Shown piece by piece: positions 1-64,000 of a stretch of DNA of 64,000 nucleotides. Below the pieces are notes generated by a model. The model was not told the origin of the DNA, did no database searches, and saw nothing but the letters and a program-made list of their open reading frames with translations. This DNA is from Streptomyces sp. 1331.2 (GTDB taxonomy: Bacteria; Actinomycetota; Actinomycetes; Streptomycetales; Streptomycetaceae): the NCBI RefSeq assembly GCF_900199205.1, contig NZ_OBMJ01000001.1, positions 4,343,001 to 4,407,000 of the forward strand. The letters run 5' to 3'. The translations under genes were made by a program, and so were the position numbers. Position 1 is the first letter of the stretch. The number at the start of each line of letters is the position of its first letter.

Positions 1-1
1 C

Positions 2-712
2 GCCGCCGCCCACCTGCTGCCGTCCGTCCTGGCCCGGCTCGCCGAGCGCCACCCCGGGCTCGGCACGCACGTCCGGATCGTCCGGGAGATCGGCCGCGGC
101 ACCGCCGGGGAGGTCGCCGACGGCCGCGCCGACCTCGGGCTGGCCACTCTGGACGCCGGCGGCCCGCCGGCCGTGCCCGGGCTGGTCGCGGTGCGGCTGT
201 ACGAGGAGGCGTACGCGCTCGCACACCCGCAGGGCCACCGGGCGCCGCGCGAGCTGCCGCTGGTCGACTGGGACGAGAACTGCGGCTCGTACACCCGGGA
301 CTGGTGGCAGCGGCAGGACTGGATCCCGCCCGCGACCGTGAACGTGGAGGACGACACGGTGGCCCTCTCGCTGGTCGCCCAGGGCCTCGGCATGGCGATC
401 ATGCCCCGGACCGCCCTGCTCGGCGCCCCGGCCGGGCTCGCCGTCACCGACCTCGGGCCGCGCCCGCCGAGCCGCTTCGTCGGGTACGTCACCACGCCCG
501 AGCTGGCGGGGACGGCCGCCGTCCGGGCGCTGATCCGCGAACTGCGCGACGTCCCGCTGCCGGTGGGGCTGGCGCCCGCTCAGCTCGCGACGGCTACTCA
601 GCTCTCGAAGACCGGTCAGCTCCCGGCGCCCGCTCAGCTCCCGGCGCCCGCTCGGCCCTCCACGGCCTCCCGGAGCCGCCGGAACTCCTCGGCCAGCGCG
701 TCCAGCGTGTAG
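2..712 (+). CDS. LysR-type transcriptional regulator, C-terminal part (5' end outside window)
   Basis: The open frame enters at the left edge and ends with TAG at 710-712. The visible part resembles the effector-binding (periplasmic-binding-protein-like) domain of LysR regulators: it begins near 'HLLPSVLARLAERHPG', a helix and strand that follow the linker in this family, and includes 'GRADLGLA' and 'LSLVAQGLGMAIMP', both typical of the domain. The DNA-binding helix-turn-helix lies upstream of the window. The last ~45 residues are low-complexity Ala/Pro/Ser and read through an 18-bp tandem duplication (617-634 and 635-652) into the 3' end of the convergent mug gene. The two genes overlap by 79 bp, so this tail is probably recent and without function. 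The target genes cannot be told from the sequence. Confidence 0.75.
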   Translation, partial: AAAHLLPSVLARLAERHPGLGTHVRIVREIGRGTAGEVADGRADLGLATLDAGGPPAVPGLVAVRLYEEAYALAHPQGHRAPRELPLVDWDENCGSYTRDWWQRQDWIPPATVNVEDDTVALSLVAQGLGMAIMPRTALLGAPAGLAVTDLGPRPPSRFVGYVTTPELAGTAAVRALIRELRDVPLPVGLAPAQLATATQLSKTGQLPAPAQLPAPARPSTASRSRRNSSASASSV

Positions 713-1248
713 TGCGCGTTGAGCCCGCTGGGGTTGGGCAGCACCCACACCTCGGTGGAGCCGAGGCCCTCCGGCTGGCGCCCGATCGCGGCCCGCCGTT
801 GCCCGAAGGCCGTCCGGTAGGCGCCGATGCCGAGCACGGCCAGCACCCGCGGGCGCAGCCGCAGCACCCGCTCGCGGAGCGCGGCGCCGCCCTCCCGCAG
901 TTCCTCGGCGGTCAGCTCGTCCGCCTTGGCGGTGGTGCGCGGGGCGACGTTGGTGATGCCCAGGCCGAGCGCGAGCAGTTCGCCCTGTTCGTCCGGCCGG
1001 TACTGGCGCGGGGTGAAACCGGAGCGGTGCAGGGCGGGCCAGAAGCGGTTGCCGGGGCGGGCGAAGTGGTGCCCGGTGGCGCCGGACCACAGGCCCGGGT
1101 TGATGCCGCAGAACAGCACCCGCAGCCCGGGCCCGGTGACGTCCGGGATGGTGGTGTCCTTGGCGGCCAGCAGCTGTTCGGCGGTGGGTTTGGCGGCGGG
1201 TTTGGCGGCGGGCCGGGTGCTCGGCTCCCTCGGCGTCTGCGACTTCAC
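634..1248 (-). CDS. mug: G/U mismatch-specific DNA glycosylase (Mug)
   Basis: Predicted 204-aa uracil/thymine DNA glycosylase of the Mug/TDG branch, which excises uracil or thymine mispaired with guanine in base excision repair. The catalytic motif GINPG (in 'RVLFCGINPGLWSG') and the second motif NPSGLN ('WVLPNPSGLNAHY') are both present and correctly ordered. The N-terminus is a basic, Ala/Pro-rich extension. The GTG start at 1248 is chosen because it overlaps the stop of the upstream PAP2 gene as GTGA (1245-1248), implying translational coupling. The 3' end lies inside an 18-bp tandem duplication and overlaps the convergent LysR gene by 79 bp. Function is assigned from family motifs; confidence is high. 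Confidence 0.88.
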   Translation of the reverse strand: MKSQTPREPSTRPAAKPAAKPTAEQLLAAKDTTIPDVTGPGLRVLFCGINPGLWSGATGHHFARPGNRFWPALHRSGFTPRQYRPDEQGELLALGLGITNVAPRTTAKADELTAEELREGGAALRERVLRLRPRVLAVLGIGAYRTAFGQRRAAIGRQPEGLGSTEVWVLPNPSGLNAHYTLDALAEEFRRLREAVEGRAGAGS

Positions 1249-2243
1249 CCGGCCAAGTCTGCCGTGCCCTTCGACGGCGTCGTACGGCGGCTGCGCAGCC
1301 ACCGCAGGCCGAACACCACCGCGGCCGCGTACGCCCAGCCGACGAAGACGTCGATGATGAAGTGCTCCGCGCCGTAGACCAGGGTGAAGGTCATCGCGAG
1401 CGGATAGCCGACCAGCACCGCCCGCAGCCAGGGCCGGGCGGTGGGCCAGAAGTGGAACAGCAGCATCGCCGGGTAGGCGGAGTGCAGCGAGGGCATCGCG
1501 GCGACGTCGTTGGCGAACTGACTGCCGTTCTCCAGCAGCGAGTCGGCCTGCGGGAGCCCGCTCGCCGAGATCACCTCCCAGACCACCCGGGACAGGTGCG
1601 GCAGGTTGCCCTGCTGGGCGACCAGCCACGGCGGGTCGGCCGGGTAGAGCAGGTAGGTGGCGAAGCCCGCGAAGGTGAGCGTCAGGTAGCAGGCGAGCAG
1701 TTGCCGGAACCGGTGGTGCGCGCGCCGCCAGAGCACCGCGAGCAGGAGGAAGACCACGAAGAAGTGCGAGAGGTAGACGCCCACCGCCGCGTAGTCGTAC
1801 CAGTGCGGCGAGCCGGGGGTGTAGAGGGCGTGCTGGAGCCGGACGGTCCAGGTCTCGCCGAAGCCCAGCGCCTCGTCGAAGCGCAGCTGTGGCAGCCAGT
1901 GCGGGGCCCACGGGGTGTGCGCGCCGTAGCCGCGCAGCAGCGAGTACGTCCACACCACGGCCATCACCGGGACCCAGTCGCGCAGGACCAGGAGGAAGCC
2001 GCGGCGGCCGTGCCCGCTGTGCACGGCGGCGGTGAGCAGGGCCCCGATCAGCCAGAGGAACAGCACGTCGTTGGCGGCCGGGATGCCCTCGGTGCGCAGG
2101 AACCAGAGGAGGCCGGTCAGGTAGAGCGGCCAGGCCAGGAACCGGAGTCTCGACCAGCCCGTCCCGCGGGGGCGGGGCGGAGGCACCGGGCGCGGTTGCC
2201 CGGTCCGCGCGGGTGGCGCGGCCGGGGAGAGGGTCTTGGTCAT
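1245..2243 (-). CDS. PAP2-family membrane phosphatase
   Basis: A 332-aa multi-pass membrane protein of the PAP2/Aur1-like type. The later phosphatase motifs are visible: 'MPSLHSAYP' (PSLHS) and 'GAEHFIIDVFVGW' (H-x3-D), which supply the catalytic histidine pair. Several hydrophobic segments precede them. Such proteins remove phosphate from lipid or isoprenoid phosphates, or transfer phosphoinositol groups; the substrate here is unknown. The start is put at ATG 2241-2243. No Shine-Dalgarno sequence precedes it, but a TATTTT box sits 8 nt upstream on the minus strand, so a leaderless mRNA is plausible. A longer frame continues upstream, but that part is Gly/Pro low-complexity sequence translated from GC repeats and is unlikely to be coding. 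The stop overlaps mug as GTGA. Confidence 0.8.
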   Translation of the reverse strand: MTKTLSPAAPPARTGQPRPVPPPRPRGTGWSRLRFLAWPLYLTGLLWFLRTEGIPAANDVLFLWLIGALLTAAVHSGHGRRGFLLVLRDWVPVMAVVWTYSLLRGYGAHTPWAPHWLPQLRFDEALGFGETWTVRLQHALYTPGSPHWYDYAAVGVYLSHFFVVFLLLAVLWRRAHHRFRQLLACYLTLTFAGFATYLLYPADPPWLVAQQGNLPHLSRVVWEVISASGLPQADSLLENGSQFANDVAAMPSLHSAYPAMLLFHFWPTARPWLRAVLVGYPLAMTFTLVYGAEHFIIDVFVGWAYAAAVVFGLRWLRSRRTTPSKGTADLAG

Positions 2244-2319
2244 GCGCACCGAAAATAGCAACCCAAACTTGGAGGACTCTGGGTGAAGCATGACCGGATC
2301 GTAAGAACGCCCGAACCGG

Positions 2320-2465
2320 TCGGCGGCGCGGTTGACGGGCCGGTTGACGCCGGCCCGGTCGACGGCGGTCGGGTCGACGCCGGCCCGGCCGACCATACGG
2401 CCGGCCCAGGGCCCGACCCCAGGCCCGGGCCCGACCCCAGGCCCGGGCCCGGTCCCGGGCCCGAC
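2320..2465. repeat. GC-rich degenerate repeats in the gap between the M24 peptidase and PAP2 genes
   Basis: The 251-bp interval 2244-2494 holds no credible gene. Its centre is built of two repeat types: variants of GGTTGACGCCGGCCCGG/GGTCGACGCCGGCCCGG around 2335-2390, then repeated CCCAGGCCCGGGCCCGA units around 2405-2463. Both are rich in self-complementary GGGCCC/CCCGGG steps and could form hairpins. Possible roles are transcription termination for the minus-strand PAP2/peptidase boundary or simple slippage expansion. No function is proved. Confidence 0.5.
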
Positions 2466-2494
2466 GGAGGCCCGTATCGGAGTCAGCCGGGCGG

Positions 2495-3613
2495 TCATGC
2501 CACGATGCCCAGCTCGTGCGGGGTGTTGTTGAAGCGGCGGCCGCCCGTACCGGTGACGGTGACGATGTCCTCAATCCGCACCCCGAACCGGCCGGGCAGG
2601 TAGATCCCGGGCTCGATCGAGAAGCACATGCCCGGCACCAGCGGCCGCTCCTCGCCCTCGACCAGGTACGGAGGCTCGTGCGTGGTGGTGCCGATCCCGT
2701 GCCCGGTGCGGTGGATGAAGTACTCGCCGTAGCCGCCCTCGGTGATCACCCGGCGGGCGATCCGGTCGATCTCCTGGCAGCTCACGCCGGGGCGGACGGC
2801 CTCGAAGGCGGTCTGCTGGGCGGTCCTGACCAGGTCGTGGACCGTCCGGACCTCGGCCGGGACGTCCGGCCCGACGTGCACCGTCCGGGTGGTGTCGGAG
2901 CCGTAGCCGTCCTTGAGGCCGCCGAAGTCCAGCACCACGGTGTCACCCTTTCGGATGACCCGGTCACCGGCCTCGTGGTGCGGGTCGGCGCCGTTGGGGC
3001 CGGAGCCGACCACGGTGAAGTCGACCTGGCTGTGCCCGTACTGGATGAGCAGCGCGCCGAGGTCGGCGGCGATGTCGCTCTCCCGGCGGCCGGCGAACCC
3101 GACCTCCAGGATCCTGCGGTACGCGGCGTCCGCGGCCCCGCCGGCCGCGGCCAGGCGCTCCAGCTCCTCGGTGTCCTTGACCGCGCGCAGCATCGGCAGG
3201 CTCTCGGTGAGCGAGGTGAAGGCGGCGCCGGGCAGCGCGGACTGGAGACCGAGCAGGTGCATCGCCCAGGCGTTGTCGGAGACGCCGTACCGCCCTGCCG
3301 GGTCGAGCAGCGGGCCGGCGGTGGCGAACGGGTCCTCGCCGTCGGCCCAGTCGAGCAGCCGGACGGCCGCGGCGCCGACCGCCTTCGCGGCGTCCGGTCG
3401 CTCCAACTTGGGCACCAGCAAGGCGGGTTGACGGCCGGCGGTGAGGACGAGGGTGGTCAGCCGCTCGGTGATCGCGGTGGGCGTGTAGCCGCACAGGTAG
3501 GCCAGGTCGGGCCCGGGGGCGACGACCAGGCCGGCCAGCCCGGCGGCGGTCGCCTCGGCGGTGGCGCGGGCCATCCGGGCGGCGTAGTCCTCGACGGTGA
3601 AGGGTCGGGGCAC
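2495..3613 (-). CDS. M24-family metallopeptidase (Xaa-Pro aminopeptidase/dipeptidase type)
   Basis: A 372-aa 'pita-bread' metallopeptidase. The five metal ligands of M24 enzymes can be read in order in the C-terminal half: Asp in 'VVLDFGGLKDGYGSDTTR' (two Asp), His in 'HRTGHGIGTTTHEPPY', Glu in 'SIEPGIYLPG' and Glu in 'GVRIEDIVTV'. The N-terminal half is the creatinase/prolidase-like domain. Such enzymes release the residue before a proline or cleave Xaa-Pro dipeptides. The GTG start at 3613 is preferred because AGAGGAGG lies 7 nt upstream; an in-frame ATG at 3658 would add 15 residues and is the alternative. It is the last gene of a minus-strand set with an M20 dipeptidase and an APC permease, which suggests intracellular breakdown of imported peptides. 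Confidence 0.88.
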   Translation of the reverse strand: MPRPFTVEDYAARMARATAEATAAGLAGLVVAPGPDLAYLCGYTPTAITERLTTLVLTAGRQPALLVPKLERPDAAKAVGAAAVRLLDWADGEDPFATAGPLLDPAGRYGVSDNAWAMHLLGLQSALPGAAFTSLTESLPMLRAVKDTEELERLAAAGGAADAAYRRILEVGFAGRRESDIAADLGALLIQYGHSQVDFTVVGSGPNGADPHHEAGDRVIRKGDTVVLDFGGLKDGYGSDTTRTVHVGPDVPAEVRTVHDLVRTAQQTAFEAVRPGVSCQEIDRIARRVITEGGYGEYFIHRTGHGIGTTTHEPPYLVEGEERPLVPGMCFSIEPGIYLPGRFGVRIEDIVTVTGTGGRRFNNTPHELGIVA

Positions 3614-3673
3614 GGCGGTTCCTCCTCTGGGGGCGGACGGGCTCTGCTGGGCCTCCATGCTCCTCGAACTCCC

Positions 3674-5026
3674 TCAGCGCCCGGCCGAGTCGGCGAAGTT
3701 CCGCAGGAACAGCGCCTCGACGCGGGCCATGTTCGCGATCTCGCCCGGGTCGACGCTCTCGTTCGGCGCGTGGATCAGGCAGCGCGGCTCCTCGACGCCC
3801 ATCAGGATGATCTCCGCGTCGGGGTAGGTGGCGGCGAGGACGTTGCAGAGCGGGATCGAACCGCCCTGGCCGAGGAAGGACATCGGCCGGCCGTAGACCT
3901 CCTGCATCGCCTGGTCGAGCGCGGCGTACCCGGGCCCGCCGGTGTCGGCCCGGAACGGCGAGCCGGCGCTCTCCCGGACGAACTCCACCCGTACGCCCCA
4001 GGGTGCGGCGGCCTCCAGGTGGGCGATCAGCGCGTCCAGGGCGGTGCCGGCGTCGGTGCCGGGCGGCACCCGCAGGCTCACCCGGGCCCGGGCGGTGGCC
4101 GGGACGGCGGCGGTCGAGCCGACCACCGGCGGGCAGTCGATGCCGAGGACGGTGACGGCGGGGCGGGCCCAGAGCCGGTCGGCGACGGTGCCGGAGCCGG
4201 TCAGCCGGACGCCGTCCAGGACGCCGGCGTCGGTGCGGAAGGCCGCCTCGTCGTAGCCGGCGCCGCTCCACGTCCCGTCGCAGTCCAGGCCGTCGATCCG
4301 GGTGCCGCCGTCGGCGTCGCGCAGCGCGTCGAGCATCCGGACCAGCGCGGCGAGGGCGTCCGGGGCGGCGCCGCCGAACATGCCGGAGTGCAGGTCGCCC
4401 TTCAGCGCCCGGACGGTGACCACCGCGTTGGCGACCCCGCGCAGCGAGGTGGTGGCGGTCGGGACGCCGACGGCGGCGTTGCCGGTGTCGCAGACCAGCA
4501 GCGCGTCCGCGTGCAACTCCCCGGCGTGCGGGGGCAGGTACCGCTCCAGGCCGCCGGTGCCCTGCTCCTCGGAGCCCTCGACCACCAGCTTGAGGCCGAC
4601 CGGGATGTCCTCCCCGAGCGCGCGCAGCGCGGTGAGGTGCATGACGATGTTGCCCTTGCAGTCGGCGGCGCCGCGCCCGTACCAGCGGCCGTCGCGCTCG
4701 GTGAGCCGGAACGGCGGGGACTCCCAGGCGGCGTCGTCCAGCGGGGGCTGGACGTCGTAGTGGCTGTAGAGCAGCACGGTCGGGGCGCCGGGCGGCGGCG
4801 GGCGGTGGCCGATCACGGCGTGGCTGCCGTCCGGGGTCTCCTCCAAGTGGACGTCGCGCAGGCCGGCCTCGGTGAAGGCGGCGGCGACCCACTCGGCGGC
4901 CTGCCGGCACTTCTCCGGCGGGTACTGCCGGGGGTCGGCGACGGACGGGATGGCCACCAGCTCGGCCAGGTCGGCCTGGGCCCTGGGCATCAACTCGGAT
5001 ATGCGGAGGGCGAGTTCGTCGGTCAT
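3674..5026 (-). CDS. M20-family dipeptidase (peptidase M20/M25/M40)
   Basis: A 450-aa cytosolic zinc peptidase of the M20 dipeptidase group, about the usual length. Metal-site and catalytic motifs appear in order: 'LLYSHYDVQPP' (His and catalytic Asp), 'GRGAADCKGN' (bridging Asp), 'VEGSEEQGTGG' (catalytic and metal Glu), 'LLVCDTGN' (Asp) and 'CLIHAPNESV' (C-terminal His). The lid/dimerisation domain lies between. Family members hydrolyse dipeptides or aminoacyl compounds. GGGAG sits 6 nt before the ATG. The gene is 42 bp downstream of the DUF732-like gene and 60 bp upstream of the M24 peptidase on the same strand, consistent with one operon. Substrate preference cannot be predicted. Confidence 0.88.
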   Translation of the reverse strand: MTDELALRISELMPRAQADLAELVAIPSVADPRQYPPEKCRQAAEWVAAAFTEAGLRDVHLEETPDGSHAVIGHRPPPPGAPTVLLYSHYDVQPPLDDAAWESPPFRLTERDGRWYGRGAADCKGNIVMHLTALRALGEDIPVGLKLVVEGSEEQGTGGLERYLPPHAGELHADALLVCDTGNAAVGVPTATTSLRGVANAVVTVRALKGDLHSGMFGGAAPDALAALVRMLDALRDADGGTRIDGLDCDGTWSGAGYDEAAFRTDAGVLDGVRLTGSGTVADRLWARPAVTVLGIDCPPVVGSTAAVPATARARVSLRVPPGTDAGTALDALIAHLEAAAPWGVRVEFVRESAGSPFRADTGGPGYAALDQAMQEVYGRPMSFLGQGGSIPLCNVLAATYPDAEIILMGVEEPRCLIHAPNESVDPGEIANMARVEALFLRNFADSAGR

Positions 5027-5068
5027 TCGAGCTCCCGTGGGCTACCGGCGTGGGCTGCCTGGCGTGGG

Positions 5069-5506
5069 CTACCTGCGGACGGTGTCGCGCAGGTCGAGGT
5101 CGTCGATCCGGTCCTGGATGGCGGCGAGCTTGTCGGGGCAGTACACCGAGAGCACGATCGCCTCGCCGCGCACCACCTCGCGGTCGGAGAGCACCGGCCG
5201 CTGGCCGGGCCCGCCGGCGCCGTTGGACATGCCGTACTTCCACTGCGCCTGGGTCAGCGCGTTCGCCGGGTCCGCGCAGACGGCCCCGCCGTCCTCGCCG
5301 AGGGTGTGCACGATCTGCTCCTGCGTCGGCACCGGATAGCCGGCCGAACTCAGCGCCTCGGAAAGCTTCCTGGCCTTCCGGTCGGCCAGGTCGGTGGCGT
5401 GCAGCTGGGTGAACGAGAGCAGGCCGGTGACCAGCATCGCGACCAGCAGGGCGATCGAGCCCAGGTAGATCCAGCGGTGCCGGGAGGCCATCGGGTTGGC
5501 GGTCAT
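5069..5506 (-). CDS. Small membrane-anchored protein, DUF732-like, coupled to the APC permease
   Basis: A 145-aa protein with a short cytosolic N-terminus, one transmembrane helix (about residues 13-35, 'WIYLGSIALLVAMLVTGLLS') and an exported C-terminal domain. That domain has two cysteines in the contexts 'GGAVCADP' and 'VLSVYCPDKL', a spacing and context like the DUF732 family of small exported actinobacterial proteins, where the pair would form a disulfide. The ATG overlaps the TGA of the APC permease (ATGA, 5503-5506), with GGAGG 6 nt upstream of the ATG. The tight coupling suggests an accessory or stability subunit of the transporter; this role is inferred. No experimental function is known to me. 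Confidence 0.72.
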   Translation of the reverse strand: MTANPMASRHRWIYLGSIALLVAMLVTGLLSFTQLHATDLADRKARKLSEALSSAGYPVPTQEQIVHTLGEDGGAVCADPANALTQAQWKYGMSNGAGGPGQRPVLSDREVVRGEAIVLSVYCPDKLAAIQDRIDDLDLRDTVRR

Positions 5507-7080
5507 GCCGCACCTCCTGCGGTGCCGTGCGGCTCGGCGCCGTGCAGCTCGGCGGCCTCCTGCGCGGCCAACTCGGCCGCGGCGTCCGGGGAACGCCAAC
5601 CGGGCTTGCGCAGCCGCAGGAACGAGTACGGGAGCACCAGCCCGAGGACCAGCAGGCCGCCGCCGACGATCCCGATGTACGACCAGACGCTGCCGCTGCC
5701 GAACTGCGAGGACGGTACGAAGCCGATCGCCATCGCGGCGGCCGAGGAGAACAGCCCGATCACGCACATCGGCACCAGCGCGGGGGCGCGGTAGCCGCGC
5801 GGGTGGTCGGGCTGGGTGCGGCGCAGCCGGATCGCGGCGGCGAACATCAGCAGGTAGACGATCAGGTACACCTGTGTGGTGATCACCGAGAAGATCCAGT
5901 AGGCGCTGGAGACGTTCGGGATCAGGGCGTACAGAAGGGCGATGGCGGTGGTGATCACGCCCTGGGTGACCAGCAGGTTCTGCTGGACGCCCTCCCTGTT
6001 GAGCCGTTGCAGGAACGGCGGCAGGTAGCCCTCCTGCCGGGAGATCATCAGCAGGCCCTTGGACGGCCCGGCGAGCCAGGTGAGCATGCCGCCGAGCGAG
6101 GCCGCGATCAGCGCCACCGCGATGACCGGGGTGAGCCAGCCGACGTGGAAGTACTGGAAGAAGGCGTCGAAGGCCTGCATCACCCCGGCCGTCAGGCTCA
6201 GTTCGCTGGACGGCACCACCCAGCTGATCGCCAGCGCGGGCAGGATGAAGATCGCCAGCACCATCGCGGAGGCGGTGAACATCGAGCGCGGGAACTCCCG
6301 GGCCGGGTCGCGCAGCGAGGAGACGTGGACCGCGTTCATCTCCATGCCGGAGTAGCTGAGGAAGTTGTTGACGATCAGCACCAGGCTGGCCAGCCCGGTC
6401 CACTGCGGGAAGAGGTGCGCGGCGTCCATCGGGGCGGCGGAGGGGTTGCCCTCGCCGAGGAAGACGAAGCCGAGGACGACCAGCAGCGTGCCGGGGACCA
6501 GCGTGCCGATCACCAGCCCCATCGAGGACAGCCCGGCCACCGCCTTCGTCCCGCGCGAGGAGACCCAGACCCCGGTCCAGTACAGCACCATGATCACCAG
6601 GGCGGTGTACGGGCCGTTTCCGGCCAGCCTCGGGTTCACCACGTACGCGATGGTCGAGGCCACGTACGCCAGCAGGGACGGGTAGTAGAAGATCGTCATC
6701 GCGAACTGGCACCAGACCGCGAGGAAGCCCAGCGGCTTCGATAGCCCCTCCGACACCCAGCGGTAGACGCCGCCCTCCCAGCCGGATGCCAGCTCGGCCG
6801 AGACCAGCGCGGTGGGCAGCAGGAACACGACCGCCGGGACGAGGTAGAGGAAGACGCAGGCCAGGCCGTAGACCGCCATGGTCGGGGCGGAGCGCAGGCT
6901 GGCCACCGAACTGGTCGTCATCAGGGCGAGCGTCACCCAGGACATCCGCGGGGCGGCAGCCAGGCGGCCGGCCACCGAGCCGGTGCGCTCCCGGGTGGCC
7001 GGGGCTCCTGCCGGGGCAACTGCTGCCGGGGCGCCGTCGGGGCTGCTCCGGCCGGGCGGGGGCGCGTCCGTGGAACTCAT
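5503..7080 (-). CDS. APC-superfamily amino acid permease
   Basis: A 525-aa integral membrane protein with about twelve hydrophobic segments and the general look of the amino acid-polyamine-organocation superfamily, closest in feel to glutamate/GABA antiporter-like members. The first helix region 'MTTSSVASLRSAPTMAVYG' matches the unwound substrate-binding start of TM1. Cytosolic N- and C-termini are Ala/Pro- and Ala/Glu-rich. The start is ATG 7078-7080 because GGAGGAGG lies 5 nt upstream; the frame is open further upstream but only as low-complexity sequence. It heads a minus-strand set with a DUF732-like protein and two peptidases, which suggests uptake of amino acids or small peptides. The exact substrate is unknown. 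Confidence 0.85.
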   Translation of the reverse strand: MSSTDAPPPGRSSPDGAPAAVAPAGAPATRERTGSVAGRLAAAPRMSWVTLALMTTSSVASLRSAPTMAVYGLACVFLYLVPAVVFLLPTALVSAELASGWEGGVYRWVSEGLSKPLGFLAVWCQFAMTIFYYPSLLAYVASTIAYVVNPRLAGNGPYTALVIMVLYWTGVWVSSRGTKAVAGLSSMGLVIGTLVPGTLLVVLGFVFLGEGNPSAAPMDAAHLFPQWTGLASLVLIVNNFLSYSGMEMNAVHVSSLRDPAREFPRSMFTASAMVLAIFILPALAISWVVPSSELSLTAGVMQAFDAFFQYFHVGWLTPVIAVALIAASLGGMLTWLAGPSKGLLMISRQEGYLPPFLQRLNREGVQQNLLVTQGVITTAIALLYALIPNVSSAYWIFSVITTQVYLIVYLLMFAAAIRLRRTQPDHPRGYRAPALVPMCVIGLFSSAAAMAIGFVPSSQFGSGSVWSYIGIVGGGLLVLGLVLPYSFLRLRKPGWRSPDAAAELAAQEAAELHGAEPHGTAGGAA

Positions 7081-7439
7081 CTGTCCTCCTCCGGTACGGC
7101 CCGGTCGGCTGCGGCCCGGCCCGGCGCGGCCGGTGGCGGTCGGCGTCAACGGGGGGCGGCGACGGTCGGCGAGGCGAGAGCCGGGGGAGACCCCCGGGGC
7201 GGGCCGTACCCGGCCAGTCCACCCGGGGGCCGGGGCCGCCGCATGCGGCAGGCACCCGAGTGGGTGACCTGCCACGGGGAGGCGGGGAGCGCATTCGGGC
7301 TGCCGTCGGGCTGCCGCCGGGTTGCCGTCGGACTGTCATGGCCCCAGACCGATTCGTGACGGTGCTCAGCCTGCTCTACGGTCTCCGAGCGGGCACGGAA
7401 TCATAAATACCGGGCCGACTGTCGGTGCGGTGGGACACG
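7081..7439. other. Divergent intergenic region without a recognisable gene
   Basis: This 359-bp gap separates the divergently transcribed APC permease operon and the gene at 7440. It is GC-rich with short inverted repeats, for example GCAGGCACCCGAGTGGGTGACCTGC around 7250-7274. The only AT-rich island is TCATAAATA at 7401-7409, about 30 nt before the rightward gene, which could be its -10 region. I compared the minus strand with c-di-AMP (ydaO-type) riboswitch elements because of the permease, but saw no convincing match. Confidence 0.4.
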
Positions 7440-7946
7440 ATGTCCGGCATGTCCTATGAACTCCAGGCGCTGATAGGAACATTGGAGCTGCTGAAGGTGG
7501 CGGCGGCGGAGGTGTCGGCGGCCCGGGTGGTGCCGTTGGGGCAGGGGCTGGCACTGATCCCGGTCACCTCTTCGGTCCTCGCCGCTCTCCAGGGCGACGG
7601 CAGCGCCGACAAACCCGTCGGCGGGGCCGGGTTCGGCCGGCACGCGGACGGCTTCGAACTCCGGCTGGCCGCCTGGTCGAAGGCCGGCCCGATCGCCTGC
7701 GTGGAGGCCGAGTACTCCGGCGGCAGCGGCACCCAGCGCGCCGCCGTCTGGGTGGACGGCCGGATCGTCCTCGGCCCGCTCGGCAGCGGCGAGTTCGAGC
7801 CCGCGCCGCCCGAGGGCACCCCGATCTCCCGCGCCCTGCGCCTGCTCGGCGCGCACCCCGGCGACGGCGGGACGGACGAGTTCGCCGCGGTCGGCCTCGG
7901 ACGGCACCGCAGCACCCGCGAGTGGGCGACGGCCGCCGCCGACTGA
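7440..7946 (+). CDS. Conserved hypothetical protein of actinobacteria
   Basis: A soluble protein of 168 aa if started at ATG 7440 (165 aa from ATG 7449; 173 aa from GTG 7425). The N-terminus 'SYELQALIGTLELLKVAA' is amphipathic and helical. The middle is a run of beta-like segments, for example 'IACVEAEYSGGSGTQRAAVW', and the C-terminus ends 'RSTREWATAAAD'. There is no signal peptide, membrane segment or catalytic motif that I recognise. The ribosome-binding site is weak for all three starts. It lies upstream of a gene for a secreted protein on the same strand. I do not recognise a named family and propose no function. Confidence 0.6.
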   Translation: MSGMSYELQALIGTLELLKVAAAEVSAARVVPLGQGLALIPVTSSVLAALQGDGSADKPVGGAGFGRHADGFELRLAAWSKAGPIACVEAEYSGGSGTQRAAVWVDGRIVLGPLGSGEFEPAPPEGTPISRALRLLGAHPGDGGTDEFAAVGLGRHRSTREWATAAAD

Positions 7947-8055
7947 AGGCCTGCCCGCACCGTTCGGCGTACCTGCGGTGGCTGTGCCCGTACGACTGCC
8001 CGACCTTGTGAAGCAGGCGATCTCGCCTGATCCACAGTGAGAGGAAGCAGTCCCC

Positions 8056-8646
8056 ATGCGTGCCACCCGGATGGTCGTCGTGCTGACCATGGTCGCCACG
8101 GCGTCCGCCACCGCCGCCGGCCATGGAGCCGCGGCCTCCCGTACCACCGTCTCCGTCCCCGGTGTCCCCGGTGTCCCCGGCGTTCCCGCAGCCCCTGTCC
8201 TCCCCGCCGATCTCGCCGCCCTCCTCGGCGGGGCACCGTCGACCCTCCCGGCCGCCGACCCGGCGGACCCGGCGGACCCGGTCGACGCCGCCATTCCGGC
8301 TGTCCCCGACACCCCTGCCGTCCCCGCCGTGCCGGATCCGACCGCCGCGATCGGCGACATCATCAAGCAGCTCACCGGCCTGATCTCGTCGGTGACCTCC
8401 GGTGCCCTCGACCTCGGCGCCCTCCAACAGCTCATCGCCGCCCTGCTGAGCGCCCTGCAAGGCCTGATCGGCCAGCTCCCGACCCTGCCGGTGACCGTCC
8501 CGCCGGTGACGATCCCGCCGGTGACGGTCCCGACCCCGCCCACGTCACCCGGCACCACCGCCACCCTGCAACAGCAACTCGACACCCTCCGCGCCCAGGC
8601 CCACGCCCTGACCACCGCGCCGCACCGCCACCCCGCCACCGGCTGA
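8056..8646 (+). CDS. Secreted Pro/Ala/Val-rich low-complexity protein
   Basis: A 196-aa protein with a clear N-terminal signal sequence (about residues 1-27, 'MRATRMVVVLTMVATASATA' then an AxA-like site). The mature part starts with the repeats GVPGVPGVP and ADPADPADPVD. A central amphipathic region around residues 95-145 ('AAIGDIIKQLTGLISSV', 'LIAALLSALQGLIGQL') follows, then a proline stretch 'PVTVPPVTIPPVTVPTPP' and a short helical C-terminus. No cysteine is present. AGAGGAAG precedes the ATG. The design of a Pro-rich spacer around a hydrophobic helix pair is seen in cell-surface or spore-associated proteins, but I do not recognise a family. It stops just before a strong bidirectional terminator. 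Confidence 0.62.
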   Translation: MRATRMVVVLTMVATASATAAGHGAAASRTTVSVPGVPGVPGVPAAPVLPADLAALLGGAPSTLPAADPADPADPVDAAIPAVPDTPAVPAVPDPTAAIGDIIKQLTGLISSVTSGALDLGALQQLIAALLSALQGLIGQLPTLPVTVPPVTIPPVTVPTPPTSPGTTATLQQQLDTLRAQAHALTTAPHRHPATG

Positions 8647-8685
8647 CCCGCCCCGCCTCGTCCCGCCCCACCACCGACACGCAAA

Positions 8686-8717
8686 CGGCTCCGCTCCCGA
8701 ACCCGGGAGCGGAGCCG
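8686..8717. terminator. Bidirectional intrinsic terminator between convergent genes
   Basis: A perfect 14-bp inverted repeat (CGGCTCCGCTCCCG at 8686-8699, its complement at 8704-8717) with a 4-nt loop. An AAA precedes the left arm and TT follows the right arm, so it can serve both the secreted-protein gene and the convergent yajQ gene. Confidence 0.85.
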
Positions 8718-8762
8718 TTCCGCCGTCCGCCTGGTGGCGTCGACGCAGGCCGACGCGGTCGA

Positions 8763-9251
8763 CTAGCGGTAGTTCACGAACTGGATCGCGAAGTCCAGGT
8801 CCTTGCCCTTGAGCAGGGCCTGCACGGCCTGGAGGTCGTCGCGGCTCTTGGAGCTGACGCGCAGCTCGTCGCCCTGGACCTGCGCCTTGACGCCCTTCGG
8901 GCCCTCGTCACGGATGATCTTCGCGACCTTCTTCGCGTCCTCCGTCGTGATGCCCTCCTTGATGTCGGCGAAGATCTTGTACTCCTTGCCGGACAGCTGG
9001 GGCTCACCGGCGTCCAGCGCCTTCAGCGACAGGCCGCGCTTGATGAACTTCGTCTGCAGCACGTCGAGGATGGCCCGCACGCGCTCCTCGCCGTTGGCCT
9101 TCATCTCGATCTTCTCGCCCGAGCGGCTGATCTCGCCGCCCACGCCCTTGAAGTCGAAGCGCGTCGCGATCTCGCGGGAGGTCTGGTTGATCGCGTTGTC
9201 GACCTCCTGCCACTCGACCTTCGAGACGATGTCGAAACTGGAGTCGGCCAT
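8763..9251 (-). CDS. yajQ: YajQ-family cyclic-di-GMP/nucleotide-binding protein
   Basis: A 162-aa protein matching the compact YajQ family (UPF0234), which has two alpha-beta subdomains related to RNA-binding folds. Family landmarks: N-terminus '[17 protein letters not shown]', 'TRFDFKGVG', '[15 protein letters not shown]' and the C-terminal '[11 protein letters not shown]'. Members bind nucleotides or RNA, and some bind c-di-GMP; the role in actinobacteria is not established. The start MADSS is chosen on family length and the upstream AAGGAG. The frame is open further upstream, but that sequence is not conserved-looking. It converges on the secreted-protein gene and is followed by the shared terminator. 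Confidence 0.9.
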
Positions 9252-9468
9252 GGGTGTTGGTCTCCTTGATGCTCTGGCTTCACTGGCACGGCCCGCCCCA
9301 CGGGGCGACCGCCGCCCCAGCCTATCCAGCACCACCCCGCGCCCGCCCGCGCCGACCGCACCGCGCTCCTTGATCATCGCGTGATCTATCGAGTGGCGGA
9401 GCACCCCATGGCATCAGGTATGGTTTACCAAGTCGAACGGGGCAAACGCCCCGGGCGGCAAAAATCCT

Positions 9469-9549
9469 GGCTGGTTGCCCGAGCGGCCAAAGGGAGCAGA
9501 CTGTAAATCTGTCGCGCAAGCTACGCAGGTTCGAACCCTGCACCAGCCA
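9469..9549 (+). tRNA. tRNA-Tyr (GTA)
   Basis: An 81-nt class II tRNA. The acceptor stem GGCTGGT pairs with ACCAGCC, the anticodon loop reads CTGTAAA (anticodon GTA), a long variable arm follows, and the T-arm is GCAGGTTCGAACCCTGC. CCA is not encoded. A TATGGT box about 45 nt upstream may be the promoter -10. It is followed 16 nt later by a strong intrinsic terminator. Confidence 0.95.
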
Positions 9550-9564
9550 CAGGATAGAGAAACG

Positions 9565-9601
9565 GCCCCCGATCTGCGGAAACGCGGATCGGGGGCTTTT
9601 T
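9565..9601 (+). terminator. Intrinsic terminator of tRNA-Tyr
   Basis: Left arm 9565-9578 (GCCCCCGATCTGCG), GAAA loop, right arm 9583-9596 with one mismatch-type pair, then TTTTT at 9597-9601. A classical rho-independent terminator. Confidence 0.92.
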
Positions 9602-9829
9602 CGTTGGCTGCGCCCGCCGTGGTGCGCCGCCCGCCCGGGCTGTCGGCAGGGGCAGTTATTGCGCATTGCTTGCAATTACGGGTGGCAGGCAGCAGAGTGG
9701 GGGGCCGGGGGTGGGAGTCCTTCGACCGAGCTGATCGTCTTCCCAACCGGCGCCCGCCGGGACAACGGCTCACCCCACCCCCGCCAACAGTCGTCGGGCC
9801 GGAGGCCCGCAGGTGGCGCGGCGGCCGCG

Positions 9830-10182
9830 TCAAGGGGGCGTCGAAGCCGCTCGTGACCGTGGTGCACGCCTCGGCCGCGGCCGAGGCGCTGCGCCGGGAC
9901 CGGGAGCTGTGGCAGCCGGGCGTCCCGCTGGTGGAGATCCCGGGCGGTCACCGCAGGCTGGGCCCGCCGATCGCCGCCTTCGTCAACGAGCTCGGCGCGG
10001 AGCACGCCTACGACCGGCTGACCGTACTGATCCCCGAGGTGGAGCCCGCCCGCCGGTGGCAGCAGGCGCTGCAGAAGCGCTGCAGAAGCGCTGCAGAACC
10101 GGCGCGGCGCCGTGATCGACCGCGCCCTGCGCCGCACACCGACGCGGTGGTCTGCCGGCTGCGGTTGCGGATGCGGATGTGA
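9830..10182 (+). pseudogene. Decayed C-terminal remnant of an APC-type permease
   Basis: The frame encodes 'PLVTVVHASAAAEALRRDREL', 'LVEIPGGHRRLGPPIAAFV' and 'YDRLTVLIPEVEPARRW', the kind of UspA-like cytosolic tail I associate with actinobacterial APC permeases near kdp genes. No membrane part lies upstream, where tRNA-Tyr sits. An 11-bp unit GCGCTGCAGAA occurs three times in tandem (10066-10098), adding 22 bp and shifting the frame. A missing base near 10125 appears to restore it, so the end 'HTDAVVCRLRLRM' is again family-like. Between these points the other frame reads ALQNRRGAVIDRALRR, the expected sequence. I therefore call it a pseudogene; a short translated gene starting at a GTG near 9853 cannot be excluded. 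Confidence 0.6.
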
Positions 10183-10202
10183 CGTCGCAAGGGGAGAGAG
10201 CC

Positions 10203-10248
10203 CGCCGAACGGCCCCTGACAGCACGCGCTGTCAGGGGCCGTTCGGCG
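10203..10248. terminator. 20-bp perfect inverted repeat, probable terminator
   Basis: CGCCGAACGGCCCC... (10203-10222) pairs perfectly with 10229-10248 around a 6-nt loop. No T-tract follows, which is common for streptomycete hairpin terminators. It separates the decayed permease tail from the kdp regulatory region. Confidence 0.75.
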
Positions 10249-10287
10249 TACGAGGGCCCGTCCCGGCGGCCATTCCCGACCGGTCGG

Positions 10288-10336
10288 CGTCAAGGTCGCG
10301 TCAACGCGGCGCTATCACCCGTATGGAGGGCGTCAG
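10288..10336. promoter_or_regulatory. CGTCAA direct-repeat element upstream of kdp (candidate KdpE binding site)
   Basis: CGTCAA occurs at 10288 and 10299, exactly 11 bp apart, and CGTCAG at 10331, 32 bp further on. An 11-bp (one helical turn) direct repeat is the usual layout for OmpR/KdpE-class regulators. A TATCAC box at 10313-10318 and CGTATGG lie between the second and third copies. The same arrangement recurs just after kdpE (18482-18530). Assignment to KdpE is inferred from position and spacing. Confidence 0.5.
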
Positions 10337-10450
10337 GGCTCCGAAACGTGCCACTGACCGCTGATTTGCTGCATCTGCCGGTCGTCCGCCGGCGCCGCGC
10401 GAGCCCTCCGGCCAGGTCGCGGCATCTTCCGAACCGCGCTGGTGGAGCCC

Positions 10451-10543
10451 ATGTCCGATCTCATCTACGTCGGTGTCACGGTCGTCGTGTTCGCCGTCAT
10501 CGCCCTGATCGCGCGGGGGTGGAGAAGCTGTGAGCGAGCGTAG
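10451..10543 (+). CDS. 30-aa membrane peptide preceding kdpF, apparently frameshifted at its end
   Basis: ATG 10451 begins MSDLIYVGVTVVVFAVIAL, a single membrane helix, and ends at TAG 10541-10543. Short one-helix ORFs often precede kdpF in actinobacteria. I expect the family end to read ARGVEKL-stop; here that end is found one frame away, as if one G was lost from a G-run at about 10515-10520, so the peptide ends RGWRSCERA instead. The upstream sequence GTGGAGCCC gives a modest ribosome-binding site. It could be a small Kdp-associated peptide or a translated leader; function is unknown. Confidence 0.5.
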   Translation: MSDLIYVGVTVVVFAVIALIARGWRSCERA

Positions 10544-10606
10544 CGAGCGGACCATCCAGGGGCGCGTGTCGCGCGAAGCGACCGGCGAGCGCAGCGAGGT
10601 GGACGC

Positions 10607-10696
10607 ATGAGCGCCGAGAACATCGCAGGCCTCATCGTGGCCGTCGCCCTCGTCGGCTACCTCGTCGTCGCGCTGATCTACCCGGAGAAGTTCTGA
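10607..10696 (+). CDS. kdpF: K+-transporting ATPase small subunit KdpF
   Basis: A 29-aa one-helix peptide, [19 protein letters not shown] followed by [10 protein letters not shown]. The terminal 'ALIYPEKF' is a clear KdpF signature. KdpF is a lipid-like stabilising subunit of the KdpFABC complex in the cytoplasmic membrane. GAGG precedes the ATG by 8 nt. The stop codon is 1 nt from the kdpA start, so translation is coupled. It is normal in length and too short for most gene finders. Confidence 0.9.
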
Positions 10697-10697
10697 C

Positions 10698-12361
10698 ATG
10701 AGCTCCACTCTCGCGGGCTGGCTGCAGGCCCTCGCCCTCGTCGGCGCGCTGGCCCTGTGCTACCGCCCCCTTGGCGACTACATCGCCAAGCTCCTCACCA
10801 CCTCGAAGCACCTCAGAGTCGAGCGCGGCATCTACAAGGTGATCGGCGTCGACGGTGACGCCGACCAGCGGTGGCCGGTGTACCTGCGCTCGGTGCTGGC
10901 CTTCTCGGCGGTCTCCGTCCTCTTCCTGTACGGCCTGATCCGCCTCCAGAACCACCTGCTGCTGAGCCTGGGTGTCCAGCAGATGGAGGGCCACCAGGCC
11001 TGGAACACCGCGATATCGTTCGTCGCCAACACCAACTGGCAGTCCTACTCGGGCGAGCAGGCGATGGGCCACCTGGCGCAGATGGCCGGCCTGGCGGTGC
11101 AGAACTTCGTCTCCGCGGCCGTCGGCATCGCCGTCGTGGCGGCGCTGATCCGGGGCTTCACCCGCAACCGGACCGACCGGGTCGGCAACTTCTGGGTGGA
11201 TCTGGTCCGGATCAACCTGCGGCTGCTGCTGCCGATCTCGATCGTGTTCGCCCTGGTCCTGGCCGCCTCCGGGGTGATCCAGAACTTCCACGGCTTCCAC
11301 GAGGTGACCACGCTCAGCGGCGAGGTGCAGAAGATTCCCGGCGGCCCGGTGGCGTCCCAGGAGGTCATCAAGCTGCTCGGCACCAACGGCGGCGGCTTCT
11401 TCAACGCCAACTCGGCGCACCCGTTCGAGAACCCGAACGGCTTCTCCAACCTGGTCGAGATCTTCCTGCTGCTGGTGATCCCGTTCGCGCTGCCCCGGAC
11501 CTTCGGCCGGATGGTCGGCGACAACCGCCAGGGCTACGCGATCGTCGCCGTGATGGGCCTGTTCTGGGTCGCCTCGACCGCCCTGCTGACCTTCGCGGAG
11601 TCGCAGCACTCCGGCAGCGCCCTGCAGGCCGCGGGCGCCGCGATGGAGGGCAAGGAGCAGCGGTTCGGCATCGCGGCTTCCGGTCTGTTCGCTGCCTCGA
11701 CCACGCTGACGTCGACCGGCGCGGTGAACTCCTTCCACGACTCGTTCACGCCGTTCGGCGGCGGGCTGGCGGTCTTCAACATGATGCTGGGCGAGATCGC
11801 GCCCGGCGGCACCGGCTCCGGCCTGTACGGGATGCTCGTCCTGGCGATCGTCGCGGTGTTCGTCGCGGGCCTGATGGTCGGCCGTACCCCCGAGTACCTG
11901 GGCAAGAAGCTCGGCGGCCGGGAGATGAAGTTCGCCTCGCTGTACATCCTCACCACCCCGACGATCGTGCTGGTCGGCACGGGTGTGGCGATGGCCCTGC
12001 CGGGCGAGCGGGCCGGGATGCTCAACTCGGGCGCCCACGGCTTCTCCGAGGTGCTGTACGCCTTCACCTCCGCCGCCAACAACAACGGCTCGGCCTTCGG
12101 CGGCATCACCGTCAACACCGACTGGTACGACACCGCGCTCGGCCTGGCGATGATCTTCGGCCGTCTGCTGCCGATCGTCTTCGTCCTGGCCTTGGCCGGT
12201 TCGCTCGCGCAGCAGCAGCCCGTCCCGGCGACCCCGGGCACCCTGCCCACCCACAAGCCGCTGTTCGTGGGCCTGCTGTCGGGCGTGATCCTGATCGTCG
12301 TCGGCCTCACCTACTTCCCGGCCCTGGCCCTCGGGCCGCTCGCGGAAGGTCTCACCTCCTG

Positions 12362-12362
<1 letters not shown>
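10698..12362 (+). CDS. kdpA: K+-transporting ATPase subunit A
   Basis: A 554-aa channel-like subunit of the KdpFABC potassium pump, related to the SKT (Trk/Ktr/HKT) superfamily with four membrane-pore-membrane repeats. The selectivity-filter segments are visible: '[11 protein letters not shown]', '[20 protein letters not shown]', '[12 protein letters not shown]' and '[11 protein letters not shown]'. About ten transmembrane helices are predicted and the length matches E. coli KdpA (557 aa). The stop TGA overlaps the kdpB ATG by one base (TGATG). Expression is expected under low potassium through KdpDE, which are encoded downstream. Confidence 0.97.
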
Positions 12363-14476
<2,114 letters not shown>

Positions 14477-14493
14477 GAGAGGAGTCCACCGCC

Positions 14494-15129
14494 ATGTCCA
14501 AGCCCCTGCCCGCCACCGTGCGGACCCACTTCACCGCCCTGCGCGTGCTCCTCGTGCTCACCGTCATCCTGGGAGTCGCCTACCCGCTGCTGGTCACCGG
14601 CATCTCCCAGGTCGCCTTCACCGAGAAGGCCAACGGCTCGATCGTGAAGGCCGACGGCAAGGAGGTCGGCTCCAGCCTGATCGGCCAGAACTACAACCTG
14701 CCCAAGGTGAACCCGGACGACCCGAAGGAGGAGGCCAAGCCGGACCCGAAGTGGTTCCAGCCCCGGCCCTCCGCCGCCGGGGCGGGCTACGACGCGTCCT
14801 CGTCCAGCGCCTCCAACCTCGGCCCGAACAGCGAGGACCTGCTGAAGGCCGTCAACGACCGCCGTGCCGCCGTCGCCGCGTTCGACGGGGTCGACCCGGC
14901 GGGCGTCCCGGCCGACGCGCTGACCGCCTCCGGCTCCGGTCTCGACCCGGACATCTCGGTGGCCTACGCCAAGGAGCAGGTCAACCGGGTCGCCAAGGCC
15001 CGCAACCTGCCGGTGGAGAAGGTGGCCGCACTGGTGGAGAAGTACACCGAGAGCCGATCGGCCGGCTTCCTCGGCAACGAGGCGGTCAACGTCGTGCTCC
15101 TCAACAAGGCGCTCAGCGAGCAGAAGTGA
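14494..15129 (+). CDS. kdpC: K+-transporting ATPase subunit C
   Basis: A 211-aa subunit with one N-terminal membrane helix ('VLLVLTVILGVAYPLLVTGI', about residues 14-36) and a soluble C-terminal domain. KdpC holds the KdpFABC complex together and raises ATP affinity. Family landmarks: 'GSSLIGQNY', 'WFQPRPSAAG', 'GSGLDPDISVAYAKEQ' and 'NVVLLNKAL'. GAGAGGAG lies 11 nt before the ATG. The gene starts 17 nt after kdpB and finishes the structural part of the operon. Confidence 0.95.
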   Translation: MSKPLPATVRTHFTALRVLLVLTVILGVAYPLLVTGISQVAFTEKANGSIVKADGKEVGSSLIGQNYNLPKVNPDDPKEEAKPDPKWFQPRPSAAGAGYDASSSSASNLGPNSEDLLKAVNDRRAAVAAFDGVDPAGVPADALTASGSGLDPDISVAYAKEQVNRVAKARNLPVEKVAALVEKYTESRSAGFLGNEAVNVVLLNKALSEQK

Positions 15130-15247
15130 CACCGGCTCAGACAAGCTGGTGACCGGGCCGGCCCGGGCACGGGAGGATCCCCGCGTCCGGGCCGGCCGCC
15201 CCGTGTCCGCAGACGTGCACCACCTCCCGATGGAAAGAGCAGTGCCC

Positions 15248-17803
15248 ATGGCCCGCGACCTCACCCCCGGCCCCGGCGTGCGCCGCGGTCGGCTGAGGGT
15301 GTACCTCGGCTCCGCCCCCGGGGTCGGCAAGACCTACCGGATGCTGGACGAGGCCCGGCGCAGACAGGAACGCGGGTCCGACGTCGTGGTCGGGTTCATC
15401 GAGTGCCACGGCCGACGCCACACCGAGGCCATGCTGGCCGGCCTGGAGGTCCTGCCGCGGGCCCACCGCTCCTACCGGGACGCCGAGTTCGAGGAGATGG
15501 ACCTGGACGCCGCGCTCGCCCGCCGCCCGGCCGTCGTCCTGGTGGACGAGCTGGCGCACACCAACATCCCCGGCGGCCGGCACGCCAAGCGCTGGCAGGA
15601 CGTCGAGGAACTGCTCGCCGCCGGGATCGACGTCATCACCACCGTCAACATCCAGCACCTGGAGTCGCTGAACGACGTCGTCCGGAAGATCACCGGCATC
15701 CCCCAGCGCGAGACCGTCCCGGACGAGGTGGTCCGCCGGGCCGACCAGATCGAACTCGTCGACATGGCCCCGCAGGCACTGCGCCGCCGGATGGCCCACG
15801 GCAACGTCTACAAAGCCGAGAAGGTGGACGCCGCGCTCTCCAACTACTTCCGGGTCGGCAACCTCACCGCCCTGCGCGAGCTCGCCCTGCTCTGGGTCGC
15901 CGGGCGGGTCGACGAGGGCCTGCGCGACTACCGGTCGGCCCACAGCATCGACCGGGTCTGGGAGACCCGCGAACGCGTCGTGGTCGCCCTGACCGGTGGC
16001 CCCGAGGGCGAGACCCTGATCCGCCGCGCCGCCCGGATCGCCGACCGCACCGCCGGCGGCGACCTGCTGGCCGTCCACGTCTCCCGCAGCGACGGCCTGG
16101 CCGGCGCCTCCTCCGGCGCGCTCGCCCAGCAGCGGCAGCTGGTGGAGACCCTGGGCGGCAGCTACCACGTGGTGGTCGGCGACGACGTCCCCACCGCGCT
16201 GCTCGCCTTCGCCCGCGCCCACGACGCCACCCAGCTGGTGCTCGGCACCAGCCGCCGCGGCCGGATCAACCGCTTCCTCACCGGGCCCGGCACCGGACAG
16301 ACCACCGTGGACAGCTCCGAGGACATCGACGTCCACATGGTCACCCACGAGTTCACCGGCCGCGGCCGGCTGCCCTCGCTCGGCCGGCGCCACTCCAGGC
16401 GCCGCACCGTCCTCGGCTACGCGGCCGGCTTCGTCATGCCCTGGGTGCTCACCGCGCTGCTGTCCCAGGCCCACCACCGGATCAACCTCACCACCGACGC
16501 GCTGATCTTCCAGCTCGGCGTGGTCATCGTCGCCCTGCTCGGCGGCGCGATGTCCGCCCTGGTGGCCGCGGTCATCGCCTCGGTGCTGCTGAACTACTAC
16601 TTCATCCCGCCGGTCCACAGCCTGACCATCGGCGAGACCAACAACATCGTCGCCCTGGTGGTCTTCACCGCCATCGCACTCGCCGTCTCCACCGTGGTCG
16701 ACCACGCCGGCCGGCTCACCACCCGGGCCGCCCGCGCCACCGCCGAGGCCGAGACCCTCTCCACCCTGGCCGGCAGCGTGCTGCGCGGCGCCGATGCCCT
16801 GCCCGCCCTGCTGGAGAAGTCCCGCACGGCCTTCGGCATGCGGGCCGTCGCGCTGCTCTCCCGCGGCGACGGCGAGGTGCTCGCGCACTGTGAGGGCGAG
16901 CACCCGGCCGACCCCTCGGACCCGGCCGACGGGCCGAACGAGACCACCGAGGTCCCGGTCGGCCCGGACGCCCTCCTGGTGCTCACCGGCCGCCGGCTGC
17001 CCGCCGCCGACCAGCGGGTGCTCACCGCCTTCGCCGCCCACGTCGGCGCCGCGCTGGAACGCGACCGGCTGGCCGTGGTCGCCGCCGAGGTCGAACCGAT
17101 CAAGGCCGCCGACCGGATGCGCACCGCCCTGCTCGCCGCCGTCAGCCACGACCTGCGCACCCCGCTGGCGGCCGCCCGCGCCTCGGTCGGCTCGCTGCGC
17201 AGCCCCGACGTCGAGTTCTCGCCCGAGGACCAGGCCGAACTCCTCGCCACCGCCGACGAGTCCCTGGTCAAGCTCACCCGTCTGGTGGACAACCTGCTCG
17301 ACATGAGCCGCCTCCAGGCCGGCGCCCTCACCCTGCACGTCACCGAGATCCACCTGGACGAGATCCTGCCCAGGGCGCTCGACAGCCTCACCGACCCGTA
17401 CGCGCCGATCCAGCCGCTGGACCTCGACACCGCCCCGCCGGTGCTCGCCGACCCGCCGCTGCTGGAACGCGTCCTCGCCAACGTCATCACCAACGCGCTG
17501 CGCCACAACGCCCCCGGCGCGCCCGTCCTGGTCACCGCCAGCCACCACGCCGAGCAGGTCGAGCTCCGGGTGATCGACCGCGGCCCGGGCATCGCCCCCG
17601 AGGACCGCGACCGGGTCTTCCTGCCCTTCCAGCGCCTCGGCGACACCGACAACACCACCGGCGTCGGCCTGGGCCTCGCCCTCTCCCGCGGCCTCGCCGA
17701 GGCCATGGGCGGCAGCCTGGAGGTCGAGGACACCCCCGGCGGCGGCACCACGATGCTGCTCACCCTGCCCGCCGCACCCCGGGAGGAACTGCCGCATGAG
17801 TGA
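15248..17803 (+). CDS. kdpD: Osmosensitive K+ channel sensor histidine kinase KdpD
   Basis: An 851-aa sensor kinase. Domain order: KdpD N-terminal domain with Walker-like 'GSAPGVGKTY' (about residue 20) and 'LVDELAHTN'; a UspA-like domain (about residues 245-365); four transmembrane helices (about residues 390-510); a GAF-like linker; a dimerisation/phosphoacceptor helix with 'AVSHDLRTPL' (His about residue 635); and an HATPase with 'NVITNALRHN', 'RGPGIAPED' and 'GVGLGLALSRG'. It senses potassium limitation or osmotic stress and phosphorylates KdpE. ATG 15248 is chosen because the Walker domain follows directly; an in-frame GTG at 15242 or an upstream start at 15149 is possible. It lies 118 bp after kdpC and overlaps kdpE by 8 bp. 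Confidence 0.95.
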   Translation: MARDLTPGPGVRRGRLRVYLGSAPGVGKTYRMLDEARRRQERGSDVVVGFIECHGRRHTEAMLAGLEVLPRAHRSYRDAEFEEMDLDAALARRPAVVLVDELAHTNIPGGRHAKRWQDVEELLAAGIDVITTVNIQHLESLNDVVRKITGIPQRETVPDEVVRRADQIELVDMAPQALRRRMAHGNVYKAEKVDAALSNYFRVGNLTALRELALLWVAGRVDEGLRDYRSAHSIDRVWETRERVVVALTGGPEGETLIRRAARIADRTAGGDLLAVHVSRSDGLAGASSGALAQQRQLVETLGGSYHVVVGDDVPTALLAFARAHDATQLVLGTSRRGRINRFLTGPGTGQTTVDSSEDIDVHMVTHEFTGRGRLPSLGRRHSRRRTVLGYAAGFVMPWVLTALLSQAHHRINLTTDALIFQLGVVIVALLGGAMSALVAAVIASVLLNYYFIPPVHSLTIGETNNIVALVVFTAIALAVSTVVDHAGRLTTRAARATAEAETLSTLAGSVLRGADALPALLEKSRTAFGMRAVALLSRGDGEVLAHCEGEHPADPSDPADGPNETTEVPVGPDALLVLTGRRLPAADQRVLTAFAAHVGAALERDRLAVVAAEVEPIKAADRMRTALLAAVSHDLRTPLAAARASVGSLRSPDVEFSPEDQAELLATADESLVKLTRLVDNLLDMSRLQAGALTLHVTEIHLDEILPRALDSLTDPYAPIQPLDLDTAPPVLADPPLLERVLANVITNALRHNAPGAPVLVTASHHAEQVELRVIDRGPGIAPEDRDRVFLPFQRLGDTDNTTGVGLGLALSRGLAEAMGGSLEVEDTPGGGTTMLLTLPAAPREELPHE

Positions 17804-18470
17804 AATCCTGGTCGTCGACGACGAACCCGCCCTCCTGCGCACCTTACGGATCAACCTCAGCGCCCGGCAGTACGCCGTCCGCACCGCCGCCAGCGGTGGC
17901 GAGGCGCTGGACCGGGCCGCGCACTCCGCCCCGGACGCCGTGCTGCTCGACCTCGGCCTGCCCGACCTCGACGGGATGGACGTGCTGCGCGGTCTGCGCA
18001 CCCACAGCGCGGCGCCGATCATCGTGCTCTCCGGCCGGAGCGACGCCGCCGACAAGATCGGGGCCCTGGACGCGGGCGCCGACGACTACCTCACCAAGCC
18101 GTTCCTGATGGACGAGCTGCTGGCCCGGCTGCGCGCCGTGCTGCGCCGCCCGCCGAGCGGTGTCCTCCCCGGCCGGCCGGTGATCGGCGAGCACACCGTG
18201 GACCTCGCGGCCACCACGGTGCACGGCCCCCACGGCACCGTGCGGCTCACCCCGACCGAGTGGCGGATCCTCACCCTGCTGCTCGCCAACCCCGGCCGGC
18301 TGGTGCCCGGCCGGCAGATCCTGCGCGAGGTGTGGGGGCCCGCCCAGGAGGGGCGCGGCAACTACCTGCGGGTCTACCTGGCAGGGCTGCGCCGCAAGTT
18401 GGAGCGCGACCCGGCCCGGCCGCGGCACCTGATCACCGAGCCGGGCATCGGGTACCGGTACGTGCCCTGA
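17796..18470 (+). CDS. kdpE: OmpR-family response regulator KdpE
   Basis: A 224-aa two-domain regulator. The receiver domain has the acidic pair 'VVDDEP', the phosphoacceptor Asp at about residue 52 ('LLDLGLPDLDG') and the conserved Lys in 'DYLTKPF'. The C-terminal winged-helix domain contains 'LTPTEWRILTLLLANPG' and 'YLRVYLAGLRRKLE'. It is the partner of KdpD and activates kdpFABC. GGAGG lies upstream of the ATG inside the kdpD 3' end, and the genes overlap by 8 bp (ATGAGTGA), so the pair is translationally coupled. CGTCAA repeats like those before kdpF begin 12 bp after its stop. Confidence 0.95.
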   Translation: MSEILVVDDEPALLRTLRINLSARQYAVRTAASGGEALDRAAHSAPDAVLLDLGLPDLDGMDVLRGLRTHSAAPIIVLSGRSDAADKIGALDAGADDYLTKPFLMDELLARLRAVLRRPPSGVLPGRPVIGEHTVDLAATTVHGPHGTVRLTPTEWRILTLLLANPGRLVPGRQILREVWGPAQEGRGNYLRVYLAGLRRKLERDPARPRHLITEPGIGYRYVP

Positions 18471-18481
18471 CCGGGCCCGCC

Positions 18482-18530
18482 CGTCAACGGCCCGTCAAGA
18501 GCGGCCGGTTCGCCGACAGGAGGGCGTCAA
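18482..18530. promoter_or_regulatory. Second CGTCAA direct-repeat element, directly after kdpE
   Basis: CGTCAA occurs at 18482, 18493 and 18525, with spacings of 11 and 32 bp, identical to the element before kdpF (10288, 10299, 10331). GGAGGGCGTCA is shared at the third copy in both. By eye about 34 of 52 positions agree. This suggests duplication of one regulatory module. What it controls is not clear, as the next annotated gene on the right is convergent. Confidence 0.5.
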
Positions 18531-18565
18531 GGCCGGTCGGCGGCGGTGCTCCGTGGGCGTAGCGT

Positions 18566-18684
18566 CGGTACCGAAGCGAGCGGCCCTGCTCCGTGTGGGG
18601 GAAGCCTGGGGCCGCTCGCGCCGCCGTCCACGGACGGCCAGCAGGTGGGGGAGGGGCGCGCGACCATCCGTCGCGCGCCCCTTT
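18566..18684 (+). ncRNA. Candidate small structured RNA downstream of kdpE
   Basis: The 275-bp gap between kdpE and the convergent amidohydrolase has no convincing ORF. It contains the KdpE-like element (18482-18530), a TAGCGT box (18560-18565), an 11-bp hairpin (GCGAGCGGCCC at 18576-18586 with 18609-18619) and the strong terminator at 18653-18684. A KdpE-controlled transcript of about 110-120 nt is therefore possible. Alternatively, the hairpins only end kdpDE transcription. This is inference from layout; there is no family match that I know. Confidence 0.3.
18653..18684. terminator. Intrinsic terminator after the kdp locus
   Basis: GGGGCGCGCGAC (18653-18664) pairs with GTCGCGCGCCCC (18670-18681) around CATCC, followed by TTT. 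It is usable by rightward transcripts from kdpDE or the candidate RNA. Confidence 0.85.
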
Positions 18685-18744
18685 GCCTGCCAAGCCCTGC
18701 CAAGCCCCGCCGAGCCCTGCCGGGCCACGTCGGTCAGTCCTGGG

Positions 18745-20013
18745 TCAGTCCTCGGTGCTTCCGGACTGCCGCGGCAGCGCCAGCGCCACGGTGTCGGCGA
18801 ACTCCCGCACCGCGCTGGTCCGGCTCACCACCCGGCCGCTGTGCACCACCAGCCGGCTGTGCCCGCCCGCGAGCGCCCCGGTCAGGCTGTCCCCGCGCAC
18901 CGCCAGCAGCTCCGCCGGGAACCCGGCGTCCACCCGGACCGGCGGCAGCCCGAGCGCCGCCCGGGCCTGGTTCGCCACCGCGTCGTACGCCGCCTCCGGG
19001 CCCAACTCCCCGCCCGCCGCCAGCAGGTACGCCGACTCCAGCGGATCCGCCCGGCCGACCGGGTTGGACGGGTCGCGCAGTGCCCCGCTGCCCGCCGCCA
19101 GCGGCACCTGCGCCGCCGCCAACTCCCTCAGCAGGCCCGGCCGCAGGCCCGCCGCCCGGCCCTCCAGGCCGGTGCAGCCGCCGTTCTGCGGCAGGCAGAC
19201 CACCCGCACCCCGCTGGTCGCCAGCACCGTCGACGCACCGCGGGCCAGCGCCCCGCACGGCCCGAGCGTCACCCGCGGCCGCAGCGGCGCCAAGGCCCCT
19301 GCCAGCCGGGCGAGTTGGGCGGCGTCACCGGCGGTGGTGTGCAGGTCCACCGGGCAGTCCGCCTCCCGGGCGGCCTCCAGCAGCAGCTGGACGTACCCGG
19401 CCGGGTCCGGGTCCAGCTCCGGGCAGCCGCCGGCCGCCGTGGCGCCCAGCTTGAGCGCCTCGCGCAGCTGCGCCCGGCCGTCCGCACCGGCCCGGCCGGT
19501 GAGCAGCCGGGGCATCGCCACCGCCTGCAGGTCGGCCAGCCCGCTCAGCGCCTGCCGGGCGGTGAGCACCGCCTCCAGCCGGCGCAGCCCGTGCACGTCG
19601 CCGATCCGGACGTGGGTGCGCTGGGCGGTGGCGCCGTAGCCGAGCGAGGTGAGCGCGGCCTCGGTGACCCGGCGGGTGAGATCGGTCTGGGTGTCCGGCG
19701 GCGGGGCGGGCAGGGCGGCGGAGAAGGCGCTGTCGTAGTGGGCGTGAGCCTCGGCGGGGGCCGGGAGCAGCAGGTAGCCCCTGAGGTCGATCCGGGCGCC
19801 GGTGGTGACGGTGGGGGCGCCGGGCAGGGCGGGCAGCGGGCCGAGGCTGCCCACGGTGCCGACGGCCTGGATCCGGTCGCCGCTGATCCGGACGTCCACC
19901 ACCCGCCCGTCGGCCAGCCGGGCGCCGGTGAGCAGCAGGACCGGTCCGTGTCCGAGCGGGTTGGCGGCCGAGCCGGGCCCGTGGTGCGGCCCGTCCGCGG
20001 CTGCGCTGTCCAT
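18745..20013 (-). CDS. Amidohydrolase-superfamily protein, cytosine-deaminase-like, with altered metal site
   Basis: A 422-aa protein with the outline of the CodA-like amidohydrolase group: N-terminal beta sandwich ('LLLTGARLADGRVVDVRI'), the HxH motif in 'APAEAHAHYD', a barrel, and the C-terminal strands 'HSRLVVHSGRVVSRT'. Several CodA metal or catalytic positions look replaced: after 'VDLHTTAG' no Glu follows in the HxxE place, 'VTLGPCGALA' stands where the next His is expected, and 'AAGSGALRDPSNPVGRADPLE' has Gly where the catalytic Asp (GSD) normally is. It may be an inactive or re-purposed member. ATG 20013 has AAGGAG 6 nt upstream. It is monocistronic and convergent with kdpDE. Confidence 0.7.
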   Translation of the reverse strand: MDSAAADGPHHGPGSAANPLGHGPVLLLTGARLADGRVVDVRISGDRIQAVGTVGSLGPLPALPGAPTVTTGARIDLRGYLLLPAPAEAHAHYDSAFSAALPAPPPDTQTDLTRRVTEAALTSLGYGATAQRTHVRIGDVHGLRRLEAVLTARQALSGLADLQAVAMPRLLTGRAGADGRAQLREALKLGATAAGGCPELDPDPAGYVQLLLEAAREADCPVDLHTTAGDAAQLARLAGALAPLRPRVTLGPCGALARGASTVLATSGVRVVCLPQNGGCTGLEGRAAGLRPGLLRELAAAQVPLAAGSGALRDPSNPVGRADPLESAYLLAAGGELGPEAAYDAVANQARAALGLPPVRVDAGFPAELLAVRGDSLTGALAGGHSRLVVHSGRVVSRTSAVREFADTVALALPRQSGSTED

Positions 20014-20247
20014 CGCCGGCTCCTTCTCGTGCCGGCCCCGTGCGGTCGGCCGGTCGATCCCGATCAATGAGGGTCGAGCCTATGGCGCACGGGGGCGGGG
20101 CGCCGGGAGGCGGGCAATAGTCGTATCGGGTCGGGCCGTGTTCCTGCCGCCCCCGGCCCTACGGCTCGCGGGCCGATCGAACGCCCGGCCTTGGATCGCT
20201 CGTCCGTGCACGTCGCCCACCTGCGGTCTTCGCCGCGGGATACGGAT

Positions 20248-20276
20248 TTCACCTCCGGGCGCGAAACGTGTAATCT
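20248..20276 (+). promoter_or_regulatory. Promoter of tRNA-Thr
   Basis: TTCACC (20248-20253), a 17-bp spacer and TAATCT (20271-20276) form a good housekeeping-type promoter ending 11 bp before tRNA-Thr. Confidence 0.65.
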
Positions 20277-20287
20277 CTTCCTCGTTC

Positions 20288-20360
20288 GCCCCTATAGCTC
20301 AGTCGGTAGAGCGTCTCCATGGTAAGGAGAAGGTCTGCGGTTCGATTCCGCATGGGGGCT
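20288..20360 (+). tRNA. tRNA-Thr (GGT)
   Basis: A 73-nt tRNA. The acceptor stem GCCCCTA pairs with TGGGGGC (one G-T pair), the D-arm is TAGCTCAGTCGGTAGAGC, the anticodon stem-loop reads TCTCCATGGTAAGGAGA (anticodon GGT), and the T-loop is GGTTCGATTCC. CCA is not encoded. It is 43 bp upstream of tRNA-Met and probably co-transcribed. Confidence 0.95.
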
Positions 20361-20403
20361 CTGGTGAGAAGTGGTCAGCTTCGGCTGTGCTGCGGATCAC
20401 TGT

Positions 20404-20476
20404 GGCGGTGTAGCTCAGTTGGTAGAGCAAGCGGCTCATAATCGCTGTGTCACCGGTTCAAGTCCGGTCACCGCTA
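20404..20476 (+). tRNA. tRNA-Met (CAT), elongator type
   Basis: A 73-nt tRNA with anticodon stem-loop AGCGGCTCATAATCGCT (anticodon CAT). The acceptor stem GGCGGTG pairs with CACCGCT, with a G-T at the end. The D-arm is TAGCTCAGTTGGTAGAGC. It lacks the initiator features (no three G-C pairs next to the anticodon loop), so it is elongator Met; a CAT-anticodon tRNA-Ile modified by TilS is less likely but not excluded. It precedes rpmG by 83 bp. Confidence 0.9.
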
Positions 20477-20559
20477 CCCCGCGTAGTCGGTCGGGAGATC
20501 GCACTCCCGGTCGGCTACTCTTGTTGTGTTCTTATTCGTTGTCCAAGGAAGGCACTCCC

Positions 20560-20724
20560 GTGGCTGCCACCGACGTCCGCCCGAAGATCACGCTGGCCTG
20601 CGTGGAGTGCAAGGAGCGGAACTACATCACCAAGAAGAACCGGCGTAACGACCCGGACCGTCTTGAGATGAAGAAGCACTGCCCCCGCTGCAACTCGCAC
20701 ACCGCGCACCGCGAGACCCGCTGA
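20560..20724 (+). CDS. rpmG: 50S ribosomal protein L33, zinc-ribbon type
   Basis: A 54-aa protein of the large ribosomal subunit. Two cysteine pairs, CVEC (residues 14-17) and CPRC (about 41-44), form a zinc ribbon, so this is the C+ form made under zinc sufficiency; actinobacteria often carry zinc-independent paralogues elsewhere. GTG 20560 is preceded by AAGGAAGG at 20545-20552. It sits directly upstream of the two MaoC-type genes, the conserved actinobacterial order. Confidence 0.95.
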
Positions 20725-20856
20725 CCCTCTCGCAGGGCATCGGGCCTGTGTGAAATCAGGTCTTCGACTCCGGGCCGCATCCCTCATGAGGGGTGTGGCC
20801 CGGAGTCATTTTCGTATCCGTCCGCTTCGTATCCACCCGCGTTCCGAGGAGCTGCC

Positions 20857-21315
20857 ATGGCACTCGACCCCTCCTTCATCGGGCGTAGTTACCCGCCCAC
20901 CGAGCCGTACGAGGTCGGCCGGGAGAAGATCCGTGAGTTCGCGACCGCGATCGGCGACGCCAATCCGGCGTACACCGACGCGGAGGCGGCGAAGGCGCTG
21001 GGCCACCCGGACGTGATCGCCCCGCCGACCTTCCCGTTCGTGATCACCTACCGCGCGGCCGGCCAGGTCGTCCAGGACCCGGAGCTGGGTCTGGACTTCA
21101 GCCGGGTGGTGCACGGCGACCAGAAGTTCGCCTACACCCGCCCGGTGCGGGCCGGCGACCGGCTGTCGGTCGCGGTGACCATCGACAACATCAAGTCGCT
21201 GGCGGGCAATGACGTGCTCACCGTGCGTGGTGAGGTGACGGACGCGACCGGCGAGCACGTGGTGACGTCGGTCATGACGCTGGTGGCCCGGGCCGCCGAC
21301 GAGGCAGGGGAGTGA
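20857..21315 (+). CDS. MaoC-like (3R)-hydroxyacyl-ACP dehydratase subunit, HadA-like
   Basis: A 152-aa hot-dog-fold protein similar to mycobacterial HadA, which lies at the same place beside rpmG. The hydratase-2 loop reads 'GDANPAYTD': the catalytic His is replaced by Tyr, as expected for the non-catalytic, substrate-binding subunit. 'HGDQKFAYTRPVRAGDRL' is the other recognisable stretch. It should pair with the next gene product to form a fatty-acid dehydratase. In an organism without mycolic acids the likely substrates are FAS-II or lipid intermediates. Its stop overlaps the start of the next gene (GTGA), which indicates a fixed complex. Confidence 0.85.
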   Translation: MALDPSFIGRSYPPTEPYEVGREKIREFATAIGDANPAYTDAEAAKALGHPDVIAPPTFPFVITYRAAGQVVQDPELGLDFSRVVHGDQKFAYTRPVRAGDRLSVAVTIDNIKSLAGNDVLTVRGEVTDATGEHVVTSVMTLVARAADEAGE

Positions 21316-21743
21316 GCGCGATGGCGATCAGCTACGACGAGGTCGAGGTCGGCACCGAGCTGCCGGCGCAGTCCTTCCCGGTGACCCGCGACACACTGGT
21401 GCGCTACGCGGGCGCCTCCGGCGACTTCAACCCGATCCACTGGAACGAGAAGTTCGCCCTGGAGGTCGGCCTGCCGGACGTCATCGCGCACGGCATGTTC
21501 ACCATGGCCGAGGCGATCCGGGTGGTCACCGACTGGGTCGGCGACCCGGCCGCGGTGGTCGAGTACGGCGTGCGCTTCACCCGTCCGGTGCCGGTGCCCA
21601 ACGACGGGGTCGGTGCGGTGGTCGAGGTCTCCGCCAAGGTCGCCAAGAAGCTGGACGACCGCAGGGTGCAGGTCGACCTGCTGGCCACCACCGGCGGTCA
21701 GAAGGTCCTCGGGATGTCCCGGGCGGTCGTCCGGCTCGGCTGA
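21312..21743 (+). CDS. MaoC-like (3R)-hydroxyacyl-ACP dehydratase subunit, HadB-like
   Basis: A 143-aa hot-dog protein that carries the active-site pair in 'ASGDFNPIHWNEKFA' (Asp and His of the hydratase-2 motif), so it is the catalytic partner of the preceding gene product. 'IAHGMFTMAEAI' and 'VRFTRPVPVPNDG' are further family segments. The GTG start at 21312 overlaps the upstream stop by 4 bp; ATG 21321 is an alternative. The product dehydrates 3-hydroxyacyl thioesters, probably in type II fatty-acid synthesis. The physiological substrate in streptomycetes is not known to me. Confidence 0.87.
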   Translation: MSAMAISYDEVEVGTELPAQSFPVTRDTLVRYAGASGDFNPIHWNEKFALEVGLPDVIAHGMFTMAEAIRVVTDWVGDPAAVVEYGVRFTRPVPVPNDGVGAVVEVSAKVAKKLDDRRVQVDLLATTGGQKVLGMSRAVVRLG

Positions 21744-21762
21744 GCCGTCCGGTCCCTGGTCC

Positions 21763-21824
21763 GAGCGTCCGAGCGTCCGAGCGTCCGAGCGCCTGAGCGC
21801 CTGAGCGCCTGAGCGTCCGAGCGG
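21763..21824. repeat. Octamer tandem repeat GAGCGTCC/GAGCGCCT
   Basis: Seven consecutive 8-bp units begin at 21763, 21771, 21779 (GAGCGTCC), 21787, 21795, 21803 (GAGCGCCT) and 21811 (GAGCGTCC), followed by a partial eighth. It lies between the HadB-like gene and a hairpin. Probably a slippage-prone spacer; function unknown. Confidence 0.85.
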
Positions 21825-21833
21825 GTGCGGAGC

Positions 21834-21880
21834 GGAAGGTCCCGCCGAAAGGAAAGCGTGTCCTTTCGGCGGGACCTTCC
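21834..21880. terminator. 20-bp perfect hairpin before murB
   Basis: GGAAGGTCCCGCC... (21834-21853) pairs perfectly with 21861-21880 around a 7-nt loop. No T-tract follows on the plus strand. It probably ends the rpmG-hadAB transcript, and it stands only 11 bp before the murB start. Confidence 0.8.
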
Positions 21881-21891
21881 CCCGTACGCTG

Positions 21892-22941
21892 GTGGGCGTG
21901 CTGGTAGAAAACGACGCCCCCCTCGCCCCGCTGACCACGCTCCGGCTCGGCGGCCCGGCCCGCCGGCTGGTGACCGCCCACACCGACGACGAGGTGGTCG
22001 CCGCCGTCCGCGAGGCCGACGCGGCCGGCGAGCCGCTGCTGGTCCTCGGCGGCGGCTCCAACCTGGTCATCGGCGACGCCGGCTTCCCCGGCACCGTGCT
22101 GCGGATCGCCACCGAGGGCTTCGTCCTGGACGGCACCGCGCTGGAGGTCGCGGCCGGCGAGACCTGGTCCGAGGTGGTCCGCCGGACGGTGCTGGACCAC
22201 GACCTGGCGGGCATCGAGTTCCTGGCCGGCATCCCCGGCTCGGCCGGCGCCACCCCGGTGCAGAACGTCGGCGCGTACGGCCAGGAGGTCGCGCAGTCGA
22301 TCACCGAGGTGGTCGCTTACGACCGCACGGCCGACGAGGTGGTCACCCTTTCGAACGCCGAGTGCGCGTTCTCCTACCGGCACAGCCGCTTCAAGGCCGA
22401 GCCGGACCGCTACGTGGTGCTGCGGGTCCGCTTCCGCCTGGAGGACGACGGCGGGCTCTCCACCCCCATCCGCTACGCCGAGACGGCCCGGCAGCTGGGC
22501 GTCGAGCAGGGCGACCGGGTGCCGGTCGGCGCGGCCTGGAACGCGGTGCTGCTGCTGCGCGCCGGCAAGGGCATGGTGCTGGACCCGGCGGACCACGACA
22601 CCTGGTCGGCGGGCTCCTTCTTCACCAACCCGGTGCTCACGGCCGCCCAGTACGAGTCGTTCCGGACCCGCCCGGGCACCGAGAACGCCCCCGCCTACCC
22701 GGCGCCGGAGGGCTGCACCAAGACCTCCGCGGCCTGGCTGATCGACCGGGCCGGCTTCGGCAAGGGCTACGGCAGCGGCCCGGCGACGCTCTCCACCAAG
22801 CACACCCTGGCGCTCACCAACCGTGGCTCGGCCACCGCCGAGGACCTGCTGGAGCTGGCCCGGGAGATCCGGGACGGGGTCCGCGAGGCCTTCGGGGTGG
22901 AGCTGGTGAACGAGCCGGTGATGGTGGGCGTCGCGCTCTGA
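21892..22941 (+). CDS. murB: UDP-N-acetylmuramate dehydrogenase (UDP-N-acetylenolpyruvoylglucosamine reductase)
   Basis: A 349-aa FAD enzyme that reduces UDP-GlcNAc-enolpyruvate to UDP-MurNAc with NADPH in cytosolic peptidoglycan precursor synthesis. FAD-binding motifs: 'LVLGGGSNLVIGD' and 'IPGSAGATPVQNVGAYGQE'. Active-site Ser lies in 'SAGSFFTNPV' and the catalytic Glu in the C-terminal 'NEPVMVGVAL'. No Shine-Dalgarno is seen. A TACGCT box at 21885-21890 lies 7 nt before a second in-frame GTG at 21898, so the mRNA may be leaderless and start there. The first GTG (21892) is given here. murB runs convergently towards add, 6 bp away. Confidence 0.95.
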   Translation: MGVLVENDAPLAPLTTLRLGGPARRLVTAHTDDEVVAAVREADAAGEPLLVLGGGSNLVIGDAGFPGTVLRIATEGFVLDGTALEVAAGETWSEVVRRTVLDHDLAGIEFLAGIPGSAGATPVQNVGAYGQEVAQSITEVVAYDRTADEVVTLSNAECAFSYRHSRFKAEPDRYVVLRVRFRLEDDGGLSTPIRYAETARQLGVEQGDRVPVGAAWNAVLLLRAGKGMVLDPADHDTWSAGSFFTNPVLTAAQYESFRTRPGTENAPAYPAPEGCTKTSAAWLIDRAGFGKGYGSGPATLSTKHTLALTNRGSATAEDLLELAREIRDGVREAFGVELVNEPVMVGVAL

Positions 22942-22947
22942 CCGGCC

Positions 22948-24024
22948 CTAGGCGGTGACGGCGGTCGCGTCGGCCGCGTCCACAGGGGCGGCGTGGCCGT
23001 CCGCCAGCCAGGCGTCGATGTCCGCCAGCAGCTCCTTGCGGACCGACTCCGGCGCGACCGAGCCGCGCACCGACTGCCGTGCCAGCTCGGCGAGTTCGGC
23101 GTCGCTGAAGCCCAGGACGTCCCGGACCAGCTCGTACTGGGCGGCCAGCCGACTGCCGAACAGCAGCGGGTCGTCCGCGCCCAGTGCCAGCGGCACCCCG
23201 GCGTCGAAGAGCCGGCGCAGCGGGACCTCCTCGGGGTGCTCGTAGACCCCGAGCGAGACGTTGGAGGAGGGGCAGACCTCGCAGGTGACCTGGCGGTCCG
23301 CCAGCCGCTGCATCAGCCGCGGGTCCTCGGCGGCCCGTACGCCGTGGCCGATCCGGGTGGCGCCCAGGTCGTCCAGGCAGTCCCGGACGGACTCCGGGCC
23401 GGCCAGCTCGCCGCCGTGCGGGGCGGCCAGCAGCCCGCCGTTGCGGGCGATCGCGAAGGCCCGGTCGAAGTCCCGGGCGAGGCCCCGGCGTTCGTCGTTG
23501 GACAGGCCGAAGCCGACCACCCCGTGGTCGGCGTAGCGGACGGCGAGCCGGGCCAGCGTCCGGGCGTCCATCGGGGACTTCATCCGGTTGGCCGCGACCA
23601 GCACCCGGATGCCCACCCCGGTGGCTGCGGCGGCGTGCTCCACCGCGTCCAGGATCAGCTCCAGGGCGGGGATCAGCCCGCCCAGCCGGGGCGCGTACGA
23701 GGTCGGGTCGACCTGGATCTCCAGCCAGCGGGAGCCGTCCCGCCGCTCGTCCTCGGCGGTCTCCAGGACCAGCCGGCGGATGTCCTGCTCGTCCCGCAGC
23801 ACCGAGCGGGCGGTGTCGTACAGGCGCTGGAAGCGGAACCAGCCGCGCTCGTCGGTGGCCCGCAACTTGGGCGGCTCGCCGGAGCTGAGCGCCTCCGGCA
23901 GCCGGACGCCGTGCTTGTCGGCCAGCTCCAGCAGGGTGGCGGGGCGCATCGAGCCGGTGAAGTGCAGGTGCAGGTGGGCCTTCGGGAGGCCCCTGACGTC
24001 TCGCGGGTTCAACAGGCGTTCCAT
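22948..24024 (-). CDS. add: Adenosine deaminase
   Basis: A 358-aa metal-dependent deaminase that converts adenosine to inosine in purine salvage. Zinc ligands and catalytic residues are visible in order: 'KAHLHLHFTGSM' (HxH), 'LAAPHGGELAG' (His and catalytic Glu), 'RIGHGVRA' and 'ALGADDPLLFGS' (Asp-Asp). The C-terminal tail is Ala/Asp-rich. The ATG at 24024 is directly preceded by GGGAG with no spacer, so initiation is unusual and may be leaderless. murB and add converge with 6 bp between stops and no obvious terminator. Some streptomycete members of this group may act on adenine or other purines. Confidence 0.92.
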   Translation of the reverse strand: MERLLNPRDVRGLPKAHLHLHFTGSMRPATLLELADKHGVRLPEALSSGEPPKLRATDERGWFRFQRLYDTARSVLRDEQDIRRLVLETAEDERRDGSRWLEIQVDPTSYAPRLGGLIPALELILDAVEHAAAATGVGIRVLVAANRMKSPMDARTLARLAVRYADHGVVGFGLSNDERRGLARDFDRAFAIARNGGLLAAPHGGELAGPESVRDCLDDLGATRIGHGVRAAEDPRLMQRLADRQVTCEVCPSSNVSLGVYEHPEEVPLRRLFDAGVPLALGADDPLLFGSRLAAQYELVRDVLGFSDAELAELARQSVRGSVAPESVRKELLADIDAWLADGHAAPVDAADATAVTA

Positions 24025-24059
24025 CTCCCGATACTGCCGTATGCGGCCCCGAACGGGAA

Positions 24060-24100
24060 CCGCCCTCTTTTCATCCCCCGAAGGGGTGAAAGAGGGCGGT
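24060..24100 (-). terminator. Intrinsic terminator downstream of aspC
   Basis: ACCGCCCTCTTTTCATCCCC... pairs with GGGGTGAAAGAGGGCGGT (24083-24100) with one bulged T and one G-T pair. It lies between the aspC stop (24140) and the add start on the minus strand, so it ends aspC transcription before add. Confidence 0.75.
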
Positions 24101-24139
24101 GTGCCGGGTGAATCCCGTATGTCGGTTTGACGACAGGCG

Positions 24140-25387
24140 TCAGTCGCGGGCCTCGCCGAGCAGCTTCTGGATCCGGCTGATGCCCTCGACCAGGTCCTCG
24201 TCGCCGAGCGCGTAGGAGAACCGCAGGTAGCCGGGGGTGCCGAAGGCCTCACCGGGGACGGCGGCGACCTCGACCTCGTCCAGGATCAGGCTCGCCAGCT
24301 CGGCGGAGGTCTGCGGGCGCTGACCGCGGATCTCCTTGCCCAGCAGGCCCTTGACCGAGGGGTAGGCGTAGAAGGCGCCCTCGGGCTCGGGGCAGACGAC
24401 GCCGTCGATCTCGTTGAGCATCCGCACGATGGTCCGGCGGCGGCGGTCGAAGGCGGTGCGCATCTCGTGCACGGCGGACAGGTCGCCGGCCACGGCGGCC
24501 AGGGCGGCGCGCTGGGCGACGTTGGAGACGTTCGAGGTGGCGTGCGACTGCAGGTTGGTCGCGGCCTTGATGACGTCCTTGGGGCCGATCACCCAGCCCA
24601 CCCGCCAGCCGGTCATCGCGTAGGTCTTGGCGACGCCGTTGACCACGATGCACTTGTCGGCCAGCGCGGGCAGCAGGGCCGGGAGCGAGGTGAAGGTCGC
24701 GTCGCCGTAGACCAGGTGCTCGTAGATCTCGTCGGTGAGCACCCAGAGGCCGTGCTCCAGCGCCCAGCGGCCGATCGCCTCGGCCTCGTCCCGGGTGTAC
24801 ACCGCGCCGGTCGGGTTGGACGGCGAGACGAAGAGCACCACCTTGGTGTTCTCGGTGCGGGCGGCCTCCAGCTGCTCGACCGAGACCTTGTAGCCGGTGG
24901 TCTCGTCCGCGACGACCTCCACCGGCACACCGCCCGCGAGCTGGATCGACTCCGGGTAGGTGGTCCAGTACGGGGCCGGGACGATGACCTCGTCGCCCGG
25001 GTCCAGGATCGCCGCGAAGGCCTCGTAGATCGCCTGCTTGCCGCCGTTGGTGACCAGTACCTGGGAAGCGTCCACCTGGTAGCCGGAGTCGCGCAGCGTC
25101 TTCGCGGCGATCGCGGCCTTCAGCTCGGGCAGGCCACCCGCCGGGGTGTAACGGTGGTTCTTCGGGTCGCGGCAGGCCTCGACGGCCGCCTCGACGATGT
25201 AGTCCGGCGTCGGGAAGTCGGGCTCGCCGGCGCCGAAGCCGATCACCGGTCGGCCGGCCGCCTTGAGGGCCTTGGCCTTGGCGTCCACGGCGAGGGTCGC
25301 GGACTCGGCGATCGCGCCGATCCGGGCGGAGACCCGGCGGTCGGCGGGGCGGATGGACTGGTCGGGCTGCGGGGTGGAAGCGCTCAT
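24140..25387 (-). CDS. aspC: Pyridoxal-phosphate aminotransferase, class I/II (aspartate aminotransferase type)
   Basis: A 415-aa fold-type I PLP enzyme. Key segments: '[16 protein letters not shown]' (substrate-binding N-terminal region), '[12 protein letters not shown]' and '[11 protein letters not shown]' (cofactor and ring-stacking region), '[12 protein letters not shown]', '[13 protein letters not shown]' (Asp and Tyr of PLP), '[17 protein letters not shown]' (Schiff-base Lys) and 'GYLRFSYA' (carboxylate-binding Arg). It probably interconverts aspartate and oxaloacetate; some members of this subgroup also transaminate prephenate. ATG 25387 fits the family length. The gene is on the minus strand between tRNA-Trp and add. 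Confidence 0.92.
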
Positions 25388-25672
25388 GCCTGCATCGTCG
25401 CAGAACCCGGACGTACCGGGCGGCGCGGTTCCAGTATCCGTACGGTTCCGTCCGGATCCCGGCCCCTGGCGATCCGTCGGCGGACGCCCCGTCGGACCGC
25501 ACATCCGCCGGGCGTCGCAGCCTCCCGGGAGAAGACGTTCGACCAAACCCCCCTCGACCACGTACACTCGCTGCTCGACGGCCCGCCGAAAAAGACCGGA
25601 GCTTTCACCGCTGTTACGGACAGCGGGGGGAGATGCGGTAGGTTGGTCGCCACCGGAGCCGCGAGGCACCGT

Positions 25673-25745
25673 AGGGCAATAGCTCAATTGGTAGAGCACC
25701 GGTCTCCAAAACCGGCGGTTGGGGGTTCGAGTCCCTCTTGCCCTG
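25673..25745 (+). tRNA. tRNA-Trp (CCA)
   Basis: A 73-nt tRNA. The acceptor stem AGGGCAA pairs with TTGCCCT, the anticodon stem-loop reads CCGGTCTCCAAAACCGG (anticodon CCA), the T-loop is GGTTCGAGTCC, and the discriminator is G73, as usual for Trp. It lies just upstream of secE, a common bacterial arrangement. A TAGGTT box at 25639-25644 may be the promoter -10. Confidence 0.95.
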
Positions 25746-25895
25746 CTGCTAGATCCGTTTTCAGCCCGTTCGCTCCACAGAGCGAGCGGGCTTGATGCGG
25801 AGATGGCACCGATCAGCACCGCTACGCCGGCTCTGGTCGTGCCCCCTTCGGGTGCGCGGCGAAGACCGGCAGGACCCGGATTCAGGTGAGGACGA

Positions 25896-26225
25896 GTGAC
25901 GGAGACCACGGGCTCCACCGCAACGCCTGAGAGCGGCAACCCTGAGGGTGCCGACGGCGCTGCCGAGACCACGCCTGCCGACGGCGAGAAGAAGTCGGGC
26001 AAGCGGGAGAAGAAGTCCGGCAAGCGGGCCAAGAAGGGCCTCTTCGCCCGGATCGGCCTGTTCTACCGCCAGATCATCGCGGAGCTGCGCAAGGTCGTCT
26101 GGCCGACCCGGAGCGAGCTGACCAACTACACCGCGGTCGTGGTCACGTTCGTCGTGGTCATGATGGCCATCGTGGCCGGTCTGGACTACGGCTTCTCCAA
26201 GCTGAGCCTCTGGATCTTCGGCTGA
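25896..26225 (+). CDS. secE: Preprotein translocase subunit SecE
   Basis: A 109-aa small subunit of the SecYEG channel. An acidic, low-complexity N-terminus is followed by a repeated Lys-rich patch ('[17 protein letters not shown]'), the conserved amphipathic helix '[20 protein letters not shown]' and one transmembrane helix ('[19 protein letters not shown]', about residues 80-100). The single-helix form is typical of Gram-positive bacteria. GTG 25896 is preceded by GTGAGGA. nusG follows 210 bp downstream. Confidence 0.95.
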
Positions 26226-26435
26226 CGCAGCCGCCCACCTTCGAAACAGCTTCCCGACCCGGGCCGACCTTCGGCCCGGGTCGAGCTGTCGGTGGCGGTC
26301 GTACGCGCCGTTACCGTTGACTCGGTACTGTTGAAGTCTCCGAGACCTCAACCAGGCGCCCGCGTCAGCGGCAGCGTGCCGGGGCCGGTTCCGGAGCGCG
26401 CCACCTTCACCATCTCCAGGAAAGAAGCAGCCACC

Positions 26436-27338
26436 GTGTCTGAGTCCCCCCTGTACGACGCCGACGAGACCGTCCGCGAGGCGGATGTCGCCGCCGAGCT
26501 GGACGCGGCCGAGCTGGCTGTCGACGCCGAGTCCGCCGAGCAGATCGCGGACGCCGCGGACAGCGACGAGGACGAGGTCGAGGCGTACGACGAGGCTGAG
26601 GCCGGCGAGTCCGCCGGGGAGGCCGCGCTGGACGTGGAGGGCGAGGTCGAGGCCGCCGCCGAGGAGGGCGAGGTCGAGGCCGCCGCCGAGGAGACCGAGG
26701 CCGAGGTCGAGGCCGAGGAGCCGGCCGTCGAGGTCGACCCGGTCGCCAAGTTCCGCGAGGACCTGCGCTTCATGCCGGGCGAGTGGTACGTGATCCACAC
26801 CTACGCCGGCTACGAGAACCGGGTGAAGCAGAACCTGGAGCAGCGCGCCGTCTCGCTGAACGTCGAGGAGTACATCTTCCAGGCCGAGGTGCCGCAGGAG
26901 GAGGTCGTCCAGATCAAGAACGGCGACCGCAAGACCATCCGCCAGAACAAGCTCCCCGGCTACGTCCTGGTGCGCATGGACCTCACCCCGGAGTCCTGGG
27001 GCGTCGTGCGCAACACCCCGGGTGTCACCGGCTTCGTCGGCAACGCCTACGACCCGTACCCGCTGACGCTGGACGAGGTCGTCAAGATGCTCGCCCCGGA
27101 CGTCGAGCGCCAGGCGGCCAAGGAGGCCGGCAAGCCCTCGCCGGTCAAGCCGAGCGAGATCCAGGTGCTGGACTTCGAGGTCGGCGACTCGGTCACCGTC
27201 ACCGACGGCCCGTTCGCGACCCTGCAGGCGACCATCAACGAGATCAACCCCGACTCGAAGAAGGTCAAGGGCCTGGTCGAGATCTTCGGCCGGGAGACCC
27301 CGGTCGAGCTCTCCTTCGACCAGATCCAGAAGAACTAG
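26436..27338 (+). CDS. nusG: Transcription termination/antitermination factor NusG
   Basis: A 300-aa NusG with a long actinobacterial N-terminal extension (about residues 1-105). This is highly acidic and repetitive, with '[19 protein letters not shown]' as a duplicated segment. The NGN domain begins near '[20 protein letters not shown]' and binds RNA polymerase; the C-terminal KOW domain starts near '[17 protein letters not shown]' and contacts NusE/Rho. It regulates pausing and coupling of transcription to translation. GTG 26436 with upstream AGGAAAG is chosen; the frame is open further upstream without family-like sequence. It precedes rplKA. Confidence 0.94.
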
Positions 27339-27350
27339 TCATACCGTCTT

Positions 27351-27393
27351 CGGATTCGGGGCGGGGCCGAGCGCCCTGCCCCGAATCCGTTTT
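27351..27393 (+). terminator. Intrinsic terminator after nusG
   Basis: CGGATTCGGGGC (27351-27362) pairs with GCCCCGAATCCG (27378-27389), followed by TTTT (27390-27393). It overlaps the -35 box of the rplK promoter. Confidence 0.85.
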
Positions 27394-27420
27394 GGTCCAG
27401 CGGCGCAGACGCGTTAGCCT
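27392..27420 (+). promoter_or_regulatory. Promoter of the rplKA operon
   Basis: TTGGTC (27392-27397), 17-bp spacer, TAGCCT (27415-27420), about 84 bp before rplK. A fair match to the housekeeping sigma consensus. The -35 starts within the T-tract of the nusG terminator. Confidence 0.65.
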
Positions 27421-27503
27421 GGTCCGATGTGTGTGCTGGCGGCCGGGTGTCGCCCCGGTTCCGCACGCACCAGCAATCACCTCTCGGAAGGACCCGGAGA
27501 GAC

Positions 27504-27938
27504 ATGCCTCCCAAGAAGAAGAAGGTCACGGGGCTTATCAAGCTCCAGATCAACGCCGGTGCGGCCAACCCGGCGCCGCCGGTCGGCCCCGCGCTGGGCC
27601 AGCACGGCGTCAACATCATGGAGTTCTGCAAGGCCTACAACGCTGCGACCGAGTCGCAGCGCGGCATGATCGTGCCGGTGGAGATCACGGTCTACGAGGA
27701 CCGTTCCTTCACCTTCATCACGAAGACGCCGCCGGCCGCGCGCCTCATCCTGAAGGCCGCCGGTATCGAGAAGGGCTCCAGCGAGCCGCACAAGACCAAG
27801 GTCGCCAAGCTCACCAGCGCCCAGGTCCGCGACATCGCCACCACCAAGATGCCCGACCTGAACGCCAACGACCTGGACGCGGCGGAGAAGATCATCGCCG
27901 GCACCGCCCGGTCGATGGGCATCACCGTCGAGGGCTGA
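27504..27938 (+). CDS. rplK: 50S ribosomal protein L11
   Basis: A 144-aa protein of the GTPase-associated centre, which binds 23S rRNA with L10 and the L12 stalk. N-terminal '[20 protein letters not shown]' and '[15 protein letters not shown]' are the proline-rich switch region targeted by thiopeptides; the C-terminal RNA-binding part contains '[13 protein letters not shown]' and '[12 protein letters not shown]'. In streptomycetes L11 is also needed for RelA-dependent ppGpp synthesis (established for S. coelicolor relC mutants). GGAG precedes the ATG by 4 nt. Confidence 0.97.
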
Positions 27939-28015
27939 CCAGCTCTTTTCGTCCCTGTGGTAGGGCCTGCGCAGGCCCGTGACACCACAACTCCATTCAC
28001 CATTCAGGAGCAGCT

Positions 28016-28738
28016 ATGAAGCGCAGCAAGGCTCTGAAGGCCGCGGACGCCCAGGTCGACCGCGAGCGCCTTTACGCCCCCCTCGAGGCCGTCCGCCTCG
28101 CCAAGGCCACCAGCACCACCAAGTTCGACGGCACCGTCGAGGTCGCCATGCGTCTGGGCGTCGACCCGCGCAAGGCCGACCAGATGGTCCGCAGCACCGT
28201 GATCCTCCCGCACGGCACCGGTAAGACCGCTCGGGTCCTGGTCTTCGCGACCGGCGACCGTGCCGAGGCCGCGCGTGCTGCCGGCGCCGACATCGTCGGC
28301 TCCGACGAGCTCATCGACGAGGTCGCCAAGGGCCGTCTGGACTTCGACGCCGTCGTCGCCACCCCGGACCTCATGGGCAAGGTCGGCCGCCTCGGCCGCG
28401 TGCTCGGTCCCCGTGGTCTGATGCCGAACCCGAAGACCGGCACCGTGACCCCGGACGTCGCCAAGGCTGTCAACGACATCAAGGGCGGCAAGATCGAGTT
28501 CCGCGTCGACAAGCACTCGAACCTGCACTTCATCATCGGTAAGGCCTCCTTCACCGACGAGCAGCTGGTCGAGAACTACGCCGCCGCGCTGGACGAGGTG
28601 CTCCGCGCCAAGCCGTCCGCCGCCAAGGGCCGCTACATCAAGAAGACCGCGTTCTCGACCACCATGGGCCCCGGCATCCAGGTGGACCCGAACCGCACCC
28701 GCAACCTCCTCGTCGAGGAGGACCCGGCCGCGGTCTGA
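28016..28738 (+). CDS. rplA: 50S ribosomal protein L1
   Basis: A 240-aa L1-stalk protein. Landmarks: '[20 protein letters not shown]', '[18 protein letters not shown]', '[20 protein letters not shown]' and '[13 protein letters not shown]'-like C-terminal '[15 protein letters not shown]'. In many bacteria it represses its own operon by binding the mRNA. A perfect palindrome GGGCCTGCGCAGGCCC (27963-27978) lies in the rplK-rplA gap and may be structural or regulatory. AGGAG precedes the ATG by 6 nt. It is followed by a strong terminator. Confidence 0.97.
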
Positions 28739-28763
28739 GCCTCCGTGCTCTAGAGCAGTCCGT

Positions 28764-28810
28764 ACGACGGGCCCGTACCCCTTCACCGGGGGTGCGGGCC
28801 CGTCGTCGTT
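28764..28810 (+). terminator. Intrinsic terminator after rplA
   Basis: ACGACGGGCCCGTACCCC (28764-28781) pairs with the complementary arm ending at 28806 (CCGGGGGTGCGGGCCCGTCGT) around a short TTCA loop. It separates rplKA from the lipoprotein genes. Confidence 0.85.
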
Positions 28811-28908
28811 GCCGGATCGGGATCCGGGCGGATGGGAACGGTTGCCCGGGGCGTCGTACGCTCTGCCGGTCAGATCATGTGGAGAATCCATGACCGTCGG
28901 AGAGTGTC

Positions 28909-29691
28909 GTGCCGCCCGCCCCCCGCTCCGCCGCCCTGTTGGCGGCCCTGCTGCTGCTCGGCGGCGCCACCGGCTGCAGCCTGCTGGCCGCCCCGGACAC
29001 CCGCACCCCCGGCAACCCCGCGCCCGTCCCGCCCAAGCAGGTGGTGCTGACGGCCGCGCAGGCGCTGGACGACACCGGCGGCGCCCGGATCGAGGTGGTG
29101 CAGGAGGGCCCGGACGGCCGGCGCACCGCGAGCGGCACGCTGGTCTGGGGAGCCTCTGACGAGGGCGCTCTGACCCTCACCGACGAGGCGGGCGCCGGGC
29201 ACCTGGCCCTGAAGGACGGCGCGGTCGACCTGGTCTACCAGGGCGGCGCGGCCAAGCACGCCGACCGCTACACCGCGGAGTCGCTCGACCCTCAGGCCGG
29301 CCCCGCCCCGGACGGCTACGCCGGCGGCTGGATGACCGCGCTGGTCACCGACCCGGGCAGCCGCGCCTACGCGATCGCGCAGACCGTCAGGCTGGGCTCG
29401 CTGGGCGGCGAGCAACTGGCCGGAACGACCGTCGCGCACTACCAGGGCTCCGCCCCGGTGGACGAATTCTTCGGCGCCGACAAGGAGTTGAGCCCGCAGC
29501 GGCGCTCGGCGACGGTCGAGTGGTACCGGCAGCGCGGGGTGGCGGCGATCGGCTTCGACGTCTGGGTCGGGCCCGGCGAGCGGCTGTTGAGACTGCGTGA
29601 GACGGCCCGGGGCAGTGCCGGAACCATCGTGACCACGACGGATGTCCCCTCCATGGGGACGGGCGATCCGGCGCCTGCCGCAACTGGCTGA
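28909..29691 (+). CDS. LppX/LprG-like lipoprotein (first of four in tandem)
   Basis: A 260-aa exported lipoprotein. The N-terminal signal has a lipobox 'LGGATGC' with Cys about residue 23, then a Pro-rich linker. The body shows the pattern shared by all four neighbouring proteins: a helix with 'LTAAQALDDTGGARIEVV', beta strands, 'LALKDGAVDLVYQGG', a helical middle and a late strand 'VAAIGFDVWVGPGERLLRL'. This is like the LppX/LprAFG fold of actinobacterial lipoproteins, whose beta cup binds lipids. GTG 28909 has GGAGAG upstream. Its cargo is unknown. The group lies inside the rplA-rplJ interval. Confidence 0.7.
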   Translation: MPPAPRSAALLAALLLLGGATGCSLLAAPDTRTPGNPAPVPPKQVVLTAAQALDDTGGARIEVVQEGPDGRRTASGTLVWGASDEGALTLTDEAGAGHLALKDGAVDLVYQGGAAKHADRYTAESLDPQAGPAPDGYAGGWMTALVTDPGSRAYAIAQTVRLGSLGGEQLAGTTVAHYQGSAPVDEFFGADKELSPQRRSATVEWYRQRGVAAIGFDVWVGPGERLLRLRETARGSAGTIVTTTDVPSMGTGDPAPAATG

Positions 29692-29815
29692 CAGGAGAGG
29701 GATATCCGGTGCGTGGCGGCTCCGGCGATCCGTTAGAGTCCGCCTGAGCAAGGCCTGAGAAGAGCTGAAAATCGGCTCTTCCATGGATCGGATCTGATCT
29801 CACGGGGGTACCTCC

Positions 29816-30661
29816 ATGCGCGCTGTGCGCCTCGCCTCGGTCGTCGCGACGACGGCCCTCCTGCTCGCCGGGGCCACCGCCTGCGGCGGCGGCAAGGGCG
29901 GCAACGACACCAAGACCGGCGACGCCAAGGGCAGCGACGCCAAGGGCGGTGACCCGATCGCGGCCGCGCTGACCGGTGACCCGAAGGCGGCCCTGGCCGC
30001 GTCCGCGCTGGTGATGCAGAAGGCCGGGAACGGCAAGGTCAGCATGATCAGCCCCGGCGACGCCAAGGGCGGCGGCACCGGCGACGCCGACTGGAAGGAC
30101 CCGGGCAAGGCGTCCGTGGACCTCGCCGGCGACATGGGGGGCAAGAAGATCAAGATCCGGGTGATCGGCCCGGACGCCTACCTCGGCGGCGACGACGCGG
30201 CCCTGGCCGGCAAGCACTGGGTCAAGCTGCCCGCCGGGAACGAGGCCGGCGACGGCTTCCGGGCCGCGGGCCAGATGCTGAACCCGGTCGTGGTGCTCAC
30301 CGTCGCGGCCCAGAGCGGCAAGCTCTCCAAGGTCGGCCAGGAGAGCCTGGACGGCGCCCAGACCACCCACCTGCGGGCCGTCGAGGACACCTCCGCCCTG
30401 GTGGCCGGGATGTCGGCGCTCCCGGCGGACCAGCGCCAGGCCGTCCAGAAGACGCTGGAGGAGGACGGCAAGACCCTCACCTTCGACTTCTGGCTGAACG
30501 CCAAGCAGGAGCTCGTCCAGTACCAGGAGTACGGCGACACGAACGGGGCGAAGGACGCCGTCACCGTCAAGTACTCGGGGCTCGGCAAGGCCGCCGCGAT
30601 CACCGTGCCCGCCGCCACCGACCTCGGCAGCGAGGCCGACCTCCTCAAGCTGCTCGGCTGA
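29816..30661 (+). CDS. LppX/LprG-like lipoprotein (second of four)
   Basis: A 281-aa lipoprotein with lipobox 'LAGATAC' (Cys about residue 22), followed by a flexible Gly/Lys/Asp linker 'KGGNDTKTGDAKGSDAKGGD'. The body contains 'NGKVSMISPG', 'VIGPDAYLGGDDAALAGKHWVKL', 'GQESLDGAQTTHLRAV' and 'TLTFDFWLNAKQELVQYQEYG', matching the LppX/LprG pattern of a C-terminal strand with a Trp and a hydrophobic pocket. It is attached to the outer face of the membrane. It begins 124 bp after the previous gene; the upstream sequence contains CTCACGGGGG. A lipid or cell-wall carrier role is likely by family only. Confidence 0.75.
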   Translation: MRAVRLASVVATTALLLAGATACGGGKGGNDTKTGDAKGSDAKGGDPIAAALTGDPKAALAASALVMQKAGNGKVSMISPGDAKGGGTGDADWKDPGKASVDLAGDMGGKKIKIRVIGPDAYLGGDDAALAGKHWVKLPAGNEAGDGFRAAGQMLNPVVVLTVAAQSGKLSKVGQESLDGAQTTHLRAVEDTSALVAGMSALPADQRQAVQKTLEEDGKTLTFDFWLNAKQELVQYQEYGDTNGAKDAVTVKYSGLGKAAAITVPAATDLGSEADLLKLLG

Positions 30662-30766
30662 TCGGCTGATCGGCCGGGTCACGAACGGAGCCCGGGGGGC
30701 TCCACCCGCACGACCGGCTACCACCCCGGGCGCACCGCGCGCCCGGGGGTCCTCAAGGGGGGAATC

Positions 30767-31720
30767 ATGGCTGGAACCCGCAAGACCGCCACCGCTGTCG
30801 TCCTCGCCGCCCTGGCGCTGACCGCGACCGCGTGCAACGACAGCAACGACGGCGGCCGGAACGCCGCCCCGGCCGCGCCGACCACCGCGGCCGCGGTGGT
30901 CGGCGCGCCGACCTCCACCACGCCGTCCGCCGACGCGCCGTCCACCGGCGCCAAGCCGGTCAAGCTGACCCCGGCGGTCCTGCTGGAGCAGGTCACCCAG
31001 AAGACCACCGCCGCGAAGTCCGCGAAGATCTCCGAGGTGATCACGGTCGGCCAGGTCACCCTGAAGGGCAAGGGCGCGGTGTCCTGGGCCGACGGCCTCC
31101 AGGGCGACATCACCATGGACCTGTCCGACTCCCCGCTGGGCAGCGTGCTGGCGCCGGTCACCGGCGGCAAGACCGCGCCGTACCGCTACACCAAGGACGC
31201 GATGTACATGCGCCTGGGCGGCGACGCGGTCGACGCCTTCGGCGGGCGGCACTGGCTGCACTACAGCAAGACCGACATGGCCAAGGCCTCCGGCGGGTCG
31301 ACCGACCAGCTCAAGAGCGCCGACCCGGTGCAGGGCGTCCGGACGCTGATCGCCGGCGGCAAGGTGACCGAGGTCGGCCAGGAGACCGTCAACGGCAAGG
31401 CCACCACGCACTACACCGGTGAGCTCAGCGCCGACGACATCGCCGGCGCCACCGGCACCGGCCTGACCCAGGACGAGCTGGCGCAGATCAAGGACAACCT
31501 GACCACGGCCGGCGTCACCAGCGAGACGATCGACGTCTGGGTCGACGCCGACAAGCTGGTGGTCAAGCGGACCGAGCAGGCGGACACCAAGGTCGGCGCG
31601 ATGACGGCCACCGTCAGCTACTCGGACTACGGCACCCCGGTCAGCACGACCGCGCCGGACCCGTCCGACACCGTGGAGCTCTCCGAGCTGGCGAAGCTCG
31701 ACAAGGGCGCCACCGGCTGA
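30767..31720 (+). CDS. LppX/LprG-like lipoprotein (third of four)
   Basis: A 317-aa lipoprotein, the longest of the set. The lipobox is 'LTATAC' (Cys about residue 23), then an Ala/Pro/Thr-rich linker to about residue 65. The domain follows with 'LLEQVTQKTTAAKSAKISEV', 'YTKDAMYMRLGGDAV', 'HWLHYSKTDMAKASGG', 'EVGQETVNGKATTHYTGEL' and 'ETIDVWVDADKLVVKRTEQ', the clearest LppX/LprAFG-type signature of the four. GGGGGGAATC precedes the ATG. Its neighbours are paralogues, so tandem duplication is the likely origin. Confidence 0.78.
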   Translation: MAGTRKTATAVVLAALALTATACNDSNDGGRNAAPAAPTTAAAVVGAPTSTTPSADAPSTGAKPVKLTPAVLLEQVTQKTTAAKSAKISEVITVGQVTLKGKGAVSWADGLQGDITMDLSDSPLGSVLAPVTGGKTAPYRYTKDAMYMRLGGDAVDAFGGRHWLHYSKTDMAKASGGSTDQLKSADPVQGVRTLIAGGKVTEVGQETVNGKATTHYTGELSADDIAGATGTGLTQDELAQIKDNLTTAGVTSETIDVWVDADKLVVKRTEQADTKVGAMTATVSYSDYGTPVSTTAPDPSDTVELSELAKLDKGATG

Positions 31721-31856
31721 TCGCGCCGCACCGGCGCCCGACTCGGCCGACCCGGTGGATCCGCCCGGCTCGAAGGACTCAGCCAGGGGGCCGCCACCGG
31801 GCCGGGCGGGCAGGGGTGGCATGGTGGCCGGGAGCAGGGCGAGGAAGGGAACGGGC

Positions 31857-32732
31857 GTGGCAGGACGGCAGCGGTTGGCGGCAGTGGCCGTCGTCGCCCT
31901 GCTGGCGAGCGGGCTGAGCGGCTGCAGCGGGGGAGACGACGGCTCGGCCGCCGCCTCGGGCAGCCCGTCCCCGAGCAGCGCCCCGCCGAGCAGCGCCTCC
32001 CCGAGCCCGGCCAAGCCGACCGACCGCTCGCCGCACGGGGTGCTGCTCTCCGCCCAACTGGCCATGCAGACCGCCCGCCGGGCCAAGGTCAGCTACCGGC
32101 TCGGCGCCGACGCCGGATCCGGCCCGCTGTTCTGGCAGCCCAAGACGGCGCTGCAGATCAAGCGCTCCACCCTGGCCGAGGCCGAGCAGCTGATCGTCGT
32201 GGACACCGTCGCCTACCAGGGCGGCGACGCCGCCACCGCCGCCCGGCAGGGCGGCAAGCACTGGGAGCGCTTCACCGTCCCGCCGGACCCGGACGGCCGC
32301 AAGGAGGTCCCGTACGCGGGGCTGGTCGACCTGCTGAACCCGGTCGAGGCGCTGGCCGCGGCCGGCGCCGACGGGGTGGACCCGGTCTTCGTCGGCGAGG
32401 AGAAGTACGAGGACTCGACCGTCGAGCACTACCGGGTCACCACCACCGCCGAGAGGTACGCGGCCGCCCAGACCCAGCTGCCGCAGGCCCGGCGGGACGG
32501 GCTGCGGGCCGCGCTCGCGCCCGGCGGCTCGATCTCGCTCACCCTGGACCTCTGGCTCAACGACAAGGACCAGCTGGTCAGGCTGCAGCGCACCGGCACC
32601 GGGGACAGCGGCCGGGCGGACGACTCGGTGCTCTACACGGACCTCGCCGGGGCACTGCTCTCGGCGCAGGCGCCGGCCGAGACGGACACCGTGGACACCG
32701 GCGTCCGGACGGTCTCCCCGCTGGCCCGCTGA
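31857..32732 (+). CDS. LppX/LprG-like lipoprotein (fourth of four)
   Basis: A 291-aa lipoprotein with lipobox 'ASGLSGC' (Cys about residue 22) and a Ser/Pro linker. The body includes 'LAMQTARRAKVSYRLG', 'IVVDTVAYQGGDAATAARQGGKHWERF', 'EKYEDSTVEHYRVTT' and 'ISLTLDLWLNDKDQLVRLQRT'. GTG 31857 is chosen because GAGGAAGGGA lies 6 nt upstream and it gives a normal signal peptide; an in-frame ATG at 31821 is less likely. It is followed directly by the rplJ promoter region, where no clear terminator is visible. Confidence 0.75.
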   Translation: MAGRQRLAAVAVVALLASGLSGCSGGDDGSAAASGSPSPSSAPPSSASPSPAKPTDRSPHGVLLSAQLAMQTARRAKVSYRLGADAGSGPLFWQPKTALQIKRSTLAEAEQLIVVDTVAYQGGDAATAARQGGKHWERFTVPPDPDGRKEVPYAGLVDLLNPVEALAAAGADGVDPVFVGEEKYEDSTVEHYRVTTTAERYAAAQTQLPQARRDGLRAALAPGGSISLTLDLWLNDKDQLVRLQRTGTGDSGRADDSVLYTDLAGALLSAQAPAETDTVDTGVRTVSPLAR

Positions 32733-32786
32733 GCCGGGCCGGCGCGGGCCCGGGGGTGCTCCCGGGTTACTCCGTCCGAGGGCGAT

Positions 32787-32816
32787 TTGCACCTTGCGAA
32801 CGGCTCCGGCTAGTCT
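32787..32816 (+). promoter_or_regulatory. Promoter of the rplJL operon
   Basis: TTGCAC (32787-32792), 18-bp spacer, TAGTCT (32811-32816). Transcription would begin about 32823, at the 5' end of the L10 leader. Confidence 0.65.
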
Positions 32817-32821
32817 GTCGG

Positions 32822-33006
32822 AAGCCAAAGACCGCTGGTTGTCGCCGCGCCCGTCAGGGAGTCGGTGGCCGAAGGATCTGCGCTTCGTCGCAGGCAGCCC
32901 GCGCAGGTGTGTCTGGAGCTTCGACTTCCGGGTACCGCGTCCGCGCGGCCGCCCGTCGAGGTCGTTCCGAGCCCCGTGCCCCTGCGCACCGGGGCTCATT
33001 GCATTT
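32822..33006 (+). promoter_or_regulatory. L10 (rplJ) leader with attenuator-like hairpin
   Basis: The leader contains the segment 'AGCCAAAGACCGCTGGTTG' (32823-32841) typical of actinobacterial L10 leaders, where the L10-L12 complex binds its own mRNA. Near the end a hairpin GAGCCCCG/CGGGGCTC (32969-32976 with 32990-32997) is followed by ATTGCATTTT, which looks like a terminator acting as an attenuator. About 100 nt then remain before rplJ. Autoregulation is established for this family; the binding details here are inferred. Confidence 0.75.
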
Positions 33007-33103
33007 TCGCAGGAGCTTTCCTTCCGTCCAGCCGGTCCCCGGCAGAATTGGTCGACTTTCGTGGTCGGCCTGACTTCGACATCACGGAAGGAGGCGTAAG
33101 CCT

Positions 33104-33667
33104 ATGGCCAGGCCCGACAAGGCTGCCGCCGTCGCCGAGATCACGGACAAGTTCCGTGGCTCCTCCGCGGCGCTGCTCACCGAGTACCGCGGTCTCTCGG
33201 TGAAGCAGGTCAAGACCCTGCGTCGCTCGCTCGGCGACAACGCCGAGTACGCCGTGGTGAAGAACACGCTGACCAAGATTGCGGCCAATGAGGTCGGGAT
33301 CACGGAGCTCGACGACCTGTTCACTGGTCCGACGGCTGTCGCCTTCGTCACCGGTGACCCGGTGGAGTCGGCGAAGGCTCTGCGTGACTTCGCCAAGGAG
33401 AACCCCGCTCTCATCATCAAGGGCGGTGTCCTTGACGGTAAGGCGCTGTCCGCCGATGAGATCAAGAAGCTCGCGGACCTCGAGTCCCGCGAGGTGCTGC
33501 TCGCCAAGCTGGCGGGTGCCCTGAAGGCCAAGCAGTCCCAGGCTGCCGCGCTCTTCCAGGCCCTGCCGTCGAAGCTCGTCCGCACTGTGGACGCGCTGCG
33601 CGACAAGGTCGAGCAGGGCGGTGCCGGTACGCCGGCTCCCGCCGCCGAGGACGAGGCCGCGGAGTAA
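33104..33667 (+). CDS. rplJ: 50S ribosomal protein L10
   Basis: A 187-aa stalk base protein, which binds 23S rRNA and L12 dimers. N-terminal '[20 protein letters not shown]' and '[17 protein letters not shown]' are typical, '[12 protein letters not shown]' lies in the RNA-binding domain, and the C-terminal helix carries L12-binding segments ('[20 protein letters not shown]'). An Ala/Pro/Glu tail makes it about 20 residues longer than E. coli L10. GGAAGGAGG precedes the ATG. It is autoregulated through the leader above. Confidence 0.97.
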
Positions 33668-33755
33668 TTCCGCAGGCTCACGCCTCGCTGCGGGCCCGTG
33701 CCCGCCCAACCCGTACATACGGCACCACCTGCCGAATTAGTGGAAGGACGCCATC

Positions 33756-34142
33756 ATGGCGAAGCTGACCCAGGACGAGCTGCTCGCGCAGTTCGAGGAG
33801 CTCACCCTCATCGAGCTCGCCGCCTTCGTGAAGGCCTTCGAGGAGAAGTTCGACGTCACCGCTGCCGCCCCGGCCGCCGCCGTCGTCGTTGCCGGTGCCG
33901 CCGGTGGCGCCGCTGAGGCCGCTGAGGAGCAGGACGAGTTCGACGTCATCCTCGACGGTGCCGGCGACAAGAAGATCCAGGTCATCAAGGAGGTGCGCAC
34001 CCTGACCTCCCTCGGCCTGAAGGAGGCCAAGGACCTCGTTGACACCGCTGGTGCCAAGGTCCTGGAGAAGGTTGCCAAGGACGTTGCCGAGAAGGCCAAG
34101 GCTGCCCTTGAGGCCGCCGGCGCCAAGGTCACCGTCAAGTGA
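33756..34142 (+). CDS. rplL: 50S ribosomal protein L7/L12
   Basis: A 128-aa stalk protein that recruits translational GTPases. The N-terminal dimerisation domain ('[20 protein letters not shown]') is followed by the Ala-rich hinge ('[20 protein letters not shown]') and the compact C-terminal domain with '[20 protein letters not shown]' and '[14 protein letters not shown]'. GGAAGGAC precedes the ATG. It is 88 bp after rplJ in the same transcript and is followed by a two-hairpin terminator that probably lets some transcripts through to rpoB. Confidence 0.98.
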
Positions 34143-34147
34143 TCTTG

Positions 34148-34213
34148 CGCCCCCTCTGAGGGGGCGTGCGGCCGGGCCGATCACCCTTGCGGGTGGTCGG
34201 CCCGGCCTTTTTT
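34148..34213 (+). terminator. Double hairpin terminator after rplL
   Basis: A short hairpin GCCCCCTCTGAGGGGGC (about 34149-34165) is followed by a strong one, GGCCGGGCCGATCACCC (34170-34186) with its near-complement 34191-34207, then TTTTTT (34208-34213). Confidence 0.9.
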
Positions 34214-34576
34214 CGCGTTCCCGGGGCCCCTGGTGGCACCGGCCCCTTCCGCAGTTCGGGCCCGCGGGGCCCACCGGTGTGGCCGACGACCCACTCGGCA
34301 CTGTCGGTGCCGGGAGGTATGGTGATCACCATCGTCAGGGCGGCCCCCACCACGGCTTCTGTAACGCCGGAGGGGGCCGGACCGATAGACGGGTCGAGGC
34401 CCGCGCCGCCGGCGGGCCCTTGACGAACCCGGCGCGGCGCGCGATTCTCAAGGCGCGAGTCCGCCCGGTTGGTCCGCCGCTGGATGCATAACCAGTGGCT
34501 CCGGCGGGAAATGACTCCACGTGAGTTAGAGCAGTACCCGGTGGGCGCCCGCGCTCGCCGGCTACCGGGAGGAGTC

Positions 34577-34630
34577 TCCGATTCGGTCTCCGAATCAGAG
34601 CTGGACAGCAGTGTGGCCATTGGCTACACT
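34577..34630 (+). promoter_or_regulatory. rpoBC promoter with an upstream inverted repeat
   Basis: TGGACA (34602-34607), 17-bp spacer, TACACT (34625-34630): a strong housekeeping-type promoter about 210 bp before rpoB. Immediately upstream, TCCGATTCGG and CCGAATCAGA (34578-34599) form an inverted repeat with one mismatch, which could be an operator or an UP-like structured site. The remaining interval 34214-34838 shows no credible gene; the leader of about 200 nt contains GGGGTTCCGACCCC, a small hairpin. Confidence 0.65.
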
Positions 34631-34838
34631 GTCCCTTTGCGCTGCCTGTTAGCTGCTCCGTGACTCGTCGCCCGGAGTTTGCGTTGCCCTGAAGGGGTCT
34701 GGCATCGCCTCCGCAAAGCGGCTCTGACTTGGGGTTCCGACCCCGGCAGAGGCCAGTGGCGAGGAGGCGGGACCAAGCCCGTGAAGGCCCGGCTGGTACG
34801 CGCGTAGTGAGCTCCGAGCCCTCGGAAGGACCCCCCTC

Positions 34839-38315
<3,477 letters not shown>

Positions 38316-38415
38316 CGGAGGTCGGGCCGGCCGCACGACCGCGGCCGGCCCGCCCCCAGGCCCCCCTCAGACCACATGAACGACTCTCGACTTACGAAAG
38401 AGGGCTTGACGACCA

Positions 38416-42309
<3,894 letters not shown>

Positions 42310-42325
42310 GTCGCGCGTCACTGAT

Positions 42326-42363
42326 CGCAGGGCGGTCACCCCTTCCGGGGTGGCCGCCCTGCG
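42326..42363 (+). terminator. Intrinsic terminator after rpoC
   Basis: CGCAGGGCGGTCACCCC (42326-42342) pairs with GGGGTGGCCGCCCTGCG (42347-42363) around TTCC, with one G-T pair. A GGGCCCGGGCGGGGGCG-type direct repeat follows at about 42371-42412. Confidence 0.9.
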
Positions 42364-42467
42364 GCGTTTCCGGGGCCCGGGCGGGGGCGTTTCCGGAGGC
42401 CCGGGCGGGGGCGGTGGGAATCCGGTTAGGTAATCCGGGCGAAGTCGCGTAAGGTCGTGTTCACCGA

Positions 42468-42541
42468 CGCGGGGTGGAGCAGCTCGGTAGCTCGCTGGGC
42501 TCATAACCCAGAGGTCGCAGGTTCAAATCCTGTCCCCGCTA
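42468..42541 (+). tRNA. Initiator tRNA-fMet (CAT)
   Basis: A 74-nt tRNA with the initiator hallmarks: no Watson-Crick pair at the end of the acceptor stem (C1 against T72) and three G-C pairs in the anticodon stem next to the loop (GGGCTCATAACCC, anticodon CAT). The T-loop is GGTTCAAATCC. CCA is not encoded. A TAAGGT box at about 42450 may be the -10. It is the last core element before a stretch of accessory genes. Confidence 0.95.
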
Positions 42542-42551
42542 CTCAGTAGCA

Positions 42552-42590
42552 ACGAAGGGCCCGGAGGCAGTCAGCCTCCGGGCCCTTCGT
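42552..42590. terminator. Strong terminator after tRNA-fMet
   Basis: ACGAAGGGCCCGGAGGC (42552-42568) pairs perfectly with 42574-42590 around AGTCA. The arm ends CCTTCGT, so the hairpin can work in both directions. Confidence 0.88.
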
Positions 42591-42738
42591 CGTTCCCGGG
42601 GCCGGTCGTTCCCGGGGCGGCCCCCGACTCCGTCGTGCGGGGGAGGCCGGCGAACCGCTCCGGCGAGGGAGGCGGGGGAGGGGGCCGGCGCGGGAGGCTT
42701 TCGACGTCGGGATGACGGGCTTGCGAAGGGGGCCGGGG

Positions 42739-43413
42739 ATGAAGCGGGTGCTGGGCGCGATGGCGATCACGGCGGGCGTGCTGGTCGGGATGTCGGCCTG
42801 TCTGCCGATCGGGGACGACCGGGAGCACCGGACGGTCGAATACGGGGTGGCCGAGCCGGTCAGGGAGCTGGTGGTCGACGGGCTCAGCGGCGGGGTCGTG
42901 GTGAACGGCGGCGGTGACGCGGTGCACGTGGTCGAGAAGCAGAGCTACCAGGGCACCCCGCCGAACACCACCCACGAGGTGAAGGACGGCGTGCTGCGGC
43001 TGACGTACGACTGCAGCGACTGCGGCGTCGGGTACACCGTGCAGGTGCCGGCCGGGACGAAGGTGCGGATCACCGAGCAGAGCGGCGGGGTACGGCTGGC
43101 CGGCCTGGCCGCCGAGGTGGAGGCCTCGGTGCAGAGCGGCGGGGTCGAAGCCACCGGGCTGACCTCGCAGAACGTCCGGCTGAGCGCCGAGAGCGGCGGG
43201 GTGCGGGTCGACTTCGCGTCGGCGCCCGCGAAGGTGGAGGCGAAGACCTCGGCCGGCGGGGTGGCGGTGAAGGTGCCGGGCGGGGAGGCGTACACGGTGG
43301 ACGCGCGGTCCGGCTCCGGCGGGGTGGATGTCGAGATCCCCTCGCAGCCGGGGGCGCCGCACAGCATCACGGCGACGACCGGGTCCGGCGGAGTGACGGT
43401 CCGGGGTGTCTGA
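42739..43413 (+). CDS. DUF4097-type beta-repeat lipoprotein
   Basis: A 224-aa exported lipoprotein. The lipobox is 'VGMSAC' (Cys about residue 22). The mature part is a beta-solenoid-like DUF4097 domain with a recurring SGGV unit about every 20 residues: 'LSGGVVVNG', 'QSGGVRLAG', 'QSGGVEATG', 'ESGGVRVDF', 'SAGGVAVKV', 'GSGGVDVEI' and 'GSGGVTVRG'. Two Cys in 'DCSDCGVG' may form a disulfide. ATG 42739 has AAGGGGG upstream; an in-frame start at 42712 is possible. It lies 82 bp before a sensor kinase gene, so it may act in the same envelope-sensing path; its role is unknown. Confidence 0.75.
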   Translation: MKRVLGAMAITAGVLVGMSACLPIGDDREHRTVEYGVAEPVRELVVDGLSGGVVVNGGGDAVHVVEKQSYQGTPPNTTHEVKDGVLRLTYDCSDCGVGYTVQVPAGTKVRITEQSGGVRLAGLAAEVEASVQSGGVEATGLTSQNVRLSAESGGVRVDFASAPAKVEAKTSAGGVAVKVPGGEAYTVDARSGSGGVDVEIPSQPGAPHSITATTGSGGVTVRGV

Positions 43414-43495
43414 CCGGGCCGTTCCGGAGGTCCTCCCGGTAGGGCATGATCTTCTCCGCGGGGGCGGCGCCCCTGGTCACGGGGGAGGCGACGGG

Positions 43496-44683
43496 GTGGA
43501 GCGTACGGCGCAGTGGCGGATGCGGGCGGCCGGGCTGAACCCGTACCTGCTGGACTCGCTGCTGGCGCTGACGTCCGCGGGCGTCGCGGCCTGGGCGGTC
43601 TACAACGACGACCCGCACTGGCCGGCCTGGGTCTACCTGCTGGCGGTCGCCACCGCCCTGCCGCTGCCGTGGCGGCGCAGGGCGCCACTGACCGTGCTGG
43701 CGCTGTACAGCGCCGCCGAGATCGCGCTGACGGTGCTGGCGCACTCGGCGAACGCCCAGGTCCCGCTGGCCGGTGTGATCGGCCTCTACACGGTGGCGGA
43801 ACGGTGTTCGGACCGGGTGCGCTGGTCAGTGTTGGCCCTCACGGTCGTCGGCAACCTGGTCGGGACGCACTCCCCGAACGGCGCGGTCTTCAGCCTGCTC
43901 ACCTCGGTCGGCTCCTACGTCTTCGGCTCGCTGGTGCGCGCCCAGCGGCAGCTGGCCCGGCTGGAGGCGGAGCGGGCCCAGGAGGCCGGGGAGCGGGCGG
44001 CCAGCGAGGCGGGCCGCGCGGTGGCGCAGGAGCGGGCCCGGATCGCGCGGGAGATGCACGACATCCTGGCGCACGCCGTCTCCCTGATGGTGATCCAGGC
44101 CGAGGCCGGGCCGGTGGTGGTGCGCAACGATCCGGACCGGGCGATCCGCGCCTTCGACACCATCGCCGACGCCGGGCGCGACGCGATGGTCCAACTGCGG
44201 CGCGTGCTCGGGGTGTTGAAGGAGGAAGGGACCGGCCCGCAGCTGGCCCCGCAGCCCCGGCTGGCCGAACTCGGCGAGGTCGCGGAGCGGGTGCGCCGGG
44301 CCGGTCTGCGGGTGGACCTCGACGTCGCCGACGGGCTGGGTGCGGTGCCCGCGGACGTGGAGGCGACGGCCTACCGGATCGTGCAGGAGGCGCTGACCAA
44401 CACGGTCAAGCACTCGGGGGCCGACCGGGCTGCGATCCGGGTGCGGCGGGGCGGCCGGGAGCTGGAGGTCGTGGTGTCGGACAACGGCCGTGGCGTGGCG
44501 GCGGCCCTCGGCCGTACGGTGGTCGGCTGGTCCGGCGGGCGCGGGCTGGTGGGCATCCGGGAGCGGGCGGCGGCCTGCGGCGGGCGGGCCGAGGCCGGCC
44601 CGGGGCCGGAGGGCAAGGGTTTCGTGGTGAGTGCCCGGCTGCCGTTGGGGGCGGACGGCGTGGTGGAGAGGGCGGGTGGATGA
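43496..44683 (+). CDS. NarL-type sensor histidine kinase
   Basis: A 395-aa membrane kinase. The N-terminal half has about four or five hydrophobic segments (residues 15-140), then a coiled-coil linker ('RAQRQLARLEAERAQEAGE'). The HisKA_3 phosphoacceptor motif is 'REMHDILAHAVSLMV' (His about residue 188). The HATPase shows 'IVQEALTNTVKHSG', 'SDNGRGV' and 'GRGLVGIRERAAACGG'. There is no large extracellular domain, so it probably senses membrane state. GTG 43496 has GGGGGAGG 7 nt upstream; a longer frame starts at 43406. The stop overlaps the regulator start (ATGA). Confidence 0.9.
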   Translation: MERTAQWRMRAAGLNPYLLDSLLALTSAGVAAWAVYNDDPHWPAWVYLLAVATALPLPWRRRAPLTVLALYSAAEIALTVLAHSANAQVPLAGVIGLYTVAERCSDRVRWSVLALTVVGNLVGTHSPNGAVFSLLTSVGSYVFGSLVRAQRQLARLEAERAQEAGERAASEAGRAVAQERARIAREMHDILAHAVSLMVIQAEAGPVVVRNDPDRAIRAFDTIADAGRDAMVQLRRVLGVLKEEGTGPQLAPQPRLAELGEVAERVRRAGLRVDLDVADGLGAVPADVEATAYRIVQEALTNTVKHSGADRAAIRVRRGGRELEVVVSDNGRGVAAALGRTVVGWSGGRGLVGIRERAAACGGRAEAGPGPEGKGFVVSARLPLGADGVVERAGG

Positions 44684-45360
44684 AGCCGATCCGGGTGGTC
44701 GTCGCGGACGACCAGGAGCTGGTGCGGGCCGGGTTCGGGATGATCCTGGACGCGCAGCCGGACATCGAGGTGGTGGCCGAGGCCTGTGACGGCGCCGAGG
44801 CGGTCGAGGCGGTGCGCACGCACGGCCCGGACGTGCTGCTGCTGGACGTCCGGATGCCGGTGATGGACGGGCTGGAGGCCGCCCGCCGGGTGTGCGCGGA
44901 GTTCCCGGCCACCAAGGTGATCATGCTGACCACCTTCGACATCGACGACTACGTCTTCGACGCGCTGTACGCGGGGGCCAGCGGCTTCCTGCTCAAGGAC
45001 GTCCGGCGGGACGACCTGGCGCACGGGGTGCGGATGGTCGCCTCGGGGGAGGCGCTGCTCGCGCCCTCGGTGACCAGGCGGCTGATCAGCGAGTTCGCCG
45101 CCCGGCGCCCGGGTGCGCCGGAGCGGGCGGTGCGGCCGCCGTCCCGGCTGCTGGAGCAGCTGACCCTGCGCGAACAGGAGACGCTGCGGCTGATCGCGCG
45201 CGGGCTGTCCAACGCGGAGATCGCGGCGGAGCTGGTGGTCAGCGAGCACACGGTGAAGACGCACGTCAGCAATGTGCTGAGCAAGCTCGGGTTGCGGGAC
45301 CGGGTGCACGCGGTGGTGTTCGCGTACGAGGCGGGGGCGGTGGTGGCGGGGGAGGCCTGA
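44680..45360 (+). CDS. NarL/LuxR-family response regulator
   Basis: A 226-aa regulator. The receiver domain has 'VVADDQELVR' (acidic pair), phosphoacceptor Asp56 in 'LLLDVRMPVMDG' and 'GFLLKDVRRDDL' (conserved Lys). The C-terminal LuxR helix-turn-helix reads 'LTLREQETLRLIARGLSNAE' and 'SEHTVKTHVSNVLSKLGLRD'. It is the cognate partner of the overlapping kinase gene (4-bp ATGA overlap). Its targets are unknown; the repeats just upstream of the next gene (45452-45502) are a possible site. Confidence 0.92.
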   Translation: MKPIRVVVADDQELVRAGFGMILDAQPDIEVVAEACDGAEAVEAVRTHGPDVLLLDVRMPVMDGLEAARRVCAEFPATKVIMLTTFDIDDYVFDALYAGASGFLLKDVRRDDLAHGVRMVASGEALLAPSVTRRLISEFAARRPGAPERAVRPPSRLLEQLTLREQETLRLIARGLSNAEIAAELVVSEHTVKTHVSNVLSKLGLRDRVHAVVFAYEAGAVVAGEA

Positions 45361-45451
45361 GTCGGGCTCCCCCCTGCGGGGGAGGCGGCCGGTTCGCCGG
45401 TACGGGCGATCCGCGACGAGGGGGCCGGCGGACAGGCTGTGCGGTGTCGCA

Positions 45452-45502
45452 GACGGACCACGGACCACGGATCCGGGATCACGGATCGCCGGATCACGGA
45501 CA
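45452..45502. repeat. CGGATC/CGGACC iterated motif upstream of a membrane-protein gene
   Basis: The stretch contains ACGGACC, ACGGACC, ACGGATC, GGGATC, ACGGATC, CCGGATC and ACGGACA spaced mostly 7-10 bp. It lies 17 bp before the next start codon, after the two-component genes. It may be an operator array or simple expansion; unproved. Confidence 0.5.
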
Positions 45503-45518
45503 CTCAGGGAGATCGCAG

Positions 45519-46133
45519 ATGAACGCCACCCCGAGCAGCCGCGTCACCTCGTACGCCGTCGTCGGCGCCCCCGCGCTGATGGCCCTCTACGGCGGGATCC
45601 GGCTGGTGCCGGGCTCCCGGGAGCCCGGCCTCGGCTGGACGGCCGGCCACGCCGCGATGTTCGCCGGGCTGCTGCTGTTCGCCCCGGTCTTCCTCGCCCT
45701 GCGCCGGCTGCTCGCCCCGCGCGGCACGGCGGTCGGGCGGGTGGCGGCGGGCGCGGTGCTGGGAACGGCCTTCGCGGGGCTCGCGGCCTCCCTGGTGCAG
45801 ATCGGGATCGACCTGGTCGTCGGCCTGGTGGCGGCGGACAAGGCCGAGCAGTCGCGCCTGTTCGACCGGGTGCAGGGCGTGCCGGGCGTGCTGCCCGCCG
45901 TCTACCAGGTGGGTCCGCTGCTCTTCTACGTCGGGCTGCTGGCGCTGCTGGTCGCGGCCGCGGTGCGCCCGGCCCGGGCGCTGCGCTGGTGGAGCCCGGT
46001 GCTGGTGCTGCTCGGGACGGTCGCCTCGGCTGTCGACCTGGCACTGATCCCGCTCGCCGCCGCCTGCTTCCTGGTGGCGCTGAGCCCGCTGGCCCGGCCG
46101 GCCGCTGCGACACCGCAGCTGGTGCTGCTCTGA
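45519..46133 (+). CDS. Predicted multi-pass membrane protein
   Basis: A 204-aa hydrophobic protein with about six transmembrane segments: roughly residues 12-28, 40-60, 75-100, 120-145 (with 'YQVGPLLFYVGLLALLVAA'), 150-165 and 170-190. A polar loop 'AADKAEQSRLFDRVQGVPG' links the middle helices. No catalytic or transport motif is recognisable. AGGGAG precedes the ATG by 8 nt. It lies 158 bp downstream of the response regulator gene, with CGGATC repeats between them, so it may be a target of that system. I do not recognise the family. Confidence 0.65.
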   Translation: MNATPSSRVTSYAVVGAPALMALYGGIRLVPGSREPGLGWTAGHAAMFAGLLLFAPVFLALRRLLAPRGTAVGRVAAGAVLGTAFAGLAASLVQIGIDLVVGLVAADKAEQSRLFDRVQGVPGVLPAVYQVGPLLFYVGLLALLVAAAVRPARALRWWSPVLVLLGTVASAVDLALIPLAAACFLVALSPLARPAAATPQLVLL

Positions 46134-46174
46134 GCCCGGCTCCGAGCACGGCGTGACGGCGGGCGCGGCGTCCG

Positions 46175-47971
46175 TCAGGTCATGCGGAAGACCGGGCCGC
46201 GCGGGGTGAAGGGCAGCCCGGCGCCGCGGGGGACGAGGTAGGCGTGTTCGCGGCGCACCCGCAGGACGTCGCACTCGCCGTCGGTGATGACCAGGACGGG
46301 TGCCCCGGGCGGGAAGTCCTCGGCCCGTTCCAGCAGGTCGATGCCCGGCTGCAGCACGGTGCCGCCGCGGCCGTGCACCCGGACCCGCCCGGCGATCTCC
46401 TCGACCGGGAGGTAGCCGGCGTCGTGCGGGGCGGCGTCGCAGTGCACCACCCGGGCGGCCGGGACGTCCCGGGCGGCGGCGTAGGAGGCGATCGCGCCGA
46501 GCGCCTTGCCGAGCAGTGTCGGGTCCATCGAGCCGGAGGTGTCCAGGACGACCCCGAAGGTGCAGCGCGGCACCTCCTCCTCGGGGCGGTAGCGGCCGGC
46601 TCGCGGGATGTCCGGGGTCGCGCACTGGCGGCGGGCGGGGCGGGAGTAGCTGCGCACCGGCTCCGGGCTCGGCACGAACTCGTCGAACCAGCGGGCGAGT
46701 TGTGCGTCCCAGGGGAGCGGCGGATGGGCGAGCGCGCGGATCTCCTGGACCAACCCGGCCGGGAGCAGGCCGCGTTGGCGCTGGTGCAGCTCGAAGCCCT
46801 GCTGCAGGCCGCGCCGGTAGAAGTCGTCGAGGTCCACGTAGTCGCGCGGGCCGCGGTCCAGCGGTTCGCCGAGGATGTCCGGACGGTTCTTCCCAGCCAT
46901 CGTGGCGAGGCGGCGGATCCGGCGCTGGTCGCCGACGATCCGGTCGTAGACCTCCTCGGTCGACAGGCCCTTCAACCGCGGGTCGTGCAGGAGGCCTTCG
47001 GGCATGTCGCCGACGCCCATCTCCAGCAGCCAGCCGTTGATGACGTAGTCGGCGGCGACGTTGAACAGGAACGGGTCCCGGCCGCCACGGCGCTCGCCGT
47101 GCCGCAGGGCGGCGTGCAGCATCTCGTGGCCGAGGATGAACCGCCACTCCTCGTCGGTGTGCCGGCGCAGCGGGTTGACGTAGATCTCGCCGACCTCGGC
47201 GTTGACCGCGGCGACCGCGATGCCGTGGGCCCGGGCGAGTTCGGCGTCGGCGACCACGGTGAAGGCGGCCGCGATGCCGCCGAGCAGCGGGTACGAGGAG
47301 ACGAACCAGTTGAGCGCCCTGGTCCAGGGCCGTTCGGGCAGCCGCTCGCCGGTCTGCTCGTCGATCCGGCCGCCGGCCCGGTCCATCGCGGCGGACATGG
47401 TGCGGGTGAGCGCGGCCGCGAAGGCGGTCTCCCAGTCCTTGGGCACGCGGTCGTGGCGGGGCCACTCGACCAGCAGCTGGTCGCGGTCGGCGGTCCCGGC
47501 CGTGCCGGCGGTCCCGGCCGACGGCAGGCCGTCGCGGCGCCAGCGGGCGGCCAGCTCCTCCTCGTCGCCGCCGGGGTACTCCTGCGGGAGGACGACCGGG
47601 GCGCGGCCGACCGGGAAGGTGGCGAGGAAGCGGTTGACCACCGCGCAGCGGGCGGCGGCCGCGCACTCGTCCGGCTGGACCCGGGTGCCGCGGGCGGCCG
47701 GGACGTGGCCGAAGCCGAGGTGCAGCAGGCAGTGCGCGAGCACCCAGGCCCACTCCTCGGGCTCGGCCCGGCGGCGCGGGTTGACGTGCACGGTGCCGTC
47801 GGAGTCGACCACCGCCCAGCCGCCGGGCGGGGCGACCGTGCAGTCCTCGCTGCGGCAGACCTGGGCGGGCAGGGCGGCCAGCGCCGGGTTGCGGCGCAGC
47901 AGGGTGAGGCCCTGGGTGAAGACCTCGGCGCCCGGGTCGGGCTTCTTCGCCTTCGCCGCCGCGGGCTTCAC
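46175..47971 (-). CDS. VWA-domain protein with two metallopeptidase-like HxxxHxxxxH modules (COG3864/DUF2201 type)
   Basis: A 598-aa cytosolic protein. Residues 62-90 and 264-292 are related to each other: both have a strand ending in NP-x-RR, then EEW, a short helix and an HxxxHxxxxH zinc-type motif (H80-H84-H89 in 'HCLLHLGFGH'; H282-H286-H291 in 'HEMLHAALRH'). The C-terminal third is a von Willebrand A domain with the MIDAS motif 'DTSGSM' from D477. Such proteins act with MoxR-type AAA ATPases, as here: the GTG start overlaps the ATPase stop (GTGA, 47968-47971). The pair may work as a chaperone or metal-insertion machine; substrate unknown. Confidence 0.82.
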   Translation of the reverse strand: MKPAAAKAKKPDPGAEVFTQGLTLLRRNPALAALPAQVCRSEDCTVAPPGGWAVVDSDGTVHVNPRRRAEPEEWAWVLAHCLLHLGFGHVPAARGTRVQPDECAAAARCAVVNRFLATFPVGRAPVVLPQEYPGGDEEELAARWRRDGLPSAGTAGTAGTADRDQLLVEWPRHDRVPKDWETAFAAALTRTMSAAMDRAGGRIDEQTGERLPERPWTRALNWFVSSYPLLGGIAAAFTVVADAELARAHGIAVAAVNAEVGEIYVNPLRRHTDEEWRFILGHEMLHAALRHGERRGGRDPFLFNVAADYVINGWLLEMGVGDMPEGLLHDPRLKGLSTEEVYDRIVGDQRRIRRLATMAGKNRPDILGEPLDRGPRDYVDLDDFYRRGLQQGFELHQRQRGLLPAGLVQEIRALAHPPLPWDAQLARWFDEFVPSPEPVRSYSRPARRQCATPDIPRAGRYRPEEEVPRCTFGVVLDTSGSMDPTLLGKALGAIASYAAARDVPAARVVHCDAAPHDAGYLPVEEIAGRVRVHGRGGTVLQPGIDLLERAEDFPPGAPVLVITDGECDVLRVRREHAYLVPRGAGLPFTPRGPVFRMT

Positions 47972-49032
47972 CGGCGGGCCTCGACCAGCCTGGGCATGTC
48001 CCGGGCGGCCTCGATCAGGAACCAGGAGGGCAGCACCGGGTTGCCGTCCGCGCCGTCGGCGATCACCGTCTGGGCGACCTCCACCGAGATCTCGGCCAGC
48101 TGCACCAGCAGCGACTTGGCCCGGAAGGCGGTCTGCCGCTGCGCCCCGGAGGCGTGCTCCTTGCTTGCGGGCAGCTCCTTGACGAGGCGGCCGCGGAAGG
48201 CGTCGGCCAGGTAGTAGAGCAGGTCCCGGTCCTCCAGCCGGTGCGGCCAGCGGGCGTCGCCCTTGAGGATCGCCTCCAGGCCGTACGAGTTGCGGACGAT
48301 CTTCGCGTAGCCGCAGAAGGCGATCGCGTGCTGGGGGGTGAGCAGGCCGTGCGCGACCACCTTGAGGGTCTCTTCGTCCAGGGTCGGGCCGAAGGAGTGC
48401 AGCGCGTCGGAGAGCATGTGCCAGGCGCGCGGGGTGGAGAACGGCTCCTCGGTCTTGGGCGGGGCGGACCACAGGTGATCGGGCCGGTCGGTGAGGTGGT
48501 CGAGGACCCAGGGGTGGATGCCGGCGCCGGCCGCCCAGCGCAGCCAGTCCTCGGCGTTGGCTCGCAGGTGGACGTGGACCATGCGGTTGACCAGCGCGGA
48601 CGCCATCGGGCGGGCCAGTGCGCCGTCGGTGGCGCGGTTCCCGGCGCCGATCACGATCGAGCCGGGCGGCAGCTCGTACGAGCCGATCCGGCGGTCCAGG
48701 ATCAGCGAGTAGAAGGCCTTCTGGACGTCCGGCGAGGCCGCGTTGAGCTCGTCCAGGAAGAGGCAGTACGGCTCGTCGCGGGCGATCTGCTCGGGCGGGC
48801 AGAACCGGGAGCGGCCCTCCGGGGTGAGCTGCGGGACGCCGATCAGGTCCTCCGGGGCGAGCTGGGTGCCGACCAGGCTCACGCACTCCAGGCCGAGCGA
48901 TTCGGCGAACGCCCTGACCAGGGAGGACTTGCCGATCCCGGGAGCCCCCCAGAGGAACACCGGGCGGACGGTGGCCAGTCCGAGCAACAGCTCGGGGATC
49001 TGGGCGGGCGAGACGCTGACTGCTCCCTGCAC
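47968..49032 (-). CDS. MoxR-type AAA+ ATPase
   Basis: A 354-aa ATPase. Walker A is 'GAPGIGKSSLV' (about residue 30), Walker B is 'LFLDELNAA', sensor I is 'VIGAGNRATDG', and a later helical lid follows. It resembles the MoxR AAA+ subgroup that works with VWA proteins, encoded immediately downstream with a 4-bp overlap. GTG 49032 is chosen because AAGGAG lies 4 nt upstream; the frame extends to 49101 but the extra residues are not family-like. The partner has a VWA MIDAS site and zinc-type motifs, suggesting ATP-driven remodelling or maturation of an unknown target. Confidence 0.87.
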   Translation of the reverse strand: MQGAVSVSPAQIPELLLGLATVRPVFLWGAPGIGKSSLVRAFAESLGLECVSLVGTQLAPEDLIGVPQLTPEGRSRFCPPEQIARDEPYCLFLDELNAASPDVQKAFYSLILDRRIGSYELPPGSIVIGAGNRATDGALARPMASALVNRMVHVHLRANAEDWLRWAAGAGIHPWVLDHLTDRPDHLWSAPPKTEEPFSTPRAWHMLSDALHSFGPTLDEETLKVVAHGLLTPQHAIAFCGYAKIVRNSYGLEAILKGDARWPHRLEDRDLLYYLADAFRGRLVKELPASKEHASGAQRQTAFRAKSLLVQLAEISVEVAQTVIADGADGNPVLPSWFLIEAARDMPRLVEARR

Positions 49033-49143
49033 GGGGCTCCTTCGCGGTACGGCGGCTGACCGGCCCAGTGTGCGGCCCGAGTTGGGGCGGCGCACCCGCA
49101 TTTTTGGTGGCCGAGGGCGGGCCGGCGGCCGTACCGTCCGGGC

Positions 49144-49877
49144 ATGAACGCGAAGCGCCCCCTGATCGCCGTGCTCACCGGCGCGGGCATCTCGACCGAC
49201 TCCGGTATCCCCGACTACCGCGGCCCGCAGGGGCTTTGGCAGCAGGACCCGTCGGCCCAGCGGCTGGTCACCCTCGGGCCGTACCTGGCCGATCCGGAGG
49301 TGCGGCGGCGGTCCTGGCGGCTGCGGCTGGAGACGGGCGCGTTGGCCGCCGAGCCGAACGCCGGGCGCTGGTCGAGCTGGAGCGCTCCGGGCTGCCGCTG
49401 CGGGTGCTCACCCAGAACGTCGACGGGCTGCACCAGGCGGCCGGGCTGAGCGCCCGCAAGGTGCTCGAACTGCACGGCACCGCACGGGAGGTGCAGTGCC
49501 TGGACTGCCGGGCGGTCGGGCCGATGGCGGAGGCGCTGGCGCGGGTGGAGGCGGGGGAGCCGGACCCGGCCTGCCGGGAGTGCGGCGGGATCCTCAAGCC
49601 GCGCACGGTGATGTTCGGCGAGCACCTGGACCCGGTGGTGCTGCAGCAGGCCGACGCCATCGCCAAGGGCTGTGACCTGTTCATCGCCGTGGGGACGAGT
49701 CTGCAGGTCTACCCGGTGGCCTCGCTGCCGCAGATCGCCCTGGAGGGCGGTGCCCGGCTGGTCGTCGTGAACGGCGAGCCGACCCCCTTCGACGAGGCCG
49801 CGGACGAGGTGATCCGGGAGCCGATCTCGCAGGCGCTGCCCGAGCTGGTGCGGAGGCTGGTCAGGGAAGGGGCGTAA
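49144..49877 (+). pseudogene. Frameshifted NAD-dependent protein deacetylase (sirtuin)
   Basis: The 5' part (frame of 49144) encodes 'VLTGAGISTDSGIPDYRG', the NAD-binding GAGIS motif. The rest, in the frame one base behind, encodes 'VLTQNVDGLHQAAGL', 'LELHGTAREVQCLDC' (catalytic His, first zinc Cys pair), 'CRECGGILKPRTVMFGE' (second pair) and 'GTSLQVYPVASLP'. The break is near 49360, where GCCGGGCGCTGG stands. If the ancestor read GCCGGGCACCGGGCGCTGG, a 7-bp deletion between two CCGGGC repeats would explain it exactly. Without the lesion it would be about 244-246 aa and complete. It may be a true pseudogene or a sequencing error; every motif is otherwise intact. Confidence 0.85.
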
Positions 49878-49951
49878 GGACCCTTTACGGACGTACCGCC
49901 TGCATACGATGATCGTCCCGGCTTCCTCTCACGGCCTGGAGTGATCGAGCG

Positions 49952-51166
49952 ATGACGACGACGGCGAAGTTCGACCCCTGGTCGGCGGCGTTCGTGGCCC
50001 ACCCGTACGACGCGTACGCCGACCTGCGCACGCACGCGCCGGTGACGTACTTCGAGCCGACGAACCAGTGGCTCGTCTCCCGCCACGAGGACGTCAGCGC
50101 GCTGCTGCGCGACCGGCGGCTCGGCCGCACCTACACCCACCGGTTCAGCCACGCGGAGTTCGGCCGCCCCGAGCCCGACCCGGCGCACGAGCCCTTCCAC
50201 ACCCTGAACGACCACGGCCTGCTCGACCTGGAAGCGCCCGACCACACCCGGATCCGCCGGCTCGTCTCCAAGGCCTTCACCCCGCGCATGGTCGAGGGCC
50301 TGCGCCCGACCGTCCGGCGCCTCGCCGGCGAACTGGTCGACGGCCTGCTCGCGACCGGCGGCGGCGACCTGATCGCCGCCGTCGCCGAGCCGCTGCCGGT
50401 CGCCGTGATCGCCGAGATGCTCGGGATCCCCGAGGGCGACCGGCACCTGCTGCGGCCCTGGTCCGCCGACATCACCGGGATGTTCGAGCTCAACCCGAGC
50501 GAGGAGGCCGCCCGCCGGGCCGTCACCGCGAGCACCGAGTTCTCCGACTACCTGCGCGCCCTGATCCGCGAACGCCGGGAGACCCCGGGGGAGGACCTGA
50601 TCAGCGCGCTCATCCAGGCCCAGGAGGGCTCGGACGCGCTCAGCGAGCAGGAGATGGTCTCCACCTGCGTGCTGCTGCTCAACGCCGGCCACGAGGCGAC
50701 CGTCAACACCACCGGAAACGGCTGGTGGGCGCTGTTCCGCCACCCCGACGAACTCGCCCGGCTGCGCGGCTCGGTGGACGAAGTGCTGCCCACCGCCGTC
50801 GAGGAACTGATGCGCTGGGACACCCCGCTGCAGATGTTCGAGCGGTGGGCCCTGGAGGACATCGAGGTCCGCGGCGTCACCATCCCGCGCGGCGCTGAGA
50901 TCGCCCTGCTCTTCGGCTCCGCCAACCGCGACCCCGACCGCTTCGCCGACCCCGACCGCCTCGACCTCGGCCGCACCGACAACCCGCACATCACCTTCGG
51001 CGCCGGAATCCACTTCTGTCTGGGCGCGCCCCTTGCCAGACTGGAGCTCACCGAGTCCTACGGCACACTGCTGCGCCGGGCCCCGGGCCTGCGGCTGGTC
51101 CGCGAGCCCGAGTGGAACCCGGGCTACGTGATCCGCGGGCTCAAGGAGCTGCTGGTCGAGGTGTGA
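49952..51166 (+). CDS. Cytochrome P450, bacterial class I type (CYP107-like)
   Basis: A 404-aa soluble heme monooxygenase. The heme-binding loop is 'FGAGIHFCLGAPLAR' with Cys356 as the iron ligand, the K-helix ExxR is 'EELMR', and the I-helix reads 'NAGHEATVNTTGNG'. The catalytic Thr that normally follows the acid (AGHETT) is Ala249, with Thr250 next to it, as in P450eryF-like enzymes where the substrate supplies the hydroxyl. No ferredoxin or reductase gene is adjacent, so it must use partners encoded elsewhere. ATG 49952 gives a normal N-terminus. The substrate is unknown. Confidence 0.95.
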   Translation: MTTTAKFDPWSAAFVAHPYDAYADLRTHAPVTYFEPTNQWLVSRHEDVSALLRDRRLGRTYTHRFSHAEFGRPEPDPAHEPFHTLNDHGLLDLEAPDHTRIRRLVSKAFTPRMVEGLRPTVRRLAGELVDGLLATGGGDLIAAVAEPLPVAVIAEMLGIPEGDRHLLRPWSADITGMFELNPSEEAARRAVTASTEFSDYLRALIRERRETPGEDLISALIQAQEGSDALSEQEMVSTCVLLLNAGHEATVNTTGNGWWALFRHPDELARLRGSVDEVLPTAVEELMRWDTPLQMFERWALEDIEVRGVTIPRGAEIALLFGSANRDPDRFADPDRLDLGRTDNPHITFGAGIHFCLGAPLARLELTESYGTLLRRAPGLRLVREPEWNPGYVIRGLKELLVEV

Positions 51167-51185
51167 CGGAAAGAGGGGGGCTGCC

Positions 51186-52184
51186 GTGGGCAAGGCGACG
51201 GGCGCACTACTGGGGCTGGCGATCGGGGACGCACTCGGCCGGCCGACCGAGTTCCAGGACGTCGACCGGATCGCCGCCGACCACCCCGACTGGCGGCAAC
51301 TCCCGCTGCCGGCCAAGGCATTGGTGACCGACGACACCCAGATGACGCTCGCCCTCGGCCGCGGCCTGCGCACCGCCCTGGCCCGTGGGCCACTGACGCC
51401 CCTGCGCCTGGAGCGGCCGGTCCGCGAGGAGTTCGTCGACTGGTGGCGCTCCCCGGAGAACAACCGCGCCCCCGGCATGACCTGCCTGCGCTCCTGCGAG
51501 CGGCTCAGCCACGACCAGGTCCGCTGGCAGCAGGCCAGCGACGTCGGCTCCAAGGGCTGCGGCGCCAACATGCGGGTCGCCCCGGTCGGGCTGATCCGCG
51601 ACCTCGACGCCCGGCAGGCCGCCGGCGCCGCCCAGCTGCAGTCCGCGCTCACCCACGGCCACCCGACCGCGCTCGCCGCGAGCGACCTCACCGCGTACGC
51701 CGTCCGCAAGCTGGCCGAGGGCGTTCCGCCGGCCGTGCTGCCCGCCGTGCTGCGGGCGTACGCGCTGGCGAGCCGCGAGCGGTACGACGAGTTCTGGCTC
51801 GGCGACCTCGCCGACCAGTGGTACGGCGCCTCGCCGCAGGCCGTCATCGCCCGGGGCTGGGACGACTGCCTCGCCGTCCTCGACCAGCTGGAGGCAGCGC
51901 TCGCCGCACCCGACGTCGAGGCCGACCCGTGCCTGGCCACCGGCGAGGGCTGGGTCGCCGAGGAGGCCTTCGGCACCGGCCTGCTCTGCTTCCTGCTGCT
52001 GCCGGACGACCCGGTCGCCGCCGTCCGTCGGGCCGCCTACTCCGGCGGTGACTCCGACTCGCTCGCCTGCCTGACCGGCGCCTTCGCGGGCGCCCACCAC
52101 GGCGAGGAGGCCTGGCCGGGGGAGTGGGTCGCGCGGATCGAGCACCGGGACGAGCTGCTGGAGCTCGGGGCGCTCTGGGACTGA
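51186..52184 (+). CDS. ADP-ribosylglycohydrolase-family protein (first copy)
   Basis: A 332-aa all-helical protein of the ADP-ribosylglycohydrolase (DraG/ARH) superfamily. Metal-binding motifs: 'GALLGLAIGDALGRPTEF' near the N-terminus, 'VTDDTQMTLALG' (Asp pair), 'THGHPTALAASDL' and the C-terminal 'YSGGDSDSLACLTGAF'. Such enzymes remove ADP-ribose from proteins or small molecules, or act on related O-glycosides. GTG 51186 has an AG-rich AAAGAGGGGGG upstream. It starts 19 bp after the P450 stop on the same strand, so the two are probably co-transcribed. Substrate unknown. Confidence 0.88.
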   Translation: MGKATGALLGLAIGDALGRPTEFQDVDRIAADHPDWRQLPLPAKALVTDDTQMTLALGRGLRTALARGPLTPLRLERPVREEFVDWWRSPENNRAPGMTCLRSCERLSHDQVRWQQASDVGSKGCGANMRVAPVGLIRDLDARQAAGAAQLQSALTHGHPTALAASDLTAYAVRKLAEGVPPAVLPAVLRAYALASRERYDEFWLGDLADQWYGASPQAVIARGWDDCLAVLDQLEAALAAPDVEADPCLATGEGWVAEEAFGTGLLCFLLLPDDPVAAVRRAAYSGGDSDSLACLTGAFAGAHHGEEAWPGEWVARIEHRDELLELGALWD

Positions 52185-52223
52185 TCCGGGGAACCCGGAG
52201 CGGGGGTGGCGCGTCGAAGGGCC

Positions 52224-53534
52224 ATGACGAACAGCAGCACCGGAAACCGTCGTCGCGCCGCCCTGCTCCTCGCCGCCGTGCTTGCCGCGCCGCTGCTCAG
52301 CGGTTGTGGGAGTACCGGTGCCGGCGCCGGTGCGGAGGTCAGGGCCTCCGCGCCGGCGAGTCGGCCCGCGGTCGACCCGGCCCAGGTGGCGGCTACCGCG
52401 AAGGCCACCGCCGCCTTCGGGCTGGACCTCCTGCACGTCCTCACTGCCAAGCCGGACGACGCGGGGCGCAACCTCGTGGTCTCCCCGACCGGCCTGGCCA
52501 CCGTGCTCGCCATGGTGCTCCCCGGCGCCCGCGGGGCGACGGCCGACGAGTTGGCCAAGGCCCTGCACACCGAGCTCGACCCGAAGCAGTACGCCCTCGC
52601 CGTCGGCGCGTCCGACCAGCAGGCCAAGAACGGTGACCAGGTCACCCTGCGCCAGAGCGACCAGGTCTGGACGCAGCAGGGCTTTCCGGTGGAGCCCGAC
52701 TACCTGGCCACCCTCGCCGCCGACTTCGACGCCGGAGTGCACACCACCGACTTCAAGAAGGACCCCGAGGGCAGCCGCAAGGCGGTCAACGCGGCCGTGG
52801 AGAAGGCCACCGAGGGGCGGATCAAGGACCTCTTCGCCCCGAAGGCGATCAACCCGGACACCAGGCTGGTCCTCACCGACGCGCTCTACCTCAAGGCGAA
52901 GTGGGCCTCCGAGTTCAAGCCCTCGCACACCGAGGACCGCCCGTTCCACAAGCTCGACGGCACCGCCGCGAACGTCTCCACGATGAGCCGGACCGGCGAG
53001 TTCAAGTACGCCGACGGCTCCGGCGGGATCCTCGGCGAGCCCTGGCAGGCCATCGAACTCCCCTACGCGGGTGGAAACTTGGCGATGGACCTGATCGTCC
53101 CCGCACAGGGCGGCTTCGCGGCCTTCACCAAGGAGCTGGACCAGCCCGAGCTCGACCGGATCCTCGGCGCCCTCGCCGAGCAGCCCGTCGACCTGCAGCT
53201 GCCGCGCTTCCACTTCGACACCTCCGACGAGCTCACCCCCGCGCTGCGCTCGCTCGGCGTGCACTCGGCCTTCGACAACGCCGACCTCAGCGGCATCGCC
53301 AAGGACCAGCCGCTCGCCGTCAGCACGGTGGTGCAGAAGGCCACCGTCCAGGTGGACGAGGAGGGCACGGTCGCGGCGGCCGGCAGCGGCGTCGGGATCG
53401 GCGTGGCGGCGGCGCCCGCCCCACAACAGGCCGCCCAGCTGCACATCGACCGGCCGTTCCTGTTCCTGATCCGGGACACCTCGGGCGGGCGGCCGCTGTT
53501 CCTCGGCCAGGTCGTCGATCCGCAGGCGAAGTAG
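52224..53534 (+). CDS. Serpin-family lipoprotein
   Basis: A 436-aa exported serine-protease-inhibitor-like protein. The N-terminal signal ends in a lipobox 'LLSGCG' (Cys about residue 29), so it is membrane-anchored outside. Serpin landmarks: 'NLVVSPTGLATVLAMVLPGA', 'NAAVEKATEGRIKDLF', 'VLTDALYLKAKWASEF', 'VQKATVQVDEEGTVAAAG' (hinge of the reactive-centre loop) and 'DRPFLFLIRDTSGGRPLFLG'. The loop 'GVGIGVAAAPAPQQ' is Ala/Gly-rich and would suit an elastase- or subtilisin-like target. ATG 52224 is used; a GTG at 52206 is in frame. It converges with the next gene with no gap. Bacterial serpins are uncommon, and its target is unknown. Confidence 0.88.
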   Translation: MTNSSTGNRRRAALLLAAVLAAPLLSGCGSTGAGAGAEVRASAPASRPAVDPAQVAATAKATAAFGLDLLHVLTAKPDDAGRNLVVSPTGLATVLAMVLPGARGATADELAKALHTELDPKQYALAVGASDQQAKNGDQVTLRQSDQVWTQQGFPVEPDYLATLAADFDAGVHTTDFKKDPEGSRKAVNAAVEKATEGRIKDLFAPKAINPDTRLVLTDALYLKAKWASEFKPSHTEDRPFHKLDGTAANVSTMSRTGEFKYADGSGGILGEPWQAIELPYAGGNLAMDLIVPAQGGFAAFTKELDQPELDRILGALAEQPVDLQLPRFHFDTSDELTPALRSLGVHSAFDNADLSGIAKDQPLAVSTVVQKATVQVDEEGTVAAAGSGVGIGVAAAPAPQQAAQLHIDRPFLFLIRDTSGGRPLFLGQVVDPQAK

Positions 53535-54647
53535 CTACCGGGCCGGGTAGCGCCCGCCGAGCCCCGGGTGCAGCGGGTCGCGGCTGCCGAACAGCACCAG
53601 CAGGTCGTCCGCGACCTGCCGCAGCTCGGCCCGCCCCTCGACGGCCCCGGCCCACTCGGCGGGCAGCGCCGAGGCGCCGTACGCGGCCCCGACCAGGTTG
53701 CCGCAGACCGCGCCGGTGGAGTCGCTGTCCCCGGAGTGGTTCACCGACAGCAGCAGCGCGGTGCGCACCGGGTCGGGGTCGAGGGTGGCCGCCAGCAGCG
53801 AGTGCACCGCGACGGCCAGGCACTCCTCGGCGATCCAGCCGAGGCCGACCCGCTCCACCGTCTCCGCCGAGGGCTCGGCCTCCTGGGCGAGCCGCACCGC
53901 CCGGGCCAGCGCCTGGACGGTCTCCTTGGACGCGGGCAGCTCGCGGATCTGATCGACGGTCTCGCCGACCGCCGCCCACGGCTCCGTCCCGTTCGCCAGC
54001 CGTTCGACCAGCGCCGCGAAGGCGCCCGCCGCGAGGTAGCCGGTCGGGTGCCCGTGGGTGAGCTGGGCGCACTGCACAGCCAGTCCGAAGGCCTGCTCGG
54101 TGCCCAGCCGGGCCAGCCCGAACGGCGCCGAGCGCATCACCGTGCCGCAGCCCTTGGAGCCCGGGTTGATCGGCCCCGGCCGCCCGATCGCGGACGGCGC
54201 CTCGAAGACCGGGTGCTCGGACACCCCGCTGAGGCAGGCGTTGCCCGGTGCCCGCCGCGCGTACAAGAACGGCTGCCGCAGCAGCCAGCCGTCGTACGGG
54301 TGGGGCTGCGGTTCGGCGTCCGGCGCGGGCTGGTACTGCGTCAGCAGCCAGCGCCGGTAGGCGCCGTGCACGGCCTCGGGGACGGAGCCGCCGCCGCCCG
54401 TCCAGCCGCGGACGAAGCCGCGGATCAGGCCCTCGGCGGTGAACAGGGTCATCTGGGTGTCGTCGGTGACCTCGACCGGCCCGGGGCCGGCCGGCAGCGC
54501 CGTCACGCCCTGCGGGCCGTACCGGTCCTGGATCTGGTGGAGCTGCTGGAACTCCACCGGCCAGCCCAGCGCATCGCCGATCGCTCCGCCGAGCAGCGCT
54601 CCGCGCACCCGGTCCCGGTACCCCGACTCGGCCGCCGGCTCCGTCAC
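53535..54647 (-). CDS. ADP-ribosylglycohydrolase-family protein (second copy)
   Basis: A 370-aa DraG/ARH-type protein. 'VRGALLGGAIGDALGWPVEF', 'VTDDTQMTLFTAEGL', 'NPGSKGCGTVMRSAPFG', 'LTHGHPTGYLAAGAF' and 'LLSVNHSGDSDSTGAVCGN' show the complete metal-site set. It is clearly distinct from, but related to, the copy at 51186. GTG 54647 has AAGGGGG upstream. Its stop (CTA on the plus strand, 53535) directly abuts the serpin stop, so the two genes converge with zero spacing and no terminator between them. The DUF2786 gene lies upstream on the same strand. Confidence 0.88.
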   Translation of the reverse strand: MTEPAAESGYRDRVRGALLGGAIGDALGWPVEFQQLHQIQDRYGPQGVTALPAGPGPVEVTDDTQMTLFTAEGLIRGFVRGWTGGGGSVPEAVHGAYRRWLLTQYQPAPDAEPQPHPYDGWLLRQPFLYARRAPGNACLSGVSEHPVFEAPSAIGRPGPINPGSKGCGTVMRSAPFGLARLGTEQAFGLAVQCAQLTHGHPTGYLAAGAFAALVERLANGTEPWAAVGETVDQIRELPASKETVQALARAVRLAQEAEPSAETVERVGLGWIAEECLAVAVHSLLAATLDPDPVRTALLLSVNHSGDSDSTGAVCGNLVGAAYGASALPAEWAGAVEGRAELRQVADDLLVLFGSRDPLHPGLGGRYPAR

Positions 54648-54775
54648 GTCGAATCCCCCTTCGTTCGTGGCGGAGTACGTTCTATCAGGTCTTCCTTCGT
54701 GCCCAGGGACCTCGCGTCGAGTCTTCGGGCCCGTCCGGTGGATCTCGGCGCCCGGCAAGATCCGCCGGGCAGGCC

Positions 54776-56053
54776 CTAACCGCGGATCTGCCCGGCGCGC
54801 CCGTGCAGCGCGGCCCGGTCCGCGGCGGCGCGGCCCGCCGCCCAGCCCTCGCCGTCGCTGACCCGGACTCGCTGCGAGACCAGCTTCGGGAACAGTCGGC
54901 CGACCTCCTCGTCCACCGCCTCCGAGCGGGCGGCGAGCGCGGGCAGCAGCCGCTCGTCCGGCAGCAGCTGCTCCTCGGTGCCGTCCTCGCGCAGGTGCCG
55001 GCCGGCCGCGGCGGCGCTGGTGGTCCGCTCGGTGGCGGCGGTCAGCCGCTCGCGGATCCGCGCCGCGTACGCGACCAGGAAGGACTGCCGGAAGGCCTTG
55101 CTGCGCGAGTCCCGGCCGGAGCCGGCCTTGTTGAGCGCGTGGGTGGCCTGCACCAGCAGCGAGGTGTAGAGCAGTTCGACGCCGTCCAGGTCCCCGTCGA
55201 AGCCGACCACGGTGCAGAAGCCGAACTCCTTCGCCCAGACCACCCGGCACCGGTTGGCCGCGGCGACCGCGTCCAGCAGCATCGTCTTGGGGCCCTCGTA
55301 CGGGTTGTCCACGCCGATCCGCAGCGCCGCCGGGGCGTCGCGGTCGGTGCCGGCGGCGGCCAGCAGGGCCTCGTCGATGCTGTGCTGGGCCATCAGCTGC
55401 TGGGCCTTGGCGGTCAGCGCCTCGGCCTCCTCGGGATACTCGGTGGACTCCGCCTTGGCCAGCAGGGCCCGGATCCGGGCCAGCATCCGCGGCTCGCCGG
55501 GCACCGGCCCGCCGCCGGCCCGTTCGGCTCGGGGCGCCCGCCCGGGCGCCGGGCCGACCGGGGCGATCGGCGGCAGCCGTCCCCAGGTGCGCAGCAGCTC
55601 CAGGACGGCGGTGGCGAGCGCGAAGCGGTCCAGCCGGTGCCGGTGGGCGAAGGCGCCCAGGTACTGCTCGTCGCCGGGCCACCAGGTCTCGGTCTCCAGC
55701 TCGCGCAGCTGCTCCTGCCAGCGCCGGTCGAGGGCCGCCGCGGGGTGGCGGCGGTGCTCGGCGGCGATCAGGTCGATCGCGAGTGCCAGGTGGACGGGCT
55801 TCAGCCCGCGCCGCACCACCCGCGCCAGGTCGGCCGGGCGCCACCCGGCGGACCAGCAGCGGCCGACGGCGGTGTCCGCGTGGACCAGCAGCGCCCGGCT
55901 GACCGCCGGCCACTGCCCGGGCGAGGCGGCCAGCAGTGACGCCCCGGTGTCCAGGGCCAGGTCCAGCCCCTCGTCCGGGGCCGTCAGCACCGACCGTACG
56001 GCCTGCTCCAGCAGCGGTCCGGCGTCTCCGCCCTGCTGCGCGCGCTTGCCCAC
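54776..56053 (-). CDS. DUF2786-domain protein
   Basis: A 425-aa soluble protein. The recognisable part is a DUF2786 module at about residues 190-230 ('MLARIRALLAKAESTEYPEE', 'LTAKAQQLMAQHSIDEALL'), a helical hairpin found in uncharacterised actinobacterial and phage proteins, followed by 'VDNPYEGPKTMLLDAVAAAN' and 'FRQSFLVAYAARIRERL'. The N-terminal 180 residues are helical, with 'DTAVGRCWSAGWRPADLARV'. No catalytic motif is visible. GTG 56053 is used. It lies 128 bp upstream of the second glycohydrolase gene on the same strand, so the two may be co-expressed. Function unknown. Confidence 0.75.
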   Translation of the reverse strand: MGKRAQQGGDAGPLLEQAVRSVLTAPDEGLDLALDTGASLLAASPGQWPAVSRALLVHADTAVGRCWSAGWRPADLARVVRRGLKPVHLALAIDLIAAEHRRHPAAALDRRWQEQLRELETETWWPGDEQYLGAFAHRHRLDRFALATAVLELLRTWGRLPPIAPVGPAPGRAPRAERAGGGPVPGEPRMLARIRALLAKAESTEYPEEAEALTAKAQQLMAQHSIDEALLAAAGTDRDAPAALRIGVDNPYEGPKTMLLDAVAAANRCRVVWAKEFGFCTVVGFDGDLDGVELLYTSLLVQATHALNKAGSGRDSRSKAFRQSFLVAYAARIRERLTAATERTTSAAAAGRHLREDGTEEQLLPDERLLPALAARSEAVDEEVGRLFPKLVSQRVRVSDGEGWAAGRAAADRAALHGRAGQIRG

Positions 56054-56165
56054 GGTGTGTCCCTGCTCTCCTCGACGGCGCCTCGACGGCCTGATCCCTC
56101 CTGCCCATGATGCCGGAGCCCGGGCCGGTGCCCGGGACCGTACAACCGGGGAGGAGCAGTCCGGC

Positions 56166-57785
56166 TCAGCGCTCGATGGCCTTGGCGAGGATCTCCGGGA
56201 TGCGCTCCAGCAGCCGGGCGGCCGCCAGCCGCACCCCGACGACGGCGACCAGCGCGCCGTACAGCGCGCCGATCAGGAGCACCGGCCAGCTCGGCCCGCC
56301 CGAGAGCAGCGCCCAGGCGAGGTAGCCGCCCACCGGGAGGGTGAGCAGTGCCACACCGACCATCGAGCCGAACTGGTTGAGCAGGATCAGCCCGCCCTGC
56401 CCGGGGGCGGCGTTGCGCATCGGGTTGCTGTCGGCGGGCATGGTGTACGGCGCCAGCACGCTGAACACCGCGCCGAGCGCCACCCCGCAGCCGAGCAGCG
56501 CCAGCGCGAGGCCGAGCGCGGACGGCAGGCGGGTCCAGTCGCCGGTGGCGGCGGCCAGCACGAGGCCGAGCACCAGCGTCACCGGGAGGGCGTACGAGAG
56601 CACCGCGTACGCCCGGCCGCGCAGCTCGTCCCGGGCGTCGGCCGCGGTGCGCAGGGTGGCGGCGACCATCCAGAACGCCGAGCCGTCCATGCCGAACAGG
56701 TTGAGCATCTGCAGCCCGAGGAAGGTCCCGGTCATCGCCAGCAGGTAGACGCTCGACCAGCCCTGGACCATCGACAGCACGCAGATCACCAGGGTCATCC
56801 CGATGCTCGTGAACACCGCGGCCTTGGCCCGCGGCTCGCGCCAGGCGTACCGCAGGTGGCGCTGCATCACGGCGCCGACCCGCCCCCCGGGCAGGAGGCG
56901 CCAGCCGCGGGAGTCCTGCACTCCGCGGGCCACCTCCAGGGTGGAGGAGTCGGCGGTGACCATCAGCTCCTGCAGGCTGCTCCGCCACCAGCGCAGCAGC
57001 AGGACGAGCAGGGCGCCGGCCGCCGCGAGCTGGAGCAGCGCGAGCCCGTACCGGCCCTCGCCGGCGGTGCGGGCCGCGTCCGCCGCACCGACCGGCGGGA
57101 TCCAGCGCAGCACGGAGGCGATCGGCTTCAGCGGGCTGAGGTCGAGCTGATCGCCGGGCCGCCCGAAAATGCTCTGCGAGCCGATGTTGGCGGCCTGGAC
57201 GAGCAGGGCGAAGAGCAGCCCGCCGAAGATCGCGAAGTCCTTGCCGCGCCGGCTGGAGAGCATCCGGGCGTTGCCGGCGGCGACCGCCCGGGAGAGCGTG
57301 ACCAGGCAGAGCACCGCGAGCGGCACGCCGACCAGCGCGGCCGCGGCCGAGGCGCCGCCGTCGGCGCCGGACAGCGCGGCGCCGGTCACCAGCACCAGGC
57401 TGACCAGCGGCCCGGGCCCGATCAGCGCGGCCAGCAGCGAGCCGCGCAGCAGCGGCCCCGGCCGCAGCGGCAGCATGGTGAGCCGGGTCGGGTCGGCGCT
57501 CTCGTCGCTGGAGAAGAGGAAGAGCGGCAGCGCCGCCCAGCCGAGGCAGAGCACGCCGAGCAGCATCACGCCGGCGTCCCCGGAGCCGGCGTAGCGGCCG
57601 TTCAGCATGGCCATGGCGAAGGCGATGCCGCCCGCGAAGGCCAGGCCGAGGGCGGCGCCGATGACGTAGACGGCGGTACGGCCGGGGCTGCGCCGCAGCC
57701 CGTTGCGCAGCAGCCGCAGCTTGAGCGCCACCAGCGCGCGGACGACCGTCCGCCCGTCGGGTACGGGGGTGGCGGCCGCGCTCAC
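56166..57785 (-). CDS. ABC transporter permease (large ABC-2-like)
   Basis: A 539-aa membrane protein with about twelve hydrophobic segments in two halves (residues 30-250 and 330-535), separated by a polar loop around 'VTADSSTLEVARGVQDSRGW'. It resembles ABC-2-type exporters in which one long polypeptide has two transmembrane halves. The GTG start at 57785 overlaps the ATPase stop (GTGA), so the ATPase is its partner. The substrate cannot be predicted. Confidence 0.83.
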   Translation of the reverse strand: MSAAATPVPDGRTVVRALVALKLRLLRNGLRRSPGRTAVYVIGAALGLAFAGGIAFAMAMLNGRYAGSGDAGVMLLGVLCLGWAALPLFLFSSDESADPTRLTMLPLRPGPLLRGSLLAALIGPGPLVSLVLVTGAALSGADGGASAAAALVGVPLAVLCLVTLSRAVAAGNARMLSSRRGKDFAIFGGLLFALLVQAANIGSQSIFGRPGDQLDLSPLKPIASVLRWIPPVGAADAARTAGEGRYGLALLQLAAAGALLVLLLRWWRSSLQELMVTADSSTLEVARGVQDSRGWRLLPGGRVGAVMQRHLRYAWREPRAKAAVFTSIGMTLVICVLSMVQGWSSVYLLAMTGTFLGLQMLNLFGMDGSAFWMVAATLRTAADARDELRGRAYAVLSYALPVTLVLGLVLAAATGDWTRLPSALGLALALLGCGVALGAVFSVLAPYTMPADSNPMRNAAPGQGGLILLNQFGSMVGVALLTLPVGGYLAWALLSGGPSWPVLLIGALYGALVAVVGVRLAAARLLERIPEILAKAIER

Positions 57786-58603
57786 TGCCCGCTCCCGGCC
57801 TGGCCGCCGCCGAGCCAGCCGAGCGCCCGGCCGTCGTCCTCGCGGACGCCGATCAGGCCGAGGAAGGCCTCGTGCAGGCTCTGCCCGTCGCGCACGGTGT
57901 CCAGCGGGCCCTGGGCGATCACCCGGCCGGCGTCGATCACGGCGACCCAGTCGCAGAGCTGTTCGACCAGCTCCATCACGTGGCTGGAGAAGACGACGGT
58001 GGAGCCAGCCGCCGCGTACCGCTTGAGCACGCCGCGGATGGTCTGCGCCGAGACCGGGTCGACGCCCTCGAAGGGCTCGTCGAGGAAGAGCACGTCGGGG
58101 TTGTGCAGCAGCGCCGCGGCCAGGCCGATCTTCTTGCGCATGCCGGTGGAGTAGTCGGCGACCAGCTTGTCGGCGTCCCGGCCGAGGTCCAGTACGGCCA
58201 GCAGTTCCTCGGCCCGGCGGTCCACCTCGGCGCCGGGCAGGCCGCGCAGCCGACCGGTGTACTGCAGCAGCTCGCGCCCGCTGAGCCGTTCGAACATCCG
58301 CAGGCCCTCGGGCAGGATGCCGATCCGCGCCTTGACCGTGACCGGGTCGGCCCACACGTCGGTGCCGTGGATCAGCACGGCGCCCTGGTCGGGCCGCAGC
58401 AGGCCGGTGACCATCGACAGCGTGGTGGTCTTGCCGGCGCCGTTCGGCCCGACCAGGCCGATGAAGGCGCCGGCGGGCAGCTCCAGGCTCAGCCCGGCCA
58501 CGGCGGCCTGGGTGCCGAAGTGCTTCCACAGTCCTCGGATGCTGACGGCGGACGGGGTGCCCGGCCCGGGGAGGTCGGAGGACGGTGGTGCTGACGGCTG
58601 CAT
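57782..58603 (-). CDS. ABC transporter ATP-binding protein
   Basis: A 273-aa ATPase of the ABC-2 exporter class. Walker A is 'GLVGPNGAGKTTTLSM', the Q-loop region is 'ARIGILPEGLRMFERL', the signature is 'ADYSTGMRKKIGLA' (YSTGM in place of LSGGQ, normal for this subgroup), Walker B is 'DVLFLDEPFEGVDP' and the switch His is in 'VFSSHVMELVEQ'. A short Pro/Ser-rich N-terminus precedes the domain. It should form a dimer with the large permease encoded downstream (4-bp overlap). The pair probably exports a drug, lipid or peptide; no neighbour points to the cargo. Confidence 0.92.
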   Translation of the reverse strand: MQPSAPPSSDLPGPGTPSAVSIRGLWKHFGTQAAVAGLSLELPAGAFIGLVGPNGAGKTTTLSMVTGLLRPDQGAVLIHGTDVWADPVTVKARIGILPEGLRMFERLSGRELLQYTGRLRGLPGAEVDRRAEELLAVLDLGRDADKLVADYSTGMRKKIGLAAALLHNPDVLFLDEPFEGVDPVSAQTIRGVLKRYAAAGSTVVFSSHVMELVEQLCDWVAVIDAGRVIAQGPLDTVRDGQSLHEAFLGLIGVREDDGRALGWLGGGQAGSGQ

Positions 58604-58845
58604 CGCGGCCTTCTCTGCTCGGGTCGGACGGAGGTCTCGGGCTCAGCCTGTCACCGGCGGACGGAGCTGTCGCCCGAGTTGAGGATCCCCTGAGCGTGTC
58701 CGCCGAACGGGTGAGGCGCGCCGTCCGGAATCCGCCTCCCGGCGGCTGCCGGGCCGAATCGGCAACTACTCGGAGCGGTCGTTCGTCCTGCACTATGAGG
58801 AGCAGTGAACGTGCGCGGGGGTGCCGTGGCACCGGGAGGTGGCGG

Positions 58846-59406
58846 ATGTCCGTTCAACCGTGGGGCGAACCCGGTCCCGGTCACAAGCACGGCCGGGGCG
58901 ACGCCCGGTGGCCCGCCGCCCGGTGGCCCGCGCCGGTCCCGCAGCCCGCGCCGACGCCGCAGTCCGCGATGCGGGCGGGCCACGCGGACCGCGACCGCAC
59001 GGTCGACGTGCTGAAGGCCGCGTTCGCCGAGGGCCGGCTCTCCGCCGAGGAGTACGAGCAGCGCCACGAGGCCGTCACCGTGGCGCAGACCTACGGCCAG
59101 CTGGCCGCGCTGGTGGCCGACCTGCCCGCCGGCCCGATGTCGGCGCCGCTCGCCCCGCCCGTTCCGGCCACCTTCCTGCCCACCCCGCCGTACCCGCAGG
59201 CCCGCCCGACCAACGTGCTGGCCGTGCTCTCCCTGGTCTGCAGTGTGACCGGCCTCTCCCTGCCCGCCGTGGTCACCGGCCACATCGCCCGCTCGCAGAT
59301 CCGCCGGAACAACATGGACGGCGACTGGGCGGCCGTCCTCGGCCTGGTGATCGGCTACATGGGCAGCGCGTTCTGGACCCTGATGATCCTCCTGGCCCTC
59401 GCGTAG
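58846..59406 (+). CDS. DUF1707 and DUF4190-domain membrane protein
   Basis: A 186-aa protein. After a Pro/Gly-rich N-terminus, residues about 42-95 form a DUF1707 domain ('MRAGHADRDRTVDVLKAAFA', 'GRLSAEEYEQRHEAVTVAQT'). This short helical module is common in actinobacterial membrane proteins. Two C-terminal hydrophobic helices form a DUF4190-like pair ('VLAVLSLVCSVTGLSLPAVV' and 'AAVLGLVIGYMGSAFWTLM'), with 'GHIARSQIRRNN' between them. GGGAGG precedes the ATG. Function is unknown; it is divergent from the ABC genes. Confidence 0.82.
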   Translation: MSVQPWGEPGPGHKHGRGDARWPAARWPAPVPQPAPTPQSAMRAGHADRDRTVDVLKAAFAEGRLSAEEYEQRHEAVTVAQTYGQLAALVADLPAGPMSAPLAPPVPATFLPTPPYPQARPTNVLAVLSLVCSVTGLSLPAVVTGHIARSQIRRNNMDGDWAAVLGLVIGYMGSAFWTLMILLALA

Positions 59407-59572
59407 CGTCCGCGGGCGGCCACGGCCCGTGGACCGGGACGCCCATCGCCGGGCAAAGCACCTATGATGCCCGGGGCAGCCACGCGCACCTGAACCCCGT
59501 ACGTTCCGCGACCCGTCGGCGAAGAGGCGCCGGGCGGGCCGGGTGAGCAACCACGAGTCGAGGACCGTTCCA

Positions 59573-61237
59573 GTGACAGTCAGTGCCCAGGAGGCCTCCC
59601 GCGTCCCGTCGCCGGGCGGACGTTCGCTGACCGGGCGTTCGGAGCGCCGGTCCGGCAGCGGGTTCTGGTCCTCCTCGCCGGTGCTGCTCGCGGGCGAGGC
59701 GCTGGTCGCCTTCCTGGCCGCGCTGATCCTCCCCGTGATGGCCCGCGGTTTCCAGCTCGACCCGCTGAACCGGATCGCCCAGGTCAGCGGGCTCGCCGCC
59801 CTGCAGCTGCGGTTCGCCGTGATCGGCCTGCTGCTGCTCGGCGCGGTGGTGATCGCGTGGCGCGTCCGCTCCGGCCGGCACTTCGGCCTGGTGGCGCGCT
59901 TCTCCTCGGCCGCACTGGCCGGCCTCGCCAGCGGTTTCGTGGCGGCCGGCGCGGTGATCGCCCTGCTGGGCACGCCCTGGCCGATGTTCGGCCTCAACGG
60001 CGACAGCGGGCGCATCGTCGAGTGGGCCCACGCGGTGGCGAACGGCCAGCCCTCGGGCTCGCCGGTCTACCCGCCGGCGCCGCTGTACACCCTGGGTTAC
60101 TACGCCGAGTGGTTCCGCGGCGGCAACACCGCGTACGCCTTCAAGGACCTGCAGATCCTCGGCGCCGCCGCGTTCGGCCCGCTGGTCTACCTCTGCTGGC
60201 GGATGCTGCTCAGCCCGGTCCGCGCACTCGCCTTCGGCGTGCTGCCGGCCTTCGCGCTGATCGACGCCTACAAGCCGTACAGCCAGACCGTGCTGGTGGT
60301 CCTGGTGCCGGTCCTCGTGGCGCTGGTGGTGCAGCTGCGCCGCAGCGGGACGGCGGCCTGGCGGTCGCTGCTGCTGAAGGGGGCCGGCTTCGGCGCGCTG
60401 CTGGGGCTGCTGTTCCTGACCTACTCCGGCTGGTTCCTGTGGAGCGCGGCGGGTGTGCTGGTCGCGGCGCTGATGTACTTCCCCTGGCAGGCCGACCGCC
60501 GCAAGGGCCTGGCCTACTTGGGCGTCACCGTTGCCGCCTACCTGCTGGTCTGCGGCAGCTACCTGGTGACGATGCTGACCGACGGGCAGGACACCAAGGA
60601 CGCCACGTTCCGGTTCGACAACTTCACCGACCCGGCGTACTTCCTGATGTGGCGCACGGACATGCCGGGCAAGGTCACCGAATGGCCGCTGCCCGGCGAG
60701 TTCGGCGGCATGGACCTGTTCGCCGTGGTGATGTTCGTCGCACTCGGCGCCGCACTCTGGCTCGGCATCCGCAAGCCACTGGTCGTCACCATCTGCTGCA
60801 TGTTCGCGAGCGCCTGGGTGATGCGGATGTACATCGCTTCGCACATGTACGAGACCCAGACCGTGCAGCTCTACACCCGCACCAACAACCAGATGCTCTA
60901 CTGCGGCCTGCTGCTCTGCGCCCTGGTGGCCCACCTGGTGTCACTGCGGATCGCGGAACGCCGGCGGGCCGCCGAGGCCGCGGGAAGCCCCGCACCTGCG
61001 GGCCCTCCCGGACCGCAGGCCGCCGTGATCGGTACGCTGTTCGCCTTGCTGTTCTTGTTCGGTACGGTCTCCTCGTCGATGTCCGACCGCTACATGCCGG
61101 CGAAGGAGAACACGTACCGCATCCTGCCGTGGGTGTCGCACACCGTTCGCAACCTCGACGGCAGCTGCCCGAAGTTCGCGCCCGGAGGGCAGTGCTCGAA
61201 GGACGGCGACCAGTCATGGATCAGCATGATCAAGTAG
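59573..61237 (+). CDS. Large polytopic membrane protein, arabinofuranosyltransferase AftA-like (GT-C fold)
   Basis: A 554-aa protein with about eleven to twelve transmembrane helices and an exported C-terminal tail. The first long periplasmic loop reads 'GLNGDSGRIVEWAHAVANGQ' then 'SPVYPPAPLYTLGYYAEWF', similar in layout to the acidic loop of mycobacterial AftA, which adds the first arabinofuranosyl residue to galactan from decaprenyl-phosphoryl-arabinose. A late 'ETQTVQLYTRTNNQMLY' and 'SCPKFAPGGQC' (two Cys) lie outside. GTG 59573 is chosen for GAGG upstream; GTG 59543 would add ten residues. Streptomycetes do not make classical arabinogalactan, so its acceptor is unknown. Function is by resemblance only. 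Confidence 0.65.
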   Translation: MTVSAQEASRVPSPGGRSLTGRSERRSGSGFWSSSPVLLAGEALVAFLAALILPVMARGFQLDPLNRIAQVSGLAALQLRFAVIGLLLLGAVVIAWRVRSGRHFGLVARFSSAALAGLASGFVAAGAVIALLGTPWPMFGLNGDSGRIVEWAHAVANGQPSGSPVYPPAPLYTLGYYAEWFRGGNTAYAFKDLQILGAAAFGPLVYLCWRMLLSPVRALAFGVLPAFALIDAYKPYSQTVLVVLVPVLVALVVQLRRSGTAAWRSLLLKGAGFGALLGLLFLTYSGWFLWSAAGVLVAALMYFPWQADRRKGLAYLGVTVAAYLLVCGSYLVTMLTDGQDTKDATFRFDNFTDPAYFLMWRTDMPGKVTEWPLPGEFGGMDLFAVVMFVALGAALWLGIRKPLVVTICCMFASAWVMRMYIASHMYETQTVQLYTRTNNQMLYCGLLLCALVAHLVSLRIAERRRAAEAAGSPAPAGPPGPQAAVIGTLFALLFLFGTVSSSMSDRYMPAKENTYRILPWVSHTVRNLDGSCPKFAPGGQCSKDGDQSWISMIK

Positions 61238-61287
61238 CGCCAGTTCCCGCCCCGTGAGCTCGGACTGACCCGAAGGCCCCATTCCAG

Positions 61288-62889
61288 ATGATGATCACCG
61301 CAGTCAAGTCCCTCGCCGACCGGCTCGCGTCCTCGCCGAGGCGACTGTGGGCCGTGGCGTTCGCGATCCTGTTCGTACTGAGCGCTTCCTGGTCGCTCTC
61401 CACACCGACCGGCGCCTCGCCGGACGAGCACGCGCACCTCATCCGCGCGGCAGCGGTCGCCCGCGGCCAGGTCGAGGGCCGTGAGGTCATGGTCCCGCAC
61501 GTGGTCGGCGGGATCGACGGCAAGTTCGCCGAGACCGGTGTCGTCCTCCCGCGCATCTACCAGGACCTGAAGGACGTCAACGCCTGCTACGTCTTCGTGT
61601 CCGAGCGGTCCGCGTCCTGCGCGCCGACGCTCAAGGACCGCCCGGGAACGGCCCTGGTCACCACGGCCGCGGGCCGCTACCACCCCGCGTACTACTTCGC
61701 GGTGGGCTGGCCCAGCCTCCTGGTCCACGGCGAGGCGGCCTTCTACCTGATGCGCCTGATGTCGGCGCTGATCTGCTCCGCCCTGGTGGCGAGCGCGGTG
61801 GTCTCGGCGGCGGAGTGGCGGCGGCGTTCCTTCACCCTGCTCGGAGTGATCACCGCGGCCACCCCGATGGCCCTGTTCATGTTCGGCGTGGTCAACCCGA
61901 GCGGCCCGGAGATCGCGGCGGGAATCCTGGTCTGGAGCGCCGGGCTGCCGATGCTGATGAGCCCGGACCCGTACCTGCTGAACCGCCGGCTGGCCCGGCT
62001 GGGCATCGGCGCGCTGGTGCTGATCAGCATCCGCCCGCTGGGGCTGATCTGGTTCGCCGGGGCCCTGTTCTTCGGACTGCTGCTGAGCCAGAAGGGCGCG
62101 GTGCGCGAGGTGCTGCGCCGCAAGGTGGCCTGGGTCTGGGGCGGTCTGGCGGTGGCGGCGGCGGGCTCGGCCCTGGTCTGGTCGTCGAGCCACCCGGACA
62201 ACTCGGTCATCAACACCCCGAGCGACCTCACCCCGCTGAACGCGGCCCGCAAGACCTTCGACAACGGGCTGCTCTACATGAAGCACATGATCGGCTACTT
62301 CGGCTGGCTGGACGCCCAGCCGCCGGCCGCGACGCTGCTGGTCTGGTGCGCCGTGGTGCTCGCCCTGGCGATGCTCGCGCTGTGCTACGCCCGCTTCCGG
62401 GACACCCTGGCGATCGTCGGCGTGATGGTCGGCATCGTGGTGATACCGATAGCGGCACAGGCCATGCAGGCGCGCCAGCTCGGCATGATCTGGCAGGGCC
62501 GCTACCTGCTGCCCTTCGCCGTCGGACTGCCGATCATGTGCGCCGCGCTCTGCCACGAGCGGCTGCCCTGGGGCGGCTTCGCCTGGCGCCGGCTGCTGGT
62601 GATCTCCAGCTTCTCGCTCGGCCTGGTCAACGCCGCCGCCTTCCTGTGGGCGCTGCGCCGCAACGCCGACGGCACCGAGGGCCCGCTGCTGATCAGCCCG
62701 GCCCACTGGTCGCCGCCCGGCAGCTGGCCGCTCTGGCTGCTCGTGTACACGCTGACAGCGCTCGCGTTCGGGCTGTTCGCGGCCGTCTCGGACAACCGGG
62801 AGCGGACCGGGCCGCAGCCGTCCGGGGCGGCCGGGGCCGAGGACGCGGGGGGCCGTACTCGGCTCGCCGGGGCCCACGCGGAGGCGTAG
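61288..62889 (+). CDS. DUF2142-family membrane protein
   Basis: A 533-aa protein with about eleven transmembrane helices. The extracytoplasmic motif 'PTGASPDEHAHLIRAAAVAR' after the first helix is the DUF2142 hallmark (acidic PDE-x2-H loop), as in GT-C-type glycosyltransferases. A second loop contains 'ACYVFVSERSASCAPT' and a late 'IWQGRYLLPFAVG' recalls GT-C family ends. The C-terminal tail is cytosolic and Ala/Gly-rich. It starts 50 bp after the AftA-like gene and is probably co-transcribed; both may build or modify a cell-surface glycan. No acceptor or sugar donor can be named. Confidence 0.82.
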   Translation: MMITAVKSLADRLASSPRRLWAVAFAILFVLSASWSLSTPTGASPDEHAHLIRAAAVARGQVEGREVMVPHVVGGIDGKFAETGVVLPRIYQDLKDVNACYVFVSERSASCAPTLKDRPGTALVTTAAGRYHPAYYFAVGWPSLLVHGEAAFYLMRLMSALICSALVASAVVSAAEWRRRSFTLLGVITAATPMALFMFGVVNPSGPEIAAGILVWSAGLPMLMSPDPYLLNRRLARLGIGALVLISIRPLGLIWFAGALFFGLLLSQKGAVREVLRRKVAWVWGGLAVAAAGSALVWSSSHPDNSVINTPSDLTPLNAARKTFDNGLLYMKHMIGYFGWLDAQPPAATLLVWCAVVLALAMLALCYARFRDTLAIVGVMVGIVVIPIAAQAMQARQLGMIWQGRYLLPFAVGLPIMCAALCHERLPWGGFAWRRLLVISSFSLGLVNAAAFLWALRRNADGTEGPLLISPAHWSPPGSWPLWLLVYTLTALAFGLFAAVSDNRERTGPQPSGAAGAEDAGGRTRLAGAHAEA

Positions 62890-62997
62890 GGTTTCGCCGT
62901 GCGGGGAGTGGGCGGTTGTGGTAGTGGGGCCCCGTTCCGGGTCGGCTCCGGTACCGCTTCCGGCACAAGCCCCGCGACCTGCGGCGTTGCATTTGTT

Positions 62998-63026
62998 TTG
63001 ACCGCGCCCCATGCGCTAGGTACGCT
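62998..63026 (+). promoter_or_regulatory. Promoter of the rpsL operon
   Basis: TTGACC (62998-63003), exactly 17 bp, TACGCT (63021-63026): the best housekeeping-type promoter in the window. Transcription would start near 63033. Confidence 0.8.
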
Positions 63027-63032
63027 CTGACC

Positions 63033-63268
63033 TTGTGCCTGGGGTGTCCCCGGGTCCTTGTGCGTGCATGCACACCGGTCGCCGCGCCGAGCCGGAGCGC
63101 CTCCTGGCGCTCCGCGCGTAGAGCGCCGTCGCTGTACATCAGCCATGGGATTCCGTGTCGTAACAAGCCCAACACACCCGACCGCGTGGGTCGACCACGG
63201 GGCCGTGTGTGCGGGAGACACCGCAGGTTAGTTCCACCAAGCCTTGGCACACAGAAAACGGAGAAACG
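63033..63268 (+). promoter_or_regulatory. Long untranslated leader of rpsL
   Basis: About 235 nt separate the predicted start site and the rpsL GTG. The leader holds a perfect hairpin GGAGCGCC-TCCT-GGCGCTCC (63094-63113) and a GTGCATGCAC palindrome at 63063-63072. No convincing ORF is present. It may carry translational or transcriptional control of the str operon; not proved. Confidence 0.5.
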
Positions 63269-63640
63269 GTGCCTACGATCCAGCAGCTGGTCCGAAAGGG
63301 CCGGCAGGACAAGGTCGAGAAGAACAAGACTCCCGCGCTGAAGGGTTCCCCGCAGCGCCGTGGGGTCTGCACGCGTGTGTACACGACCACCCCGAAGAAG
63401 CCGAACTCGGCTCTCCGCAAGGTCGCCCGTGTGCGCCTCACCAGCGGGATCGAGGTCACCGCTTACATCCCGGGCGAGGGCCACAACCTGCAGGAGCACT
63501 CCATCGTGCTGGTGCGCGGTGGTCGTGTGAAGGACCTTCCTGGTGTCCGCTACAAGATCATCCGCGGTTCGCTCGACACCCAGGGTGTCAAGAACCGCAA
63601 GCAGGCTCGCAGCCGCTACGGCGCCAAGAAGGAGAAGTAA
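63269..63640 (+). CDS. rpsL: 30S ribosomal protein S12
   Basis: A 123-aa decoding-centre protein. The conserved loops are wild type: '[19 protein letters not shown]' (Lys at the E. coli Lys42 position) and '[16 protein letters not shown]' (Lys at the Lys87 position), so no classic streptomycin-resistance substitution is present. Other landmarks are '[13 protein letters not shown]' and '[10 protein letters not shown]'. GTG 63269 with GGAGAAAC upstream gives the normal N-terminus '[14 protein letters not shown]'. rpsG follows after 2 nt. Confidence 0.98.
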
Positions 63641-63642
63641 GA

Positions 63643-64000
63643 ATGCCTCGTAAGGGCCCCGCCCCGAAGCGCCCGGTCATCATCGACCCGGTTTACGGCT
63701 CCCCGGTCGTCACCCAGCTGGTCAACAAGATCCTGCTGCACGGCAAGCGCTCCACCGCCGAGCGGATCGTCTACGGCGCCCTTGAGGGCGTCCGTGAGAA
63801 GACCGGCTCGGACCCGGTCGTCACGCTGAAGCGCGCGCTGGAGAACGTCAAGCCGGCCCTTGAGGTCAAGTCCCGCCGTGTCGGTGGCGCGACCTACCAG
63901 GTTCCGGTCGAGGTCCGTCCGGGCCGCGCCAGCACCCTGGCGCTGCGCTGGATGGTCGGTTACTCCCGCGCCCGTCGCGAGAAGACCATGACCGAGCGCC
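63643..64000 (+). CDS. rpsG: 30S ribosomal protein S7, 5' part (runs off window)
   Basis: The first ~119 codons of S7 are visible: '[20 protein letters not shown]', '[20 protein letters not shown]', '[20 protein letters not shown]' and '[18 protein letters not shown]'. S7 binds the 3' domain of 16S rRNA and starts its assembly. It begins 2 nt after the rpsL stop, with AAGGAG inside the end of rpsL, so translation is coupled. The 3' end and probably fusA lie beyond the window. Confidence 0.97.

Follow-up and report, generated by a model that had tools for sequence, protein, structure and literature searches.

Tandem zincin modules in a VWA-like protein encoded beside a MoxR-type ATPase in Streptomyces sp. 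1331.2, the first without the catalytic glutamate

Results and Discussion

Two homologous zincin-type modules stand in front of the VWA-like domain of a 598-aa protein (46175..47971, reverse strand, GTG start) in the analysed window, a stretch of 64,000 nucleotides from Streptomyces sp. 1331.2. From comparison of their sequences, the first module is best read as a pseudopeptidase and not as a second catalytic site, and the second appears capable of proteolysis. The first-pass annotation had spotted the duplication correctly, and it is real and conserved, but its reading of the first site as a metal enzyme is corrected here. The family itself is already known as PF13203.

Internal duplication

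Residues 25-143 and 224-344 are homologous to each other (hhalign 98.2%, E 2.8e-14; 98.4%, E 6.6e-15 with the modules reversed), and either module compared with residues 375-598 as a control gave 0.1-0.2%. This HMM-HMM self-comparison had been named as a check on the duplication, which was borne out as well by BLASTP (residues 1-180 against 181-400, E 2e-9, 35% over 100 columns) and by Smith-Waterman alignment of module 1 with module 2 (score 93; 30.3 +/- 5.2 and a maximum of 58 in 2000 shuffles). The motif HxxxHxxxxH lies at residues 80-89 (HCLLHLGFGH) and 282-291 (HEMLHAALRH), exactly at the histidines first listed (H80/H84/H89 and H282/H286/H291). The motif pair is beyond chance, because whole-protein shuffles rarely gave two motifs (1 of 20,000; at least one motif in 205) and because of the BLASTP, shuffled Smith-Waterman and hhalign results.

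In the full-length model (pLDDT 73.3, pTM 0.42; poor outside the modules and the VWA part), the order of elements was identical between module 1 (strands 53-56 and 60-63, helices 71-86 and 102-118) and module 2 (strands 254-257 and 262-265, helices 273-289 and 300-318). The segments said to be shared, a strand with NP-x-RR, EEW and HxxxHxxxxH, held for the histidine motif across 110 aligned sequences, but 'NP-x-RR' and 'EEW' of module 1 do not extend to the family, where residue 64 is His in 79/110 and residue 72 is Ala in 64/110.

In the Pfam search, PF13203 (DUF2201_N) matched the protein as a single stretch at residues 217-453 (E 4.7e-28, 99 bits, gathering cut-off 23.2), and no separate match to module 1 was found. 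At E <= 0.001, this protein was the only PF13203 match in the whole 8.43 Mb genome. The NCBIfam search gave no useful match, and Rfam at its gathering score gave none at 44000-52500 of the window. The nearest named loci belong to Streptomyces and Kitasatospora, their best segments being 94% and 89% identical.

VWA domain, ATPase pairing and gene neighbourhood

The VWA-like domain (residues 466-598; 46178..46576, reverse strand) is compact, at about 133 residues, and was recognized from its fold, its MIDAS and a match to PF09967 (DUF2201 VWA-like; E 1e-4, 22.8 bits) that stayed under the gathering cut-off of 26.4. The VWA part reached VIA Z 12.2 against the CLCA1 VWA domain. Fold searches with the full-length model were filled by VWA domains, and Foldseek found nothing in the PDB for this model at E <= 0.001. 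The MIDAS noted earlier, D477/S479/S481/T538/D564, is intact in 55/55 sequences.

Directly upstream and overlapping by 4 nt lies the gene of a MoxR-type AAA+ ATPase (47968..49101, reverse strand; 377 aa, start codon uncertain), with the Walker A motif GAPGIGKS. AAA_5 exceeded its cut-off (E 6.5e-10), AAA_3 (23.8) and bpMoxR (17.9) stayed under theirs (27 in both cases), phrog_1297 ATPase matched at E 6.4e-70, and the records of relatives are annotated 'MoxR family ATPase'. The overlapping partner gene reported at first is thus confirmed, and it is a constant one: a same-strand ATPase gene was present within 300 nt in 80/80 genome-contig loci and 29/29 other orthologue loci, and it adjoins the VWA gene in nine further loci by annotation or ORFs. 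The two marks of a MoxR AAA+/VWA pair, an AAA+ neighbour and a DxSxS..T..D MIDAS, were accordingly found in all 80 loci and all 55 sequences, respectively.

No third gene was common to all loci within about 5 kb, each neighbour from the window recurring in 8-12 of 80. One of these counts, 11/80 for a sirtuin, is rough, the query having been wrongly framed, with stops. In the other 69 loci, the largest ORF clusters were a membrane protein (46), DnaK (33), an MBL-fold protein (33) and an OsmC-like protein (32), as named by reading the sequences of long, codon-usage-filtered ORFs and with six distant loci left out; they probably reflect common Streptomyces gene order. In the PADLOC search for anti-phage defence systems, P0001 had no family at E <= 1 and P0002 had three weak matches (best E 0.0057), so that neither was placed in such a system.

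The sirtuin gene adjoining the ATPase gene is itself frame-disrupted (49068-49877 and 49144-49449, forward strand): the N-part (profile 1-32) and C-part (67-180) of SIR2 lie in different frames. Among 11 relatives searched, 9 matched, and in 9/9 both parts lie in one frame, and the break is either a true disruption or an assembly error. Two genes from the sirtuin, an ADP-ribosylglycohydrolase is encoded (PF03747, E 7e-63; 51186-52184, forward strand), which occurs in 12/80 orthologue loci.

Distribution of the two-module form

Within the order of the window's genome, 54 of 147 genomes matched, 49 of them near full length (one with an internal stop); in the remainder, one gene was split between contigs and four genomes held fragments only. 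Four members of the window's family (L162, L163, L164 and genome G038) hold gene fragments only, and the gene pair is accessory and decaying in places. More distant two-module relatives were found in another actinomycete family (L132, 53% identity), on Nostocales plasmids (L146 and L148, 47-49%), on a Miltoncostaea plasmid (L147, 47%), on a gut scaffold recorded as 'Bacteriophage sp.' (unverified; L152, 46%) and on an IMG/VR contig (L153, 47%). Each distant two-module gene on these plasmids and contigs filed as viral adjoins an AAA+ ATPase gene, that of L153 being short (245 aa).

Overall, 50 of 72,556 plasmid records matched; coverage of the query was 80% or more in four, among them a Streptomyces record. 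Among 50,697 phage records, 293 matched, one of them with coverage of 80% or more. The A2 alignment search of viral contigs gave 2 relatives among 227 stretches, and viral contigs searched with the L146 and L152 proteins gave none. On the gut scaffold (L152, 1-10508), several metallophosphoesterase-like ORFs surround the two-module gene, and the neighbours look bacterial from a reading of the ORFs.

Module 2 and the third-ligand position

Module 2 (residues 211-345; 46937..47341, reverse strand) forms the first part of the PF13203 match and carries the HExxH signature of zincins in its motif HEMLHAALRH (47099..47128), which lies on the predicted active-site helix 273-289. In the 110-sequence alignment, consisting of the query and loci L003-L111 (104 distinct rows), H282, E283, H286, H291, R294, D308 and N312 are invariant, and the glutamate is also kept in the distant two-module relatives (L132, L146-L148, L152, L153). 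A profile of eight two-module proteins matched selecase across the HExxH region of module 2 at E 5e-6, with proabylysin (E 0.28) and the M48 peptidase 3c37 (E 0.31) following in the same region.

In gluzincins, the third metal ligand lies in the helix that follows the HExxH helix, and M48 enzymes have an acidic ligand downstream. At this place module 2 has an invariant acid, Asp instead of Glu: D308 (47048..47050; 110/110), which sits in the helix after the HExxH helix and is the candidate third ligand. The third histidine of HxxxHxxxxH is probably not a ligand, because a His stands at +9 also in 3c37 when it is aligned to the profile, and M48 enzymes employ the downstream acid.

Module 1

Module 1 (residues 8-172; 47456..47950, reverse strand) was predicted alone by AF2 from 42 aligned sequences with pLDDT 93.1 and pTM 0.90. 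This prediction, also among the proposed checks, gave a zincin-like fold. In VIA-align, selecase ranked first (4qhi, Z 6.4, 3.1 A over 91 residues; 4qhf, Z 5.9), followed by jannalysin (Z 5.5) and, just under it, Wss1, ArdC, BepA and an M48 peptidase (Z 4.9-4.8). Seven of 724 PDB chains reached Z >= 5 and none reached 8, and these scores are modest, lying in the range under 8 where chance arrangements occur. Most of the best 50 rows carry titles of zinc peptidases or their relatives, and Foldseek against viral models placed phage VWA-like/metallopeptidase proteins on top, two at E <= 0.001.

The conservation of the first motif (47705..47734), on which the earlier claim depended, is complete in its histidines: H80, H84 and H89 are invariant in 110/110 sequences. 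Residue 81, the place of the HExxH glutamate, is Ala in 62, Cys in 41, Gly in 4, and Thr, Val and Ser in one each. Glu, the general base expected after the first His of an active metallopeptidase, was found there in 0/110 sequences and in 0/7 further orthologues, namely six more distant ones from within the order, with identities of 57.6-61.0%, plus one half gene, in which both motifs agree 7/7; it is also absent from L132, L146-L148, L152 and L153. Within residues 50-111, the other invariant positions are S57, H62, W74, G88, D101, A107, R108 and C109. The set of 55, which includes the most divergent members, leaves 9 invariant columns of 165 in module 1, the three histidines among them, and module 1 with its following linker is the fastest-evolving part of the protein (mean pairwise identity 0.55 and 0.56, compared with 0.74 for module 2 and 0.81 for the VWA domain).

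The place of D308 is taken in module 1 by C109 (47645..47647; 110/110). In the ungapped alignment, this position is Cys in actinomycetes and in L132 and L147, Asn in L146 and L148, and Asp in L152 and L153. An invariant C109 in 55/55, and with it the place of C109 among the nine invariant columns, was set aside, as it depends on a gap placed by MAFFT; the ungapped helix was preferred, anchored by the WN/FN before the helix (L132, L147). Because of this pattern among lineages, module 1 seems to have lost Glu first and Asp later in two lineages, an order drawn from present-day sequences. Since the third-ligand position varies, module 1 may have lost the ability to bind metal, if nowhere else then in the members on cyanobacterial plasmids, which have Asn.

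These observations bear on a possible but unlikely explanation, that module 1 is a metal-free structural scaffold in which the histidines are kept for packing. The variation among Cys, Asn and Asp at the third-ligand position and the rapid evolution of module 1 and its linker would agree with it. However, three histidines kept in every one of the 110 sequences amid the drift of the module exceed, in our judgement, the usual demand of packing.

Single-module relatives and loss of the glutamate

Single-module relatives (DUF2201) are common, phages included, and the HExxH glutamate is absent in 11 of the 24 in our tree. One Glu-less group, family f28 (L133-L140; 12 matches in 9 genomes, eight loci fetched), has H[LIVMC]xxHxxxxH + ACD in 8/8 loci, and another (L112, L113, L115) has HHxGHLLRDH + AAD; both keep HxxxHxxxxH and the downstream Asp (H-H-H-D). 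On the tree, the glutamate state needs three changes, at least two of them forced by well-supported branches. A 761-aa protein on a Deinococcus sp. QL22 plasmid (L149) lacks the first His and the Glu of module 2; its gene lies near one annotated as TerD family. Because the glutamate was lost in both single-module groups and in this protein, hydrolysis seems, from the sequences, not to be what selection keeps throughout the family, and because two single-module groups without Glu still keep the gene, the chief role of the family may be other than proteolysis. Part of the family cannot safely be labelled 'putative metallopeptidase', since module 1 and those 11 single-module proteins have no catalytic Glu. 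The label 'HNH endonuclease' of PHROG 1314 looks wrong: the group matches the zincin-VWA protein at E 3.6e-40. Among the 30 phage records listed, 9 are named in this way at the place of the match.

A single origin of module 1 is well supported by its sequences, the module 1 rows forming one group at 100/100 in a first tree (14 rows) and 97/95 in a second (10 rows), and no source of module 1 is well supported. In the first tree (L118 left out by hand, L116, L119, L120 and L129 by the filter; L131 and L133-L149 not entered as single-module rows), module 1 fell among the module 2 sequences from two-module proteins and was separated from the single-module rows (94/95). In the second tree, which included Glu-less f28 rows and left out near-copies (L123, L125-L128, L130, L148 and others), it joined f28 and L129 at 49/46, with a warning of long branches.

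The Glu-less relatives would also fit metal-centre assembly, in which the zincins would not work as peptidases but would grip the client and hold a metal, a metal cofactor being inserted or reorganised by the MoxR/VWA pair much as NorQ/NorD acts on FeB. The retention of H-H-H-D without Glu in f28 (8/8) and in L112/L113/L115 and the three changes of glutamate state, at least two forced by starred branches, argue for it, and MoxR proteins are involved in cofactor assembly according to the part of PMC9976466 available. Against it, module 2 has its Glu in 110/110 sequences and in the distant two-module relatives (L132, L146-L148, L152, L153), and no metalloenzyme gene was common to all neighbourhoods examined, so that we regard metal-centre assembly as quite unlikely. 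The strongest form of the original idea, two equal and active metallopeptidase sites, is hardly tenable, for the identical His spacing and zincin-like fold of both modules stand against a first module without Glu in 110/110 sequences, the 7 further orthologues and L132, L146-L148, L152 and L153, and with a third-ligand candidate that varies between Cys, Asn and Asp. What stands of the two-metal-site machine is the duplication, the conservation of both modules, the ATPase and the MIDAS; the equality of the two sites as metal enzymes does not. Neither outcome named at first as refuting the claim came about, motif 1 being conserved and module 1 modelled alone having a zincin-like fold.

Proposed mechanism

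We give an even chance to the reading of a MoxR/VWA remodelling pair with a tandem zincin head, module 1 non-cutting and module 2 cutting. The MoxR-type AAA+ ATPase and the VWA co-chaperone would form an ATP-driven remodelling pair, and the N-terminal half of the co-chaperone, a tandem of two zincin (minigluzincin-like) domains, would be the client-binding head. Module 2 would hold zinc through H282, H286 and D308 and cleave the client, E283 acting as the general base. Module 1, presumably unable to hydrolyse peptides, would be a head for docking, structure or regulation and would probably still bind a metal, through H80, H84 and C109 in actinomycetes. The VWA MIDAS would bind the client and the ATPase ring would reshape it, as proposed for NorQ/NorD, and by that analogy a role as client head is the best mechanism we can suggest for the tandem zincin. 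To our knowledge, the client of most MoxR/VWA pairs is unknown.

A bolder version, which we consider unlikely, makes module 1 a converted zincin whose His-His-Cys metal site would act as sensor or client grip and gate the active module 2 under the MoxR motor. Family-wide, the HExxH glutamate would have been discarded repeatedly with the ligands kept, and the zincin domains of MoxR/VWA machines would often be metal-dependent grips and not enzymes. An intact and a disarmed copy of one peptidase domain in the same protein offer a clean internal control for whether machines of this kind cut, grip or metallate the client.

Comparison with known systems

NorQ/NorD, RavA/ViaA and CbbQ/CbbO likewise join a MoxR AAA+ ATPase to a VWA partner with a MIDAS, and the proposal for NorQ/NorD is client binding by the MIDAS, added specificity from the N-terminal domain and remodelling powered by the ATPase ring (PMC9976466); in the accessible portions of the sources, the N-terminal domains of these partners are not described as zincins. 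A pore 'finger' has also been proposed for NorD. A MoxR and a vWA protein fused to an N-terminal metallopeptidase were noted in group 2.2 jumbo phages, with a virion-assembly chaperone function and proteolytic processing proposed and one metallopeptidase domain (PMC7824862). By description, this is the same kind of gene pair and the same peptidase-VWA fusion, although that pair is phage-borne and the 598-aa protein is encoded on a bacterial chromosome, and the jumbo-phage section, as available, mentions no second or inactive module. MoxR-vWA ternary conflict systems have a third component such as VMAP, iSTAND or FtsH (PMC7159879, in part); here, no further gene common to all loci within about 5 kb was found as a candidate for it. 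Active and inactive metallopeptidase domains occur side by side in, e.g., carboxypeptidase D, as described in PMC11266112, a review in whose main text neither 'MoxR' nor 'VWA' occurs.

The HExxH region resembles by profile those of the minigluzincins (selecase MJ1213, proabylysin, jannalysin) and M48 peptidases, and the fold of module 1 resembles selecase (Z 6.4) and jannalysin (5.5). These peptidases stand alone, whereas the 598-aa protein fuses zincins to a VWA domain. Their third ligand is Glu, in contrast to the Asp or Cys at this place in the 598-aa protein.

The accessible open-access literature on DUF2201, MoxR/VWA-metallopeptidases and minigluzincins yielded no description of the two-module form. 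The closest relatives are the DUF2201 proteins (PF13203 + PF09967) encoded beside MoxR ATPases, such as the 'VWA-like domain-containing protein' of a Synechocystis plasmid pair and of phages, which share module 2, the middle part, the VWA domain and the paired ATPase gene. The DUF2201 proteins examined have one zincin module, whereas the 598-aa protein carries an extra, Glu-less copy in front of it.
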